A DNA stretch of 64,000 bases from Paraclostridium tenue (GTDB taxonomy: Bacteria; Bacillota; Clostridia; Peptostreptococcales; Peptostreptococcaceae): the NCBI RefSeq assembly GCF_015668515.1, contig NZ_JADPFO010000002.1, positions 128,992 to 192,991 on the forward strand, given 5' to 3'. Shown here in pieces: positions 1-64,000 of the stretch (position 1 is its first letter; every line of letters begins with the position of its first letter). The notes beneath the pieces were generated by a model. It worked only from the letters and a program-made list of their open reading frames with translations, was not told where the DNA came from and did no database searches. The translations under genes and the position numbers were made by a program.

Positions 1-455
1 ATGAAGAATGTAGTGGTATGGGAACTACATTAACTACAGTAATAATATATAAAGATAAAGCATATATTGCAAATGTCGGTGATAGTAGATGTTATATATT
101 AAGAGGCAATGAATTTAATAAAATTACAAGAGATCATTCTTTAGTAGAAGAACTTATTGCTCAAAATGCTATAACTGAAGAGGAAGCAAAAACACATCCA
201 AGAAGAAATGTTATAACTAGAGCATTAGGAACAGAGCAGATGATAATAGTTGACATTTATAAAGAAGACATAAATAAGGATGATAAGATATTATTAGCTA
301 CAGACGGATTAACTGGTTTTGTCGATCAAAGAGATATATATGACATTATATGTAAAGATGAGAATATAGATGAAATAACTGATAGTTTGATAAATAAGGC
401 TAATGAAGTTTCAGGTAAAGATAATGTATCAGTTATATTAATTAAGTATAATTAG
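1..455 (+). CDS. prpC: PP2C-family Ser/Thr protein phosphatase, C-terminal part (PrpC/Stp type)
   Basis: This is the 3' part of a gene that begins before the window; the frame is open from base 3. The protein removes phosphate from Ser/Thr residues and opposes the kinase encoded next door. Visible PP2C motifs are GMGTT near the left edge, VGDSR, TRDHS, ATDGLTG and GKDNVS, whose Asp residues bind the metal pair in this family. The stop codon lies 12 bases before the prkC start, so the two are co-transcribed, as in B. subtilis prpC-prkC. The N-terminal metal-binding motif is outside the window, so completeness cannot be judged. Family assignment is firm; the symbol rests on family and synteny. 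Confidence 0.93.
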   Translation, partial: EECSGMGTTLTTVIIYKDKAYIANVGDSRCYILRGNEFNKITRDHSLVEELIAQNAITEEEAKTHPRRNVITRALGTEQMIIVDIYKEDINKDDKILLATDGLTGFVDQRDIYDIICKDENIDEITDSLINKANEVSGKDNVSVILIKYN

Positions 456-467
456 GATGGTGATAAA

Positions 468-2300
468 GTGGGAGAGACAGTTTTAGGAAATAGATATGAA
501 ATAATTAAAAAAATTGGCGATGGGGGTATGGCTTTTGTCTATGAAGCTAGGGACAGACTGTTAAACAGAACTGTAGCTATAAAGGTTTTAAGACCTGAAT
601 TTGTAGATGATCAAGAGTTTTTAACTAAGTTTAAAAGAGAAGCTGAAGCGGTTGCAAGTCTTTCACATCCTAATATAGTAAATGTATATGATGTTGGTGA
701 AGATGGAAAAGTACATTATATAGTTATGGAGCTTATAGAAGGACAAAACTTAAAGGATATCATAAAAAATGAAGGTACTTTAGATGAATATACAGCTTTA
801 GATATAACTAAGCAAATAGCAAGAGCATTAGGAGCTGCACACAAAAAGGGGATTATACATAGGGATATAAAACCTCATAATATACTTATATCTAATGAAG
901 GTAGGATTGTAAAGGTAGCTGATTTTGGGATAGCTAAAGCTGTTTCAAGTTCCACTATGACTAGCACTGGAAGTGTAATAGGATCTGTTCATTATTTTTC
1001 ACCAGAACAAGCTAAAGGTAAATTTGTAGGTAATACTACGGATTTATATTCTTTGGGGATAGTTTTATATGAAATGATAATAGGTAGAGTACCATTTAGA
1101 GGAGATAGTCCTATATCTATAGCACTTCAGCATATAAATGATGAGATAGAGTTTACTCAAGAAGAAAAGGTAGCTATACCTCAAAGTGTTAGAAATATAA
1201 TAAAAAAGTTAACTTCTAAATCTAGTGCAGATAGATATCAAGGAGCAGATGAGCTTATAGAGGATATTGAATATATAGAAAAAAATATAGATTTAGACTT
1301 TATAAAAGAATATGACAACTATGCTACACAAAAGATAGATGAAAATGAACTAAATAAAGCAATAAAAATGGGAAATACTAATCCAAGAATTGATTACAAT
1401 GAAGAAGACTTAGAAGAAGAGGATGAGAAAACACCTCCGATAAAGAATTCTAAGAGGAAAAAGAATAAAAAAGAAGACAATCCAAAAAGTAAAAAAAGGT
1501 GGAAAATAGCAGCTGTAGTTTTATCTATAATACTTATAATACAAGTACTAGTTGTAGGAAAAATTGCATCATCAATGTTTGGTAAAAATAAAACAGAAGA
1601 AGGAAAAGCACCAGACTTTATTAATATGGAATTAAGTGAAGCTCAAAAGGTTGCAGGTGACATGGGAATCAATATAAGTGTTAGAATAGAAGAATACAGT
1701 AGCAAAGTTAGTAAAAATCATATAATTGACCAAGCACCAAAGGCAGGTACACAAATAAATCCTGGGGATACTATAAGTGTAGTTGTAAGTAAAGGTGAAA
1801 AACAAACTTCAATACCAAACTTAGTAGGACTTACTCTTGGAGAAGCTCAAAGTATAATAAGTGAAAATAAGTTGAGTTTAGGAACTGTAAATTATGAATA
1901 TAATGATTCACATGAAAAAGATGTGGTATTACATCAATCTCCTAGTTCGGGAAGTATACAGGCAGGAGATAAAATAAACTTAGTAGTTAGTAATGGTCCA
2001 AAACCAGTGGAAACACCAAAAGAGCCAGAAACACCAAAACAACCAGAAACACCAAAAGAACCAGAAAAACCAATAGTTCCAGATAAAGATGAAACTAATC
2101 AAGGTAATAATGGTAATGGAGAACAAACAGAAAATGGTTCAGGAAGTGGAAACGGAGGACAACTAGAAAATGGTAGTGGCAGTACCAGTGGTAGTGGTCA
2201 ACATGGATCAGGACAAGGAAGTAATAATAGCGGACAGCATGGTAATAATGGAAATGGAGAAACAACAACACCAGAAACAGGTGATGCTACAGTCCAATAG
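468..2300 (+). CDS. prkC: PASTA-domain Ser/Thr protein kinase PrkC
   Basis: Membrane Ser/Thr kinase that senses muropeptides or lipid II through extracellular PASTA domains and phosphorylates wall, division and translation targets. Residues 1-270 are the kinase domain: glycine loop GDGG near 18, Lys39, HRD at 131-133 with D133 catalytic, DFG at 152-154. A charged linker precedes one membrane helix at about 347-366. Two PASTA repeats follow (about 380-445 and 448-512), then a roughly 98-residue tail with ETPK-type repeats and a Ser/Gly/Asn-rich end. The GTG start at 468 has the Shine-Dalgarno-like AGGATGGTGAT just upstream. Two PASTA units plus an SGN-rich tail is the form described for Clostridioides difficile PrkC, rather than the three PASTA units of B. 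subtilis. Confidence 0.96.
   Translation: MGETVLGNRYEIIKKIGDGGMAFVYEARDRLLNRTVAIKVLRPEFVDDQEFLTKFKREAEAVASLSHPNIVNVYDVGEDGKVHYIVMELIEGQNLKDIIKNEGTLDEYTALDITKQIARALGAAHKKGIIHRDIKPHNILISNEGRIVKVADFGIAKAVSSSTMTSTGSVIGSVHYFSPEQAKGKFVGNTTDLYSLGIVLYEMIIGRVPFRGDSPISIALQHINDEIEFTQEEKVAIPQSVRNIIKKLTSKSSADRYQGADELIEDIEYIEKNIDLDFIKEYDNYATQKIDENELNKAIKMGNTNPRIDYNEEDLEEEDEKTPPIKNSKRKKNKKEDNPKSKKRWKIAAVVLSIILIIQVLVVGKIASSMFGKNKTEEGKAPDFINMELSEAQKVAGDMGINISVRIEEYSSKVSKNHIIDQAPKAGTQINPGDTISVVVSKGEKQTSIPNLVGLTLGEAQSIISENKLSLGTVNYEYNDSHEKDVVLHQSPSSGSIQAGDKINLVVSNGPKPVETPKEPETPKQPETPKEPEKPIVPDKDETNQGNNGNGEQTENGSGSGNGGQLENGSGSTSGSGQHGSGQGSNNSGQHGNNGNGETTTPETGDATVQ
2010..2063 (+). repeat. three 18-bp tandem repeats in prkC
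   Basis: Three consecutive 18-base units, each beginning gaaacaccaaaa, encode the repeated hexapeptide ETPKxP between the second PASTA domain and the Ser/Gly/Asn-rich tail. A fourth, degenerate unit follows. The Pro/Glu/Lys composition suggests a stiff extracellular spacer. Such repeats can expand or contract by slippage without breaking the frame. Confidence 0.85.
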
Positions 2301-2377
2301 CATAAAAGTTTTAATTATATAATATTAATTGTTATATAATTAGTTTATGTTTACAAAGTATAATAAATAATTATATT

Positions 2378-2411
2378 AAAGTCCAATGATTAATAATTAT
2401 TGGACTTTTTT
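2378..2411 (+). terminator. intrinsic terminator after prkC
   Basis: A 10-bp perfect stem (AAAGTCCAAT / ATTGGACTTT) with an 11-base loop runs into a T tract. It separates prpC-prkC from rsgA. The remaining intergenic sequence to 2480 is AT-rich with no other structure I can support. Confidence 0.85.
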
Positions 2412-2480
2412 GTAATATTTATGTAAAGTTATATAAATAATAGTATTTAGTAATTTTATTAATCTATAAGGAGGATTTAA

Positions 2481-3365
2481 ATGATAGAAGGAATTATTAC
2501 AAAAGGTATTGGAGGGTTTTATTACATAGATACAAACCAAGGAATATATGAATGTAGAGCTAGAGGTATATTTAGAAAAAATAAGATAACTCCTTTAGTT
2601 GGAGATAATGTAAAAATAAGTATAGTTGATGAAGAAAATAAAAAAGGCGTATTAGAAGAAATAAAAGAAAGAGAAACAGAATTAGTAAGACCACCAATAT
2701 CTAATGTAAATAAAGCTATAATTGTATTTGCAATAAAAAACCCAAATCCTAATTTATCTTTATTAGATAGATTTATTGTTTTAGCAGAAAGAGAATGTTT
2801 AGATATAGTTATAGTTTTAACTAAAGCTGATTTAGCTACAGATGAAGAACTAGAAAATTTAAAAAGAATATATGAAATGAGCGGATATAAAGTAATACCA
2901 GTTAGCAATAATGAAAACTTAAACATAGATAAAGTAAAAGAAGAGTTAAAAGGAAATATAGTTGTCTTTGCAGGACCATCTGGAGTAGGAAAATCTACAC
3001 TATTAAATCATATAGATAGTAAATTTCAACTGCAAACAGGTGAAGTTAGTGATAAAATAAAAAGAGGAAAGCATACAACAAGACATGCAGAACTTTTAAA
3101 ATTAGAATGTGGGGGTATGGTAGCTGATACACCTGGATTTAGTTCATTGACTTTAGATGACATTGAAGAAACTGAGCTTAAAGAATACTTTATAGAGTTT
3201 GACGAGTTTTCTGATGAGTGTAAGTTTGGTGGTAGATGTATGCATGAAAATGAACCATCATGTGGTATAAAAGAAGCAGTAAAGGATAATAAAATATCAA
3301 AAGAAAGATATGAAAGTTACCTACAATTACTAAATGAAAAGAGACAAGGGAAGAGGAGGTACTAA
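2481..3365 (+). CDS. rsgA: ribosome small-subunit-dependent GTPase RsgA (CpgA/YloQ)
   Basis: Circularly permuted GTPase that acts in late 30S assembly. The order of motifs shows the permutation: an N-terminal OB-fold, then G4 TKAD at 114-117, G1 GPSGVGKST at 165-173, and G3 DTPG at 216-219. A C-terminal zinc knuckle has Cys247, Cys253, His255 and Cys261. Length of 294 residues is normal. A strong AAGGAGG lies 8 bases before the ATG. In B. subtilis the ortholog is phosphorylated by PrkC, which fits its position. The stop lies two bases before the rpe start. Confidence 0.97.
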   Translation: MIEGIITKGIGGFYYIDTNQGIYECRARGIFRKNKITPLVGDNVKISIVDEENKKGVLEEIKERETELVRPPISNVNKAIIVFAIKNPNPNLSLLDRFIVLAERECLDIVIVLTKADLATDEELENLKRIYEMSGYKVIPVSNNENLNIDKVKEELKGNIVVFAGPSGVGKSTLLNHIDSKFQLQTGEVSDKIKRGKHTTRHAELLKLECGGMVADTPGFSSLTLDDIEETELKEYFIEFDEFSDECKFGGRCMHENEPSCGIKEAVKDNKISKERYESYLQLLNEKRQGKRRY

Positions 3366-3367
3366 GC

Positions 3368-4024
3368 ATGATAAAAATAGCACCATCAATTTTATCAGCA
3401 GATTTTGCAAGATTATTAGAGGATGTAAAGAAAGTAGAAAATGCAGGATGTGAGTATTTACACATTGATGTTATGGATGGACATTTTGTTCCTAATATAA
3501 CATTAGGTCCAAATGTTGTTAAATCATTAAGAAAAGATGTAAAAATGGTATTTGATGCACATCTAATGATAGAGAATCCAGATAATTATATAAAGGATTT
3601 CGTAGATGCAGGTTGTGATATAATCGTTGTCCATGAAGAAGCATGTACTCATTTACATAGAACTATACAAAATATAAAATCGCATAATGTAAAAGCTGGG
3701 GTAGCATTAAATCCAGCAACTCCAATAGAAAATATAAAATATGTATTAAAAGACTTAGATATGGTTCTTATAATGACTGTAAATCCAGGATTTGGAGGTC
3801 AGTCATTTATAGATGGTATGGTAGATAAAATAAAAGAAGTAAAATCTTTAATAGATGAGCAAGATCTAAATGTAGATATACAAGTTGATGGAGGTATAAA
3901 ACCTTCAAATGTAGATAAAGTAGTAAAAGCAGGAGCTAATGTTATCGTAGCAGGATCAGCTATATTTAACAGTGATGATATAGAGACTACAGTTAAAGAA
4001 TTTAGACTAAATGCATCTAAATAA
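3368..4024 (+). CDS. rpe: ribulose-phosphate 3-epimerase
   Basis: Interconverts ribulose 5-phosphate and xylulose 5-phosphate in the non-oxidative pentose phosphate pathway. The 218-residue protein is a complete TIM barrel of the family: APSILSADF at the start, HIDVMDGHFVPN with the metal ligands His32 and Asp34, AHLMI, MTVNPGFGGQ, and VDGGI with the second catalytic Asp. The ribosome-binding site GGAGG overlaps the end of rsgA, so the two are translated in tandem. Nothing unusual. Confidence 0.97.
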   Translation: MIKIAPSILSADFARLLEDVKKVENAGCEYLHIDVMDGHFVPNITLGPNVVKSLRKDVKMVFDAHLMIENPDNYIKDFVDAGCDIIVVHEEACTHLHRTIQNIKSHNVKAGVALNPATPIENIKYVLKDLDMVLIMTVNPGFGGQSFIDGMVDKIKEVKSLIDEQDLNVDIQVDGGIKPSNVDKVVKAGANVIVAGSAIFNSDDIETTVKEFRLNASK

Positions 4025-4033
4025 GGGGTAATT

Positions 4034-4684
4034 ATGAAAGCTTGTATTTTATTAAATGGAGAAGTAGATAATCTTGATTATATAAAAAATATTATAGATA
4101 ACAATGATTACAGATACATAATATGTGCAGATGGAGGAGCAAAACATTTATATAAATTAAATATAGTACCTAATTATATAATAGGCGATTTAGACTCATT
4201 AGAAGAGTCGATAATTAATTATTATAAAAATAAAGGTGTCGATTTTAAAAAATTTCCTAAAAGAAAAGATGAGACAGATGCTCAGTTATGTATACACTTA
4301 GCAAAAGATTTAAATGCATCAGAAATTCACCTTCTAGGAGCTCTAGGCGGTCGTATTGATCATACTATTGCAAATATAAATCTTATGTATTATATAAAAG
4401 AGTTAGGAATAAATCCCATAATTAAGAGTAAAGTTGAAGATATATATATGGCTGACAGTGAAGTTATAAATATAATGGGACAAAAAGGGGATATTATATC
4501 TATAATTCCAGCAAAAGGTGATGTAAGTGGAGTTACACTTAAAAATTTAGAGTATCCTCTTGAAAATGCAATTATAAAATATGGTAATCCAATAGGTATA
4601 TCTAATGTAATGAAAAGTAATCAATGTAGTATAAAAGTTAAAAATGGATGTTTAATAATAGTTAGAAATAAAATACCAAAGTAG
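4034..4684 (+). CDS. thiN: thiamine pyrophosphokinase (ThiN/YloS)
   Basis: Transfers pyrophosphate from ATP to thiamine to give thiamine diphosphate. Diagnostic motifs are ADGGAKHLY, IGDLDS with the metal-binding aspartates, and KDETDAQL; the C-terminal half is the thiamine-binding beta domain. Length of 216 residues is typical. It is the third gene after rsgA and rpe in the conserved rsgA-rpe-thiN-spoVM-rpmB order. No TPP riboswitch is visible ahead of the operon. The stop codon lies inside the following terminator stem. Confidence 0.95.
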   Translation: MKACILLNGEVDNLDYIKNIIDNNDYRYIICADGGAKHLYKLNIVPNYIIGDLDSLEESIINYYKNKGVDFKKFPKRKDETDAQLCIHLAKDLNASEIHLLGALGGRIDHTIANINLMYYIKELGINPIIKSKVEDIYMADSEVINIMGQKGDIISIIPAKGDVSGVTLKNLEYPLENAIIKYGNPIGISNVMKSNQCSIKVKNGCLIIVRNKIPK

Positions 4685-4710
4685 CATATGCTATTTTGGT
4701 ATTTTTATTT
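4671..4710 (+). terminator. intrinsic terminator overlapping the thiN stop
   Basis: A long stem AAATACCAAA..TAGCAT pairs with ATGCTA..TTTGGTATTT and is followed by a T-rich tract. The stop codon of thiN is within the 5' arm. Confidence 0.85.
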
Positions 4711-4815
4711 TTATAAAAATAATCATAATAGCTTGGCCTATTTTTGTTAAATTGTATTAAAGGGATATAAATATGAATATTATATTTTATGAAGGTATTT
4801 ATAGGAGGGAATAAT

Positions 4816-4962
4816 TTGAGAAATCAATATAGAAATTTACTTGGAGTGCTATGTTTAGCTACAGGTATAACTGTTATTTTGGGATTGATACTTCCTAATT
4901 GGTTATGGATGATGCTATTATCTATTGTACTTATAGGGTGTGGGGTAATGTTATTTATGTAA
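4816..4962 (+). CDS. 48-residue hydrophobic membrane peptide, unidentified
   Basis: I do not recognise a named family. A TTG start at 4816 follows AGGAGGGA by about six bases, a strong ribosome-binding site. The peptide starts MRNQYRN and then has two hydrophobic stretches, about residues 9-27 and 29-48, separated by a Pro-Asn-Trp turn, so it is probably a two-helix membrane protein ending at the membrane. It sits between thiN and spoVM, 33 bases before the latter. The position suggests a possible sporulation role, but that is inference. It is too short for many gene callers. Confidence 0.6.
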   Translation: MRNQYRNLLGVLCLATGITVILGLILPNWLWMMLLSIVLIGCGVMLFM

Positions 4963-4995
4963 AATATATATTAGAAATTTAAGGGGGATAAATTT

Positions 4996-5067
4996 ATGAA
5001 AATAATAACTGTTAAATGTCCTAAATTTTTATCTAAGATAATAATGTTTTTTATGAGAAAAAAATAA
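4996..5067 (+). CDS. spoVM: SpoVM, amphipathic spore-coat-basement peptide
   Basis: A 23-codon ORF with a strong AAGGGGGAT ribosome-binding site encodes MKIITVKCPKFLSK followed by hydrophobic and basic residues. It matches the plan of B. subtilis SpoVM (26 residues): Met-Lys start, Lys7, Pro9-Lys-Phe-Leu, hydrophobic face, and basic C-terminus. SpoVM inserts shallowly into the convex outer forespore membrane and anchors the SpoIVA coat platform. It occupies the same slot as in B. subtilis, between thiN and rpmB. The peptide is three residues shorter than the Bacillus one and lacks its Gly-Gly. Identification rests on pattern plus synteny. Confidence 0.88.
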   Translation: MKIITVKCPKFLSKIIMFFMRKK

Positions 5068-5094
5068 AAGCCTACAGGTTGTAGGCTTTTTTAT
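5066..5094. terminator. bidirectional terminator between spoVM and rpmB
   Basis: An 11-bp perfect stem (AAAAGCCTACA / TGTAGGCTTTT) with a 3-base loop has T runs on both strands. It overlaps the spoVM stop and lies 6 bases beyond the rpmB stop, so it serves convergent transcripts. Confidence 0.88.
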
Positions 5095-5099
5095 TAAAA

Positions 5100-5288
5100 C
5101 TAAGCTCTTTCAACTTTTCCAGAACGTAAACATCTAGTACAAACTTTTATTCTCTTTGGAGTACCATCTATTATCGCTCTAACGTTTCTTAAGTTAGCAG
5201 ACCAAGTTCTTCTGCTATGTTTATTTGAGTGGCTCACTTGGTTTCCTGAAACTTTACCTTTACCACATACGTTACATACCTTTGCCAT
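5100..5288 (-). CDS. rpmB: 50S ribosomal protein L28 (zinc-type)
   Basis: Large-subunit ribosomal protein of 62 residues. It begins MAKVCNVCGK and carries two CxxC pairs (Cys5/Cys8 and Cys50/Cys53), the zinc-ribbon form of L28. The internal stretch with SHSNKHSRRTW is the L28 signature. AAGGAGGTG precedes the ATG on the minus strand. It is a single-gene unit that converges on spoVM, as in B. subtilis. Confidence 0.97.
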   Translation of the reverse strand: MAKVCNVCGKGKVSGNQVSHSNKHSRRTWSANLRNVRAIIDGTPKRIKVCTRCLRSGKVERA

Positions 5289-5337
5289 TTTTCGTACACC
5301 TCCTTAAATGATAACTATAACACTGAAAACACAGTTT

Positions 5338-5366
5338 ATGTTAACATAAATCTCTAAAAAATGCAA
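5338..5366 (-). promoter_or_regulatory. possible rpmB promoter with a palindrome over the -10
   Basis: On the minus strand TTGCAT (5366-5361) and TAACAT (5343-5338) are 17 bases apart, a plausible sigma-A promoter for rpmB. The -10 is inside a perfect 16-bp palindrome, TTTATGTTAACATAAA (5335-5350), which could be an operator or coincidence in AT-rich DNA. Confidence 0.45.
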
Positions 5367-5405
5367 TAGAAATATATATTTGTCTTACATATATTGAAGA
5401 AATTC

Positions 5406-5434
5406 TTGTTATCATATAAAATTATATATATAAT
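5406..5434 (+). promoter_or_regulatory. sigma-A-like promoter for yloU-yloV
   Basis: TTGTTA, 17-base spacer, TATAAT. It lies about 60 bases ahead of the yloU start and is the best promoter candidate in the rpmB-yloU divergent region. Confidence 0.55.
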
Positions 5435-5496
5435 TCTATATAAAGTAAATATTAAAGTTAAAAATAAAACTAAAAATAATTTTAGGGGGTCAAATC

Positions 5497-5847
5497 ATGA
5501 GCGCTAAAATAAACAATGAATTTGGAACTATAGAAATAGACAAGCAAGTAATAGCACAAATAGCATATAAAGCTGCTATGGAAAGTTATGGACTAGTTGG
5601 TTTAGCACATAAAAGTAAAGGTATTGTTGAATTACTAAAAGGTGAAAATGCAACTAAGGGTGTTAGTGTACAGGAATTAGAAGATGAAACGATAGCTATA
5701 GAGCTTTACGTTATAATGCAATATGGAACAAATATATCAACTGTTGCAAATAACATAATAGATAAAGTAAAATATACACTTGAGAAAATGACAGCAATAA
5801 AAGTAAGTAGAATAGACGTTAATGTTCAAGGAATAAGAGTTAAGTAA
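5497..5847 (+). CDS. Asp23/Gls24-family protein (YloU type)
   Basis: 116-residue member of the Asp23/Gls24 (DUF322) family. The C-terminal stretch with KVSRIDVNVQGI is the family signature; the central beta-rich part fits as well. Members are small, often envelope- or stress-linked proteins of uncertain biochemical role, and in B. subtilis this one precedes yloV. The gene has a GGGGG ribosome-binding site and ends 15 bases before the DhaL-domain gene. A second member of the family is encoded at 28547, so the window carries both the YloU and YqhY paralogs. Confidence 0.92.
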   Translation: MSAKINNEFGTIEIDKQVIAQIAYKAAMESYGLVGLAHKSKGIVELLKGENATKGVSVQELEDETIAIELYVIMQYGTNISTVANNIIDKVKYTLEKMTAIKVSRIDVNVQGIRVK

Positions 5848-5862
5848 TTTAGGAGGAAAAAT

Positions 5863-7485
5863 ATGATTCAATATATTGATGGGAAAAATCTAAGAGATAT
5901 GATGATCTCTGGAGCTAATAATCTCCAAAATAATAAAGATTTAGTAGACAAGCTAAATGTATTCCCAGTTCCAGATGGAGATACAGGTACTAATATGTCC
6001 CTTACTATATCTTATGCTATGAAGGAGTTATCAAAGGTTAATGATGATGATATAACTAATATAGGTAAATCTTTAGCTAAGGGATCTTTAATGGGAGCAA
6101 GAGGTAACTCTGGAGTTATATTATCTCAAATTATAAGAGGATTTACAAAGTCTATAGAAGGAAAAGAAAAATTAAGTTCTATGGATTTAGCTAATGCATT
6201 AAAAGGTGGATCAGATACAGCATACAAAGCTGTTATAAAACCAATAGAAGGAACTATACTAACTGTAGTTAGAGAAAGTGGAGAATATGCTGTAAAAGCT
6301 GCTAAGAAAGAACAAGACATATTAAAGTTTCTAGAGTTAGTTATAAAAGAAGCTAATGCCTCTTTAGAAAGAACTCCAGATTTACTTAAAAATTTAAAAG
6401 ATGCTGGAGTTGTAGATTCTGGAGGTAAAGGATTAGTTCTTATATATGAAGGAATGTATGAAGCCTTAAGAGGAAATATGATAAAAGCGGACGGAAATAG
6501 CAAGGTTGATACATCTTCATCACAATCAGCTCAAAGTGAAATAAACACTGAAGATATAAAATTTGCTTACTGTACAGAGTTTATATTAGAAAGTGATAAA
6601 ATAACTTATGATAAAATCAGAGATATAATGCTAGGTTATGGAGATAGTTTAGCTGTTGTTGGAGATGAAGGAGTAATAAAAGTCCATGTACATACAAATG
6701 AACCTGGTTCAGTACTTCAAGAAGCTTTAAAATATGGTCAATTAATAACTATAAAAATAGAAAATATGAAAGTACAACATGAAAATATATTAATTGAAAA
6801 TCAAACAGCTGTATCACAAGAACCAATGAAGGAATATGGATTTATAGCTACATCAATGGGAAGTGGATTAGCTGATATATTTAAGGATTTTGGAGTTGAC
6901 TACATTATAGAAGGCGGTCAAACAATGAATCCTAGTACTGAAGATTTTATGAAAGCAATAGATTCTATAAATGCAGAAAATATTATTATATTACCAAATA
7001 ACAGCAATATAATAATGGCTGCAAACCAAGCTAAAGCTTTAAGTGATAAAAATATAATAGTTATACCAAGTAAAACTGTTCCTCAAGGATTTACATCTCT
7101 TGTAAGCTTTAATGCAGATGCATCTATTGAAGAAAATGAAGCTACTATGTTAGAAGCTTTATCAATAGTTAAATCAGGACAAGTAACTTATGCTGTTAGA
7201 GATACAATTATGAATGATATAGAAGTAAAAGAAGGAAATTTCATAGGTATAGGTGAAGGTAAATTATTATCAGCAGGAGAAAGTAAGGACGATATAACTT
7301 TAGGACTAATAGAAAAGCTTGTTGATGAAGATAGTGCTATAATAACTTTATTTTATGGTGAAGATGTAAGTGAACATGAAGCTAATAAATTTAAAGACAT
7401 GCTAGAAGAAAAGTATGAAGATATAGATGTAGAACTTTACTACGGAGGACAACCAATTTATTATTATTTAATATCTGTTGAATAA
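5863..7485 (+). CDS. DhaL-domain kinase, YloV/FakA-like
   Basis: 540 residues. The N-terminal ~200 residues form a DhaL ATP-binding domain: NVFPVPDGDTGTNM carries the three Mg-binding aspartates, followed by ARGNSGVILSQ and VDSGGKG. The C-terminal part matches the FakA/YloV arrangement. In Staphylococcus aureus FakA phosphorylates fatty acids held by FakB DegV proteins, feeding PlsX/PlsY. If this protein acts the same way, it would couple exogenous fatty acids to the plsX-fab operon 9 kb downstream. No fakB is in the window. The gene forms a unit with yloU and ends at a strong terminator. Confidence 0.92.
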   Translation: MIQYIDGKNLRDMMISGANNLQNNKDLVDKLNVFPVPDGDTGTNMSLTISYAMKELSKVNDDDITNIGKSLAKGSLMGARGNSGVILSQIIRGFTKSIEGKEKLSSMDLANALKGGSDTAYKAVIKPIEGTILTVVRESGEYAVKAAKKEQDILKFLELVIKEANASLERTPDLLKNLKDAGVVDSGGKGLVLIYEGMYEALRGNMIKADGNSKVDTSSSQSAQSEINTEDIKFAYCTEFILESDKITYDKIRDIMLGYGDSLAVVGDEGVIKVHVHTNEPGSVLQEALKYGQLITIKIENMKVQHENILIENQTAVSQEPMKEYGFIATSMGSGLADIFKDFGVDYIIEGGQTMNPSTEDFMKAIDSINAENIIILPNNSNIIMAANQAKALSDKNIIVIPSKTVPQGFTSLVSFNADASIEENEATMLEALSIVKSGQVTYAVRDTIMNDIEVKEGNFIGIGEGKLLSAGESKDDITLGLIEKLVDEDSAIITLFYGEDVSEHEANKFKDMLEEKYEDIDVELYYGGQPIYYYLISVE

Positions 7486-7492
7486 TATTTTT

Positions 7493-7545
7493 AAAATCCT
7501 GTATAATCTTACTATTAGGTAAGTTAAATTATACAGGATTTTTTA
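7493..7545 (+). terminator. long two-part terminator after yloV
   Basis: An outer 15-bp perfect stem (AAAATCCTGTATAAT / ATTATACAGGATTTT) encloses an inner 5-bp stem (CTTAC / GTAAG). A T run follows. recG starts 16 bases later, so read-through may contribute to its expression. Confidence 0.85.
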
Positions 7546-7561
7546 TTTTAAGGTGATAAAT

Positions 7562-9622
7562 ATGAGTGATTTAAATAAAGAGATTAAATATGTAAAAGGT
7601 ATAGGGCCAAAAAGAGCTAACAAATTAAACAAATTAGGAATATTTACTGTATCCGATTTAGTATATTACTTTCCTAGACAATACGAAGATAGAAATAACT
7701 TAAAAAAGATATTTGAACTAGAAGATGAAGAAAAAGTAACTATAAGAGTGATTGTAAATAGTATAGAAACTTCTAATATTAGAAAAGGGTTAGTTATAAC
7801 TAAAATAGGAGTAAGAGATGAAACTGGATTTGCAAGATTAGTATTTTTTAATCAAGAATATATAAGTAGTACTTTAAAAAAAGGAAATACTATATTAGTT
7901 TTTGGGAAGGTTAAAAAAAATTCTCATGGAGTAGAATTAAGCTCGTGTGAAATAGAACAAATGACTAATAATCCTAAAAACACATGTGGCATAATGCCAA
8001 TATATTCATTGACTTATGGATTAACAAATAAAGAACTTACAAATATAATAAAGACAGTGTTTAATAATGAACAAATTAAAATAAAAGAGTATTTACCAAA
8101 GCGAATTATAGAAAAATACAAATTATGTAGTATTGATTATGCAGTTAAAAATTTGCATGCACCTTCAAGTAAAGATAGTTTAAAAATAGCACTTTATAGA
8201 TTGGTCTTTGAAGAGTTTTTAATGCTTCAATTAGGCTTATTTTTGTTTAAAAATGGAGTAACTGAAAAGTCAGGAATATTTTTTGAAAAAAAACAAAATT
8301 TAAAACAAGTATTAAATTCTCTACCATTTAATTTAACTAATGCTCAAAATAGAGCATTAAATGAGATATTAAATGATATGAACTCTAATAAAGTTATGAA
8401 TAGGCTAGTTCAAGGTGATGTTGGTAGTGGCAAAACTGTAGTAGCACTTTTATCATTAGCAAATTGTGTTTTAAATGGATATCAAGGAGCTTTAATGGCA
8501 CCTACTGAGATATTAGCAGAACAACACTACTTATCTTTAAATGAAACGCTATCACAGTTTGGGATTAAAATAGGTTTATTAGTTGGTAGTTTAACAAAAA
8601 AGCAAAAAGAAGTTACACTAGAAAAAGTTAAGAATAATGAAATAGATATATTAATAGGAACACATGCACTAATAGAAGATAAGGTAGAGTTTAACAACTT
8701 AGGGATTGTAATAACAGATGAACAACATAGATTTGGAGTTAGACAAAGAAATAAGTTATCAGAAAAAGGATATAATCCAGATATATTAGTAATGACAGCA
8801 ACTCCAATACCTAGGACACTAGCATTGATTTTATATGGGGATTTAGACATATCTATAATTGATGAATTACCACCAGGAAGACAACCAATAGAGACTTTAG
8901 CTGTATATAAAGACAAAAGAGATAGGGCTTATAATAGTTTAGTTCGATCTGAAGTTGAAAAAGGTAGACAAGTATATATAGTATGTCCTTTGGTTGAAGA
9001 AAGTGAATCTATAGAAGCAAAAGCTGCCGTAGATTTAGTAGAGGAATTAAAGAGTGAATATTTTGCTGACTTGAGATTAGGTCTTTTGCATGGTAAAATG
9101 AAACCTGGTGAAAAAGACGATATAATGAAAAAATTTAAAAATAGAGAGTTGGATATATTGGTTTCAACGACCGTTATAGAAGTTGGAGTTAATGTTCCAA
9201 ATGCAACACTTATGATAATTGAAAATGCAGAAAGATTTGGATTGGCCCAACTTCATCAGTTAAGAGGAAGGGTTGGAAGAGGTAGTCATAAGTCTTATTG
9301 TATATTGATTTACTCATCAAAATCAGAAGTTTGTTCTCAAAGAATGGGTATAATGGAAGAAACTACAGATGGATTTAAAATTTCTGAAAAGGATCTTGAG
9401 ATAAGAGGTCCAGGAGAGTTTTTTGGAACAAGACAACATGGATTACCTGAACTTAAAGTAGCTAATATATTTAAGCATATGAAAATATTAAAAGTAGCTC
9501 AACAAGAAGCTAGGTATATAGTAGGGGAAGACCCAAAACTAGTAAATTATGAGAATAAGGATTTAAAGAAAGAAGTGTTAAAAAAGTTTGAAAATAGATT
9601 AAAAGAAATATCATTAAATTAG
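7562..9622 (+). CDS. recG: ATP-dependent DNA helicase RecG
   Basis: Branch-migrating helicase that remodels stalled forks and Holliday junctions. The N-terminal wedge/OB domain (KGIGPKRA, YYFPRQYEDR) precedes the helicase core: Walker A GDVGSGKT near residue 285, DEQH near 386, TATPIPRTLAL, and motif VI with GRVGRG. I chose ATG 7562 (686 residues) because AAGGTGA lies six bases ahead of it; the upstream in-frame GTG at 7553 is part of that ribosome-binding site. The gene follows the yloV terminator and precedes rsmD. Confidence 0.97.
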   Translation: MSDLNKEIKYVKGIGPKRANKLNKLGIFTVSDLVYYFPRQYEDRNNLKKIFELEDEEKVTIRVIVNSIETSNIRKGLVITKIGVRDETGFARLVFFNQEYISSTLKKGNTILVFGKVKKNSHGVELSSCEIEQMTNNPKNTCGIMPIYSLTYGLTNKELTNIIKTVFNNEQIKIKEYLPKRIIEKYKLCSIDYAVKNLHAPSSKDSLKIALYRLVFEEFLMLQLGLFLFKNGVTEKSGIFFEKKQNLKQVLNSLPFNLTNAQNRALNEILNDMNSNKVMNRLVQGDVGSGKTVVALLSLANCVLNGYQGALMAPTEILAEQHYLSLNETLSQFGIKIGLLVGSLTKKQKEVTLEKVKNNEIDILIGTHALIEDKVEFNNLGIVITDEQHRFGVRQRNKLSEKGYNPDILVMTATPIPRTLALILYGDLDISIIDELPPGRQPIETLAVYKDKRDRAYNSLVRSEVEKGRQVYIVCPLVEESESIEAKAAVDLVEELKSEYFADLRLGLLHGKMKPGEKDDIMKKFKNRELDILVSTTVIEVGVNVPNATLMIIENAERFGLAQLHQLRGRVGRGSHKSYCILIYSSKSEVCSQRMGIMEETTDGFKISEKDLEIRGPGEFFGTRQHGLPELKVANIFKHMKILKVAQQEARYIVGEDPKLVNYENKDLKKEVLKKFENRLKEISLN

Positions 9623-9662
9623 ATGTAATTTATGGTAAAATAAAGTGGAAGGAGCAGTTATA

Positions 9663-10217
9663 TTGAGAGTAATTTCAGGAAAAGCTAGAGGATTAAAATT
9701 AAATACACCTAAAAATGAAGATGTGAGACCTACTACTGATAGAGTTAAGGAATCGCTATTTAATATAATAAATGGATACATAATAGATGGAGAAATCTTG
9801 GATTTATTTGCAGGGACAGGCTCATTAGGTATAGAGTGTTTATCTAGAGGAGCTAACAAATGTGTATTTGTAGATGTAAGTAAAACTAGCATAGATATAG
9901 TAAAAAGTAATATAAAAAAAGCTAGAGTAGAAGATAATGCTGAAATTTTAAATATAGATTATAAATCTGCAATAGACAAAGTTAAGAACAAAACCTATAA
10001 ATTTGACATGATATTTATGGACCCTCCATATTATGAAAATATGTTTATGGATGCATTAAAAAAAATAGATGAATCTGATATATTAAAAGATGATGGAATT
10101 ATAGTTGTGGAACATGATACAAAGCAGGAATTCCCTGAAAGTATAGGGAAGCTAATAAAAGATAGAAGCAAAAAGTACGGAAATACTACGCTTACATTCT
10201 ATTGTATGGAGGATTAA
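9663..10217 (+). CDS. rsmD: 16S rRNA (guanine966-N2)-methyltransferase RsmD
   Basis: Methylates G966 of 16S rRNA using SAM. Visible motifs are RVISGKARGLKL at the start, DLFAGTGSLGIECLSRGA (SAM motif I) and FMDPPYY (catalytic DPPY). I chose the TTG at 9663 (184 residues), since GGAAGGAG lies about eight bases upstream and family members begin with the RVISG strand; an in-frame GTG at 9645 would add six unlikely residues. It ends two bases before coaD, the standard rsmD-coaD pair. Confidence 0.95.
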   Translation: MRVISGKARGLKLNTPKNEDVRPTTDRVKESLFNIINGYIIDGEILDLFAGTGSLGIECLSRGANKCVFVDVSKTSIDIVKSNIKKARVEDNAEILNIDYKSAIDKVKNKTYKFDMIFMDPPYYENMFMDALKKIDESDILKDDGIIVVEHDTKQEFPESIGKLIKDRSKKYGNTTLTFYCMED

Positions 10218-10219
10218 TA

Positions 10220-10717
10220 ATGGAAAGTACAGTTAGAAAAGCTATATTTGCAGGAAGTTTTGATCCTATAACTAATGGACATCTGGATATAATAGAAAGA
10301 GCTGCAAAATTATTTGATGAATTACAAATAGGAGTATTATATAATCCTAACAAAAAAGGACTTTTTACATTTGAAGAAAGAATAGATTTAATAAAAGTAT
10401 GTACAAGCCATATTAAAAATATAAAAATAGTTAGTTTTGATGGATTATTAGTTAATTATTGCGAGAAACATGGTATTCAAACTTTAGTAAGAGGGATAAG
10501 AAGCGGAGCTGACGTAGAGTATGAACTTCAGATGGCTCATATGAATAAAGAATTAAACCCGAATATAGAAACTGTAATACTACCTACAACTACAAAGTAT
10601 TCATATATAAGTTCATCGCTTATAAAAGAAGTATTACATTTTGATGTTAATATAGAGAATTTAGTTCCTAAGGTAATAATAGATGAATTAAAAAGAAAAA
10701 CTAATAGGGGGAGATAA
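10220..10717 (+). CDS. coaD: phosphopantetheine adenylyltransferase
   Basis: Catalyses the penultimate step of coenzyme A synthesis, joining 4'-phosphopantetheine and ATP. The nucleotidyltransferase motif AGSFDPITNGHLDI (TxGH) is near the N-terminus, and the C-terminal segment has the family's YSYISSSLIKE. ATG 10220 (165 residues) is favoured because GGAGG lies ahead of it; the in-frame TTG at 10202 lies inside rsmD. It is followed one base later by the coiled-coil gene, so translation is coupled. Confidence 0.96.
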   Translation: MESTVRKAIFAGSFDPITNGHLDIIERAAKLFDELQIGVLYNPNKKGLFTFEERIDLIKVCTSHIKNIKIVSFDGLLVNYCEKHGIQTLVRGIRSGADVEYELQMAHMNKELNPNIETVILPTTTKYSYISSSLIKEVLHFDVNIENLVPKVIIDELKRKTNRGR

Positions 10718-10718
10718 T

Positions 10719-11237
10719 ATGAATATAGACTTAGAAATAATGGAATTATTAGAGGAGTTAGAAAGCACTATAAATAATGCTAGTTCAATTCCTTTTTCTC
10801 ATAAATCAGGGATAGATAAAGAAGAAGTATTAAATATAATAGCTGATATAAAAGCGATACTTCCTGAAGAAGTAAAACAAGCAGTTTGGATAAATAAAGA
10901 AAGACAAAAAATATTAAATAATGCTAATCAAGATGCAGAAATTTTAATAGAACAAGCTACTAAAGAAGCTGAGCAAATTATAGAAAAAGCTATGAAAGAA
11001 ACTGAAGATATGAAGAAAAATTCAGAAGATATAATAAAATCATATATTGATTCAGATGGGTTAGTAGTAGAAGCTGAAGAAAAAGCTAAAGCTATAATAG
11101 AAAAAGCTGATTATACAGCAAGAGAAATAAAGTTAGGCTCTATAAGATATGCAGATGATGTATTAGAAGGATTACAATATAATCTTCAAAATATAATGGA
11201 CGAAATTTCAACAAATAGAAGAGAATTAAGTGAATAA
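10719..11237 (+). CDS. coiled-coil protein of unknown function, ATPase subunit E-like helix
   Basis: 172 residues with no catalytic motif I recognise. The central part (about 55-140) is a highly charged alanine/glutamate/lysine helix with repeats of the type AEQIIEKAxKE, resembling the stalk helices of V-type ATPase subunit E or F-type subunit b, and some clostridial homologs are annotated loosely as ATPase. No membrane segment. A GGGGGAG site precedes the ATG one base after coaD. It is the last gene of the recG-rsmD-coaD unit. I call it a coiled-coil protein of unknown role. Confidence 0.8.
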   Translation: MNIDLEIMELLEELESTINNASSIPFSHKSGIDKEEVLNIIADIKAILPEEVKQAVWINKERQKILNNANQDAEILIEQATKEAEQIIEKAMKETEDMKKNSEDIIKSYIDSDGLVVEAEEKAKAIIEKADYTAREIKLGSIRYADDVLEGLQYNLQNIMDEISTNRRELSE

Positions 11238-11238
11238 T

Positions 11239-11279
11239 AAAAATAGCTATCTATAAACTTATAGATAGCTATTTTTATT
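11239..11279. terminator. terminator between coiled-coil gene and ylbJ
   Basis: A 17-bp perfect stem (AAAAATAGCTATCTATA / TATAGATAGCTATTTTT) with a 4-base loop is followed by T-rich sequence. The genes converge here, and the flanking A and T runs would let it work in both directions. Confidence 0.85.
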
Positions 11280-11284
11280 ATTCT

Positions 11285-12481
11285 TTACTTAGCGTGAGTA
11301 TTTAGTCGTTTTAATAAAAAAAAGGTAAATATTATATATATTAGTACTAATACAGGTAATATTAAATAGTAATTGTTTATATAATAATTCCAAATGAAAT
11401 TGTTATATAATATACTAGATATACTTGTTAATTTCTCAAATAGTGGAATTAAATCTATTAATGGATAAAATATGAAAGTAAAGATAAATGCAAATACACC
11501 ATGCAAAAATTTAGAAAATATATATGTACTTATACTTATATCAGTTTGGGCTAAAAAGCTAGAACATTGGGCTAATATAGATAAACCACTAAAAGCTATT
11601 ATAAAACTACACAAAGAAATTCTAATGATTTCAGGGATATTTGTAATACTAGAGACTTGATTACAACCTATAGTTATTTCAAATAGCCCACTTATAAAAG
11701 CTGAGCATAATTCTTTAGAAAATCCAAAAAAAGATAAAGGTAAGTAAATAATAGCAGATACTAAGTCTATAAAATTAAATATTGATAATACTTTAAATAC
11801 AACTGAAAATACTATTACAAATCCTCCTACCATAAGAATTGTGTTTATACCATTAAATACTGCATCTCCAAACAAAACAAAAAAACCTTTATTTTCTTTT
11901 TTTCTATTAGCTACAATAAGATTAACTTCTGATTTAAAGTCTATATTTTCGCGTTTAACACATTCCTTACCATAATTTTTAAATAATATTCCTACTGTTA
12001 AAGAAGCTAAATAATGGCATATAAGAATTAGGTATCCTAAAGCAGTATTATTAAACATTCCAATTGCAACAGCTCCAACTATAAATAATGGACCAGAAGT
12101 AGAGCAAAATGATACCAACCTTTGAGCTTCATATTTAGAAATTTCATTATTTTGTCTAAGTTCAGAAGCTAATTTTGCTCCAACAGGGTATCCAGATACT
12201 GTAGATATAGCAAAAACTAAAGAGCTTTTTCCTGATACATTAAAAAGTTTTCTAGTTAATGGATTTACTACTAATCCTAATATGTCTACAAATTTTAATT
12301 TTACTATTAAGTTAGCTGCTATAATGAATGGAAGTAATGAAGGTATTAAGGTATCTACCCATATTGAAAAACCATTTTTAGCAGCATTTATAGAGTCAGT
12401 TGGAAATAATATTATACCTATAATTATTATCATTACGACTAAAGATGGAATTAAAAATTTTATAAATTTGCTTTTTTTCAC
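11285..12481 (-). CDS. ylbJ: sporulation integral membrane protein YlbJ
   Basis: 398-residue polytopic membrane protein with roughly eight to ten hydrophobic segments and the nucleoside-transporter gate-like repeat seen in YlbJ/SpoVM-locus membrane proteins. In B. subtilis ylbJ is a sigma-E gene needed for heat-resistant spores, and it also lies next to coaD (ylbI). Motifs such as SGYPVGAKL and FSGLSIL are typical. GTAGGTGG precedes the ATG on the minus strand, and a sigma-E-like promoter lies just upstream. A terminator separates it from tmcAL, so it is probably transcribed separately. Confidence 0.92.
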   Translation of the reverse strand: MKKSKFIKFLIPSLVVMIIIIGIILFPTDSINAAKNGFSIWVDTLIPSLLPFIIAANLIVKLKFVDILGLVVNPLTRKLFNVSGKSSLVFAISTVSGYPVGAKLASELRQNNEISKYEAQRLVSFCSTSGPLFIVGAVAIGMFNNTALGYLILICHYLASLTVGILFKNYGKECVKRENIDFKSEVNLIVANRKKENKGFFVLFGDAVFNGINTILMVGGFVIVFSVVFKVLSIFNFIDLVSAIIYLPLSFFGFSKELCSAFISGLFEITIGCNQVSSITNIPEIIRISLCSFIIAFSGLSILAQCSSFLAQTDISISTYIFSKFLHGVFAFIFTFIFYPLIDLIPLFEKLTSISSILYNNFIWNYYINNYYLILPVLVLIYIIFTFFLLKRLNTHAK

Positions 12482-12513
12482 TTCACCACCTACTTTTAAT
12501 ATAATCTACAATA

Positions 12514-12542
12514 ATTATATTAAATTAAATTATAAACTATGA
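12514..12542 (-). promoter_or_regulatory. sigma-E-like promoter for ylbJ
   Basis: On the minus strand TCATAGT (12542-12536), a 14-base spacer, and AATATAAT (12521-12514) match the B. subtilis sigma-E consensus (KCATATT / CATACAAT) at most positions. The predicted start leaves a short leader before the ribosome-binding site. ylbJ is in the sigma-E regulon of B. subtilis, which agrees. Confidence 0.5.
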
Positions 12543-12573
12543 TAAAAAACCTACCATGTAATTGGTAGGTTTT
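12543..12573 (-). terminator. intrinsic terminator after tmcAL
   Basis: Read on the minus strand: an 11-bp stem (AAAACCTACCA / TGGTAGGTTTT) followed by a T run. It overlaps the tmcAL stop codon. Confidence 0.85.
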
Positions 12574-13837
12574 ACTTTATATATACAGGGGAAAGGTAAT
12601 AATCCATAGGACCTTTAAGTAAATTCATGTTGTTTTTATAGTACGGGATATTATACATATTTGTAGCTTTTATATCATATTTAATTAAAGTTTCAAATAC
12701 TTTATCATCTTCAAAGTTAACGTTAGAAAATTTATTAATGATTTTTATTTCTGAATTTAATTTTATCTGTTTTATAATTTCTCTACCTTTATCATTAAAA
12801 GCTAATATGCGTACATAAGGTAATTTCATTATATTTTTTACAGTGTTCATATCATCTTTAGTTATGCCTAAAAGTATATTATTTAGGATTCTTTTTACCT
12901 TTGTTAAAGTGTATCTTTTTGATTTTATTGATTGCTGAAGTTCGAATATATTTTTACACGAAAATACTGATTTATATATTTTATTCTCAATTCCTTCGTT
13001 TACATCAAAATAAGAATTTAATATATTTAAATCTCTAATAACTAATTCTCTTATTGTATCAAAATAATATTCATCAAACATAGGGTTAAAGTTATTATCT
13101 ATACTTTTAGATATTAATTCAAATGTCTTAATAGGAACAACATTAGATATACTATCTAGTGTATTATATTCTTTAAGAGTTTTTCGTATTGCTGTGGCCG
13201 AACAAATATTACTTTCTATAGTTTCAGAATTATAATCTGCTTGAATTCTAGTTATTGAATATGGCCTTATGGTACTTTTATGCTTTAATAAACTTTTAAT
13301 GTACTCAATACCCAATATGTTATTAGGTGTACTTAATACATCATTTAATTTATTTTCATATATATTTAGATTTGTATGATTTAGCATATACTCTGAAAGT
13401 GCTTTACTTCTTGCTAAAGCAAATAAAATCCCTTCATCTAAATTTCTTTTTAAAAGAGTTTTAAACTTATCAGGTTCATTAATTAATATTTTTGAAATTT
13501 CAACTAATAAATCTATATCTCCATGTTCACTACCAAAACAAATTGAATCTATACAATTTAATGAGTTTAGTAAAGTTATAGCACCATGAGCAAATATCTC
13601 AGCACTTTGACAAGCATAAAGTGTTGGAAGTTCTACAACCAAATCAACTCCATTTGAAACTGCCATTTCAGCTCTTTTATATTTATCAAATAAAGCAGGT
13701 TCTCCTCTTTGTAAAAAGTTTCCGCTCATTACTGCTATACTATGAGTGGAATTAGTTATCTCTAAAGATTTTTTTAAGTGATATAAATGACCATTGTGGA
13801 ATGGATTATATTCGACTATTAATCCTAATATTTTCAT
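12572..13837 (-). CDS. tmcAL: tRNA(Met) cytidine acetate ligase TmcAL (YlbM)
   Basis: Forms N4-acetylcytidine at the wobble position of elongator tRNA-Met using acetate and ATP. The N-terminus has the nucleotidyltransferase signature [13 protein letters not shown] with the HxGH-type motif, then [24 protein letters not shown] and SATAIRK. Length of 421 residues is normal. AAGGAGATTTTC precedes the ATG on the minus strand. The enzyme uses free acetate, and acetate kinase is the divergent neighbour, though that pairing may be chance. Confidence 0.94.
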
Positions 13838-14159
13838 GAAAATCTCCTTTACGCTAAATTTCTTTAAAATATATCAAAAAAACAGAAGGTCTGTTATTAT
13901 ATAAGTAGAATTAAAATATTATAAAAAATAAATTATATTTATTATAATATTAAACAAAAATGAGAACAATAATTCTTGAATTAAATGTACATATAACTTA
14001 AAAAATTAAAAAATCTTATAAAGTATGTACTTTTATCAAAAAAAATGATATAGTAATAATGAATAAATTTGTTTAATGTATACAAGTAATATTGTTCAAT
14101 TTTTAATTGTAGATAAACTTATTACATAATTATTGGTAAAGATTTAAGGAGGTATACTA
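13838..14159. other. 322-bp divergent intergenic region tmcAL/ackA
   Basis: Very AT-rich. It holds the tmcAL ribosome-binding site at its left end and the ackA site AAGGAGG at its right end. It must contain promoters for both genes. A TATAGT-like -10 near 14049 is the best plus-strand candidate, but its -35 is weak. I see no riboswitch, tRNA or small ORF that I can support. Confidence 0.6.
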
Positions 14160-15356
14160 ATGAAAGTATTAGTATTAAACTGTGGTAGTTCTTCATTAAA
14201 ATATCAATTAATAGATATGTCAAATGAAGAAGTTTTATGTATAGGATTAGTTGAAAGAATAGGAATAGAAGGTTCTATATTAAAGCAAGAGAAAGATGGA
14301 GTAGAAGGTAAGCTTGTAGTTGAGCAACCAATGGAAAACCACCAAGATGCTATAAAATTAGTATTAGAAGGTGTTGTTCACCCAGAATTCGGTGGAGTTA
14401 AAGATATAAGTGAAGTTGAAGCTGTTGGACACAGAGTAGTTCACGGTGGAGAGAAATTCGCTAGCTCAGTTAAAATAAACGAAGAAGTTATGGCTGCAAT
14501 AGAAGAATGTGTTGAATTAGCACCACTTCATAACCCAGCTAACATAATGGGAATAAAAGCTTGTGAAGCTATACTTCCAGGAGTACCAATGGTTGCTGTA
14601 TTTGATACTGCATTCCATCAAACTATGCCTAAGAAGTCTTATTTATATGGATTACCTCATGAATTATATACTAAATATGGCGTAAGAAGATACGGATTCC
14701 ACGGAACTTCTCACAAGTATGTATCTCAAAGAGCTGCAGATATGTTAGGAAAGAACATAGAAGATGTTAAAATAATAACTTGTCACTTAGGAAACGGAGC
14801 TTCTATAGCTGCTGTTGATGGTGGTAAATGTGTAGATACTTCTATGGGATTCACTCCATTAGAAGGTTTAATAATGGGAACTAGATGTGGAGATATAGAT
14901 GCTGCTATATTACCATTCTTAATGGAAAAAGAAGGATTAAATGCTGCTGGTTTATCTGATTTAATGAACAAGCAATCTGGAGTATACGGAATGACTGGTA
15001 TATCAAGTGACTTCAGAGATATAGAAGGAGCTGCTGCAAAAGGAGATGAAAAAGCTCAAGTTGCATTAGATGCTTATGTTCAAAGAGTTCAAAAATATAT
15101 AGGAGCTTACGCTGCAGAAATGAACGGAGTAGATGCTGTAGTATTTACTGCTGGTGTTGGTGAAAATGGTATAGATATAAGAGAAACTATAGCTTCTAAC
15201 ATGGAATTCTTAGGAATGAAATTAGACAAAGAAGCTAACAAAGTTAGAGGTAAAGAGAGAGTAATATCTACTGAAGATTCTAAAACTAAGATATTATTAA
15301 TACCAACTAACGAAGAATTAATGATAGCAAAAGATACTGTTGCATTAGTAAAATAA
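14160..15356 (+). CDS. ackA: acetate kinase
   Basis: Converts acetyl phosphate and ADP to acetate and ATP, the main substrate-level ATP step of acetogenic fermentation. The 398-residue protein has all family signatures: [41 protein letters not shown] and CHLGNGAS. Codon choice is distinct from its neighbours, with more C-ending codons such as AAC, TTC and CAC, as expected for a highly expressed protein. AAGGAGGTATACTA precedes the ATG. No pta gene is adjacent, and a strong terminator follows. Confidence 0.98.
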
Positions 15357-15377
15357 TTGTAACTGGATATAATACTA

Positions 15378-15408
15378 TTAAGGTAGGTTAAAACCTACCT
15401 TAATTTTT
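15378..15408 (+). terminator. intrinsic terminator after ackA
   Basis: A 12-bp perfect stem (TTAAGGTAGGTT / AACCTACCTTAA) with a 2-base loop and a following T tract. Confidence 0.88.
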
Positions 15409-15442
15409 GCCAATAAAGGAATTAACTATCAAGTAAAAATAC

Positions 15443-15471
15443 TTGACAAACATAGTTTATATTTGTATAAT
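15443..15471 (+). promoter_or_regulatory. perfect-consensus sigma-A promoter for DUF177-rpmF
   Basis: TTGACA at 15443-15448, a 17-base spacer, and TATAAT at 15466-15471, an exact match to the housekeeping consensus. It lies 30 bases before the DUF177 start codon. Confidence 0.93.
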
Positions 15472-15500
15472 AAATTTGGCAATAAATTGAGGTGAACTTA

Positions 15501-16028
15501 ATGAAAATTAGTTTAGATAAAATAATAAGAAGAGAAACTGATAATTTACACTTGAATTTTTGCGAAAAAATTGATAGTATTAATTATTGTGATAATACTT
15601 ATAAATTAACTTCTCCTGTAATTTTAAACGGGAAAATAAGTAAAACCAATAAAGGTTTGTTTCTAGATTGCAATGTTGAATTTACTTTAATTGATAATTG
15701 TGCTAGATGCTTAAATGAAGTAGAAGTAAAATTAAGTTATCCTATCCAAGGATTTTTAATTAAAGAAGAAGTTGACGAGAATGAAGTAGAAGAATTTGAT
15801 GTTTATACTTATATAAATGATGAAGTTGACTTTATTGATTTAATAGAACAAACATTAGATTTCAATTTACCTCAAAGAGTTCTTTGTAGTGAAGATTGCA
15901 AAGGTCTTTGTTCAACTTGTGGGACAAACTTAAACAATGAAGTTTGTTCTTGTGATGAAGTCGCGAACGACGAGGATGTAATAGATCCCCGTTTTGCTAA
16001 ATTAAAAGAAATGTTTAAAAATGACTAA
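15501..16028 (+). CDS. DUF177/YceD family protein
   Basis: 175-residue YceD-type protein, usually encoded directly before rpmF and linked in plants and bacteria to 23S rRNA accumulation. The C-terminal third has the cysteine pattern CxxxCxGLCxxCGxxLN followed by CxC, a likely zinc site. The start at ATG 15501 is supported by GAGGTGA just upstream; the in-frame GTG at 15492 is part of that site. It is driven by the consensus promoter and overlaps the spacing expected for translation coupling to rpmF 13 bases later. Confidence 0.92.
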   Translation: MKISLDKIIRRETDNLHLNFCEKIDSINYCDNTYKLTSPVILNGKISKTNKGLFLDCNVEFTLIDNCARCLNEVEVKLSYPIQGFLIKEEVDENEVEEFDVYTYINDEVDFIDLIEQTLDFNLPQRVLCSEDCKGLCSTCGTNLNNEVCSCDEVANDEDVIDPRFAKLKEMFKND

Positions 16029-16041
16029 GGAGGTGGCGTAA

Positions 16042-16218
16042 ATGGCAGTACCAAAGCGTAAAACATCTAAATCAAATACAAAAATGAGAAGAGCAGCTAA
16101 CTCAAAAATGGTAGCAACTGGATTCGCAAGTTGCCCACAATGTCATGAGCCAAAGTTACCACATAGAGTATGTCCAGACTGTGGATATTATAAAGGTAAA
16201 GAAGTTGTATCTAAGTAA
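16042..16218 (+). CDS. rpmF: 50S ribosomal protein L32 (zinc-type)
   Basis: A 58-residue ORF with AAGGAGGTG ahead of its ATG. It begins [18 protein letters not shown], the L32 signature, and has two CxxC pairs (Cys31/Cys34 and Cys44/Cys47) for zinc. It is followed by a strong terminator. The DUF177-rpmF-fapR/plsX order is classic in bacteria. Confidence 0.97.
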
Positions 16219-16225
16219 TACTTCT

Positions 16226-16260
16226 AAAAAACATGTAGAATACTCTACATGTTTTTTTTT
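16226..16260 (+). terminator. intrinsic terminator after rpmF
   Basis: Stem AAAAAACATGTAGA / TCTACATGTTTTTT with a short loop, running into nine T residues. It isolates the L32 unit from the fatty-acid operon, which has its own promoter. Confidence 0.9.
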
Positions 16261-16330
16261 GCTTAATTACGGCAAAACTTATGATAAAATTTAAATATAT
16301 CTAAAATTATAAATAAAAGATAAATAATAG

Positions 16331-16359
16331 TTGATTATTTATAATTAATATTATATACT
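16331..16359 (+). promoter_or_regulatory. sigma-A promoter of the fapR-plsX-fab operon
   Basis: TTGATT at 16331-16336, a 17-base spacer, and TATACT at 16354-16359. The predicted transcription start falls inside the adjacent FapR operator, the usual arrangement for repression. Confidence 0.8.
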
Positions 16360-16363
16360 ACTA

Positions 16364-16380
16364 TTAGTAGTTGGTACTAA
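16364..16380 (+). promoter_or_regulatory. FapR operator
   Basis: A 17-bp inverted repeat, TTAGTA-gttgg-TACTAA, extended by one matching base on each side (16363-16381). Both arms match the FapR box of B. subtilis and Listeria. It lies 27 bases before the fapR start and overlaps the expected transcription start, so the operon should be autoregulated and relieved by malonyl-CoA, as known for FapR. Confidence 0.87.
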
Positions 16381-16407
16381 TTCCAACTATAAAAACTTGG
16401 AGGTAAT

Positions 16408-16965
16408 ATGAAAAAGAAAAGCAAAGCAGAAAGACAACATGAACTTGTCGAGATGCTAAAGGATGATCCTTTTTATACAGATGAAGAATTGGCAAATGTA
16501 TTTGATGTAAGTATACAAACTATAAGACTTGATAGACTTGCATTAAATATTCCAGAGCTTAGAGAAAGAGTTAAGCAAATAGCTGAAACTGAAACATCTA
16601 AAGTTAAGACTTTAGGTATAAAAGAGATAACAGGAGAGATAATTGACTTATCTGTTGGTCAATTAGGCATATCTATGTTAGATATTACCGAAGATATGAT
16701 TTACTCCAAAACTGGAACTCTTAAAGATGAATATATATTTTCACTAGCAAATTCTTTAGCTATGGCTATAATAGATGCACCTCAAGTAATAATGAGGTTT
16801 GCGAACATAAAAACGCTTAAGCATATACAACAAAAAGATAGACTTATAGCAAAAGCGGAAATATATAAAAACGTTGATAAAAAACATTATGTAAAAGTTG
16901 TAGTTAATAATAAAGCGCAAGAACAGATATTTAGAGGAAAATTTATATTTGAAGAGTTAGTTTAG
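16408..16965 (+). CDS. fapR: fatty acid and phospholipid biosynthesis repressor FapR
   Basis: 185-residue repressor whose ligand is malonyl-CoA. The N-terminal DeoR-like helix-turn-helix spans about residues 5-50 (DEELANVFDVSIQTIRLDR), followed by a linker helix and a hotdog-fold effector domain. It lies first in the operon behind its own operator. It ends 12 bases before plsX with GGAGGAG between. Confidence 0.96.
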   Translation: MKKKSKAERQHELVEMLKDDPFYTDEELANVFDVSIQTIRLDRLALNIPELRERVKQIAETETSKVKTLGIKEITGEIIDLSVGQLGISMLDITEDMIYSKTGTLKDEYIFSLANSLAMAIIDAPQVIMRFANIKTLKHIQQKDRLIAKAEIYKNVDKKHYVKVVVNNKAQEQIFRGKFIFEELV

Positions 16966-16977
16966 GAGGAGAAATTT

Positions 16978-17982
16978 ATGAAAATTGTAATTGATGGAAT
17001 GGGCGGAGATAACGCACCAAAGTCTAATGTAGAAGGTGTAGTTAGCGCTATAAAAGAGTACGGTATAGATGTAATAATTACTGGAGATAAAAATATTTTA
17101 GAAGATGAATTTTCAAAATACGAATTTGATAGAGATAAGTTAGAAATAGTGCATACTACTGAAATTATAGAAAACGAAGATAAACCAGTAAAAGCAATAA
17201 GATCTAAAAAAGATTCATCTATGGTTGTTGCTTTGAAAATGGTCAAAGAAAATAAAGCTGATGCAATAGTGTCTGCAGGTAATACAGGAGCATTATTAGC
17301 AGGAGGACTATTTGTAGTAGGAAGAATAAAAGGAATAGACAGACCTTGTTTATGCCCAGCAATACCAAATGTAAAAGGAGGAATGACTCTTATTGCAGAT
17401 GGAGGAGCAAATGCAGACTGTAAGCCGATTAATTTAGTTGAATTTGCAGGTATGAGTAATATATACGCTAAAAAGGTACTAGGACTTCAAAATCCAAGAG
17501 TTGCCCTAGCCAATGTTGGAACTGAAGAGGGTAAAGGAAATGATTTAGTAAAAAAATCATATGAAGAACTTAAGAAGTTAGATTTAAACTTTATCGGAAA
17601 TATAGAAGCTAGAGAACTTATAAATTCATATACAGATATAGTTGTATGTGATGGATTTACTGGAAATATCTTATTAAAATCAGCAGAAGGAATTGCGATG
17701 TCTATACTAGGACTTCTAAAAGAAACATTTTTAGCAAGTACTAAAGGTAAATTAGGAGCCCTTCTTTTAAAAGATGACTTGAGAAAATTAAAAACTATGA
17801 TGGACTACTCAGAATATGGAGGAGCACCTCTTTTAGGAGTTAATGGAGGAGTTATAAAGGCACATGGAAGTTCTGATGCAAAAGCTATAAAAAATGCTAT
17901 AAATCAAGCTATTAAGTTTTCTAAAGGAAATGTAGTTGAAGATATAAAAGAATTTATAAAGACTATTGAAGAAGAAGATTAA
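16978..17982 (+). CDS. plsX: phosphate acyltransferase PlsX
   Basis: Makes acyl phosphate from acyl-ACP for phospholipid synthesis. It starts [14 protein letters not shown], the family hallmark, and contains [15 protein letters not shown] and [12 protein letters not shown]. Length of 334 residues is typical. Its place directly after fapR is conserved in Firmicutes. Confidence 0.97.
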
Positions 17983-18017
17983 GATAAATAGAAATAATCC
18001 AACTTGGAGGTTAATTT

Positions 18018-19004
18018 ATGAATACAAAGGCTGGTATATTAGGAGTTGGAAGTTATTTACCTGAAAAAATAATTTCAAACTTTGACCTTGAAAAGATAAT
18101 GGATACATCAGATGAATGGATAAGAACTAGAACAGGTATAAAAGAAAGAAGAGTTGCAGATGTAAATGAGGCAACTTCAGACCTTGCAACAAAAGCAGCT
18201 TTAAATGCTATAAAAGATGCAAATTTAACTCCTGAAGATATAGACTTAATAATTGTAGCTACAATAACTCCAGATATGATATTTCCTTCTACAGCATGTT
18301 TAGTTCAAGCTAATATAAAAGCAACAAAAGCAGCATGCTTTGATTTAGAAGCAGCATGTTCGGGATTTATATATGGTATGACAGTAGCTAAACAATTTAT
18401 AGAAACTAATACATATAAACATGTCTTAGTTATAGGAGCAGAAGCTTTATCTAGAATATTAGATTATGAAGATAGGTCTACAGCAATACTTTTTGGAGAC
18501 GGAGCAGGTGCTGTGGTTATGGGATCTGTAAATGGAGGTGGAGTATTATCTACTAATTTAGGTTCTGATGGAAATGGAAAAGATTATCTTAATATACCAG
18601 CTGGAGGTTCAAAAAATCCAGCCAGTGAAGAAACTTTAAAAAATAGGTTGCATTATGTCAAGATGGCAGGAAATGATGTGTTTAAGTTTGCGGTTAGAAT
18701 AATGCAAGATGCATCAATTAAGTGTGTTGAAAGTGCAAACCTTGATATACAAGATATAGATTACCTTATACCACACCAAGCTAATATAAGAATAATAGAA
18801 GCTTCAGCAAAAAGACTTAAATTAAATATGGATAAAGTTTATGTTAATTTAGATAGATATGGAAATATGTCGGCAGCATCAATTCCAGTAGCATTAGATG
18901 AAGCTTATAGAGAAGGTAAAATAAAAAAAGGCGATAATATAGTGTTAGTAGGATTTGGAGGCGGTCTAACTTGGGGAGCTTCTGTAGTTAGATGGAGTAT
19001 ATAA
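18018..19004 (+). CDS. fabH: beta-ketoacyl-ACP synthase III
   Basis: Condenses acyl-CoA with malonyl-ACP to start fatty acid synthesis. The catalytic triad is visible: Cys114 in LEAACSGFIYG, His253 in PHQANIRI, and Asn283 in YGNMSAASIP. The glycine-rich C-terminal GFGGGLTWGA is present. 328 residues. AACTTGGAGG precedes the ATG, 35 bases after plsX. Confidence 0.97.
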   Translation: MNTKAGILGVGSYLPEKIISNFDLEKIMDTSDEWIRTRTGIKERRVADVNEATSDLATKAALNAIKDANLTPEDIDLIIVATITPDMIFPSTACLVQANIKATKAACFDLEAACSGFIYGMTVAKQFIETNTYKHVLVIGAEALSRILDYEDRSTAILFGDGAGAVVMGSVNGGGVLSTNLGSDGNGKDYLNIPAGGSKNPASEETLKNRLHYVKMAGNDVFKFAVRIMQDASIKCVESANLDIQDIDYLIPHQANIRIIEASAKRLKLNMDKVYVNLDRYGNMSAASIPVALDEAYREGKIKKGDNIVLVGFGGGLTWGASVVRWSI

Positions 19005-19014
19005 GGAGGAAACA

Positions 19015-19965
19015 ATGAATAAATTATGTGAGATTTTAAATATAAAGTATCCAATAATTCAAGGTGGAATGGCTTGGGTAGCAACTGCAGAGTTGGCAGC
19101 TGGAGTTTCAAATGCAGGTGGATTAGGAATCATAGCTGCAGGAAATGCTCCGAAGGATATTGTAAAAAAACAAATAATAAAATGTAGAGAGTTAACAGAT
19201 AAACCATTCGGAGTTAACGTAATGTTACTTTCTCCGTTTGTAGATGAAATAATTGATTTAGTAATAGAAGAGAAAATAGAAGTTATAACAACAGGAGCTG
19301 GCAATCCTGCAAAATACATGGATAGATTAAAAGAAGTAAATATTAAAGTTATACCTGTAGTACCAACAATAGCATTAGCAAAGAGAATGGAAAAGTATGG
19401 AGCAGATGCTATTATAGTTGAAGGTACAGAAGCAGGAGGTCACATAGGAGAATTAACAACTATGGTCTTAACTCCTCAAGTTGCAGATAACGTTAACATA
19501 CCTGTTATTGCAGCTGGAGGAATAGCTAATGGTAAAGGACTAGCAGCAGCATTGTGTTTAGGAGCTAGTGGAGTTCAGGTAGGAACTAGATTTATATGTA
19601 GTGATGAATGTATAGTTCATGAAAATTATAAAAAATTTATTTTAAAATCTAAGGATAGGGATGCAATAGTAACTGGGAGAAGTACTGGTCATCCAGTAAG
19701 AACATTAAAAAATAAGTTAGCTAAAGATATATTAAATATGGAAAAAGAAGGGGCTGATATTTTAGAAATAGATAAAAAAGGAGTAGGGTCATTAAAAGCT
19801 GCAGCTATAGATGGTGATTTAGATTATGGGTCTTTTATGGCAGGTCAGATAGCATCATATATAAATGATATAAAACCTTGTAAACAAATAATTGAAGATA
19901 TGATAAAAGATGCTAAATCTGTAATATCTAATATAAATATAGACTTGGAGGTATCACATGGGTAA
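19015..19965 (+). CDS. fabK: FMN-dependent enoyl-ACP reductase II
   Basis: Reduces enoyl-ACP in the last step of each elongation cycle, using an FMN TIM barrel of the nitronate monooxygenase-like family. Motifs are GGMAWVA, SNAGGLGIIAAG, GTEAGGHIG, AAGGIANG and GVQVGTRF. It replaces the triclosan-sensitive FabI; FabK enzymes are known to be triclosan-insensitive. The 3' end overlaps fabD by eight bases, indicating coupled translation. Confidence 0.95.
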   Translation: MNKLCEILNIKYPIIQGGMAWVATAELAAGVSNAGGLGIIAAGNAPKDIVKKQIIKCRELTDKPFGVNVMLLSPFVDEIIDLVIEEKIEVITTGAGNPAKYMDRLKEVNIKVIPVVPTIALAKRMEKYGADAIIVEGTEAGGHIGELTTMVLTPQVADNVNIPVIAAGGIANGKGLAAALCLGASGVQVGTRFICSDECIVHENYKKFILKSKDRDAIVTGRSTGHPVRTLKNKLAKDILNMEKEGADILEIDKKGVGSLKAAAIDGDLDYGSFMAGQIASYINDIKPCKQIIEDMIKDAKSVISNINIDLEVSHG

Positions 19966-20908
19966 AATTGCATTAGTTTTTCCAGGGCAAGGTGCTCAAT
20001 ATGTAGGAATGGCAAATGACATATACAATAGTGATGATATAGCGAGAAAAGTAATTGATGAGGCACAAGACTCAATAGGTATACAATTAAAGAAAATAAT
20101 GTTTGAAGGTAGTGATGAAGAGTTATCTAAAACAGAAAATACTCAGCCTGCTATAGTAACACATAGTATAGCATTATTTGAAAGTCTAAAGAAGAAAATC
20201 GACTTAAAATATGATGCATGCTTAGGACTTTCTTTAGGTGAATATAGTGCATTAGTAGCTGCAGATGCAATGGATTTTAAAGATGCTGTATCCATAGTAA
20301 AAAAAAGGGGAAAGTATATGCAAGAAAGTGTGCCTATAGGAAAAGGAAGCATGGCAGCTATATTAGGGTTAGATAGAGATAAAGTAAATAAGGTTATAAA
20401 TGAAATAAATAACGGAGTAATAGAAGTTGCAAATTACAACTCACCAGGTCAAATTGTCATATCTGGAGAAATTGATACAGTTAAAGATAGTATTAATTTA
20501 TTTAAAGAAAATGGAGCTAAAAAAGCAGTTTTATTAAATGTAAGTGCACCATTTCACTCATCAATGTTAAGGCCAGCAGGATATAAACTTAAAAAAGAGC
20601 TAGATGATATTAATTTAAGGAAATGTAAGGTTTCTGTAGTTTCGAATGTAAATGCAGATTACTATACAGAAAATTATAAAGAGTTATTAGTTAATCAGGT
20701 TAGCTCATCGGTTTTATGGGAAGATTCAATAGAAAAATTAATAGATGAAGGATTCGACACATTCATAGAAATAGGTCCAGGAAAAACATTAAAGGGATTT
20801 ATAAAGAAAATATCTAGTAAGAAAAAGATTAATGTAAACGTTTACAATATAGAGGGTTCAGAATCTATGAGTATATTTATAGAATCTTACAAAAGAGGTG
20901 AAATATAA
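19958..20908 (+). CDS. fabD: malonyl-CoA:ACP transacylase
   Basis: Loads malonyl groups onto ACP. N-terminal FPGQGAQYVGM, nucleophile Ser92 in GLSLGEYSAL, and the catalytic His in SAPFHSSM about residue 199. 316 residues. The start overlaps the end of fabK, and its stop shares a base with the fabG start (TAATG), so fabK-fabD-fabG are tightly coupled. Confidence 0.96.
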   Translation: MGKIALVFPGQGAQYVGMANDIYNSDDIARKVIDEAQDSIGIQLKKIMFEGSDEELSKTENTQPAIVTHSIALFESLKKKIDLKYDACLGLSLGEYSALVAADAMDFKDAVSIVKKRGKYMQESVPIGKGSMAAILGLDRDKVNKVINEINNGVIEVANYNSPGQIVISGEIDTVKDSINLFKENGAKKAVLLNVSAPFHSSMLRPAGYKLKKELDDINLRKCKVSVVSNVNADYYTENYKELLVNQVSSSVLWEDSIEKLIDEGFDTFIEIGPGKTLKGFIKKISSKKKINVNVYNIEGSESMSIFIESYKRGEI

Positions 20909-21657
20909 TGATTAACTTAGATGGTAAAGTTTGTTTGATAACTGGAGGTTCAAGAGGTATAGGTAAAGCTATAGTTAAAAAACTAGCATTACATAAAGCA
21001 AATATAATAATTAACTATACATCAAATGAAAACCATGCCCTAAAAATTAAAGAAGAAATAGAAGAATATGGTGTTAAATGTGTACTTATTAAATGTGATG
21101 TATCTAAAAGTAGTGATGTTGAAAATATGATTGAAACTGCAATTAATGAGTTTGGTAAAATTGATATATTAGTAAACAATGCAGGTGTAACTAAAGATGG
21201 ACTTTTAATAAGAATGAAAGAGGAAGACTTTGATAAAGTTATAGATATAAATTTAAAAGGAGTTTTCAATTGTACTAAATCAGTATCTAAGTACATGATG
21301 AAAAAAAGGTATGGGAAGATAATAAACATATCATCTGTGGTAGGAATTATTGGAAATATAGGTCAAGTTAATTATTGTGCATCTAAAGCTGGGGTTATAG
21401 GGCTTACAAAATCAAGTGCAAGAGAACTTGCTTCAAGAAATATAAATGTAAATGCAATAGCTCCAGGATTTATAGATACAGATATGACTAGTGTTTTAAA
21501 TGAAAATTTAAAAGAACAAATGCTAAAAAATATTCCACAAAATAGATTTGGAGAACCTGAAGATGTAGCTAATTTAGTTTTATTTTTAGCTAGTGATATG
21601 GCAAGTTATATAACAGGTCAGGTTATAAATGTAGATGGTGGAATGGTAATGCAATAA
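20908..21657 (+). CDS. fabG: 3-oxoacyl-ACP reductase
   Basis: NADPH-dependent short-chain dehydrogenase for the first reduction in the fatty-acid cycle. Rossmann motif TGGSRGIGKAI near residue 12, NNAGVT at 90-95, and the active site Asn115, Ser143, Tyr156 and Lys160. 249 residues. It overlaps fabD by one base. Confidence 0.97.
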   Translation: MINLDGKVCLITGGSRGIGKAIVKKLALHKANIIINYTSNENHALKIKEEIEEYGVKCVLIKCDVSKSSDVENMIETAINEFGKIDILVNNAGVTKDGLLIRMKEEDFDKVIDINLKGVFNCTKSVSKYMMKKRYGKIINISSVVGIIGNIGQVNYCASKAGVIGLTKSSARELASRNINVNAIAPGFIDTDMTSVLNENLKEQMLKNIPQNRFGEPEDVANLVLFLASDMASYITGQVINVDGGMVMQ

Positions 21658-21703
21658 ATATTTTAAAAATATAAAAAAATAAAAAATTTAGGAGGATTTA
21701 ATT

Positions 21704-21928
21704 ATGTTTGAAAAAGTTGTAGAAATAATAAAGGACCAATTAGGGATAGATGATAAAGAGATAACTATGGAGACTTCACTAATGAAAGATTTAGAAGCAG
21801 ACTCATTAGATGCAGTTGAAATAATGATGGCACTTGAAGATGAATTTTCAATAGAAATCCCAGATACAGAAGCAGAAAAATTTGTATGTATAGGAGATAT
21901 AGTAAGATACATAGAAGCTAACAAATAG
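21704..21928 (+). CDS. acpP: acyl carrier protein
   Basis: 74-residue acidic four-helix protein carrying fatty-acyl chains. The phosphopantetheine attachment site is Ser34 in [15 protein letters not shown] precedes the ATG. It sits between fabG and fabF in the operon. Confidence 0.97.
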
Positions 21929-21941
21929 TGGAGGTTACGTT

Positions 21942-23180
21942 ATGAGAAAGAGAGTTGTTATAACAGGCTTAGGATGTGTGACTCCAGTTGGTACAGGTAA
22001 AGATAAATTTTGGGAAAACATAAAAAATGGTATTTGTGGCATAGATAAAATAACAAGATTTGATTCATCTTCATTTCAAACTCAAATAGCTGGAGAAGTT
22101 AAAGATTTTAATCCAGAAGATTATATGAATAAAAAAGAATCAAAGAGAATGGATAGATTTACTCATTTTGCTATAGCATCTGCATCTTTGGCAGTGAAAG
22201 ATGCAAATCTTGATATGGATTTGTTAAATAAAGAAAAAGTAGGTGTTATAATAGGATCTGGTATAGGTGGAGTTGAGACTATAGAAGAACAACACAAAAT
22301 ACTATTAGAAAAAGGGAATAAAAGGGTTAGTCCATTCTTTGTTCCTATGATGATATCTAATATGGCTGCAGGTCAAGTATCTATTATGTTAGGAGCAAAA
22401 GGACCAAATACTAATGTATCAACAGCCTGCGCATCTGGCTCACACGCTATAGGAGATGCATTTAAAATAGTACAACGAGGAGATGCAACTATTATGGTTG
22501 CAGGAGGTAGTGAAGCTGGAATTACTCCACTTTCATTTGCAGGTTTTTGTAACATGAAAGCAATGTCTACCAGAAATGATAGTCCTGAAACTGCATCTAG
22601 ACCATTTGACAAAGACAGAGATGGATTTGTAATGGGAGAAGGATCAGGAATAGTTATATTAGAAGAATTAGAACATGCTTTAAAAAGAGGCGCTAAAATC
22701 TATGCTGAAGTAGTTGGATACGGCTTAACAGCAGATGCACACCATATGACAACTCCAGCAGAAAATGGTGAAGGTGCATCTAGAGCAATAAATATGGCAA
22801 TAAAGGATGGAAATATACCTCTTAGTGAAGTGGACTATATAAATGCACATGGAACATCTACTTATTATAATGACAAGTTTGAGACTATGGCTATAAAAGA
22901 TGTATTTAAAGAACATTCCTATGACTTATGTGTATCATCTACAAAATCTATGACGGGGCACTTGCTAGGAGCTGCAGGAGCGATAGAAGCTATTGTATGT
23001 GCAATGTCTATATATGATGGATATGTTCCACCTACTATAAATGTAGAAAATGTAGATGAAGAATTAGATTTAGATTATGTTATAAATAAAGGGAGGGAAA
23101 AAAATGTTAGGTATGCTTTATCAAATTCATTAGGATTTGGAGGACATAATGCAACGCTAGCATTTAAAAAATACGATTAA
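21942..23180 (+). CDS. fabF: beta-ketoacyl-ACP synthase II
   Basis: Elongating condensing enzyme. Cys163 in [10 protein letters not shown] is the nucleophile, with the two catalytic His residues in [11 protein letters not shown] (about 303) and [11 protein letters not shown] (about 340). 412 residues. It is the last gene of the operon; fabZ and acetyl-CoA carboxylase genes are not in this cluster and must be elsewhere. Confidence 0.97.
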
Positions 23181-23181
23181 T

Positions 23182-23219
23182 AAAAAACCTTAGCTAATAA
23201 AAGTTAGCTAAGGTTTTTT
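23182..23219 (+). terminator. intrinsic terminator after fabF
   Basis: Stem AAAAAACCTTAGCTAA / TTAGCTAAGGTTTTTT with a six-base loop. It ends the fatty-acid operon before the sporulation operon. Confidence 0.9.
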
Positions 23220-23275
23220 AGTTTTAATAAATAAATTAAGATAAATATTTTTATAAATAAATTTTAAACATTTTG

Positions 23276-23304
23276 GCATATATATCTTTGGGTGAAAATA
23301 TAAT
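23276..23304 (+). promoter_or_regulatory. sigma-E-like promoter of the spoIIIA operon
   Basis: GCATATA at 23276-23282, a 14-base spacer, and AATATAAT at 23297-23304 resemble the sigma-E consensus. The predicted start lies just before the AAAGGAGGA site of spoIIIAA. The spoIIIA operon is sigma-E-dependent in B. subtilis and C. difficile. Confidence 0.5.
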
Positions 23305-23330
23305 TATATAAACAAAGGAGGACAAGGATT

Positions 23331-24299
23331 ATGAAAAAACTTTCAGATGAAATTTTAAATTCAGTATCACCTAGTTTAAGAGAAAAGATAGTTAATATAC
23401 AAGATAATGATATAAATATAGAAGAAATAAGGCTTAGAGTACAAAAGCCACTAATAGTAAATTCCAATAGTAAAGATTATTTTTACAATAAATCAATTAA
23501 TAATTTAGATACTAGAAACTTAAATCCATATATAGTTACAAAGGAAGATATAGAACAAACTTTTCAACTTATGTGTAAATATTCAATACATTCTTTTATC
23601 GATGATATAAAAAAAGGATTTATAACTTTAAAGGGAGGTCATAGAGTTGGAATAGTAGGAAAAGTAATTATAGAAGATGGTAATGTAAAAAATATTAAGC
23701 ATATATCATCTTTAAATATAAGGGTTTCTAGAGAAATAAAGAATTGTTCTGACAAAGTTTTAGGGCATATAATAAAAAATTTTAAAGAAGTAAACAATAC
23801 TTTGATAATATCACCTCCACAATGCGGTAAAACAACTTTACTTAGAGATATAGTTAGAAATTTAAGCAATGGAAATAAAGGTAGAGGATTTGAAGGAATA
23901 AAAGTAGCATTAATAGATGAAAGAAATGAGATATCGGGATCTTACTTAGGAGTTCCTCAAATGGATGTAGGAATAAGAACTGATGTTATTGAAACTTGTC
24001 CTAAAGATATAGGGATTATGATGCTTTTAAGAGCAATGTCACCAAACGTAATAGTTACAGATGAAATAGGTAGTGAAAAAGAAATAAAAGCTCTTTATAC
24101 AGCATTAAATGGAGGGGTTAGTTTAATAACAACTGTACATGGTGATTCTATAGAGGATATAAAAGAAAGAAATGAATTGAGTAAGTTGTTGGATAAAGAA
24201 CTATTTAAAAAAGTAATAATTTTATCTGCAAGAAATGGACCTGGAACTGTAGAAAAAGTATATGACCTAGAAGAGAAGAGGTGGTATTTTGCAAATTAA
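23331..24299 (+). CDS. spoIIIAA: SpoIIIAA, ATPase of the forespore feeding-tube complex
   Basis: 322-residue ATPase of the secretion-superfamily type that powers the SpoIIIA-SpoIIQ channel from the mother-cell side. The Walker A is SPPQCGKTTLL at about 161-171, slightly atypical in having Ser-Pro-Pro-Gln, followed by ALIDERNE and the Walker B-like VIVTDEIG. It heads a complete eight-gene operon. The start has AAAGGAGG ahead of it. Confidence 0.96.
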   Translation: MKKLSDEILNSVSPSLREKIVNIQDNDINIEEIRLRVQKPLIVNSNSKDYFYNKSINNLDTRNLNPYIVTKEDIEQTFQLMCKYSIHSFIDDIKKGFITLKGGHRVGIVGKVIIEDGNVKNIKHISSLNIRVSREIKNCSDKVLGHIIKNFKEVNNTLIISPPQCGKTTLLRDIVRNLSNGNKGRGFEGIKVALIDERNEISGSYLGVPQMDVGIRTDVIETCPKDIGIMMLLRAMSPNVIVTDEIGSEKEIKALYTALNGGVSLITTVHGDSIEDIKERNELSKLLDKELFKKVIILSARNGPGTVEKVYDLEEKRWYFAN

Positions 24300-24810
24300 A
24301 ATAGTTATGATTGGAATATTAGTAGCTTGTAGTTATTTGATAGGTGAATACATATATAAAGCATATGTAAAAAGACATAAGCAAATAAGTGAACTTATAA
24401 GGATTTTAGAAGTAATGAGAATGGACTTATCATTTGGATTATACACATTAGAAGAAATATTTTTTAGAGTAGGAGAAAATAAAGAATTTACAACTAGTAA
24501 ATTTTTTAAAGATATGAGCGAAGATTTAAAAAATGAAAATAATATCACATTAGACAAGATGCTAGAAAATAATTTTTGTTATATGGAAAAAGAAACGTAT
24601 CTTCAAGAAAAAGAGTTAGATGAATTAAAAAAACTAATATTGTCACTTGGAAGAGGAGATATATATTCTCAAGAAAGAATGATTGATTTATCTATTGAAA
24701 ACCTTAAAAAGTTAACGTCAGAAAGCAAAGAAGACATAAATAAAAAAGGAGTAGTGTATAAAAAATTATCAACTATAATTGGTCTAGTTATAGGAATTTT
24801 TCTAATTTAG
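24289..24810 (+). CDS. spoIIIAB: SpoIIIAB
   Basis: 173-residue membrane protein with an N-terminal hydrophobic helix (about 3-21) and a C-terminal one (about 157-173), flanking a helical domain. It resembles GspF-like partners of secretion ATPases. The TTG start at 24289 is supported by AGAGGTGG and overlaps the spoIIIAA stop. Confidence 0.92.
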   Translation: MQIKIVMIGILVACSYLIGEYIYKAYVKRHKQISELIRILEVMRMDLSFGLYTLEEIFFRVGENKEFTTSKFFKDMSEDLKNENNITLDKMLENNFCYMEKETYLQEKELDELKKLILSLGRGDIYSQERMIDLSIENLKKLTSESKEDINKKGVVYKKLSTIIGLVIGIFLI

Positions 24811-24820
24811 GAGGGGTAAT

Positions 24821-25018
24821 ATGGATATAACTTTGATATTTAAAGTAGCAGGTATTGGGTTGTTAATATCTGTACTTAATATGGTGCTTGAAAAAACAGA
24901 TAGAAAAGATTGGACTACTTTAACTACGCTTGCAGGAGTAATAATAGTCCTTACAATGGTTATAACAGAAATTAATGATTTATTTAATGCAGTAAGAACT
25001 ATGTTTCAATTGTATTAA
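24821..25018 (+). CDS. spoIIIAC: SpoIIIAC
   Basis: 65-residue protein with two membrane helices, a mother-cell membrane component of the SpoIIIA complex. The family segment GLLISVLNMVLEKTDRKDW is easily recognised. GGAGGGG precedes the ATG. Confidence 0.94.
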   Translation: MDITLIFKVAGIGLLISVLNMVLEKTDRKDWTTLTTLAGVIIVLTMVITEINDLFNAVRTMFQLY

Positions 25019-25030
25019 GGAGGAGATTTT

Positions 25031-25417
25031 TTGGATGTAATGAAATTAGTAGGTCTTGCTCTTATATCTACTATACTTTGTTTGATTATAAAAAAAGACA
25101 GACCAGAAATGGCAATGTTTATAGGTATATTAACAGGAATAATGATTTTATTATCAGTAACGTATAAGTTCAATTTTATAATTGAAAGTATAAATGAATT
25201 AGCTGATAAGGCAAATATACCTACTATGTATATATCTTTAATAATAAAGCTTATTGGGATAGCATATTTAATGGAATTTGCTATTCAAATATGCAAAGAT
25301 TGTGGGGAAGGAAATATTGCAACCAAACTTGAATTTGGAGGGAAAATTATAGTTATGACGATGTCATTCCCTATTTTGATATCTATTATAGATATGATTT
25401 TAAATATAATTCCATAG
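25031..25417 (+). CDS. spoIIIAD: SpoIIIAD
   Basis: 128-residue protein with three to four membrane helices; conserved CKDCGEGNIATKLEFGGK near the end. I chose the TTG at 25031 because AAGGAGGAG lies five bases before it; the next ATG (25040) is too far from that site. Paralogous in part to SpoIIIAC. Confidence 0.93.
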   Translation: MDVMKLVGLALISTILCLIIKKDRPEMAMFIGILTGIMILLSVTYKFNFIIESINELADKANIPTMYISLIIKLIGIAYLMEFAIQICKDCGEGNIATKLEFGGKIIVMTMSFPILISIIDMILNIIP

Positions 25418-25431
25418 GAGAATGATTACTT

Positions 25432-26595
25432 ATGAAAAAAATTTTGGCTAGTATAATAATTTGTATACTAATTGGAGTTACATTTGCCAATATATCATTT
25501 GCAAATGAAAAAGAAGCTAAAGAAAGTGTAGAATCATATATAAATGATCAGATAAGTAAAATAAATTTAGAAGATATACAAAAACATATAAAAGAAGAAA
25601 GTTTAATAGAAGATGTAGATATAAAGACTTTTATAAAAGACTTAATATCGGGCAAAAAGACAATGTTAGATTTAATTGATAAAGAAGGAATCAAGTTAGT
25701 TTTATTTGATGAACTTCAATCAAGTTTAAAAGTAGCTTCAATAATATTTGTTTTAGCACTTTTATCATCTATATTAAAAAGTTTAGACAATTCATTTTCA
25801 TCAGGATCAATAAGTCAAATCACAACATATATAGTGTTTATTGTCATGGTAACTTTAATGCTAATAGGATTTAAAGATGTTTTAAATATATGTAATACAA
25901 CTATTAATAGTATGATAAATTTAATGCAGATTGTAATGCCCATACTAATTACATTCTTAGTAGTTATGGGATTTCCAATGACATCTACAGTTATGACTCC
26001 TATATTTATGGGAGGTGTAACTTTTATAAATATTATATTTAAAAATTTTCTTTTTATATCTATAACTATAGGATTTTCAATTTTAGTTATAAATAACATA
26101 TCAAAAAGTATAAAATTAAAAAAACTATCATCTTTTATAAAGCAAATAAATTTAATAACTATAGGTGCAGTATTTACTATATACCTTGCTCTTGTTTCTA
26201 TGCAAGGTATGTATGTGAAAAGTTTGGATGGATTTGCAGTAAAAAGTACTAAATTTGCGATAGGAAACTTTATACCTGTTGTAGGGGGATTTGTATCAGA
26301 TTCATTTGATATAATTTTATCTTCATCTCAATTGATAAAAAATTTATTTGGAGGCGTAGGGTTAATTATATTAGTAGGAATATGCCTAATACCTATAATA
26401 AAGATAGTTTCTATAATTTTAGTTTATAAAACATCGGCTATGGTTGTAGAGCCAGTTGGAGAAGAGAGTATATCAAATTTTTTAAATGAAGTTTCTAATC
26501 TTATGGGGATAATGTTAGCATGTATAATCGCTATAACCATAATGTTTTTCGTTACAATTGCAATAGTAATATCTATTAGTGTTGTAGCTCAGTAA
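25432..26595 (+). CDS. spoIIIAE: SpoIIIAE
   Basis: 387-residue polytopic membrane protein with a cleavable signal peptide (about residues 1-24, ending SFA) and multiple membrane helices after an acidic extracytoplasmic region. It resembles permease-like channel subunits. It is the largest membrane component of the SpoIIIA complex. Confidence 0.95.
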   Translation: MKKILASIIICILIGVTFANISFANEKEAKESVESYINDQISKINLEDIQKHIKEESLIEDVDIKTFIKDLISGKKTMLDLIDKEGIKLVLFDELQSSLKVASIIFVLALLSSILKSLDNSFSSGSISQITTYIVFIVMVTLMLIGFKDVLNICNTTINSMINLMQIVMPILITFLVVMGFPMTSTVMTPIFMGGVTFINIIFKNFLFISITIGFSILVINNISKSIKLKKLSSFIKQINLITIGAVFTIYLALVSMQGMYVKSLDGFAVKSTKFAIGNFIPVVGGFVSDSFDIILSSSQLIKNLFGGVGLIILVGICLIPIIKIVSIILVYKTSAMVVEPVGEESISNFLNEVSNLMGIMLACIIAITIMFFVTIAIVISISVVAQ

Positions 26596-26607
26596 AAGGA
26601 GGGAAAA

Positions 26608-27171
26608 ATGTTAGAGAGTGTTAAAGCTTGGATAGTAAGTATTTTAATAGCTGCATTTATAGTTAATATAGTTAATATGGTTTTGCCTTCTTCTAAAATT
26701 AAATCATACATAAATTTAGTTTTAAATTTTATATTCATATTTATAGTTATAAGTCCTGTAATAGACTTTTTTTCAGAAAATATAAGTCTTGAAGATAGGT
26801 TATTAAAAACATATACAAAATATAATCAAGCTTATATAGAGAGTATGAATAATTTATCAAAAGACACAGGGGATAAAAGCATAAAATCAGGATATGAAGA
26901 TGGACTAAAGAGTGTATTAAAGCTTAAACTAGAGGGATCTGGATATGAATTAGAAGACATAGAGTTTGATGGATCGGATATAAGCAAAATAAAAGTAAAA
27001 GATAATAGTAATAAAAATGAAAAAAAAGACATACAATTTAACAAGAGTGAAAAGGACAAGCAAGTATTTAAAGAAAATTCAGATTATAATTTAGACGATA
27101 AAGATGAAAAAATAAAAAAAGATTTAGTTGAGATACTTGATATATCAATTGAAAGCATAGAAATTGATTAA
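26608..27171 (+). CDS. spoIIIAF: SpoIIIAF
   Basis: 187 residues: two N-terminal membrane helices (about 8-25 and 34-53) then a soluble, highly charged domain of the ring-building type described for SpoIIIAF. GGAGGG lies ahead of the ATG. Confidence 0.92.
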   Translation: MLESVKAWIVSILIAAFIVNIVNMVLPSSKIKSYINLVLNFIFIFIVISPVIDFFSENISLEDRLLKTYTKYNQAYIESMNNLSKDTGDKSIKSGYEDGLKSVLKLKLEGSGYELEDIEFDGSDISKIKVKDNSNKNEKKDIQFNKSEKDKQVFKENSDYNLDDKDEKIKKDLVEILDISIESIEID

Positions 27172-27187
27172 TAGGAGTTGAGTAAAG

Positions 27188-27736
27188 ATGTTTAAGAATT
27201 TTAAAGAAGAAGATAAGAAAAAGATATATAGTTTAGCTGCTTTATCATTTGTATGTATTATAGGGTTAGTTATTTTTTCTAAGGATTTTGAAGTAGAAAG
27301 TAATAAAAATAAATTAACTGAAAGTGAAAATACAAAAATTAAGGAAACTCAAACTAAGGAAGAGGATGATTTAGAAAGTAAGCTAGAAAATATATTATCT
27401 CAAATAGAAGGAGCTGGAGAAGTTAAAGCAATGATAACATTTAAGGCAGGGGAACAAATAGAACCAGCATTTAACTCAAATTCTACAAAGGAAGAAACGA
27501 CAGAAAAAGATTCTCAAGGTGGAGAAAGAACTGTTACTACATCAAGTGAAAATAAAACCATGATAACATCAAGTGAAAATAAACCAGTAGTACTAAAAAC
27601 ATCAGAACCAGAGATAAAGGGAGTTTTAGTAGTTTCAAGTGGAGCAAATGATCCAATTGTAAAAGAAAAATTATATTCTGCAGTACAAACAGCACTTCAA
27701 ATTTCAGGTCATCAGGTACAAATTTACTCAAAATAA
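27188..27736 (+). CDS. spoIIIAG: SpoIIIAG
   Basis: 182 residues: one N-terminal membrane helix (about 14-31), a charged linker, and a C-terminal ring-building domain with IEGAGEVKAMITF and IKGVLVVSSGA. In B. subtilis SpoIIIAG forms a large ring in the intermembrane space. The linker contains two near-identical copies of TSSENK. Confidence 0.94.
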   Translation: MFKNFKEEDKKKIYSLAALSFVCIIGLVIFSKDFEVESNKNKLTESENTKIKETQTKEEDDLESKLENILSQIEGAGEVKAMITFKAGEQIEPAFNSNSTKEETTEKDSQGGERTVTTSSENKTMITSSENKPVVLKTSEPEIKGVLVVSSGANDPIVKEKLYSAVQTALQISGHQVQIYSK

Positions 27737-27811
27737 AAAAAATAATCATAATAGTAAAGCTCGTACATATAAATATTACAAGAAAATAAATTTTAATTAG
27801 GGGGAGTACAA

Positions 27812-28447
27812 ATGAAGTTTAATAAGAATGTATTTAGAAGCAGAGGGTTTGTTGTAATGACGTTAACATTAATGTTAGTAGTAGTTGGAACAGTAAACTA
27901 TAATTTAAGTAAGAAATCGGTTTTACAGGCATCTAAAGAGATGGAAATGTATGAAAATCAACAACTTGCAAAAAATAATGATAAAAAAGAAGCTAAAGTA
28001 GTAGATAGTAAAGAAACTGTAGTTAATGAAAAAGCAAAAGAAACTAGTAATAAAATAAAAACTCAAATAACTTCTGATAAAAATATGAAAAAGGCATCAT
28101 ATGCAGTTGATATGAAAATGAATAGAGAAAAACAAAGAAATGAATTAACAGAAGATTTAAATGAAATAATAAATAATCCTTCTACAGCAGAAGAAACAAG
28201 AAAACAAGCATCAAATATGAAATTACAACTTGTTAAGGATCAAGAGATGGAACTTAAGATAGAAGATTTATTAGGAGCTAAAGGATTTTCAAATTCATTA
28301 GTTTACATAAGTAATGATACTGTTAATGTAGTTGTTAATGAAGAGAAATTAAATAAGCAAGATGCAACTAAAATATTTGATTTAGTAGTAAACGAATCAA
28401 ATGTAAAGCATGAAAATATTAAACTTATGAATAATAAATTAAAATAA
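27812..28447 (+). CDS. spoIIIAH: SpoIIIAH
   Basis: 211 residues: a single N-terminal membrane helix (about 13-30), a coiled charged stretch, and the C-terminal ring-building domain (LGAKGFSNSLVYIS) that binds SpoIIQ across the intermembrane space. GGGGGAG precedes the ATG, and 75 bases separate it from spoIIIAG. Last gene of the operon. Confidence 0.94.
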   Translation: MKFNKNVFRSRGFVVMTLTLMLVVVGTVNYNLSKKSVLQASKEMEMYENQQLAKNNDKKEAKVVDSKETVVNEKAKETSNKIKTQITSDKNMKKASYAVDMKMNREKQRNELTEDLNEIINNPSTAEETRKQASNMKLQLVKDQEMELKIEDLLGAKGFSNSLVYISNDTVNVVVNEEKLNKQDATKIFDLVVNESNVKHENIKLMNNKLK

Positions 28448-28450
28448 GTA

Positions 28451-28481
28451 TAAAAGCCTCAGCTATACTGGGGCGTTTTTT
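28451..28481 (+). terminator. terminator after the spoIIIA operon
   Basis: Imperfect stem AAAAGCCTCAG / CTGGGGCGTTTT (one G-U pair, one bulge) followed by a T run. Confidence 0.75.
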
Positions 28482-28546
28482 GTTGCAAAGTAAATTACTA
28501 TTTGGTATTATTATATAATAAAATAGTTAATATAGGGATGTGATAT

Positions 28547-28897
28547 ATGATGGAAAATAATAACTTTGGTCAAGTTAAGATATCAAATGATGTCATCGCT
28601 ACTATAGCAGGACTTGCAGCTATAGAAGTAGAAGGAGTAGAAACTACATCGACTTTCACAGATAAATTACTAAAGAACAATGGAGTTAAGATACAAATAG
28701 AGGAAGATGAAGTTATCTTAGATGTAATGATAATAATTGATTATGGAATATCTATACCTGATATAGCTTTTAAAGTACAAGAAAATGTAAAAAACACAGT
28801 TGAAACAATGACTGGATTAAAAGTTTCTCAAGTTAATATACATGTTCAAGGAATCAACTTTAAAAAAGATAAAGTTGAAAAGACAGAAACAAAGTAA
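28547..28897 (+). CDS. yqhY: Asp23/Gls24-family protein (YqhY type)
   Basis: 116 residues. The C-terminal signature KVSQVNIHVQGI matches the YloU paralog at 5497. In B. subtilis yqhY lies at the same place and is linked genetically to acetyl-CoA carboxylase, loss being poorly tolerated; whether that applies here is unknown. The protein ends in a lysine/glutamate tail. It is followed by its own terminator. Confidence 0.92.
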   Translation: MMENNNFGQVKISNDVIATIAGLAAIEVEGVETTSTFTDKLLKNNGVKIQIEEDEVILDVMIIIDYGISIPDIAFKVQENVKNTVETMTGLKVSQVNIHVQGINFKKDKVEKTETK

Positions 28898-28919
28898 GCA
28901 TCTACTATAAGTTAATATG

Positions 28920-28947
28920 ACCCTCTGAAAATCAGAGGGTTTTTTTA
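28920..28947 (+). terminator. intrinsic terminator after yqhY
   Basis: Nine-bp perfect stem ACCCTCTGA / TCAGAGGGT with a 3-base loop and eight T residues. Confidence 0.9.
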
Positions 28948-28990
28948 TGACTAAATATGTATATAATAAATTCAAAGGAGGAAGCAGCAA

Positions 28991-29497
28991 ATGAAAAAAG
29001 CAAAGATGATAACAACGAGAGAGTATATGATGAAATTTATATACCAAATAGACATAAATAAAGAGGATTTAGAAGATATAAACTCTAAATTAGATGATTT
29101 TTTAAATAATAACTTTGAATATATAAAGAACAGATATGAGGAATTAAAATTACAATTTTCAGATGAAGCTAATGTTGAATTAAGTGAAACTAAGTTAGAT
29201 GAAATAATAGATATAAATTATGCTAATGAAGTAGCTCAAAATATAAAAGAACATAAAGATCATATAGATGAATTAATAAACAAATATGCTAAAAATTGGA
29301 CTATAAATAGAATGGCTAAAGTAGATTTAGCTATACTTAGACTTGCAGTATGTGAAATACTATACGTTTCAAATGTACCTACTAAAGTTTCTATAAACGA
29401 AGCAATAGAGATATCTAAACTTTACTGTGATGATAAATCTCCTAAATTTATAAATGGTATATTAGGAAGTATAGCAAGTGAATCTTCACAAAAATAA
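28991..29497 (+). CDS. nusB: transcription antitermination factor NusB
   Basis: Binds boxA RNA with NusE in rRNA antitermination. C-terminal helices with [20 protein letters not shown] and [14 protein letters not shown] are diagnostic. At 168 residues it is about 35 longer than B. subtilis NusB; the extra length lies in the acidic middle (about 35-75). The 3' end overlaps the next gene by 20 bases. Confidence 0.95.
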
Positions 29498-30443
29498 AAA
29501 TATAATAATAGGAATAGATACTAGCTGCTATACGACTTCTATAGCAGCTATATCTTTAGATAAGAATATAGTATTTAATAAAAAGATAATGCTAAAGGTA
29601 GGTAAAGAATGTAAGGGTCTTAGACAAAGTGAAATGGTATTTCAACATGTGAATAATTTAGGTAGTTTAAGTGAGAAAATAGAAAAATTAATGACTCAAT
29701 ATAATGTAGTTGCTATATGTGCATCAGAAAAACCACGACCAGTTAAAGATTCATATATGCCTGCATTTACAGTTGGATATAACTTTGCAAAGCTATTTAG
29801 TAGTATGAATAATATAAGCCTATACAAAACAACACATCAAGAAAATCATATATATGCTAGTTTACATACTAATGAATTAAAGAATAATAAATTTATATCT
29901 GTTCATATGTCAGGAGGAACAACCGAAATACTATTAGTTGAAAATGTTAAAAATGATTTAAAAATAGAAATAGTAGGAGGTAGTAAAGATATAAGTTTTG
30001 GCCAGCTTATTGATAGACTTGGTGTTGAGTTAGGATATGATTTTCCATGTGGAAAAAATATAGATGAAAATGCTTTAGATTGTAAAGAAAATATAAAAGT
30101 AGGGCTTAAAACATCTGTGAAAGATGGATATATGAATTTATCTGGAATTGAAAATCAGGTAAATAAATATGCAAAAGAGTATGATGAAATCTATTTATCA
30201 AAGTTATTAATGGACTCAATAGTTAGAAGTTTATATAAATCACTTAAATATATATGCAACAAATATAATATAAATGAAGTAGTATTTGCAGGTGGTGTAG
30301 CATCGAGTAAATATATAAGAAAGAATCTAAATGAAAAGTTATATAAAGATAAAATAAAATGTTATTTTACAGAAAGTGAGTATAGTACTGATAATGCAGT
30401 TGGGTGTGCAAAGATAGGATTAAATAAATTTATAGGAGAATAG
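29478..30443 (+). CDS. TsaD/Kae1-like protein, divergent paralog
   Basis: 321-residue protein of the ASKHA-fold TsaD/Kae1 family, which makes the t6A modification of tRNA. Kept features are GIDTSCYTT at the start, the metal-binding THQENH (His120, His124), [18 protein letters not shown] and a metal Asp in STDNAVG (about 305). The usual DDAxGEAxDK segment is replaced by [11 protein letters not shown]. It is therefore probably a paralog, not the main TsaD, of unknown substrate. The GTG start at 29478 overlaps nusB and has only a weak GGAAG site, so the start is uncertain. It occupies the slot of folD in B. subtilis. Confidence 0.82.
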
Positions 30444-30445
30444 AG

Positions 30446-31651
30446 ATGAAATTAAGAGCTTTAGATGTCAGTGAAGTTAATTCATATATAAAAAGAATCT
30501 TAAGTAATGATGCTATTTTATTTAACCTAAAAGTAAAAGGTGAAATTTCAAACTTTAAAATTCATAGTAGTAAGAATGTATATTTAACGCTAAAAGATAG
30601 TTCATCTAAAATAAATTGTGTAATATTTAAAAATAATTACGATGAAAGTCTAAAATTAGAAGATGGAGTTAAAGTAATTGCTAATGGATATATATCCGTT
30701 TATGAAAGAGATGGGTCATATCAATTATATATAGATTCGATAGAAATTGATGGATTAGGAAATTTATATTTAGAGTTTAATAAGTTAAAAGAAAAATTAA
30801 GCAAAGAAGGTTTATTTGATATTAAATATAAAAAACCTATACCAATGATTCCTAAAAATATAGGAGTAGTTACATCTGATACTGGAGCTGTAATAAAAGA
30901 CATAATAAATGTAATAAAACGTAGATATCCTAAAGTTAATATAAAATTGTATCCTGTATCTGTTCAAGGAAAAAAATCATCAATAGAGATATGTGAAGGA
31001 ATTAAATTTTTTAATAATGCTAATAATGTAGATACAATAATAATTGGCAGAGGCGGAGGTTCTATAGAAGAATTGTGGTCTTTTAATGAAGAAATAGTAG
31101 CTAGGGAAATTTTCAACTCTGATATACCTATAATTTCAGCAGTTGGGCATGAAACTGACTTTACGATAGCAGATTTTGTTGCAGACATGAGAGCTCCAAC
31201 ACCATCTGCTGCTGCAGAAATAGCTACTCCAAAATTAGATGAATTGTTATATAAACTAGAAAATATAAAAAATAGAATGGATAATTCAATTGTAAACCAA
31301 TCAAAATTGGATAAAAATAAATTAGATAGTACTTTTGATAAGATAAATACCATTGTTGGTTCTTATATAATAAGAGATAAAATTATACAAATAGATATAA
31401 TATATGATAAAATAACTAATAAGATTAAAGATACAATAGATTTAAGAAAAAAAGATTTAAATACTAGTGCTACGGTACTTAATAGTTTAAGCCCATTATC
31501 AACTTTGGATAGAGGATATAGTATTTTACAAAAAAATAAAAAGTTAGTAAATAGTGTAGATGAATTAGATAAAAGAGATTTGATAGAAATTACTTTAAGA
31601 GACGGAAAAGTAGACTGTATTGTAGAAAAAATAAAATTTAAAGAGGTATAA
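30446..31651 (+). CDS. xseA: exodeoxyribonuclease VII large subunit
   Basis: Catalytic subunit of the single-strand-specific exonuclease VII. N-terminal OB-fold ([22 protein letters not shown]), the core with [30 protein letters not shown] and [11 protein letters not shown], then a long coiled coil and a C-terminal DRGYSIL segment. 401 residues. It ends two bases before xseB. Confidence 0.97.
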
Positions 31652-31653
31652 AA

Positions 31654-31869
31654 ATGAATTTATCTTATGAAGAGGCATATAAAAATTTAGAAGATATTTT
31701 GCTTAAGTTAGAATCAGGAAATACTAGTTTAGATGAATCGCTTAGCTTATATGAAGAGGGAATAAAGCTTTATAGACATTGTAATAAATTGTTAGAGGAA
31801 GCTACTCTAAAAATAAATAAATTCGATAAAGATGGTAAGGAGATACCTTTTAGCATAGAGGAGGAATAG
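31654..31869 (+). CDS. xseB: exodeoxyribonuclease VII small subunit
   Basis: 71-residue two-helix protein with the family pattern [13 protein letters not shown] and [18 protein letters not shown]. It binds XseA in multiple copies. The stop is two bases before ispA, so translation is coupled. Confidence 0.96.
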
Positions 31870-31871
31870 CT

Positions 31872-32759
31872 ATGAATTTTAAGGATGAGTTAAAAAGTAG
31901 AGTTAATAATGTAGAAATATTATTAAATGAATATATGCCAAAGGAAGAAGGATATCAAAAAACTATATTTGAAGCTATGAATTATAGTTTAAGTGCAGGT
32001 GGAAAAAGATTAAGACCAATTCTTACATTAGAAGCTTGTAAATTAGTTGGGGGAAATGAAAAAGATGCAATACCATTTGCGGCAGCGATAGAAATGATAC
32101 ATACATATTCACTTATACATGATGATTTACCAGCACTTGATAATGATGATTTAAGAAGAGGAAGAAAGACAAATCACAAAGTATATGGGGAAGCAATGGC
32201 TATACTTGCAGGAGATGGGCTTTTAAATTATGCTTATGAAATAATGCTTAAAGAATCTATAAGAAAAGATGATTCAAATAAATATTTAAAAGCGATAAAT
32301 GAAATTGCCAAAGCATCAGGCATATATGGAATGATAGGTGGACAAGTTGTTGATATTGAAAGTGAAGGAAAGTCAATATCTATGGATAAATTAGATTTTA
32401 TACATATGAATAAGACAGCAGCAATAATAATTGGATGTATGAGAGCTGGTGCTATAATAGGTGGGGCTAGTGAAATTCAATTAGAGAATATAACTAAATA
32501 TGCAAAAAACATAGGATTATCATTCCAAATAGTAGATGATATATTAGACGTAGTTGGAGATGAAGCTAAACTTGGCAAAAAAGTGGGTAGTGATATAGAT
32601 AATGAAAAATCTACATATCCATCATTAATAGGACTTGATAAATCTAAAGAAATTGCAAAAAATTTAATAGAAGAAGCTAAGTTAAGTATTAGTAATATTG
32701 ATAAAGATAGTGAATTTTTAAATTCATTAGCAGATTATATAGTGGATAGAGAGTATTAA
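31872..32759 (+). CDS. ispA: farnesyl/geranyl diphosphate synthase (IspA type)
   Basis: Short-chain trans-prenyltransferase. First aspartate-rich motif DDLPALDNDD near residue 82, GGKRLRP near 44, and second motif DDILD near 221. 295 residues. In the xseA-xseB-ispA-dxs block it sits near dxs in the same pathway. Confidence 0.95.
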   Translation: MNFKDELKSRVNNVEILLNEYMPKEEGYQKTIFEAMNYSLSAGGKRLRPILTLEACKLVGGNEKDAIPFAAAIEMIHTYSLIHDDLPALDNDDLRRGRKTNHKVYGEAMAILAGDGLLNYAYEIMLKESIRKDDSNKYLKAINEIAKASGIYGMIGGQVVDIESEGKSISMDKLDFIHMNKTAAIIIGCMRAGAIIGGASEIQLENITKYAKNIGLSFQIVDDILDVVGDEAKLGKKVGSDIDNEKSTYPSLIGLDKSKEIAKNLIEEAKLSISNIDKDSEFLNSLADYIVDREY

Positions 32760-32768
32760 GGAGGAAAA

Positions 32769-33206
32769 ATGAGCTTTATTTCAGAAATTTTTAGCAACAA
32801 AGTATTGGGGATAAGTATGTTTGCTTGTTTTTTAGCACAATTTTTTAAAGTGTTTACTGGAGAGGAAAAAAGAATACAAATATCTAGGATTTTTACTTCA
32901 GGAGGCATGCCAAGTTCTCATAGTTCTTTTGTAACTTCGCTATCTACTTTAGTTGGTATGGATTTTGGGTTTGATTCAATTGAATTTGCAGTAGTTGCTG
33001 TATTTTCTATGATAATAATGTATGATGCATCTGGAGTTAGACGTGCAGTTGGAAAACAAGCAGTTATATTAAATAAAATAGTAGATGACTTACATCATAA
33101 AAAACATATAGAACATAAAAGGTTAAAGGAGTTAGTAGGTCATACTCCCATAGAAGTTTTCTTTGGAGCTATTTTAGGAATTATTACAGCCTTAATATTT
33201 AGTTAA
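32769..33206 (+). CDS. divergent PAP2-family membrane phosphatase (YuiD type)
   Basis: 145-residue membrane protein of the divergent PAP2 (DUF212) family. PSSHSSFVTSL carries the conserved catalytic-type histidine, followed by DASGVRRAVGKQA and GHTPIEVFFGAILG, which serve as the other phosphatase motifs. Likely substrates are prenyl or lipid phosphates, which would suit its place between ispA and dxs; that is inference. Confidence 0.9.
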   Translation: MSFISEIFSNKVLGISMFACFLAQFFKVFTGEEKRIQISRIFTSGGMPSSHSSFVTSLSTLVGMDFGFDSIEFAVVAVFSMIIMYDASGVRRAVGKQAVILNKIVDDLHHKKHIEHKRLKELVGHTPIEVFFGAILGIITALIFS

Positions 33207-33247
33207 TATTTGTTAAGGTAAAACTAATTAGATAAAGGTGAGAAACA

Positions 33248-35110
33248 ATGTATAATTATTTAGATAATGTAAATTCTCCTAAAGATATAAAAAATATGAA
33301 CACTAAAGAGTTAGATTTATTAGCTAAAGATATCAGAAAATTTTTAGTTAGATCAGTTTCAAACACAGGAGGACATTTAGCATCAAACTTAGGTGTTGTA
33401 GAACTTACACTAGCTTTACATAAAGTATTTGATAGTCCTAAGGACAAATTTATATGGGATGTAGGGCATCAAGCTTATGTTCACAAAATACTAACTGGAA
33501 GAAAAGATCAATTTAATACATTAAGACAATTTAATGGGTTAAGTGGATTTCCAAAGGAGAGTGAAAGTGAACATGATACATTTGATACAGGTCACAGTAG
33601 TACATCTATTTCTGTAGGAACTGGGATTGCTTGTGCTAGAGATATAAAAGGAGAAGATTTCTCCGTTGTATCTATAATTGGAGATGGATCTATAACAGGA
33701 GGTATGGCTTTAGAAGCGCTCAATCATTTAGGATATATAAATACCAATATGATAGTTATTCTTAATGATAATGAAATGTCTATAGATGAAAATGTTGGAG
33801 GAATGTCTAAACATTTATCTTCAATAATCAAAAATTCTACCGTAAATAAGATTAAAGACGAGGTCGAAAAAATATTGAATGTGGCACCTGGAGGAAATAT
33901 AATATCTAAAACAGCAAGTAAAGTAAAAGATAGTATAAAAGGTAAATTCTCTTTACAAGAATGTGCTCTTTTTGATTCCTTAGGAGTAAATTATTTAGGA
34001 CCAATTGATGGACATAATATAGACGAAATAATAAAAGCTTTAGAAAAAGCTAAAATGCAGGATGGACCTATATTATTACATGTTATAACTAAAAAAGGTA
34101 AAGGCTATAAGTTTGCAGAGGAAAAACCACATAAATATCATGGTGTTTCTAAGTTTGATATAAAAACAGGACTAAAACCATCATCAACAAAAAGCATATC
34201 AGCTGTTGTAGGTGATAAACTAGTTGATTTAGCAACTAAAGATGATAAGGTAGTAGCTATAACTGCTGCAATGCCATCAGGAACAGGTCTTAATAAATTT
34301 AGTGAAGTATATCCTAATAGATATTATGATGTTGGTATAGCAGAACAACATGCTGTAACTTTTAGTTGTGGCTTAGCCAAAGCTGGAATGAAACCATATT
34401 TTGCTGTATATTCATCATTTTTACAAAGAGCCTATGACCAAATAATTCATGATATGGCTATAACTAAAAAAGATGTTAAATTACTTATAGATAGAGCAGG
34501 ACTTGTAGGTAATGATGGAGAAACTCATCATGGAATATTTGATTTAAGTTATTTAAATAGTATTCCTAACATGGTTGTTATGGCTCCTAAAGATACTAAA
34601 GAACTTGAATTAATGATGGATTTATCTTTAGATATAAAAGGGCCTATGGCAATTAGATATCCAAGAGGAAATAGCTACTTTGTTGATAGAGGAAGTTATA
34701 AACCTATAAAACTTGGCGAATATGAGATATTAAATCAAGGGAAGGATGTACTTATATTAGCTATAGGAAATATGGTCAAACAAGCTATAGATGCTATAGA
34801 TATATTAAATGAAAAAAATATAAATCCAACACTTGTAAATGCAAGATTTTTAAAACCAATAGATGAAAATTTAATAAGTGAATTATTAAAAAATCATAAG
34901 TATGTTGTAACAGTAGAAGATAATGTTATTACAGGTGGATTTGGAAGTAGAATAAATAAATTTTTAATAGATAATAAATTTGACAATAATATTGTTAATA
35001 TGGGTATAGATGATGAGTTTATTCATCATGGAGATGTTAATACTTTATATAAACAATGTAAAATCTCATCTGAATGTATTGCTGAAAAAGTTGAGAGTTT
35101 GTTAAGATAG
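33248..35110 (+). CDS. dxs: 1-deoxy-D-xylulose-5-phosphate synthase
   Basis: Thiamine diphosphate enzyme that joins pyruvate and glyceraldehyde 3-phosphate, the first step of the MEP isoprenoid pathway. Motifs: [23 protein letters not shown], the ThDP-binding [27 protein letters not shown] and [15 protein letters not shown]. 620 residues, standard length. GGTGAGAAAC precedes the ATG. Confidence 0.97.
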
Positions 35111-35123
35111 AAAGGTAACTTAT

Positions 35124-35933
35124 ATGAAAAAAAGAATAGACATATTACTTGTAGAGCAAGGATTTTTCGAAAGCAGAGAAAGAGCTAAAAAAGCTATCAT
35201 GGCTGGATTAGTTTTTGTAGATAATCAAAGATGTGATAAGGCTGGGTCTGAATTTAAGGAAGAGTGTAATATAGAGGTTAAGGGTAATCCTATACCTTAT
35301 GTTAGTAGAGGTGGATTAAAGTTAGAAAAAGCTATGAAAAACTTTGATATAACTTTAGAAAATAAAGTGTGCTTAGATATAGGAGCATCAACAGGAGGAT
35401 TTACTGATTGTATGCTTCAAAACGGAGCGAAAAAAGTATTTTCAATAGATGTTGGATATGGGCAACTAGCGTGGAAACTTAGACAAGATGAAAGAGTTGT
35501 CTGCATGGAAAGAACTAATATAAGACACGTAACTATAGAAGATACTAAAGAGTTTGGACAATTTGCATCTATAGATGTATCATTTATATCTCTTAAATTA
35601 GTTTTACCAAAAGCAAAAGAGCTATTAGAACCTAATGGACAAATTGTAGCTTTAATAAAGCCTCAATTTGAAGCAGGAAGAGAAAAGGTAGGAAAAAAAG
35701 GTGTTGTTAGAGAAAAGTCTACGCATATAGAAGTTATAGAAAAAATATCTAATTTTGCAGTAGAATCAGGATTTGAAATATTAGGATTAGATTACTCACC
35801 TATAAAAGGTCCAGAAGGTAATATTGAATATCTAATACATTTAAAAAATTCCAATGAAGGATATGAATACAACAAAGAAGAATTTAAGCTGACTATAGAT
35901 AAGGTTGTAGATAATTCTCATAATTTAATGTAA
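35124..35933 (+). CDS. tlyA: TlyA-family rRNA 2'-O-methyltransferase (YqxC)
   Basis: 269 residues: an N-terminal S4 RNA-binding domain (about 3-65, with KAIMAGLVFVDN) followed by an FtsJ-like methyltransferase domain, with SAM motif DIGASTGGFTDCML near 90 and KPQFEAGREKVGKKGVVR. In mycobacteria TlyA methylates 16S and 23S rRNA; many clostridial members are annotated as hemolysin A, for which there is no evidence here. It is directly followed by recN. Confidence 0.93.
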   Translation: MKKRIDILLVEQGFFESRERAKKAIMAGLVFVDNQRCDKAGSEFKEECNIEVKGNPIPYVSRGGLKLEKAMKNFDITLENKVCLDIGASTGGFTDCMLQNGAKKVFSIDVGYGQLAWKLRQDERVVCMERTNIRHVTIEDTKEFGQFASIDVSFISLKLVLPKAKELLEPNGQIVALIKPQFEAGREKVGKKGVVREKSTHIEVIEKISNFAVESGFEILGLDYSPIKGPEGNIEYLIHLKNSNEGYEYNKEEFKLTIDKVVDNSHNLM

Positions 35934-35952
35934 TAAAAGAGGGGGATTTAGA

Positions 35953-37638
35953 TTGATCCTTGAATTATATATGAAAAATTGTGCCTTAGTAGATGAATTA
36001 AGGTTACACATAGATAAAAATTTAAACATACTAACAGGAGAAACAGGTTCAGGAAAATCTATAATTATAGGTGCCCTGGGCCTATGTTTAGGTGGAAAAT
36101 ACGATAGGTCTTTTTTAAGAAAAGGAACAGAAAAAGGGTTAGTAGAAGCAGTATTTGATATAAATAACAATAAGTTAAAAGAAAAGTTATTAGAAAATGG
36201 AATAGATATAGAAGAAGATAACCAAATAATAATAAGTAGAGAAATATTTGATGATGGAAAGAGTGTATCTAGAATAAATGGAAGAAGTGTAAAAGTATCT
36301 TTTTTAAGAGAGATATCTACATATTTAATAGATATACATGGACAGCATCAAAATCAAGTTTTATTCGATAAAGATACACATATAGATTTTTTAGATTTAT
36401 TTGGAGAAGAAAATTTATTTGAATATAAAAATGAATATGAAAGCATATTTAATGAATATAATGAGATTAAAAAAGCTTTAAATTTATTAACAGAAAATAA
36501 AGATGATATGCAAATTCAAAGAGAAATAGATTTAATTAAATTTCAAATAAATGAAATTGAATCAGCTAACTTAAGTAGTAATGAATATGAAGATTTATTA
36601 AAACAAAGAGAAGTATACAGAAATAGTGAAAAAATATATACAAACTTAAATAATGCATACTCAAATTTATACGATGGAAGTATAAATTCTGTAGATCTTA
36701 TATCTAAATCACTAGGAGATTTAAGTTCTATAGCCAAGTATGATGATAGATTAAATGAATATAATGAAACAATAGAAAGAATAATGTATGAACTTCAAGA
36801 TATATCTAGAGATATTAGAAGTTATAAAGACAGTATAGATTTTTCTCCATATGAATTAGATCAAATAGAACAAAGAGTAGATGAAATAAACACATTAAGA
36901 AGAAAGTATGGAGATACTATAGATGAAATTTTAATGTACAAAAATAAAATTTCTACTAGATTAGATGAAATACTTAATAGAGATGAAAAGGTTGAAAAAT
37001 TAAAATCAAAACTTCAGGATATAGAAGTAGTATTAAAATCTAAGGCAGACAAACTAACTGAAAAAAGAAAAGATGTAGCTAAGGACCTCCAAGAAAAATT
37101 ACTATATGAACTTAAAAGTTTAAATATGAAAAATATAGTATTTGAAGTTGCTTTTAATAAAAGTAATTTTAATTTAAAAGGTCAAGATGATATAGAATTT
37201 ATGATTTCTTTTAACTTAGGAGAAGACATTAAGCCTATATACAAAGTAGCTTCTGGAGGAGAAATGTCAAGATTTATGTTAGCTTTTAAAACTATACTAG
37301 CTGATATAGATGAGATAGACACTTTGGTATTTGATGAAATAGATACAGGTATAAGTGGAATAGCAGCACAAATTGTAGGAGAAAAATTATCGGTTATAGC
37401 TAAGAAAAAGCAAATACTTTGTATAACTCATCTTCCTCAAATTGCTGCTAATGCAGACACTCATTATTGTATAGAGAAAAAGACCTCTACAGATAGAACA
37501 TTTACTGTAATAAGTAGATTAAATGATGAAGAACGAAAAAATGAAATAGCTAGACTTATAGCTGGAAGTAATATAACTGAAAAAACAATGGAACATGCTA
37601 GTGAAATAATAGAGCTTGCTAAAAAGGTACCTAATTAG
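35953..37638 (+). CDS. recN: DNA repair protein RecN
   Basis: SMC-like ATPase for double-strand-break repair. Walker A TGETGSGKS near residue 31, long coiled coil through the middle, ABC signature ASGGEMSRFMLA and Walker B LVFDEIDTGISG near the C-terminus. 561 residues. The TTG start at 35953 is backed by GAGGGGGAT. The argR/ahrC gene found before recN in B. subtilis is absent. Confidence 0.97.
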   Translation: MILELYMKNCALVDELRLHIDKNLNILTGETGSGKSIIIGALGLCLGGKYDRSFLRKGTEKGLVEAVFDINNNKLKEKLLENGIDIEEDNQIIISREIFDDGKSVSRINGRSVKVSFLREISTYLIDIHGQHQNQVLFDKDTHIDFLDLFGEENLFEYKNEYESIFNEYNEIKKALNLLTENKDDMQIQREIDLIKFQINEIESANLSSNEYEDLLKQREVYRNSEKIYTNLNNAYSNLYDGSINSVDLISKSLGDLSSIAKYDDRLNEYNETIERIMYELQDISRDIRSYKDSIDFSPYELDQIEQRVDEINTLRRKYGDTIDEILMYKNKISTRLDEILNRDEKVEKLKSKLQDIEVVLKSKADKLTEKRKDVAKDLQEKLLYELKSLNMKNIVFEVAFNKSNFNLKGQDDIEFMISFNLGEDIKPIYKVASGGEMSRFMLAFKTILADIDEIDTLVFDEIDTGISGIAAQIVGEKLSVIAKKKQILCITHLPQIAANADTHYCIEKKTSTDRTFTVISRLNDEERKNEIARLIAGSNITEKTMEHASEIIELAKKVPN

Positions 37639-37651
37639 GTACCTTTTTTAT
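37621..37651 (+). terminator. terminator overlapping the recN stop
   Basis: A 28-base perfect palindrome (AAAAAGGTACCTAA and its complement) runs into T residues. The recN stop codon TAG is inside it. Confidence 0.88.
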
Positions 37652-37732
37652 TTTATATTTGTGATGGATAAAAAAATAGAAAAATTGAAACTATATGTAT
37701 ATGAATATATTAGAAGGGACATGGAATAGAAA

Positions 37733-38707
37733 ATGAAAAAATTTTATTTATTATCAATTATAACTATATCTATGTTTATATTAGGGATAGCAAGAGTAAA
37801 TAGTAGTGAAAAAAAAGAAGTTAAGCATTTAATTCCATTAGGTAATATTGTAGGTATAAGAGCTAACACAGATGGAATATTGGTTTTGGAAAATGAGGAA
37901 GATTATATAGATGGAATAAAATCAGGTGACAACATTGTTAGTATAGAAGGAAAACGGGTGTACAGCAGCAAGGATGTAAAAAAAATTATAAATCACTGTA
38001 ATAAAGATTTCGTAGATGTTTTAGTAGATAGAGATGGCGATTACATACAAAAAGAGGTTAAGTTAAAAAAAAATGGAAATGAATATAAATTAGGATTATG
38101 GATTAGAGATAAAATTTCTGGAATAGGTACTATGACATTTTACAATCCTGAAGATAATACGTTTTCAGCTATAGGACATGCGATAAAAGATATAGATACT
38201 AATGAGTTGATAAAGGTTAAAAACGGAAACATATATAATGCTAAAGATATAGAAATTATAAAGGGAGATGATGGATGTGTTGGGCAAATAAAGGCTAATT
38301 TTAATGTTGATAAATCTATAGGTAATTTTAATAATAATGATGATTTTGGTATAAATGGAAAATTAACGACATATGATAATGGTGGAAAACATAAAATATT
38401 AGAAGTAAGTGATAAAAAGGATGTGAGAGCTGGTCCAGCTAGTATATTATTTCAAAATAAAGATGGAATAATAGAAGAATATAAGGTAGTAATAAAAAAA
38501 ATAAATAATAAAGACAGAAAATATGGTAAGGATATGATAGTTGAGATAGTAGATGATAGACTAATAGATTATACTGGAGGAATAATCCAGGGTATGAGTG
38601 GAGCACCTATAATACAAAATAATAAAATAATCGGTGCACTAACACATGTTTTTCTAGATAACTCTAAAATAGGATATGGAATTTTTATAGATAAGATGAT
38701 AATATAA
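37733..38707 (+). CDS. spoIVB: SpoIVB serine peptidase
   Basis: S55-family PDZ protease made in the forespore; in B. subtilis it cleaves SpoIVFA and so triggers pro-sigma-K processing. Layout: signal anchor about 4-20, PDZ domain about 40-115 (NEEDYIDGIKSGDNIVSIEG), then the protease with His149 in AIGHAIKD and Ser289 in QGMSGAP. 324 residues, about 100 shorter than the B. subtilis protein. The sigK gene of this window lacks a pro-sequence, so its role must differ at least in part. It lies directly before spo0A as in other endospore formers. Confidence 0.95.
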   Translation: MKKFYLLSIITISMFILGIARVNSSEKKEVKHLIPLGNIVGIRANTDGILVLENEEDYIDGIKSGDNIVSIEGKRVYSSKDVKKIINHCNKDFVDVLVDRDGDYIQKEVKLKKNGNEYKLGLWIRDKISGIGTMTFYNPEDNTFSAIGHAIKDIDTNELIKVKNGNIYNAKDIEIIKGDDGCVGQIKANFNVDKSIGNFNNNDDFGINGKLTTYDNGGKHKILEVSDKKDVRAGPASILFQNKDGIIEEYKVVIKKINNKDRKYGKDMIVEIVDDRLIDYTGGIIQGMSGAPIIQNNKIIGALTHVFLDNSKIGYGIFIDKMII

Positions 38708-38733
38708 TTATATGTATAAAAATAAAATAAGTA

Positions 38734-38761
38734 GAAGGATTATAAATATTAAATGTCGAAT
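38734..38761 (+). promoter_or_regulatory. sigma-H promoter of spo0A with embedded 0A box
   Basis: GAAGGATTA at 38734-38742, a 12-base spacer, and GTCGAAT at 38755-38761 match the sigma-H consensus (RNAGGAWWW, 11-12 bases, RNNGAAT) fully. The 0A box TGTCGAA (38754-38760) overlaps the -10 element, pointing to direct feedback by Spo0A on its own sigma-H promoter. Confidence 0.85.
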
Positions 38762-38827
38762 AAGTTAATTAGTGAAAAATAAAGATAATATTTTTAATAA
38801 ATTATAAATTCTATGGGGGGAAAAATA

Positions 38828-39640
38828 ATGAACGAAAAAATAAAGATAGTTTTAGCTGATGATAATAGGGACTTTTGTCAAGTATTAAAAGAGTATTTAT
38901 CTAATGAAGATGATATAGAAATATTAGGGATTGCAAAAGATGGTATTGAAGCATTAGATTTAGTTTCTAGAACACAACCAGATGTATTAGTTTTAGATGT
39001 TATAATGCCACATCTTGATGGATTAGGGGTAATAGAAAAATTAAATTCTATGAACTTAGACAAAATGCCTAAGATCATAGTTTTATCTGCAGTAGGTCAA
39101 GATAAAATAACTCAAAGTGCAATTAATTTAGGAGCAGATTATTATATAGTTAAACCTTTTGATTTCGTAATATTTATAAATAGAATAAGAGGTTTAGTTT
39201 CAAATAAAAATACAGTTGTAGAGTCTAAATCTAGGGGTAATATGGATATAAAAATGACTAAGACTGATTTTGTAAAAAATGTAGGCAATATAGAAACTGA
39301 AATTACTAATATAATACATGAAATAGGGGTTCCAGCGCATATAAAGGGTTACTTATATTTAAGAGAAGCTATAAAGATGGTTATAGATAATGTAGAATTA
39401 TTAGGAGCTGTTACAAAAGAGTTATACCCAAGTATAGCTAAGAAGTTTAACACTACACCAAGTAGAGTTGAAAGAGCTATAAGACACGCTATAGAAGTTG
39501 CTTGGAGCAGAGGTAAGGTTGATACTATAAATCAATTATTTGGATATACAGTACACAATACTAAAGGAAAGCCAACTAATTCAGAGTTTATAGCTATGAT
39601 AGCTGACAAATTAAGATTAGAACACAGTATGGTTAAGTAA
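38828..39640 (+). CDS. spo0A: sporulation master regulator Spo0A
   Basis: Response regulator that starts sporulation. Receiver domain about 1-125 with Asp11, Asp12 and phospho-acceptor Asp57 in VLVLDVIMP, and Lys in VKPFD. The C-terminal effector domain (about 155-270) holds the helix-turn-helix [20 protein letters not shown], the nearly invariant Spo0A recognition helix. ATG 38828 is chosen over the in-frame 38813 ATG because GGGGGGA lies between them. 270 residues. No spo0F or spo0B is in the window; clostridial Spo0A is phosphorylated directly by orphan kinases. Confidence 0.98.
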
Positions 39641-39647
39641 TAGATAA

Positions 39648-39684
39648 AATAAAGTCTTCAATAAAATGAAGGCTTTATTTTTTT
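39648..39684 (+). terminator. terminator after spo0A
   Basis: Stem AATAAAGTCTTCA / TGAAGGCTTTATT with one G-U pair and a T tract. Confidence 0.85.
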
Positions 39685-39732
39685 ATCTAAATGTATAAAA
39701 TATATAATAGTTAATTTAGTAGAGGTGAGAAT

Positions 39733-40935
39733 ATGAAATTACAAATACCAAAAGATGTAGAATACATAATTAATAAAATATATGATAATGGATATGAGGC
39801 TTTTATTGTTGGAGGGTGTGTAAGAGATTCTATAATAGGATTAAAACCTAATGATTACGATATAACTACTAGTGCAAAACCAAATGAAATTATGAATATA
39901 TTTAAAAATGAAAAAATAATTGAAACTGGAATTAAACATGGAACTGTTACTTTAATAAAAAATGATATTGAGTATGAAATTACAACGTACAGGATAGATG
40001 GAGAATATAATGATAATAGAAGACCAGATTTTGTAGAATTTACAAATGACATAAATAAAGATTTACAAAGAAGGGATTTTACAATAAATGCTATAGCATA
40101 TAACCATAGAATTGGTATAGTTGATACCTTTGATGGAATAGGTGATATTCGTAAAAAGATAATAAAAACAGTTGGAAAAGCTGATGAGAGGTTTAATGAA
40201 GATGGATTAAGAATAATAAGAGCTGTTAGATTTAGCTGTAAATTAGGATTTGATATAGAAAAAGATACATTAACAAGTATTTATAAAAATATAAATTTAA
40301 TAAAAAATGTAAGTATTGAAAGAATACAAAATGAATTTAATAAAATACTACTTAGTGATAGTCCTGAAAATTTATATATACTTTATCAAGTAGGAATGTT
40401 TGATGTTTTAAAATTTAATAGTGTGAAAATAAATAAAAATGAATTAAAATATATAAAAAAATCAAAAAAAGATTTAATTATAAGATTATCTATATTTACA
40501 TACATAACAGGAGATAGTGAAGAAAGCAAAAATATACTCAATATATTTAGATATTCAAATAAAATTAAAAAACAATGTAGTATTATATTAGATAATTTAG
40601 ACAACAAAATAATAGCTGATAAAGTATGCATAAAATTATATTTAAATAAGATTGGTAAGGAAAATTTAAGTTATTTATTATATATTAAAAAAATTCTTAA
40701 AAAAAAATTTATTAATGAAGATTATGACGAGATTTATGAAATTATAAATGACATAGAACGAAATAAAGAGTGTTATTCTCTAGATAAACTGGCTATAGAT
40801 GGAAGTGATTTAAGAGCTTTAGGGTATGCTGGAAAAGATATAGGACAAAAACTTGACTACTTATTAAAAAATGTTATAGAAAATCCAAAAGTTAACAATA
40901 AAATAGATTTAATTAGTATTATTAGGGACGTATAA
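39733..40935 (+). CDS. CCA-adding-type tRNA nucleotidyltransferase / poly(A) polymerase family
   Basis: Class II nucleotidyltransferase of 400 residues. FIVGGCVRDSIIG and PNDYDITTSAKP give the head-domain signature with catalytic Asp pair, followed by RRDFTINAIAY, DGIGDI and RIIRAVRFSCKLGF. The C-terminal ~200 residues are helical and less conserved. It probably adds or repairs the tRNA CCA end, although separation from poly(A) polymerases in this family cannot be made by eye. Confidence 0.92.
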   Translation: MKLQIPKDVEYIINKIYDNGYEAFIVGGCVRDSIIGLKPNDYDITTSAKPNEIMNIFKNEKIIETGIKHGTVTLIKNDIEYEITTYRIDGEYNDNRRPDFVEFTNDINKDLQRRDFTINAIAYNHRIGIVDTFDGIGDIRKKIIKTVGKADERFNEDGLRIIRAVRFSCKLGFDIEKDTLTSIYKNINLIKNVSIERIQNEFNKILLSDSPENLYILYQVGMFDVLKFNSVKINKNELKYIKKSKKDLIIRLSIFTYITGDSEESKNILNIFRYSNKIKKQCSIILDNLDNKIIADKVCIKLYLNKIGKENLSYLLYIKKILKKKFINEDYDEIYEIINDIERNKECYSLDKLAIDGSDLRALGYAGKDIGQKLDYLLKNVIENPKVNNKIDLISIIRDV

Positions 40936-41025
40936 GTCTATTGACCAATTTTAATTATTTAAATTGTTATAAAATAATGCTATAATGTAATGTGATTTCA
41001 AAAACGAAAAGTGGAGGTTTTAAGT

Positions 41026-42147
41026 ATGAGAGTCGAAGCCCCTATTAAGGTAGACAGAAAAACTAAAAGGCTTGCAAAGCGACTTACTGGCGGAGAAATA
41101 GCAGTTATAAATCATAAAGACATAGATGAAGTTGCTGCTAATTCATTAGTAGAAGGAAAGATAAAACTTGTTATAAATGCAGCCCAGTCTATAAGTGGAA
41201 GATACCCAAACAAAGGACCTGGTATACTTGTAGATAAAAATATACTTATTGTAGATAATGTAGGAGAAGAGTTATTCAACAATCTACAAGAAGGCCAAGT
41301 AATAGAGGTTATAGATGGTAAAATCTATAGAGATGGTGAATTATTAGGCCAAGGGGAAGTATTAGATAAAAATGAAGTTGATAACAAGATAAAATTAGCA
41401 TATGAAAATTTATCTGTAGAATTAGATAGATTTATAGATAATACTATAGATTATGCTAAAAAAGAAAAAGGATTTATACTTGGTGAAGTTGAAATACCAA
41501 AGGTAAACACAAACTATAAGAATAAACATGTATTAATCGTTGTAAGAGGCCAGGATTATAAACAAGATTTAAGCACAATAATATCTTACATAGAAGAAAT
41601 GAAGCCTATATTAGTCGGTGTAGATGGTGGGGCTGATGCTCTTTTAGAATTTGGATATACTCCAGATGTAATAGTAGGAGATATGGATAGTGTAAGTGAT
41701 GAGGCTTTAAAAAAGACAAAAGAAATAGTTGTGCATGCATATACGGATGGTAGAGCTCCGGGGCTTAAAAGAGTTCAAGACTTAGGATTAGATGCTATAG
41801 TTTTCCCTGCGCCAGGAACTAGTGAAGATATAGCTATGCTTACAGCTTATGAATATAAAGCTGAACTAATAGTAGCTGTAGGTACTCATTCTAATATGAT
41901 AGATTTCTTAGAAAAAGGAAGACCTGGTATGGCTAGTACATTTTTAGTTAGACTTAAGATAGGTTCTAAACTTATAGATGCAAAAGGTGTAAATTTATTA
42001 TATAGAAGCAAATTAAAATTAAAGTATATATGGGCATTAATAGCTACAGCATTATTCCCAGTAATAATACTTGCTTCGATTTTACCAAGTGTTCAGCAGT
42101 TTATGCATTTGATGGAATTAAAAATTAAATTATTATTACAGATGTAA
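41026..42147 (+). CDS. SteA-like cytokinetic-ring-associated protein
   Basis: 373 residues. The body contains a thiamine-pyrophosphokinase-like domain (VGVDGGADALLEFG, VIVGDMDSV) without the rest of the ThiN motifs, and a C-terminal membrane helix (about 328-350). This arrangement matches the SteA family, studied in Corynebacterium, where SteA with SteB affects the cell wall at division. ATG 41026 is preferred since GTGGAGG at 41011 is the ribosome-binding site. The next gene is an MctB/SteB-like protein, its usual partner. Confidence 0.85.
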   Translation: MRVEAPIKVDRKTKRLAKRLTGGEIAVINHKDIDEVAANSLVEGKIKLVINAAQSISGRYPNKGPGILVDKNILIVDNVGEELFNNLQEGQVIEVIDGKIYRDGELLGQGEVLDKNEVDNKIKLAYENLSVELDRFIDNTIDYAKKEKGFILGEVEIPKVNTNYKNKHVLIVVRGQDYKQDLSTIISYIEEMKPILVGVDGGADALLEFGYTPDVIVGDMDSVSDEALKKTKEIVVHAYTDGRAPGLKRVQDLGLDAIVFPAPGTSEDIAMLTAYEYKAELIVAVGTHSNMIDFLEKGRPGMASTFLVRLKIGSKLIDAKGVNLLYRSKLKLKYIWALIATALFPVIILASILPSVQQFMHLMELKIKLLLQM

Positions 42148-42166
42148 TTAGTTGAGGAGGATTAAC

Positions 42167-43036
42167 ATGCATATAAATATGAAGTATTACATAGTTACGA
42201 TAGGTGCTATATTTATTGCATTAGGCATAGGAATGTTAGTAGGTTTTAACTTAAATTATGACCAAGCACTTAGCAAGCAACAAGCCTCGATAATAGGTGA
42301 TTTAGATAACAAATTTGAGGAAATAAAAACAACAAACAAGGATTTAGAAAAGAAATTATCAAAAAATAAAAATGAATATAATAAGTTAGTTGAATATGTA
42401 AATGATAATTATGCCAAATTAATAAAAGATGAACTTCAAGATAAACATATAGGAATAATTTCAACTACAGAAAATTATGATTATACTCAAGATGTAGCTA
42501 ATACAATAACAGATGCAAGTGGACAAGTATCATTTAATATAATATTAAAAGATGGTATAACTAATAATGATAAAATAAAAGAACTTTCTAGTTCTCAAAA
42601 TTTAGAATTAAAATCTAGTAAAGATGTAATAAATTATTTAATTGACTCTTTAAAAGAATCAAATGCGATTGAGAAGCTACAACAACTTGAAAAATTAGAT
42701 ATGATAAAAGTTAATTCTATAGCTGATAATTATGTAGATTATTCACAAGTAGTCATAGCTTCAGGAAATAACAATGAAGATTCTAAAAAGTTTGAAGATA
42801 TTGATAAAAACTTAATAAGTAAATTAAAATCAGAAGATAAGTACATAGTAGCTACTCAAAAAAGTGATGTAGGATTTTCATATATAGATATGTATAAAAA
42901 ATCAAAAATACCTACTATAAATAATTCAGAAGAAGGATTAGGAAAATTATCTTTAGTTTATACACTTAAAGACTCTACGGAACAAGGCAATTTTGGTAGA
43001 GGAGAAAGTGCAGATTCTATAATACCATTTAAGTAA
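42167..43036 (+). CDS. MctB/SteB-like single-pass membrane protein
   Basis: 289 residues: an N-terminal membrane helix (about 5-24, YYIVTIGAIFIALGIGMLVG), a coiled coil (about 35-75) and an extracytoplasmic domain. It matches the DUF3186 family often annotated as copper transporter after mycobacterial MctB; the actinobacterial partner of SteA, SteB, belongs here. ATG 42167 is chosen as GAGGAGG lies ahead of it; TTG 42152 is within that site. A copper role is not supported by any visible metal motif. Confidence 0.83.
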   Translation: MHINMKYYIVTIGAIFIALGIGMLVGFNLNYDQALSKQQASIIGDLDNKFEEIKTTNKDLEKKLSKNKNEYNKLVEYVNDNYAKLIKDELQDKHIGIISTTENYDYTQDVANTITDASGQVSFNIILKDGITNNDKIKELSSSQNLELKSSKDVINYLIDSLKESNAIEKLQQLEKLDMIKVNSIADNYVDYSQVVIASGNNNEDSKKFEDIDKNLISKLKSEDKYIVATQKSDVGFSYIDMYKKSKIPTINNSEEGLGKLSLVYTLKDSTEQGNFGRGESADSIIPFK

Positions 43037-43055
43037 AAATAAAGGAGATTTAATT

Positions 43056-43748
43056 ATGAATCCTTATGTTAGTATAATAGTACCAGCATACAATGAAGAG
43101 AAAAAAATAAAAGATACACTTTTAGGAATAGTAAATATAGACGAAATAAATGAAATAATAGTTGTAGATGATGGATCTAGTGATAACACAGAAAAGATGG
43201 CTAAATCAGTAAACAATGATAAAGTAAAAGTTTTTAAATTAGATAAAAATAGAGGTAAAGGATACGCATTAAACTATGGACTTGATATAGCCATGAAAAA
43301 TGCAAATATAATAGGTTTTTTAGATGGAGATTTAGGTAGTTCATCTAGTGAAACTATAAAACTTATAAAACCTGTTATAAATAATGAAGTGGATGTAACT
43401 ATAGCTAAATTCCCACCTGCTAAGAAAAAAGGAGGAATGGGCTTTGTAAAAAGATTGGCTAAAGAATCCGTTTTAGAAATGACAGGTGTTGAATTAGATG
43501 CTACAATATCAGGTCAGAGAATATTTAAAAGAGAAGTTTTAGAAAAATTTAAAGAAATACCTTATGGATATGGTGTTGAAGTAGGCATGACTATAGATAT
43601 ATTAAAACATGGATATTCTATAAAAGAAGTTCTAGTTAATATGACTCATAGTGAAACTGGAAGAGACTTAAAAGGATTTATACATAGAGGTAAGCAATTT
43701 TATCACATAAAAAAAATAGTTAATAAGAAAAAGAAAGAATGGAGGTAG
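43056..43748 (+). CDS. family 2 glycosyltransferase
   Basis: 230-residue GT-A fold enzyme: SIIVPAYNEEKKI, VVDDGSSDNT, LDKNRGKGYALNYG and DGDLGSS supply the UDP-sugar and metal-binding signature. A basic C-terminus (KKKKEW) may contact the membrane. Sugar and acceptor are unknown; its position suggests envelope polysaccharide or lipid glycosylation with the GT4-type protein next to it. Confidence 0.88.
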   Translation: MNPYVSIIVPAYNEEKKIKDTLLGIVNIDEINEIIVVDDGSSDNTEKMAKSVNNDKVKVFKLDKNRGKGYALNYGLDIAMKNANIIGFLDGDLGSSSSETIKLIKPVINNEVDVTIAKFPPAKKKGGMGFVKRLAKESVLEMTGVELDATISGQRIFKREVLEKFKEIPYGYGVEVGMTIDILKHGYSIKEVLVNMTHSETGRDLKGFIHRGKQFYHIKKIVNKKKKEWR

Positions 43749-43753
43749 TGTTA

Positions 43754-44578
43754 TTGAATACATCTATATTATATATAATAATGCTACTAGCAGGTATATT
43801 AGTAACATATATCGTTATACCATTTTTTAAAAATATGTTAATTTCAAGTGATGTAATAAGACCTAATTACAAAAAAGATATGATACCAGTAAGTATGGGG
43901 TTAGTATTTTTACCTACAATAGTTATAAATGGAATTATATTAGCATATTTTACTAAAAGTTATGAAAATATAGCTTATATATTTATGTATATGTTTGGAT
44001 TAATGGCAATGTGCTTAGCAGGTATATTAGATGATATTGTTGGAAATAGGGATGTAAGTGGATTAAAAGGTCATTTTAAAAGTTTATTAAAAGGAAATCT
44101 GACAACTGGTGGATTTAAGGCATTATTTGGAGGATTTGTAGGACTTATTATATCTGTAGCGATATCTAAAAATTTAACTGATATAGTTATAAATACATTA
44201 ATAATAGCCTTATCTACAAATTTAATGAATTTATTAGATTTAAGACCAGGAAGAGCTATAAAGGTATATTTAGTTATATCTATAACTTTATTTTTAACAT
44301 TGGTAGGATATCCTAAAGCATTACTACTTATATTATTACCAAGTGTATGTGTATACTTTATAGATGATTTAAAAGCTAGAGCTATGATGGGTGATACTGG
44401 ATCAAATGTTTTAGGAATATCTATAGGTATACTTATATCAATGGGATATGATATGCCTATAAGAATATCATGGTTAGTATTTTTAATATTTATACATATA
44501 CTAACTGAAAAATATTCTTTAACTAAAATAATAGAAAATAATAAAGTTTTAAACTTTATTGATAAACTAGGAAGGTAA
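43754..44578 (+). CDS. MraY/WecA-family polyprenyl-phosphate transferase-like membrane protein
   Basis: 274-residue polytopic membrane protein of the GT4 (phospho-sugar transferase) family. Catalytic features are LDDIVGNRDVSGLKGHFK, NLMNLLDLRPGRA and DDLKARAMMGDTGSN. It is shorter than MraY (about 320) and lacks the first family helix or so. GGAGG at 43741 points to the TTG at 43754; an in-frame ATG at 43739 overlaps the previous gene but has no site. It would move a phospho-sugar onto a polyprenyl phosphate. Confidence 0.84.
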   Translation: MNTSILYIIMLLAGILVTYIVIPFFKNMLISSDVIRPNYKKDMIPVSMGLVFLPTIVINGIILAYFTKSYENIAYIFMYMFGLMAMCLAGILDDIVGNRDVSGLKGHFKSLLKGNLTTGGFKALFGGFVGLIISVAISKNLTDIVINTLIIALSTNLMNLLDLRPGRAIKVYLVISITLFLTLVGYPKALLLILLPSVCVYFIDDLKARAMMGDTGSNVLGISIGILISMGYDMPIRISWLVFLIFIHILTEKYSLTKIIENNKVLNFIDKLGR

Positions 44579-44582
44579 TCTT

Positions 44583-45680
44583 ATGATAAGTAAAAAGATT
44601 GGGTTGGTAGAATCTATAATAAGTAAATCAGAAAATTTAGAAGAAATAACTGTAAATGTTAATGGAGATATAGCAAAAGCATACAATTATCCAAAAATGA
44701 CAGGAAGTGTAGATATAGGAAATGAAGTAGTATTAAATACTACTGCAGTTGAATTAAGTCTTGGAACAGGTGGATATCACTTTGTTATATTAAACTTAAA
44801 TAAACTAGAGTCTAATATGACTCCTGGTGGACATATAATGAAGTTAAGATATACACCTATGCAAGTAAAAGTAGATTCAGTTGAAGAACAAGATAGTAAA
44901 TTACATGATAAAATAAATGAATTTAAAAGCTTAGAGAACCTTCCTGTAGTAGTAGGAACACTACATAGTATGCTGACTCCATTTGCAGCTTCATATAAAA
45001 GACATAATCCAAATAAAAAGCTTGTCTATATAATGACAGATGGAGCTTCTTTACCTATATACTTAAGTAAAAATGTAGAAAACTTAAAAAATAAGAAATT
45101 AATAGACGATACTATAACAATAGGCAATGCATTTGGTGGAGATTATGAGTGCATAAATATTTACTCAGCTTTAATAACAGCTAAAGAAGTTTTAAATGCT
45201 GATGCTGTATTTGTAAGTATGGGACCTGGAATAGCAGGTACAGGAACTAAATATGGATTTACAGGAATAGAACAAGGACCTATATTAGATGCAGTTAAAA
45301 AATTAGGTGGAAATCCAATTGCTATACCTAGAATTAGCTTTGCTGATAAAAGGGATAGACATGTAGGAATTAGTCACCATAGTATTACTGTATTAAGTGA
45401 AATTGTAAATGTAAATGTTAATATACCAATAGGTATTGAAGATAAAGATAAACTTGAATATGTAAATAAACAGATAGAAAAAAATAATTTACAGGAAAAA
45501 CATAATATAGTATATATCAAACCAGGTAATACTTTTGATGACTTAAGTTACTATGGATTAAAAGTTAAAAGCATGGGCAGAAATTATGAACAAGATAGTG
45601 AATTTTTTGATGCAGCAAGCAATGCAGCATATTACTTAATGGAGGTTTGTTATGATAATAGAGGAACAGACAGTAAGTAG
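44583..45680 (+). CDS. DUF3866 family protein
   Basis: 365-residue cytoplasmic protein with no membrane segment. Conserved stretches include NTTAVELSLGTGGYHFVI, GHIMKLRYTPMQ and SMGPGIAGTGTKYGFTG. I recognise the DUF3866 family seen in Firmicutes and Actinobacteria but know no function. Its gene overlaps the Nudix gene by 29 bases, suggesting a linked role. Confidence 0.82.
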   Translation: MISKKIGLVESIISKSENLEEITVNVNGDIAKAYNYPKMTGSVDIGNEVVLNTTAVELSLGTGGYHFVILNLNKLESNMTPGGHIMKLRYTPMQVKVDSVEEQDSKLHDKINEFKSLENLPVVVGTLHSMLTPFAASYKRHNPNKKLVYIMTDGASLPIYLSKNVENLKNKKLIDDTITIGNAFGGDYECINIYSALITAKEVLNADAVFVSMGPGIAGTGTKYGFTGIEQGPILDAVKKLGGNPIAIPRISFADKRDRHVGISHHSITVLSEIVNVNVNIPIGIEDKDKLEYVNKQIEKNNLQEKHNIVYIKPGNTFDDLSYYGLKVKSMGRNYEQDSEFFDAASNAAYYLMEVCYDNRGTDSK

Positions 45681-46182
45681 TGATAGGATATATACTGGAA
45701 AAGTTATAAGTTTAAAAGTGGATACAGTAGAAGTTCCTAGAAAAGGATATCAAAAAAGAGAAATAATTGAACATCCAGGAGCGGTAGGTATAGTGGCTAT
45801 AACTAATGAAAATAAAGTTGTATTAGTTAAACAATATAGAAAAGCTATAGAAAAAGCAATATGGGAAATACCTGCAGGAAAATTAGAACAAGGTGAAAAT
45901 CCAAGAGATTGTGCAATAAGAGAATTGAAAGAAGAAACAGGATATACTGCTAATAATATAAAGCTAATACATAAGTTTTATACTTCGGCTGGCTTTTCAA
46001 ATCAAAAAATATATATTTATTTAGCTACAGATTTAGAAGCAGGAGAAGCTAGCTTAGAAGACGATGAATTTTTAGATGTTCAAGAAGTAGATTTAGAAGA
46101 AGTTTATGAAATGATTAATAAAAATGATATAGAAGATGCTAAGACATCTATAGGGCTTTTACTTACAAAAGAACTTTTATAA
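45652..46182 (+). CDS. nudF: Nudix hydrolase, ADP-ribose pyrophosphatase type
   Basis: 176-residue Nudix protein. The Nudix box is GKLEQGENPRDCAIRELKEETGY, with the usual metal-binding REXXEE core, and the N-terminal extension resembles ADP-ribose pyrophosphatases (B. subtilis NudF/YqkG, also near spoIIM-xerD). ATG 45652 has TGGAGG upstream. It overlaps DUF3866. Confidence 0.9.
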   Translation: MIIEEQTVSSDRIYTGKVISLKVDTVEVPRKGYQKREIIEHPGAVGIVAITNENKVVLVKQYRKAIEKAIWEIPAGKLEQGENPRDCAIRELKEETGYTANNIKLIHKFYTSAGFSNQKIYIYLATDLEAGEASLEDDEFLDVQEVDLEEVYEMINKNDIEDAKTSIGLLLTKELL

Positions 46183-46190
46183 ATTGGAAT

Positions 46191-46240
46191 AACCTCCTCT
46201 TATCTTGCATAAAAATTATGTAAGTACAAAAGAGGGGGTT
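46191..46240 (+). promoter_or_regulatory. stem-loop covering the spoIIM ribosome-binding site
   Basis: An 11-bp outer stem (AACCTCCTCTT / AAGAGGGGGTT, one G-U pair) plus a 9-bp inner stem (CTTGCATAA / TTATGTAAG). The 3' arm includes the GAGGGGG Shine-Dalgarno of spoIIM. Only a poor T tract follows, so its use as a terminator for nudF is possible but weak. Confidence 0.6.
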
Positions 46241-46247
46241 GTAATTT

Positions 46248-46847
46248 TTGAGAAGATTAAACAAAAGAAATATGTTAGACAAAATTAATAAGGAGATAAT
46301 ATTTATATCTAGTTTATTTATGGTATTTGTAATTATAGGATCACTATTAAATAAATTTTTTCCTCAGTATAGTGATGTCATAAGTGAGAAAGTATCATAT
46401 ACTGCAAATTACTATAATTCAGATGTGAATTTAAAAGAAATATTAATATCAAACCTTAAAATGGATTTAAGTTTTTTATTAATTATGGCAATAGGAACAA
46501 TGACTGTTATACTATCTCCAATTGCTATTATAGTTTTTGCAATAAAAGGGCTATCTATAGGATATACTATAAATAGTTTTATAATAGCCATGAAATTAAG
46601 TTCATTTAAAATAGTACTAATAACACTTATTAAATTTGTTGTAGTATTACCGGGAATGTTGATTTTAGCATTGATATCTTTTAAATATTTATTTGAAGCA
46701 ATATATGAAATTAAAAAGAAAAACAAATCAAATTGTGTATACTTAATGAAAAGATATTTAATAAATTCAACTTTGATAATAATGGGAACAATATTTGTAC
46801 AAACTATTTTAAATGCTTTGTCTATAGTAACTTTACAAATATTTTAA
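46248..46847 (+). CDS. spoIIM: SpoIIM, engulfment membrane protein
   Basis: 199-residue polytopic membrane protein with about five hydrophobic segments, of the SpoIIM/stage II protein M family. SpoIIM with SpoIID and SpoIIP forms the peptidoglycan-remodelling complex that drives engulfment. The typical features are a periplasmic loop after the first helix and the segment AIKGLSIGYTINSFI. TTG 46248 lies nine bases after GAGGGGG. It sits next to xerD and deoB as in B. subtilis. Confidence 0.88.
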   Translation: MRRLNKRNMLDKINKEIIFISSLFMVFVIIGSLLNKFFPQYSDVISEKVSYTANYYNSDVNLKEILISNLKMDLSFLLIMAIGTMTVILSPIAIIVFAIKGLSIGYTINSFIIAMKLSSFKIVLITLIKFVVVLPGMLILALISFKYLFEAIYEIKKKNKSNCVYLMKRYLINSTLIIMGTIFVQTILNALSIVTLQIF

Positions 46848-46864
46848 AAGTAAAGGATTAAAAA

Positions 46865-47746
46865 ATGCAACTATTAAACGAATATATAGAATATATAAAA
46901 TCTATAAGAAATTTGAGTGATAATACTATTAACTCTTATTTTATAGATATAAAAAAGTACTTAACATATATAAAAAATAAAAATATTGACTTATTTGATT
47001 CGACAGAAAATGATATAATAAGCTATATAATAGAATTAGAAAAATTAGATTTATCTACATCTACTGTATCTAGAAGTATATCATCTATAAAATCATTTTA
47101 TGAATATTTATTTTTAAATAGGTATATTAAAATCAATGTATCTAAAAACATAAAAAAACCAAAAATAGAAAAAAAGGAAATAAATATTTTAACAAAAGAT
47201 GAAATTGAAGCATTACTTAATTTTCAAAATTTAGATAATATAAAAGATATAAGAGATAAAGCTATATTTGAAGTATTATATGGAACAGGTATGAAGGTAA
47301 CTGAGCTAATAGAATTAGACTTAGATGATGTAAATATAGAATTTGACTATATTTGCTGTAAATCAGGCAAAAACCCAAGGGTGATACCTTTATCACAAAT
47401 TACAAGCAAATATCTTAATAAATATTTAAATAAATCAAGAAATGAAATTTTAAAATTTAACTATGAGGAAAAGGCTTTATTCATAAGCTCTAATGGAACA
47501 AGATTTACAAGACAAGGTCTTTGGAAACTTATAAAAAAACATGCAAAAAGAGCTAATATAAATAAAAGCATAAATCCAACTATATTAAGAAATTCATTTG
47601 CTATACATTTGATTAATGAAGGTGCAAATATAGCTGTAGTTAGTAAAATATTAGGTAATTCTAATTTGTCTAGTTTGCAATATTATTTAAATTGTATAGA
47701 TAAAAATGTAAGACAGGAATTAAAAGAAAAACATCCTAGAAAATAA
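46865..47746 (+). CDS. XerD-family tyrosine recombinase with degenerate active site
   Basis: 293 residues in the canonical xerD slot between spoIIM and deoB. The N-terminal SAM-like core-binding domain (about 1-95) and C-terminal catalytic fold (about 108-290) are recognisable. In XerD the catalytic set is Arg, Lys, His-xx-Arg, His and Tyr. Here the first Arg is Lys144 (TGMKVTEL), the His of HxLRH is Thr239 (PTILRN), and the second His is Asn265 (LGNSNL); only Arg242, Tyr274 and a nearby Lys remain. It is unlikely to resolve chromosome dimers alone. No pseudogene lesion is seen, so the protein is presumably kept for a DNA-binding or partner role. Confidence 0.85.
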   Translation: MQLLNEYIEYIKSIRNLSDNTINSYFIDIKKYLTYIKNKNIDLFDSTENDIISYIIELEKLDLSTSTVSRSISSIKSFYEYLFLNRYIKINVSKNIKKPKIEKKEINILTKDEIEALLNFQNLDNIKDIRDKAIFEVLYGTGMKVTELIELDLDDVNIEFDYICCKSGKNPRVIPLSQITSKYLNKYLNKSRNEILKFNYEEKALFISSNGTRFTRQGLWKLIKKHAKRANINKSINPTILRNSFAIHLINEGANIAVVSKILGNSNLSSLQYYLNCIDKNVRQELKEKHPRK

Positions 47747-47767
47747 TACATTATAGGAGGCAATTTT

Positions 47768-48937
47768 ATGAGCAGAGTTATATGGATGGTAATTGATAGT
47801 GTTGGAATAGGAGCTCTTCCTGATTCTGAAAAATTTGGAGATGTAAATGTAAATACTTTAGGAAATATAGTTAAAACATATAAGGATATAAAAATACCTA
47901 ATATGATAAACTTAGGATTAAGCAATATAGAAGGTGTTGAAAGTCTAGAAAGTATAAATAACCCTAAAGGTTCATTTGGACGAGCTAAAGAAGTGTCTAA
48001 AGGTAAAGATACAACAACAGGACATTGGGAAATGACTGGAGTTTTAGTAGAAACACCTTTTAAAACTTATGAAAATGGATTCCCAAAAGAAATCATAGAA
48101 GAATTTGAAAGAAAAACAAATAGAAAAGTAATAGGTAATAAACCTGCATCTGGAACAGCTATATTAGATGAGTTAGGTGAACAACAAATGAAAACTGGAG
48201 AAGTTATAGTTTATACTTCTGCAGATAGTGTATTCCAAATCGCAGCACATGAAGATATAATACCTTTAGATGAATTATATAGAATGTGTGAAATTGCTAG
48301 AGAAATAATGATGGGCGAAAATGCAGTGGCTAGAATAATAGCTAGACCATTTATAGGAACTCCAGGATCATTTGAAAGAACTGCAAATAGAAGAGATTAT
48401 TCTTTAAGTCCATTTGAAGATACTGTATTAGATAATATAAAAAATGCCAACTTAGATGTTATAGGAGTTGGAAAAATAGAAGATATATTCAATAAACAAG
48501 GAATCACTGAGGCTATACATACCAAGGATAACATGGATGGAGTAGACCAAACTATAAATTATATGAAAAAAGATAATAAAGGATTAATATTTACTAACTT
48601 AGTAGACTTTGATTCTAAATATGGACACAGAAGAGATGTAGAGGGTTATAAAAATGCATTAGAAGAATTTGATGCTAGAATACCTGAGATTTTAGAAAAT
48701 ATGAAAGATGATGATATATTAATTATAAACTCAGACCATGGTAATGACCCAACATACAAAGGTACAGACCATACAAGAGAATATATACCTATACTAATTT
48801 ATGGTAAAAATGTAGTTAACGGATACAACTTAGGAACTAGAAATAGTTTTGCAGATATAGGTGCAACTGTAGCAGATATATTAAATGTGGATAGTCCTAA
48901 AAATGGTAAGAGTTTTAAAAATGAAATTATTAAATAA
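47768..48937 (+). CDS. deoB: phosphopentomutase
   Basis: Converts ribose/deoxyribose 1-phosphate to the 5-phosphate. Alkaline-phosphatase-fold Mn enzyme: DSVGIGALPDS at the N-terminus, KDTTTGHWEM with the phosphorylated Thr, and NSDHGNDPTYKGTDHTREY with the C-terminal metal ligands. 389 residues. It forms a nucleoside-salvage operon with the next two genes. Confidence 0.97.
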   Translation: MSRVIWMVIDSVGIGALPDSEKFGDVNVNTLGNIVKTYKDIKIPNMINLGLSNIEGVESLESINNPKGSFGRAKEVSKGKDTTTGHWEMTGVLVETPFKTYENGFPKEIIEEFERKTNRKVIGNKPASGTAILDELGEQQMKTGEVIVYTSADSVFQIAAHEDIIPLDELYRMCEIAREIMMGENAVARIIARPFIGTPGSFERTANRRDYSLSPFEDTVLDNIKNANLDVIGVGKIEDIFNKQGITEAIHTKDNMDGVDQTINYMKKDNKGLIFTNLVDFDSKYGHRRDVEGYKNALEEFDARIPEILENMKDDDILIINSDHGNDPTYKGTDHTREYIPILIYGKNVVNGYNLGTRNSFADIGATVADILNVDSPKNGKSFKNEIIK

Positions 48938-48958
48938 ATTAGTATAAAGGGGATTAGC

Positions 48959-49780
48959 ATGAACAGTTTATATAATAAAATACAAGAGAGTAAAAACTAT
49001 ATACAATCTAAGATAAACAAATCTCCAGAAATAGGACTTATATTAGGTTCAGGTTTAGGAGTTTTAGGTGATGAAATTGAAAATCCAGTAAAAATAAAAT
49101 ATGATGAGATACCTAATTTTCCAGTTTCAACAGTAGAAGGACATAATGGTCAATTAGTTATAGGTCAATTACAAGGAAAGAGTGTAATTGCTATGCAAGG
49201 GCGTTTTCATTTTTATGAAGGATACTCAATGGAATCAGTAACATTTCCAGTTAGAGTTATGAAAGAATTAGGTGTAAAAACAGTTATAGTTACTAATGCA
49301 GCTGGAGGAGCTAACAAAGATTTCAATCCAGGAGATTTAATGATAATAAAAGATCATATAAACTTTAGTGGACATCATCCATTAATAGGACCTAATGATA
49401 GTAGATTAGGCGTAAGATTTCCTGATATGTCAACAGCATATACTCCAAAGTATATAAAATTGGCTAAAGAATGTGCTAAAGATTTAGGAATAGATGTAAA
49501 AGAAGGGGTATATACTTTCTTTAGTGGACCAACATATGAAACACCAGCAGAAGTAAAGTTAGATCGAATTTTAGGGTCAGATGCAGTAGGTATGTCAACT
49601 GTGCCAGAGGTTATAGTTGCTAGACATTCAAACTTAGATGTTATAGGCATATCTTGTATAACAAATATGGCAGCAGGAATATTAAATCAGCCTTTAAATC
49701 ATGAAGAAGTTATAGAAACAACACAAAAAGTAAAATCAGAATTTTTAAGTTTAGTAAAATCAATAATAAATAAATTATAA
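48959..49780 (+). CDS. punA: purine nucleoside phosphorylase
   Basis: Trimeric PNP (class I) splitting purine nucleosides to base and ribose 1-phosphate, feeding DeoB. Motifs are LGSGLGVLGD, EGHNGQLV, GRFHFYEGYSM, TNAAGG and SCITNMAAG. 273 residues. Directly downstream of deoB, as in B. subtilis drm-pupG. Confidence 0.96.
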   Translation: MNSLYNKIQESKNYIQSKINKSPEIGLILGSGLGVLGDEIENPVKIKYDEIPNFPVSTVEGHNGQLVIGQLQGKSVIAMQGRFHFYEGYSMESVTFPVRVMKELGVKTVIVTNAAGGANKDFNPGDLMIIKDHINFSGHHPLIGPNDSRLGVRFPDMSTAYTPKYIKLAKECAKDLGIDVKEGVYTFFSGPTYETPAEVKLDRILGSDAVGMSTVPEVIVARHSNLDVIGISCITNMAAGILNQPLNHEEVIETTQKVKSEFLSLVKSIINKL

Positions 49781-49820
49781 ATATTGTTAAAGTATATAAC
49801 TAATAATAAGGAGATTAGCT

Positions 49821-51146
49821 ATGAGAATTTATGACATTATAAAGAAAAAAAGAGATAATGAAGTTTTAAGCAAAGAAGAAATTAATTTTTTTGTAGAGAA
49901 ATATTCTAAAGGAGAAATTCCTGATTATCAAGCATCAGCTCTTTTAATGGCTATATATTTAAATAAAATGAACAAAGAAGAAACTGCTTATTTAACAGAA
50001 GCCATGATGAATTCTGGAGAAGTTATAGATTTATCTGCTATAAATGGAATAAAAGTGGACAAGCATAGTACAGGTGGAGTAGGAGATAAAACAACTATAG
50101 CATTGGCACCTTTAGTAGCTGCTTGTAATGCTCCAGTAGCTAAAATGTCAGGAAGAGGACTTGGTCATACAGGAGGAACATTAGATAAGTTAGAGTCTAT
50201 ACCTGGTTTTTCAATTGAAATGGAACCAAGCAAATTTATAGATTCAGTAAATAAACATAAAATAGCAGTATGTGGACAAACAGCATCAATAGCAGTTGCA
50301 GATAAAAAAATGTATGCATTAAGAGATGTTACAGCTACAGTTGATAATATATCATTAATTGCAAGTAGTATAATGTGCAAAAAACTTGCTTCAGGTGCAG
50401 ATGCTATAGTTTTAGATGTTAAAACTGGAGATGGAGCATTTATGAAAACTATAGATGACTCATTTGCACTTGCAAAAGAAATGGTTGACATTGGAGACAA
50501 TATGAATAGAGAAACTATAGCTCTTATAACTGATATGGATGAGCCTTTAGGATTTGCAGTAGGTAATTCTTTAGAAGTTATAGAAGCAATAGAGACTTTA
50601 AAAGGAAGAGGACCTAAAGATTTTGTAATGCTATGTGAAACTTTAGGAGCATATATGTTATTATTAGCTAAAGTGGTTGAAAGTTTTGAGGAAGGTAAAG
50701 TTAAAATACAAGAAGCTATATCTAGTGGAAAAGCACTTGATAAATTAAGAGAATTTATAGATAATCAAGGTGGAAATAGCAAAGTAGTAGATGATTATTC
50801 ACTACTTCCTCAAGCAAAAGAGATAATGGAAATAAAATCACCTAAAAAAGGATATATAAAGAAAATAGAAGCTGAAGAAGTAGGAGTTTCAGCTATGATT
50901 TTAGGAGCAGGTAGAGAAACTAAAGAAGATGAACTAGATTTATCTGCTGGTATAGTTTTAACTAAAAAAGTTTCAGACTTTGTTGAAGAAGGAGAAACTA
51001 TAGCTTATATGCACTACAATAAATTAGATAAAATAGAAGTAGCTAAAGAAAGATTTTTAAATGCATATACAATATCTGATGAAAAAGTAGATGAAGGTAA
51101 ATTAGTTTACGGAGTTGTAACTAAAGATAAAATTGTAAAATTCTAA
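49821..51146 (+). CDS. pdp: pyrimidine-nucleoside phosphorylase
   Basis: Cleaves uridine and thymidine to base and pentose 1-phosphate, the second feeder for DeoB. Family signature KMSGRGLGHTGGTLDKLE is near residue 108, with KHSTGGVGDKTT earlier. 441 residues. The operon ends at the following terminator. Confidence 0.96.
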   Translation: MRIYDIIKKKRDNEVLSKEEINFFVEKYSKGEIPDYQASALLMAIYLNKMNKEETAYLTEAMMNSGEVIDLSAINGIKVDKHSTGGVGDKTTIALAPLVAACNAPVAKMSGRGLGHTGGTLDKLESIPGFSIEMEPSKFIDSVNKHKIAVCGQTASIAVADKKMYALRDVTATVDNISLIASSIMCKKLASGADAIVLDVKTGDGAFMKTIDDSFALAKEMVDIGDNMNRETIALITDMDEPLGFAVGNSLEVIEAIETLKGRGPKDFVMLCETLGAYMLLLAKVVESFEEGKVKIQEAISSGKALDKLREFIDNQGGNSKVVDDYSLLPQAKEIMEIKSPKKGYIKKIEAEEVGVSAMILGAGRETKEDELDLSAGIVLTKKVSDFVEEGETIAYMHYNKLDKIEVAKERFLNAYTISDEKVDEGKLVYGVVTKDKIVKF

Positions 51147-51156
51147 AGAGATGATT

Positions 51157-51197
51157 AAAAAAAGCCTAACGTGTAAAAAATAACGTTAGGCTTTTTA
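51157..51197 (+). terminator. terminator after the nucleoside operon
   Basis: Stem AAAAAGCCTAACGT / ACGTTAGGCTTTTT with a ten-base loop and T tract. Confidence 0.88.
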
Positions 51198-51283
51198 TTT
51201 TGTTTCGACAATCTTATTGAAAATTTTTATACTAAGATTTATAATATAAAGGATATAAATATGCATAAGGAGTAGATAACCCT

Positions 51284-52339
51284 ATGAATTTTAGGAAGGT
51301 AAACTTAAAAGTTATAAGTATTATAACGATAATTATACTAGGTTTAATAGCTGGATATATATATATTCAAGTAGGTCCATATGATAAAAATAGTAAAAAG
51401 GACATGATAGTAGAAATACCTAATGGATCAACTTTAACAGATGTATCAAATATTTTAAAAGAAAATAAAATTATAAAAAATAAAGTTTTATTTAAAGTAG
51501 TTAGCAAATTTAAGCCAAATGAACACGGTGTTAAAGCTGGTAAATATTTATTACGTCAAAGCTATTCAAATTCTAAGATACTAGATATACTTTTTAGTGG
51601 TAAAACTTATAATGATGGTATAAAGGTAACTATACCAGAGGGTTCAACTTATAAAGAAGTAATAAAATACTTAACATCTAAAGGAATCGGTAAAAAGGAA
51701 AATTATGAAAAATTAATAAATAATCCTAAAGAATTTTATAGTAAATTTAAATATTTAGATGAAAAAGATATTCTAAGTCTAGAAGGTTTTTTATATCCTG
51801 ATACTTATTACTTTGATAAAAAAGTTACTGAAGAAGAAGTCTTATCTGCTATGTTAAAAAGATTTGAAAAAATGTATACAGATAAGTTTAAAAAAGAGCA
51901 AAAAGAAAGAGGTTTAACTCTTCAACAGGTAGTTAATTTGGCATCTATAATTGAAAAAGAAGCTGTTTTAGATGAGGATAGACCTATGATTGCGAGTGTA
52001 TTTTACAATAGATTGAATGTAGACATGCCTCTACAATCGGATGCTACTATACAATATATATTTGATGAAAGAAAAGATAGGGTTATGTATAAAGATTTAA
52101 AAATAAAATCTCCATATAACTCCTACATTAATAAAGGATTGCCACCTACACCTATATCTAATCCAGGTGTTAAATCTATAGAAGCTGTATTAAATCCAGC
52201 AAATAGTGATTATTTATATTTTGTAGCAACTATAGATGGTAAAAATAATTACAGTAAAACATATGAAGAACATTTAAAACATGTTGAAAATTATAAAAAA
52301 GATAGAGATAAATTAAATCAAGAAAAATCAGAAAAGTAA
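51284..52339 (+). CDS. mltG: endolytic murein transglycosylase MltG (YceG)
   Basis: 351-residue membrane-anchored transglycosylase that cuts nascent glycan strands. One N-terminal membrane helix (about 12-30), a LysM-like region (IPNGSTLTDVSNILKE, TIPEGSTYKEV), and the catalytic region with LASIIEKEA carrying the active Glu, followed by SDATIQY and PYNSYINKGLPPTPISNPG. Starts the mltG-trmR-U32-udk-pbp group also seen in B. subtilis (yrrL onward). Confidence 0.95.
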   Translation: MNFRKVNLKVISIITIIILGLIAGYIYIQVGPYDKNSKKDMIVEIPNGSTLTDVSNILKENKIIKNKVLFKVVSKFKPNEHGVKAGKYLLRQSYSNSKILDILFSGKTYNDGIKVTIPEGSTYKEVIKYLTSKGIGKKENYEKLINNPKEFYSKFKYLDEKDILSLEGFLYPDTYYFDKKVTEEEVLSAMLKRFEKMYTDKFKKEQKERGLTLQQVVNLASIIEKEAVLDEDRPMIASVFYNRLNVDMPLQSDATIQYIFDERKDRVMYKDLKIKSPYNSYINKGLPPTPISNPGVKSIEAVLNPANSDYLYFVATIDGKNNYSKTYEEHLKHVENYKKDRDKLNQEKSEK

Positions 52340-52356
52340 ATAAAATATTTGTCCAC

Positions 52357-52419
52357 AAAGGCAAAGGATTATCGCTAAAAATTTTAAATAGTATTTAAAG
52401 CGAAACTTTTGCCTTTTTT
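52357..52419 (+). terminator. structured terminator between mltG and trmR
   Basis: Outer stem AAAGGCAAA / TTTGCCTTT with an inner CGCT / AGCG pair and an AT-rich apical hairpin, then a T run. Confidence 0.75.
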
Positions 52420-52442
52420 AGGGCAATCAAGGAGCTGAAAAT

Positions 52443-53111
52443 ATGAGTAATATAGTTGATGATTTAGTAGAAGATTATATAAGAAATACATTAAAAGATA
52501 AAGAAGGATTATTAAAAGAATTAGAAGAGTATGCAAGTGAGCACAATGTACCAATAATACATAAGGAAGTGTCAGATTTTTTAAAAGTTTTATTAAAAAT
52601 GCAAAAGCCAAAGAGAATATTAGAAGTTGGATGTGCAATAGGATATTCATCTATTTTCTTTGCAACAGTATTAAATAAAAATGTTGAAATAATAACTGTT
52701 GAAAGAAATGAAAAGATGATAGAAAAAGCTAAGGAAAATATAAAAAGAGCAGGGATGGAAGATAATATAACTATATTAGAAGGTGATGCTGAAGAACTTT
52801 TAAAAGAAGTTGAAGGAGAATTTGATATGATTTTCCTAGATGCAGCTAAAGGTCAGTATAAATTATTTTATGATATGGTAATAGACAAGTTAAAAGTAGA
52901 TGGTTTACTTATATCAGATAATATTCTTTATAAAGGTATGGTAGCTCATGATAGTTACGTTATAAGAAGAAAAAAAACTATAGTAAAGAGAATGAGAAGT
53001 TACTTAGATTATATATGTAATTGTGATTATTTAGATACATCAATAATTCCTATAGGAGATGGAGTTACACTTAGTTATAAAAAGAAAGTAAGAGGTGATT
53101 TAGATGCATAA
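52443..53111 (+). CDS. trmR: tRNA 5-hydroxyuridine methyltransferase TrmR (YrrM)
   Basis: 222-residue class I SAM methyltransferase of the O-methyltransferase (COMT-like) family. SAM motif LEVGCAIGYSSIFF near residue 60, then TVERNEKMIEKAKENI, and metal-binding FLDAAKGQY and SDNILYKG. In B. subtilis TrmR (YrrM) makes 5-methoxyuridine at the tRNA wobble position from 5-hydroxyuridine, the hydroxylation depending on the adjacent U32 proteins. The same U32 neighbour follows here with an eight-base overlap. Confidence 0.9.
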   Translation: MSNIVDDLVEDYIRNTLKDKEGLLKELEEYASEHNVPIIHKEVSDFLKVLLKMQKPKRILEVGCAIGYSSIFFATVLNKNVEIITVERNEKMIEKAKENIKRAGMEDNITILEGDAEELLKEVEGEFDMIFLDAAKGQYKLFYDMVIDKLKVDGLLISDNILYKGMVAHDSYVIRRKKTIVKRMRSYLDYICNCDYLDTSIIPIGDGVTLSYKKKVRGDLDA

Positions 53112-54039
53112 AATCGAGCTTTTATCATCTGCTAAAGATTTAAATAATTTAAAAATAGCATTAGAAAGTGGAGCAGATGCTGTGTATATAGGTGGAGATT
53201 CTTTTGGAATCGATGCAATTGCTAAAAACTTTTCAAAAGAAGATTTAGAAAATGGAATAAATTTTGCACATGAAAAAGGAAAAAAAGTTTATATAGCTGT
53301 AAATGTTATGCCGCATAATGAAGATTTTGATAAATTACAAGAATACTTATTAAATCTTGAAAAATTAAAAGTAGATGCCATCATAGTTTCAGATCCAGGA
53401 GTACTTGCTATAGTAAAGGAAACTATACCTAAAGTTAGAGTTCATATGGGGCAGCAAGCTAATGTCACTAATTACAATAGTGCAAACTTTTGGTACAATC
53501 AAGGGATAAAAAGAATAATCGTAACTAGTGAATTATCTTTTGATGAGATAAACACAATTAGAGCTAAGACTCCGCTAGATTTAGAAATAGAAGCCTTTGT
53601 ACATGGTCCTATATGTATATCTTATTCAGGAAGACGTCTTATAAGTAGTTATTTAAATGGAAAAGATAATGTCGAGTATGAAAAGGATAAAAAAAGATAT
53701 AATTTATTGGAAGAAAAAAGACAAGGTGAATATTACCCAGTATATGAAGATGAAAAAGGAACATTTTTCTTTAACTCAAAAGATTTATGTATGCTAAAAT
53801 TTATACCAGAATTCATAAAATCAGGTGTAACTAGCTTAAAAATTGATGGAAGATTACAAAGTGATGAATATTTAGAAACAGTTATAAAAGTTTATAGAGA
53901 AGCTTTAGATAAGTTCTATAAAAATCCAAATGAATATGAATTTGACTCTAAATGGTTAGAAAAAATACAATCAAAAAGTCATAGACCATTAACAAATGGG
54001 TTTTATACAGGCGAGTCTATGCCAGATGATTATGAATAA
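53104..54039 (+). CDS. U32-family protein (TrhP/YrrN-like, tRNA wobble hydroxylation)
   Basis: 311 residues, the size of B. subtilis YrrN. U32 family proteins were first called collagenase-like peptidases but several form 5-hydroxyuridine in tRNA. The signature region is EAFVHGPICISYSGRR (about 163-178): Cys171 is kept but the second Cys of C-x4-G-x-C is Arg178, and the small residue before it is Pro. B. subtilis has two U32 genes here (yrrN, yrrO); this window has one. The start overlaps trmR. Confidence 0.87.
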   Translation: MHKIELLSSAKDLNNLKIALESGADAVYIGGDSFGIDAIAKNFSKEDLENGINFAHEKGKKVYIAVNVMPHNEDFDKLQEYLLNLEKLKVDAIIVSDPGVLAIVKETIPKVRVHMGQQANVTNYNSANFWYNQGIKRIIVTSELSFDEINTIRAKTPLDLEIEAFVHGPICISYSGRRLISSYLNGKDNVEYEKDKKRYNLLEEKRQGEYYPVYEDEKGTFFFNSKDLCMLKFIPEFIKSGVTSLKIDGRLQSDEYLETVIKVYREALDKFYKNPNEYEFDSKWLEKIQSKSHRPLTNGFYTGESMPDDYE

Positions 54040-54097
54040 TCTATAAATAATTATCAAAATAAATCATATAAATAAAAACTTTTAAGGAGAGAGACAT

Positions 54098-54727
54098 ATG
54101 AAAAAAGATAAAAAGACACTTATAATAGGTATTACAGGTGGAACAGGATCAGGAAAAAGTACAGTATGTAAATCTATAAAAGAGAGTATACCAGAAGAAA
54201 ATATAGCCATAATAGAGCAAGATGCATATTATAAAGATCAATCTCATTTATCATTTGAAGAAAGATTAAAAACAAATTATGATCATCCTCTAGCTTTTGA
54301 CAATAAATTATTAATAAAGCACTTAGATATGTTATGTAATGGAGAAACTATAGAAAAACCAATATATGATTATGAACTTCATACTAGAAATTTAGAAGAG
54401 ACTATAACTACAGAAGCAAAAGATATAGTTATTGTAGAAGGTATAATGATATTAGAAGATGAGGAATTAAGAAATAAATTAGATATAAAGATATATGTAG
54501 ATACAGAAGACGATTTAAGAATATTAAGAAGAATACAAAGAGATATAAAAGAAAGAGGAAGAACAGTTGATTCTGTTATAGAGCAATACTTAACAACTGT
54601 AAAGCCTGCACATGATCAATTTATAGAGCCATATAAAAAGTATGCAGATATAATTATACCAGAAGGTGGACAAAATGAAGTTGCTATAGATATGGTAATA
54701 GCAAGAATAAAAACACAATTACATTAA
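54098..54727 (+). CDS. udk: uridine kinase
   Basis: 209-residue P-loop kinase for uridine and cytidine salvage. Walker [13 protein letters not shown] near residue 12, QDAYYKDQ, and [20 protein letters not shown] precedes the ATG. Conserved with trmR and U32 genes in Firmicutes. Confidence 0.96.
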
Positions 54728-54739
54728 TAAATAGTATTA

Positions 54740-54779
54740 ACCCCTTAGAAATTGTCAAGAATTACAATTACTAAGGGGT
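54740..54779 (+). promoter_or_regulatory. stem-loop covering the ribosome-binding site of the PBP gene
   Basis: A 9-bp stem (ACCCCTTAG / CTAAGGGGT) with an inner 6-bp stem (AATTGT / ACAATT). The 3' arm contains the AAGGGGTGAT Shine-Dalgarno, five to eight bases before the ATG. It may also act as a weak terminator for udk, as the sequence after it is T-rich. Confidence 0.6.
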
Positions 54780-54785
54780 GATTTT

Positions 54786-56477
54786 ATGTCTAGAAAAAAA
54801 AGTGTGATAAAGTATACTAGTAAAAATAGGCTATATTTTGTATTTATAATATGTATATTGATTTATGTTTTTTTAATATATAGATTAGTAGATATACAAA
54901 TAATAAAAGCTAATTATTATGAACAATGTGCAAAAAAGCAAAGTAATTCAACTTTAAATTTAAGTTCTGGAAGAGGAATTATATACGATAGAAATAATAA
55001 AAAGCTAACTGATATAAAATCAGAAAATATAATAATAATTCAAAAAGATCAAATTAGTATAAATGATAGATACATGGAACTTATACAAATGGTTACGGGT
55101 TTAAGTAGCATGGAGATATATGAAAAAATTCAAGAAAATCCACTATCTCCTATTGTTGAACTAAAGATAAAAAATATAGATGAAAATTTAAAATCTAAGT
55201 TAGAAGAAGAAAACATATTAGTAGATAAAAAAACTTATCGATATTCAGATGAAAATATCTTAGCTCATACTATAGGGTATATAGATAGTGATAACCAAGC
55301 TATAAGTGGAATAGAAAAAAGCCAGGACAATATTTTAAAAGATAAAAACTTAGAATATATAGAAGTGTTTAAAGCTGGGAGTTCTGGAAATTCTGGTAAA
55401 TCTAAAAAAATTGGTGTTTTAAATGGAAGTGTCAAAACCAATAAAAATAAAGATGATAGACATTTAAAGCTTACGGTTGATTATAATATACAAAAAAAAT
55501 TAGAGACTTTAGTTGATAAAGAAGAAAATCCAAGTGCAGTAGTTATATCAGATATAAAAACTGGAGAAATTTTAGCTATTTCATCAAGACCTAATTATAA
55601 TCAGAATTCAATTGAAGATTCTTTAAATGCGTCCAATGGAGAATTACAAAATAGAGCTATTAGATATATGTATGCTCCAGGATCTGTATTTAAGATTGTA
55701 GTTTTATATGCAGCGTTAGAAAATAATATAATTGATGAAAACTATACTTATACATGTACAGGATCAAAAGAAGTAAATGGTAGGAAATTAAATTGTAATA
55801 ATTTAAATGGACATGGTCACTTAACACTTAAACAAGCTTTTGCTAATTCTTGCAACCCTGCTTTTTTAGATATAGCTCTAAAAGTAGGCAAAGAAAATAT
55901 ATTAAAAGCAGCAAAGAAGTTACATTTGGATCAAGAAGTAGGAATTGATATATATGGAGAGAAAAGTGGAAGTATACAAGATGATATAGATATAGTGAAT
56001 TTATCTATAGGACAAGGCAAAATGATGTTTACACCTCTTCAAGTTAATCAAATGACTCAAGTTATTGCTAATGGTGGACTATATAAGCAATTACATATTT
56101 ATGATAGCATTATTGATAATAATAAAAATATATTAAAAACTTTTAAAACTATAAAGGAAGAAGAAGTGATATCCCCATATATTATGACTAAGATAAAAGA
56201 CATGATGAATTCAGTTTCTCAAGAAGGAACGGCTAAAGAATTATCTGCTTTAGAAAAAAGAAGTGGGGTTAAAACGGGAACAACTCAAGCTAAAATTAAT
56301 GTAGAGAATGCAGATAAGACAATTAAAAAACAAAATATTTCTCATGGATGGATAACAGGATTTTACCCCCAAGAAAGTGCTAAGTATGCAATAACAGTTA
56401 TAATTGAAGGAACTAAAGATTCAAGTAAATCAGCAATACCTTTATTTAAAGACATATGTGAGAACATATTAAAATAA
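54786..56477 (+). CDS. class B penicillin-binding protein (PbpI/SpoVD-like transpeptidase)
   Basis: 563-residue membrane-anchored transpeptidase. One N-terminal membrane helix (about 17-36), a dimerisation domain with GRGIIYDRN near 62, and the transpeptidase domain with the three active-site motifs: SVFK at 300-303, SCN at 355-357, and KTG at 496-498. It lacks PASTA domains. In B. subtilis the corresponding gene is pbpI, but its position right before sigK hints at a sporulation use; the exact septal or spore role is unknown. Confidence 0.92.
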   Translation: MSRKKSVIKYTSKNRLYFVFIICILIYVFLIYRLVDIQIIKANYYEQCAKKQSNSTLNLSSGRGIIYDRNNKKLTDIKSENIIIIQKDQISINDRYMELIQMVTGLSSMEIYEKIQENPLSPIVELKIKNIDENLKSKLEEENILVDKKTYRYSDENILAHTIGYIDSDNQAISGIEKSQDNILKDKNLEYIEVFKAGSSGNSGKSKKIGVLNGSVKTNKNKDDRHLKLTVDYNIQKKLETLVDKEENPSAVVISDIKTGEILAISSRPNYNQNSIEDSLNASNGELQNRAIRYMYAPGSVFKIVVLYAALENNIIDENYTYTCTGSKEVNGRKLNCNNLNGHGHLTLKQAFANSCNPAFLDIALKVGKENILKAAKKLHLDQEVGIDIYGEKSGSIQDDIDIVNLSIGQGKMMFTPLQVNQMTQVIANGGLYKQLHIYDSIIDNNKNILKTFKTIKEEEVISPYIMTKIKDMMNSVSQEGTAKELSALEKRSGVKTGTTQAKINVENADKTIKKQNISHGWITGFYPQESAKYAITVIIEGTKDSSKSAIPLFKDICENILK

Positions 56478-56490
56478 TTTTTTTATACAA

Positions 56491-56519
56491 GCAATTTTAT
56501 CAGGCCACTTTCATATAAT
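56491..56519 (+). promoter_or_regulatory. sigma-E-like promoter for sigK
   Basis: GCAATTT at 56491-56497, a 14-base spacer, and CATATAAT at 56512-56519, seven of eight matches to the sigma-E -10 (CATACAAT). Transcription would begin about 56526, downstream of the 5' arm of the sigK stem-loop. sigK is under sigma-E control in endospore formers. Confidence 0.62.
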
Positions 56520-56556
56520 TTAAAATGACATGGAAGGAAGAAAGGGGTGGCCTGAT
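56499..56556 (+). promoter_or_regulatory. stem-loop sequestering the sigK ribosome-binding site and start
   Basis: ATCAGGCCAC (56499-56508) pairs perfectly with GTGGCCTGAT (56547-56556), extendable by G-U pairs. The 3' arm holds part of the AGGGGTGG Shine-Dalgarno and reaches the first base of the TTG start. No T tract follows, so it does not look like a terminator. Confidence 0.72.
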
Positions 56557-57206
56557 TGACTATATTAAAATCTTTTGAAAAACCCTTAACTCCTGAAGAA
56601 GAGTATAATTATCTAACTAAATTTAAATTTGAAAAAGATGAATCAGCTAAGGAAGTTTTAATTGAAAGAAACATGAGATTAGTGGCACATATAGCTAAAA
56701 AGTATAATAATTCAAATGAAGATCAAGATGATCTTATATCTATAGGAACTATAGGTCTTATAAAAGCTATAGAGACTTACAATGTAGAAAAAGGTACAAG
56801 ATTAGCAACTTATGCATCTAAATGTATAGAAAATGAGATACTAATGAATATAAGAACTAATAAAAAGAACAAAGTTCAAGTTTCCTTACAAGATCCAATT
56901 GGAACTGATAAGGAAGGGAATGAGATAAGTCTAATTGATATATTAGGTACTGATATAGACCATATTCTAGATCAGGTGGAGCTTAAAGTACAAATAAGTA
57001 AACTATATGAAAAATTAGAGAATATATTAACTCCTAGAGAACGCGAAATAGTTCAGTTAAGATATGGATTAACGCCTCTTGGGTATAAAACTCAAAGAGA
57101 AATAGCGCAAAAATTAGACATATCTAGATCATATGTATCTAGGATAGAAAAAAGAGCATTAAAAAAATTAAGAAAAGAATTAAAATCAGAAAAAAGCCTT
57201 AACTAA
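56556..57206 (+). CDS. sigK: RNA polymerase sigma factor SigK, without pro-sequence
   Basis: Late mother-cell sigma factor, 216 residues. Diagnostic for SigK are LVAHIAKKY, DDLISIGTIGLIKAIE, SLQDPIGTDKEGNEISLIDILG and TQREIAQKLDISRSYVSRIEKRAL. The start at TTG 56556 gives a protein beginning TILKSFEKPLTPEEE, aligned with mature B. subtilis sigma-K, so the 20-residue inhibitory pro-peptide is absent, as reported for C. difficile. The frame is continuous with no skin element. AGGGGTGG lies six bases ahead of the start. Confidence 0.96.
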   Translation: MTILKSFEKPLTPEEEYNYLTKFKFEKDESAKEVLIERNMRLVAHIAKKYNNSNEDQDDLISIGTIGLIKAIETYNVEKGTRLATYASKCIENEILMNIRTNKKNKVQVSLQDPIGTDKEGNEISLIDILGTDIDHILDQVELKVQISKLYEKLENILTPREREIVQLRYGLTPLGYKTQREIAQKLDISRSYVSRIEKRALKKLRKELKSEKSLN

Positions 57207-57217
57207 GGCTTTTTTTA
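57190..57217 (+). terminator. terminator overlapping the sigK stop
   Basis: Stem AAAAAAGCCTTA / TAAGGCTTTTTT with a 2-base loop, then a T tract. It separates sigK from the kinase genes. Confidence 0.9.
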
Positions 57218-57313
57218 TTTTTTTTTTATTGAATCAAGAAATGACAAAATATTTGAAAAGCATGTGCTAATATTATTGTAAATAATAAATAAGTAGATAA
57301 AAGGTGGGAATAT

Positions 57314-59683
57314 ATGATTAATTATACAAGTAATTTAGAAAAAATCTTGGACATAAATTTAATCATTATAGTAGCTTTACTCATAAACGGTATATATATA
57401 GGGTTTATTGAAAAATTTAAGAATATCAAATACTTAAATCTTATGTATTTTGTAGAAACTTTAATATATGTAGTATTAATTTATAATAATAAATATATAT
57501 ATTCATATAAACCTATATTGATTTTATACACTTTGGGCAAAATTATATTTATATATTTATTTAAAAGCAAATTAAAATTAAAAAATCTGCCATTTATTTT
57601 AATATGTATGTTAGATATATTAAGTTTAATTTATATAAACTTAAATATAATTATATATCTTTTAATCAATATAATTATTAATTTATTTGTATGTAAATTT
57701 CTTATATTAAATAAAATAAAAGCTAGTCATAATAGATTAGAATATAAGAAAAATAAAATTACTAAAGTTAATGAAAATATAAATGTTATAAATAATAAAA
57801 TTGAAAAAGAAAAAATAATTCAAAGTGAATATAAGGAAGAAATATTAAACATAGAAGAAGACATAAATAAAGCTATAGAAGAATCTGATATGCCTATAGT
57901 TATATTAAATGAAAAAAACAATATAATTTATTGTAATAAACATTCTTGGAATACAAAAAGTATAAATTTAAATAAAGTAAATATTTTAAACTATTTAAGT
58001 GAAAGTTTTAAAAATGGACAAGAGTGTTTAAATATGATAAATAATTTACAATCAAATAAATATGATTCTATCAATTTATATAGCTATGAAGATAAAGTAT
58101 ATAGGTTTATATGCACTAAGGAAAAAAGAGAAGATAAAGAATTAAAAATATGCATCTTTAATGATATAACTCAAAGCACCTTAATCCAAAAGCAAATAAA
58201 AGAAAGTGAAGAAAAATATAGAAAGCTTATGGATTTATTAATAGATGGTGTCATAATCCATGACATTGATGGTATAAGTTATATTAATGATTCTGCAATG
58301 AATATATTTAATATTGATAAAAATAATGAGAATATAAGTTTTCAGGATATAAAAAACAAGATAGATAAATCTAGTATTAGGAAATTAAATGAAAGTTTAA
58401 ATATTGTAAATAAAGGTAAAGTTAAAAAATCAGTTAATAAATTTAAAACTATAGATGGAATGTACATCGAATTTATAACTACAAAAATTGAAGTCAAAGA
58501 TTCTGATGCATTATTAAGTATAGTTGTAGATATAACTGATATGGAAGCTGCATTAAAGCAATTAGAAGGAAGTAAAAAAACATATCAAGCATTGGCTCAA
58601 AATTTACCAGACGGAATAATTGTTATAGACAAGGAAAGTAAAGAATACGTATACCAAAATAGATCTATGATAAAAATTCTAAAAAAAGTTAAGGTGGATT
58701 CTATAAATAAATTTATAAATGATTATATCTCTAATGAATATTATGGACAGACTAAAAGATATGAGGTTAATAAAAATTATAGCTACCCAATAGGAATAAC
58801 TATAAAAGATATTAAAGAAGAAAATCAATTAATGGTCATAATAAGACCTTTAGAGTATGAAGATAGAATTTTAGAAGCTATTAAAGAACTAGATTTGGTA
58901 AATGTTCAACATCACGTGAAAAATGAATTTTTAATCAATACATCTAAATGTCTAAAAGATCCTATAGAAAATATTATAATTATAAATAAAATATTAGAAG
59001 CTAATAAATATAAATCTAATCATATAGATAATTATAATAATCTTGTTAAACGAAATTGTTACAGATTAAAAAGGTTGATAAATAATATGAATGAAGTCGT
59101 AGAAGTCGAAAATGGTTCATGTTTAACTAATTTTGTATATTGCGACATAATTAAATTTACAAAAAATATAATTAGATATGCAAATGATTATTTATTTGAT
59201 AAAGGTGTTAGCATAAATTTCAAAACAGATATAGATTCAAGTGTTTTAAAAGTTGATATAGACAAGATGGAGCGTATAATATTAAATTTAATATCTAATG
59301 CTATAAAATTTAGTGATATTAAAAATTCGATAGATATAGAGATAACAAAGGATAAAGAATATACAAATATAAGTATCAAAGATTATGGAGTAGGAATACC
59401 GAAAGATCGATTGAGTTTTATATTTACAAAGTTTGGACAAGTAGATAAAACTTTATCTAGAAATACTGAAGGAAGTGGGGTTGGATTGTCCTTAGTTAAG
59501 GCTTTTGTAAATCTACATGGAGGTAATATTAATGTGGAAAGTGAAGAAGGAAAAGGAAGTAAGTTCACGATATCTTTAAAAGAAGTCTTAAATATAAGTG
59601 ATGAAAATTTAATAGAAGTAAATAACTACAATTTACCTATGTGGGAAAAAATGCATATAGAGTTTGCTGATATATACTTTTAA
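57314..59683 (+). CDS. membrane PAS histidine kinase-like protein lacking the phospho-accepting His
   Basis: 789 residues. The first ~130 residues hold four to five membrane helices; a coiled coil (about 135-190) leads to two or three PAS-like domains (about 190-290, 297-410, 420-515). The DHp helix reads KNEFLINTSKCLKDPIEN: where other kinases have S-H-E-L-R-T-P, this has Ser544-Lys545-Cys-Leu-Lys-Asp-Pro, so the phospho-acceptor is missing. The ATP domain is intact: N658 and N662 in the N-box, DYGVG at 690-694, and GSGVG at 720-724. The C-terminus EKMHIEFADIYF resembles clostridial orphan kinases. GGTGGGAA precedes the ATG. The next gene encodes the complementary half. Confidence 0.88.
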   Translation: MINYTSNLEKILDINLIIIVALLINGIYIGFIEKFKNIKYLNLMYFVETLIYVVLIYNNKYIYSYKPILILYTLGKIIFIYLFKSKLKLKNLPFILICMLDILSLIYINLNIIIYLLINIIINLFVCKFLILNKIKASHNRLEYKKNKITKVNENINVINNKIEKEKIIQSEYKEEILNIEEDINKAIEESDMPIVILNEKNNIIYCNKHSWNTKSINLNKVNILNYLSESFKNGQECLNMINNLQSNKYDSINLYSYEDKVYRFICTKEKREDKELKICIFNDITQSTLIQKQIKESEEKYRKLMDLLIDGVIIHDIDGISYINDSAMNIFNIDKNNENISFQDIKNKIDKSSIRKLNESLNIVNKGKVKKSVNKFKTIDGMYIEFITTKIEVKDSDALLSIVVDITDMEAALKQLEGSKKTYQALAQNLPDGIIVIDKESKEYVYQNRSMIKILKKVKVDSINKFINDYISNEYYGQTKRYEVNKNYSYPIGITIKDIKEENQLMVIIRPLEYEDRILEAIKELDLVNVQHHVKNEFLINTSKCLKDPIENIIIINKILEANKYKSNHIDNYNNLVKRNCYRLKRLINNMNEVVEVENGSCLTNFVYCDIIKFTKNIIRYANDYLFDKGVSINFKTDIDSSVLKVDIDKMERIILNLISNAIKFSDIKNSIDIEITKDKEYTNISIKDYGVGIPKDRLSFIFTKFGQVDKTLSRNTEGSGVGLSLVKAFVNLHGGNINVESEEGKGSKFTISLKEVLNISDENLIEVNNYNLPMWEKMHIEFADIYF

Positions 59684-59719
59684 AAAAGTATAACCATAAA
59701 TGTATAGGGGGAATAAGTT

Positions 59720-61993
59720 ATGGTTGATAAATTAATATATATAATGAATTTGTCACTTTTAATAGCTAGTATATTTTGTCTAACTTCTCATAAAAACAAA
59801 AAAAATATAAGTATTAATTTAATTATAGTTTTAATATTTTTTCTAAACTTTTTTAACTTTAAAATGTTAAGTTATATATATATAATATCTGCATTTATTA
59901 GTTTGAATTGTATTTTGATTATAAATGATTATGATTTAAGAAAAGACAAAAATACTAAATTAATTACTTTAATATTAATTGTTTTAAGTACCATTATATT
60001 AAAAGATAAATTAAAGTATTTAAGCTTGATTAATATATTATTAAATGCATATATCTTATTAAAAATATTTTATAAAAGAATATATGAAACTACTGTAAAA
60101 GATAAACATGTATATAAGGATTTACAAATTTTAAAAGATAAAGCCAGTAGTGATATTAAGGTTTTAAAAGATAATGAAGATGTAACTAAAGAAATATACA
60201 ATACATTAAATAATAAAAAAGAAATGCTAAATATTATATTAGAGCAGAACAACAAATGTGTAATAGTTATAGATAAGCATGGGTATATATCCAATGAAGA
60301 TAATAGCTTTTCAAATACATGGAAAGAATATGAATTCTGTAATTATAAAATTAAATTTTCATATTTTTTAAGCAAAAGTATAGAAAATAGCACTGAAGTT
60401 TTATTGGATGTCCAAAAAGTATACGATATAGGTATAGAGATGAATAGAGAAGTAATTAGTAAGGATAATAGATATTTTGATTGTAAGTACACACCTTTAA
60501 AAGTTAATAATGAAACTATGGGTGTAGTATGTATAATGACAGATATAACTTATAAAAAATACTCTCAAAAGATGTTAGATTTTAACAAGATTAAATATAA
60601 AAAAACTATAGAAAATATTCCTCATACTATTGTTGTAACAAAAGGGGAAGAGATTATTTATAATAATAATAAAAATTTAGATATAGATGTATATGACAAA
60701 GATTTAAAAAAATTTATAATAGACACAAAAGTGAAAGGTAGTTTTAAAGGGAATGAAAATAATATAGGAAAAAAATATTTAAATATAAGTAAGACCAGTT
60801 TTAAAGAAAATAATATAACTAAGCAAATAGCCATATTAAGAGATGTAACAGAATATAAAACATTATTAGATAATATAGAAAATAGTTCGAAAAAATATAT
60901 ATCTTTAGTAGATTCTATACCACAAGGAATATATATATATGATTTTGAATCTAAAAAGACTATTTATGCAAATAATGTACTTCTTAATATGTCTGGATTT
61001 GAAAATGTAGAAGAATTCAACAAAAGCAATATAATAAAAGATATATCTTGGATCCTAAATAAGTTTGGACAAGATGTCAAATTTATAAGACACAAAATAC
61101 AAAATAGAAATGGAGAAAGTATAGATGTAGAATTAGGGGGAATTACCCTGGAAATAAATAATAAAATGAAATGTATTGGAATTATGAATGATATAACTGA
61201 AAAAGTTAAGGCAGAAAATATAGAAAGAGAGATTACTAAGAAAAGATTAGAATATAAACAGAAAAATCATTTTTTTATAAATATGTCTCATGAATTGAAA
61301 ACACCACTTAATTTAATAATGTCATCTAATCAATTGATGGAATCTATATTTAAAGATGAAATATTTAAAAATCCTAAAGGAGAAATAGCCAAGGCTACTA
61401 AAATAGTTAAGAAGCAAGGTTATATATCGTTAAGGCTTATTGAAAATATAATAACTTTAGCTAAGTTAGAATCAGATTTTTATAAACCAAAATTAGATTA
61501 TTATGATATTGTAAGTATAGTTGAAGATATAATAATTGAAGTTAATAAATATTCTAAAAATGATGGTATAGAGTTTATATTTGATACAGATATAGAAGAA
61601 AAAGTAATAAAAATAGATCCTTATGATATAGAAAGAGTAATATTATTACTGTTTAGTAAAATAGTAAAACAATCTAAATCTAAGAGCGTTATATATGTAG
61701 AGTTTTCACATAAAAATGATAATATAAATATATCTATAAAAAATAAAGGTGATTATGATAAATATTCATATTTAAATAATCAATCTAAAGAAAATATAAA
61801 TATGAATATTGAAGTTGCTAAATCTATAATGAAAATTTATGATGGCAACATAGATATTTTTGAATATGAAAAAGACATAGAAATAGCTATAAATCTAAGT
61901 TCAGGAAATAAAATAAATTATGAAAATAAGAAGGAATCAATCTTAAATAAGGAAGCTATTTATGCTGAATACTCTATGATGAATGCATTATAA
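59720..61993 (+). CDS. membrane PAS histidine kinase-like protein with degenerate ATP-binding domain
   Basis: 757 residues with the same plan as the preceding protein: four to five N-terminal membrane helices (to about 118), a coiled coil, and three PAS-like segments (about 165-275, 290-375, 385-495). The DHp helix is canonical, FFINMSHELKTPLNLI with His524. The ATP domain has lost its motifs: the N-box asparagines are Leu643 and Lys647 (ERVILLLFSKIVK), the DxGxG box is NKGDY at 675-679, and the G2 box is gone. It should accept but not make phosphoryl transfer. TAGGGGGAAT lies ahead of the ATG, 36 bases after its partner. Confidence 0.88.
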   Translation: MVDKLIYIMNLSLLIASIFCLTSHKNKKNISINLIIVLIFFLNFFNFKMLSYIYIISAFISLNCILIINDYDLRKDKNTKLITLILIVLSTIILKDKLKYLSLINILLNAYILLKIFYKRIYETTVKDKHVYKDLQILKDKASSDIKVLKDNEDVTKEIYNTLNNKKEMLNIILEQNNKCVIVIDKHGYISNEDNSFSNTWKEYEFCNYKIKFSYFLSKSIENSTEVLLDVQKVYDIGIEMNREVISKDNRYFDCKYTPLKVNNETMGVVCIMTDITYKKYSQKMLDFNKIKYKKTIENIPHTIVVTKGEEIIYNNNKNLDIDVYDKDLKKFIIDTKVKGSFKGNENNIGKKYLNISKTSFKENNITKQIAILRDVTEYKTLLDNIENSSKKYISLVDSIPQGIYIYDFESKKTIYANNVLLNMSGFENVEEFNKSNIIKDISWILNKFGQDVKFIRHKIQNRNGESIDVELGGITLEINNKMKCIGIMNDITEKVKAENIEREITKKRLEYKQKNHFFINMSHELKTPLNLIMSSNQLMESIFKDEIFKNPKGEIAKATKIVKKQGYISLRLIENIITLAKLESDFYKPKLDYYDIVSIVEDIIIEVNKYSKNDGIEFIFDTDIEEKVIKIDPYDIERVILLLFSKIVKQSKSKSVIYVEFSHKNDNINISIKNKGDYDKYSYLNNQSKENINMNIEVAKSIMKIYDGNIDIFEYEKDIEIAINLSSGNKINYENKKESILNKEAIYAEYSMMNAL

Positions 61994-61998
61994 AATAC

Positions 61999-62075
61999 AA
62001 GCTATATTAAAACATAATATAATGGTAATTAAAAAATACTATTATACTGGCTTATGTTTTAATATAGCTTATTTT
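61999..62075 (+). terminator. very long hairpin between the kinase gene and aroE
   Basis: A 19-bp perfect outer stem (61999-62017 with 62052-62070), followed inward by a 10-bp stem (62018-62027 with 62037-62046) and a 9-base loop, with a five-base bulge on the 3' side. ATTTTGT follows. It probably terminates the kinase operon, but a stem of about 29 bp is unusually long for that. Confidence 0.65.
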
Positions 62076-62151
62076 GTATGTAATGAAAATTAAATTGTAA
62101 AATTGTATAATAAATAAGGTAAATGGAAATAAAACTTATTAGGAGGAAAAT

Positions 62152-63000
62152 ATGGATATAAATGCAAAAACTAAATTAATATGTTTAATAGGGCATCCAA
62201 TTGAACATAGCTTATCACCGGATATACACAATTATCTTTTAAATAAATACAATTTAAATATGAATTATGTATGTTTTGATGTAGAAAAAGAAAATTTAAA
62301 AGAAGCTGTAAAAGGGTTAAAAGCACTAGGAATAAAAGGGTGTAATGTTACAATTCCTCATAAAGTAGATATTATTAAATTTTTAGACGAAGTAGATAAT
62401 AATGCTAAATTAATAGGAGCTGTAAACACAATAAAAAATGAAAATGGGAAACTTATAGGATATAATACAGATGGAGTAGGATTTGTTAAATCAATAATAG
62501 ATAAAGGATATAAGCTGAAAAATAAAAAAATTTTAATTATAGGAGCAGGTGGTGCTTGTAGAAGTATTGCTATAGAATTGGCATCTAATGGTGTTAAAGA
62601 AATAGAAATAAGAAATAGAAGTATAGAAAATGCAGAAGTTATATGTAATGTAATAAACAAGCATTTTAAAACTAAAAGCAAATGCTCATCAAAACCTATA
62701 ATGAAAAGTGATTTAGAGGACATAGATATAATTATAAACACGACGCCTATTGGAATGGATAAAGATAAAGATAATTGTCCTATAGATGAAAATTTAGTTA
62801 TAGATAAAAAAATTCTTTTATGTGACATAGTTTATAATCCTCATGAAACTAAATTTATAGCTTGGGGTAAGAAAAATAAATTTGATGTTGTATATGGAAT
62901 AGACATGCTTATAAATCAGGCTATACATGGGTTTTATATATGGACTAACATAAAGGCTGATGAAACAAAAAATTTAAAATATAAATTGAAAGGTATTTAA
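62152..63000 (+). CDS. aroE: shikimate dehydrogenase
   Basis: NADPH-dependent reduction of 3-dehydroshikimate. Substrate-binding HSLSPDIHN and NVTIPHK with catalytic Lys, NTDG, the cofactor loop GAGGACRSIA, and INTTPIGM. 282 residues. TTAGGAGG precedes the ATG. It is immediately followed by a prepilin-like gene, so its transcript may extend into the pilin cluster. No other shikimate gene is present. Confidence 0.96.
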   Translation: MDINAKTKLICLIGHPIEHSLSPDIHNYLLNKYNLNMNYVCFDVEKENLKEAVKGLKALGIKGCNVTIPHKVDIIKFLDEVDNNAKLIGAVNTIKNENGKLIGYNTDGVGFVKSIIDKGYKLKNKKILIIGAGGACRSIAIELASNGVKEIEIRNRSIENAEVICNVINKHFKTKSKCSSKPIMKSDLEDIDIIINTTPIGMDKDKDNCPIDENLVIDKKILLCDIVYNPHETKFIAWGKKNKFDVVYGIDMLINQAIHGFYIWTNIKADETKNLKYKLKGI

Positions 63001-63001
63001 A

Positions 63002-63355
63002 TTGAAAATTAAACGAAATGGGTTTCTTATTTTAGAAAATGTTATATCTTTAAGCTTAATAGGATTAATATCATCGCTAGTTGTATCTGTTTTATCAACT
63101 AGCATTTTTTGTATAAATAGGTCTTACAAAAGTACTGAGATGCTAAATATAGCAAAAAATGAGATGTGTGATATAGAATATTCTATAGATAATACAGATG
63201 TAGAAGAAGAACATAGAAAGAAAATGATAAAAGATTATGAAATAGATTATAAAATAGAAAAAAGTGATAAATATTATAATTGTTATAAAGTTGATATTGC
63301 TGTAAGGCATAAAGATAAAGAAGTAAAATTAAATAGTTATGTGGTGAAAAGTTGA
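63002..63355 (+). CDS. type IV prepilin-like protein
   Basis: 117 residues with a type III/IV prepilin leader: a short basic leader KIKRNG, then FLILENVISLSLIGLISSLVVSVL, with Gly at -1 and Glu at +5 of the predicted cleavage site and a hydrophobic helix. The rest is a small polar domain with a Cys pair. It is probably a minor pilin or pseudopilin. TTG 63002 lies one base after aroE; its ribosome-binding site is weak (AAAGGT). It overlaps the next gene by four bases. Confidence 0.8.
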   Translation: MKIKRNGFLILENVISLSLIGLISSLVVSVLSTSIFCINRSYKSTEMLNIAKNEMCDIEYSIDNTDVEEEHRKKMIKDYEIDYKIEKSDKYYNCYKVDIAVRHKDKEVKLNSYVVKS

Positions 63356-63849
63356 GAAAAAATTTAGGATCTATAATGGTTACAACACTTTTTTGCTTTT
63401 CTATATTGAGCATTTTATGTTTAAGTTGCTTAGATATAATACGTTCAAATAATGATATAATAAGTGTTTATGAAGAATCATTAAACTTGCAATACGAAGT
63501 AAAAGGTGGACTGAATTTAGCACACAGTAAAATTTTAGAGGAAGTTGATAAAGCTATAGAAATAGCTATAAAAGATGAATATCCTGAAGATAAATATAAG
63601 GATTATTTCTTAGGAAGTAATAAAATAAATTTTATAAAATCTATAGAGAGTTTAGACTGTGAAAACATAATTTTAGATGTAATTAATAATAAAATTTACA
63701 CAGAAGATAACTATATAAAATTAGATATAACGTGTTCTAAAAGTAATAAAGAAATTAAAAAAAGTGTGAGGTGTTCATTTAAAATAAGTATGAATATAGA
63801 AGATATTAATAAGAACAAGGTATATAAATACAACTATAAGGAGATATAA
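63352..63849 (+). CDS. PilX-like pilus assembly protein
   Basis: 165 residues: a basic N-terminus (MRKNLGS), a hydrophobic helix (about 8-27) and a polar C-terminal part with several Cys. It lacks the Glu+5 of standard prepilins. The form and position between two prepilin genes resemble PilX/GspK-like minor pilins. TTG 63352 is preceded by GGTGA and overlaps the previous stop (TTGA). Confidence 0.68.
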   Translation: MRKNLGSIMVTTLFCFSILSILCLSCLDIIRSNNDIISVYEESLNLQYEVKGGLNLAHSKILEEVDKAIEIAIKDEYPEDKYKDYFLGSNKINFIKSIESLDCENIILDVINNKIYTEDNYIKLDITCSKSNKEIKKSVRCSFKISMNIEDINKNKVYKYNYKEI

Positions 63850-63852
63850 TTT

Positions 63853-64000
63853 ATGAAAAGAGAAGGAATGTGACTTTAATAGAATTAGTTATAGGGGTAG
63901 GAATAGTATTAATAGCTATAGCTATAAGTTTTCCAAAAGACAAAGCAGATAAATATCAAATAGATTCTTTTGCAAGGCAACTTGTTTCAGATATAAGATA
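63853..64000 (+). pseudogene. GspH/FimT-like prepilin with 5' frameshift, cut by window end
   Basis: AAGGAGAT sits properly before ATG 63853, but that frame stops after six codons (MKREGM, then TGA). From about 63870 another frame reads VTLIELVIGVGIVLIAIAISFP and continues open to the window end with IDSFARQLVSDIR, typical of GspH/FimT minor pilins. Removing one TG of the TGTG at 63869-63872 would restore MKREGMTLIELVIG, with Gly at -1 and Glu at +5. A GTG start at 63870 is possible but leaves no leader and poor spacing. The gene is either broken, slippage-controlled or mis-sequenced. Confidence 0.65.

Follow-up and report, generated by a model that had tools for sequence, protein, structure and literature searches.

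The 64,000-nucleotide stretch of Paraclostridium tenue DNA analyzed here (the window) carries two histidine kinase-like genes, P1 and P2, which are separated by 36 bp on the same strand and located downstream of sigK and the sigK terminator (Table 1). Both frames were found exactly where a first-pass annotation, made from the letters alone, had placed them, and sigK indeed directly precedes P1 as it had described. Both proteins possess PAS domains and have no adjoining response regulator, a feature that they share with orphan kinases. The absence of a response regulator nearby, also claimed in that annotation, holds for the immediate neighborhood but not for the window, as spo0A is encoded about 18 kb upstream of the pair. 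A block of the form TGACAAA(A) ... (G)CTAATAT, often followed by TATATAGCAAAA, was observed upstream of P1 in many genomes. It resembles a promoter or operator common to these genomes, with an unusually wide spacing of about 21 nt; a sigma-70 scan of the region gave no excess of promoters (51 vs 57.5 in shuffled sequences). At the other end of the locus, two short frames with N-terminal hydrophobic, pilin-like starts were observed 3′ of aroE, in the conserved neighborhood (63002–63849, + strand).

Table 1 Positions in the window of the P1-P2 pair, its functional sites, and neighboring features
Feature	Position	Strand	Length	Description
spo0A	38813..39640	+		Proposed phosphotransfer target of P2; same window and strand as the pair
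sigK	56556..57206	+		Conserved upstream neighbor, locus marker
Intrinsic terminator	57189..57216	+		3′ of sigK; separates P1-P2 transcription from sigK
Putative promoter region	57241..57276	+		5′ of P1 (TGACAAA ... TAATAT); recurs before P1 orthologs
P1	57314..59683	+	789 aa	Membrane/PAS histidine kinase-like protein; CA intact, no phospho-acceptor His (ATP half)
P1 codon 545	58946..58948	+		Lys at the phospho-acceptor position
P1 CA domain	59255..59587	+		aa 648-758: N-box N658/N662/K665, G1 DxGxG 690-694, F-box, lid, G2 GxGxG 720-724, all invariant
P2	59720..61993	+	757 aa	Membrane/PAS histidine kinase-like protein; DHp intact, CA nucleotide-dead (histidine half)
P2 SHELKTP	61286..61306	+		aa 523-529: acceptor His524, Glu525, Thr528 (HExxT motif), then specificity residues NLSSQL
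P2 degenerate CA domain	61595..61990	+		About aa 626-757: N-box Asn replaced by Leu643/Lys647, G1 Asp by Asn675; lid and G2 missing
aroE	62152..63000	+		Conserved downstream neighbor, locus marker

A comparison with the HisKA and HATPase_c profiles, which the first-pass annotation had proposed, gave a HATPase_c match (95.3 bits) and no HisKA match for P1, and a HisKA match (37.8 bits) and no HATPase_c match for P2; PAS segments were detected in both proteins. P1 therefore has an ATP-binding domain without the acceptor histidine, P2 has the histidine without an ATP-binding domain, and neither polypeptide combines an intact histidine with an intact CA domain. The individual residues on which the annotation had based this pattern were all correct, in P1 (Lys545, N658/N662, D690-Y-G-V-G694, G720-S-G-V-G724) as well as in P2 (His524, Leu643/Lys647). 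Within the source genome, a HATPase_c domain lies just downstream of 26 of the 27 HisKA domains, the sole exception being that of P2.

Orthologs were collected by a profile search of 71 genomes belonging to the same GTDB family, and most of them are 25–66% identical to the window proteins. The acceptor position of P1 is occupied by K, N, R, Y, E, D, or S and by His in 0 of 29 orthologs; the Glu at H+1 and the Thr/Asn at H+4 are also lost, except for one ortholog with Asn. The N-box asparagines, the G1 Asp and glycines, the F-box, and the G2 glycines were kept in all 29. In P2, the His, the Glu (+1), and the Thr (+4) were kept in 32/32 sequences covering the site, while the two N-box asparagines were present in none of the sequences covering that box and the G1 Asp was replaced, usually by Asn. 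The invariant columns cluster in the N, G1, F, and G2 boxes of P1 and in N-x-SHELKTP-x-N of P2. This reciprocal pattern is far beyond chance. A hidden acceptor histidine in P1, which would have spoken against the annotation's reading, was looked for and rejected, as the DHp domain has no His that is conserved across the orthologs (H533/H534 are confined to the genus of the window). The frequent His columns of P1 fall only in the PAS segments (H316 and the Y445 column) and, within the CA domain, at H735. We also observed a stretch, FDTxxEE (aa 621–627 of P2, 61580–61600), just before the lost N-box; it is invariant in P2 orthologs and absent from P1, and it may serve the dead CA domain as a docking surface.

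A profile comparison of the DHp-CA regions of P1 and P2 aligned 262 columns (99.8%), and the best PDB sequence match of both proteins was Thermotoga HK853, with a rewired HK853 variant coming first for P2. The AlphaFold models contain a DHp hairpin and a Bergerat-type CA domain in each protein, with a pLDDT of 89 and no ATP lid for P2, and a pLDDT of 78 and a low-confidence lid for P1. On the basis of these models, the nucleotide-dead CA domain of P2 is predicted to keep its fold. Foldseek placed both proteins among histidine kinases, with DivL among the matches of P1.

The pair is carried by 31 of the 71 genomes, distributed over 12 genera and including those of Romboutsia weinsteinii, Romboutsia sedimentorum, and Clostridium sp. 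CCUG 7971. Both genes were seen in 29 of them; the remaining two (G004 and G093 in our numbering of the genomes) show P2 only, located at a contig end. No unexplained occurrence of P1 or P2 alone was found among the 71 family genomes, and a relative with one gene alone and intact, which the first-pass annotation had named as evidence against its interpretation, was therefore seen in 0 of 71. Besides G004 and G093, three genomes (G002, G003, and G067) have contigs that stop at the locus or close to it. The gene order sigK-P1-P2-aroE was observed wherever the contig covers the locus, with the exception of genus g10, in which aroE was not detected beside P2. The gaps between P1 and P2 are usually 2–49 bp, with one overlap of 20 bp. 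In relatives lacking the pair (G009, G018, G015, G021, and G035), sigK and aroE are adjacent or in the same locus, so that the presence or absence of the pair is all-or-none. Many relatives that encode Spo0A, including a Clostridioides-like genus, do not have the pair. P1 and P2 seem to change in concert: their distances in 12 genomes correlate at 0.98, vs 0.89 with the neighboring PBP gene (partial r 0.89), although this is a simple statistic whose value can be inflated by similar domain make-up.

It should be noted that sigK itself is interrupted in some relatives. In G021 (locus L170) it is in two pieces about 7 kb apart, and in G019 (L175) and G026 (L174) only its first part lies beside the PBP gene, which is consistent with skin-type elements. 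In G033 (L072, 4203–4852) sigK is split into two frames and is intact in a congener; this break is either a sequencing error or a real loss of late sporulation.

Complementary lesions could also arise by coincidence, if the two genes were decaying duplicates of an orphan kinase, that is, pseudogenes or dispensable remnants. A few genomes with frameshifted or truncated copies, and several relatives that lack the pair, would fit such a history, but the frames stay open over long distances at 25–66% identity in 12 genera, and the catalytic residues are invariant on each side. Moreover, dN/dS between close orthologs is about 0.05–0.23 for both P1 and P2 and well below 1 in every domain, the dead CA domain of P2 included (0.03–0.21). 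Both genes are under purifying selection. Pseudogene decay is rejected on these grounds, and we give this explanation next to no chance. The damaged copies, frameshifted or N-terminally truncated, affect P2 in G014, G033, and G085 (L078, L072, and L189) and P1 in G028 (L074); G014 and G028 are one-contig assemblies. With damaged copies in a few strains, the pair may be dispensable in places.

The first-pass annotation had suggested a duplication followed by decay. Decay is the wrong word, because selection still preserves the domain that became noncatalytic in each protein. P1 and P2 may or may not be sisters: in the tree P2 leans toward orphan kinases of 902–943 aa, and an AU test did not reject P1 and P2 as one group (p = 0.39). 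A tandem duplication of one kinase is a possible origin of the pair. A second orphan-kinase tandem was observed in other family members (about 902–922 and 932–943 aa; loci L165, L162, L196, L197, L225, and L226). Both of its proteins have the His and the N-box, with the specificity residues NVSSQL and NLTSQL, and its first kinase is nearly identical to P2 around the His. This tandem is possibly a PtpA/PtpB-like set.

At its six DHp specificity positions P2 has NLSSQL, and most genera have NVSSQL; two genera deviate (NLLKQL in g10 and NLSSQF in g14). NVSAQV (CA_C0323) and NISAQL (CA_C0903) are the residues of direct Spo0A kinases in C. acetobutylicum; phosphorelay kinases mostly have TxGFQx, and Spo0B has QLGNSL (PMC6136694). 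Apart from the two deviating genera, P2 resembles the direct Spo0A kinases. It also differs from Spo0B, which is encoded beside obgE/L21/L27, in being a membrane/PAS protein encoded beside sigK and aroE. In the source genome, the orphan kinases are N.S.Q-like and the kinases adjacent to response regulators are mostly of the T/S type; P2 belongs to the orphan class. A DHp-CA tree grouped the P1 sequences in one clade and the P2 sequences in another, with full support and both inside the orphan group. The annotation had noted that the two proteins end like orphan kinases, which is true of P1 (IEFADIYF/IEFSDIYF) but not of P2, whose tail is distinct and conserved in its own right (IYxEYxxMCN in most genera). 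spo0A is present in all genomes bearing the pair except the fragmented draft G004, and its spacing to sigK is similar in relatives. The specificity residues and the orphan-kinase clade support the earlier suggestion of Spo0A as a candidate target, and the pair probably controls this sporulation switch.

Each protein has lost the half that the other kept, and this is conserved in about 30 species; P1 and P2 therefore most likely work only together. As P1 keeps what is needed for ATP and P2 keeps the His, Glu, and Thr, trans-phosphorylation in a heterodimer would be the simplest function for the two together. The explanation that we favor, and hold to be likely though far from certain, is that P1 and P2 together make up one sensor kinase of the HisKA type, split into two obligate halves and belonging to the clostridial orphan, Spo0A-directed class. 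The two proteins would pair via DHp helices; P1 would use its CA domain to bind ATP and phosphorylate His524 of P2 in trans, and the phosphoryl group would then pass from P2 to Spo0A. The HELKT motif of P2 would probably also serve to dephosphorylate Spo0A~P whenever P1 is missing or switched off. Because membrane segments and PAS domains are found in both subunits, two inputs would determine the output. Conservation, synteny, and purifying selection lend strong support to the split, complementary kinase pair proposed in the first-pass annotation. One difficulty is that HK853, the closest solved homolog of P1 and P2, autophosphorylates in cis; this counts against the explanation, as trans is the only mode open to a P1:P2 dimer. 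The deviating specificity residues of two genera, the damaged copies, and the many Spo0A-encoding relatives without the pair also speak against it.

The main rival to a split kinase is a phosphatase-only role, in which P2 would chiefly be a Spo0A~P phosphatase or a phosphoryl sink, as RetS or PtpA are, and P1 an ATP-gated on/off partner that never phosphorylates P2, the pair restraining sporulation. The HExxT transmitter-phosphatase motif is found in all P2 orthologs covering the site, and RetS of Pseudomonas aeruginosa was among the better fold matches of P2. Like P2, RetS has a degenerate HATPase and an intact HExxT motif, and it is a phosphatase that works by pairing with another kinase, GacS (PMC5992135). 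However, GacS is a complete kinase and RetS a hybrid with receiver domains, whereas P1, the co-inherited partner of P2, has no His. PtpA and PtpB of C. difficile, large membrane/PAS orphan kinases of the same bacterial family, lower Spo0A activity and repress sporulation, and they have been suggested to be obligate hetero-oligomers (PMC11210211). They differ in that a conserved His is reported in each (dispensable in PtpB), in being net phosphatases, and in lying at separate loci as judged by locus numbers; the P1-P2 pair was absent from the Clostridioides-like genomes examined. Two observations argue against a phosphatase-only role: the ATP-binding and lid residues of P1 are invariant in 29 orthologs, beyond the needs of an allosteric site, and the His and the H+1 Glu of P2 are as invariant as the phosphatase Thr. 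We consider this role rather unlikely.

Still less likely is a scheme in which the two proteins are separate enzymes of one pathway, P1 being a pseudokinase of the DivL kind that senses a phosphorylated regulator or a signal, and P2 a Spo0B- or ChpT-like phosphotransfer protein that is supplied by other kinases. With its nucleotide-dead CA domain and a His on the DHp domain, P2 does resemble phosphotransferases derived from kinases, but its specificity residues are unlike those of Spo0B, and strict co-inheritance and adjacency favor one joint activity. We know of no adjacent partner of DivL that lacks an ATP site. Caulobacter DivL, which as mentioned is among the fold matches of P1, has PAS domains, a non-His (Tyr) acceptor site, and retained DHp and CA folds; it lacks kinase activity and binds ATP poorly (57 uM) (PMC4211667), whereas all ATP boxes of P1 are intact and invariant, which argues against a DivL-type role.

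Split kinases and pseudokinase partners are already known one by one. Rv0600c and Rv0601c of Mycobacterium tuberculosis are incomplete kinases encoded side by side, of which one has the ATP domain and the other the His; they are short fragments of one kinase beside its own response regulator, whereas P1 and P2 are two full-length orphan proteins conserved over 12 genera. A precedent for the principle is found in Rhodobacter sphaeroides, where the kinase domain and the phospho-accepting domain are on separate proteins, CheA3 and CheA4, neither of which is active alone; together they phosphorylate their regulator, and the His half also dephosphorylates it (PMC3591291). These are HPt-type CheA proteins of a chemotaxis cluster whose halves miss whole domains, while P1 and P2 are full-length HisKA-type membrane/PAS proteins that have kept their folds and lost only catalytic elements, with Spo0A as the predicted target. 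Synechocystis Hik36 and Hik43 likewise divide one CheA-like kinase over two genes, both of which are needed (PMC7656254), but the genes are far apart and the division is a domain split instead of a reciprocal loss of residues. In the open-access literature, we found no description of two full-length, adjacent HisKA sensors with reciprocal losses, conserved across genera and aimed at Spo0A, which is weak evidence of absence. That literature also gave nothing useful on the biochemistry of Rv0600c/Rv0601c, on Romboutsia sporulation kinases, or on a His-lacking clostridial Spo0A kinase.

The identity of the kinases that activate Spo0A in Peptostreptococcaceae is an open question, stated for C. difficile (PMC11210211). 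Two proteins that are unable to work as separate kinases provide a clean genetic and biochemical test case: according to the obligate-pair reading, only the mixture should be active and both mutants should have the same phenotype. The pair also indicates that a reciprocal loss of catalytic residues can stay stable across many genera and is not a step toward pseudogenes. If the reading is true, P1 and P2 would be a split, bifunctional HisKA kinase occurring in nature, of a kind that modeling predicts to be switch-like, as it can give ultrasensitivity and bistability (PMC3591291). More tentatively, the pair might be an obligately heterodimeric, bifunctional split kinase acting on Spo0A, in which the two halves are separate full-length sensors, phosphorylation needs both inputs, and free P2 is a phosphatase, and which evolved once in Peptostreptococcaceae. 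Following the theory for split bifunctional kinases, it would then be a hard-wired switch for the all-or-none decision to sporulate.
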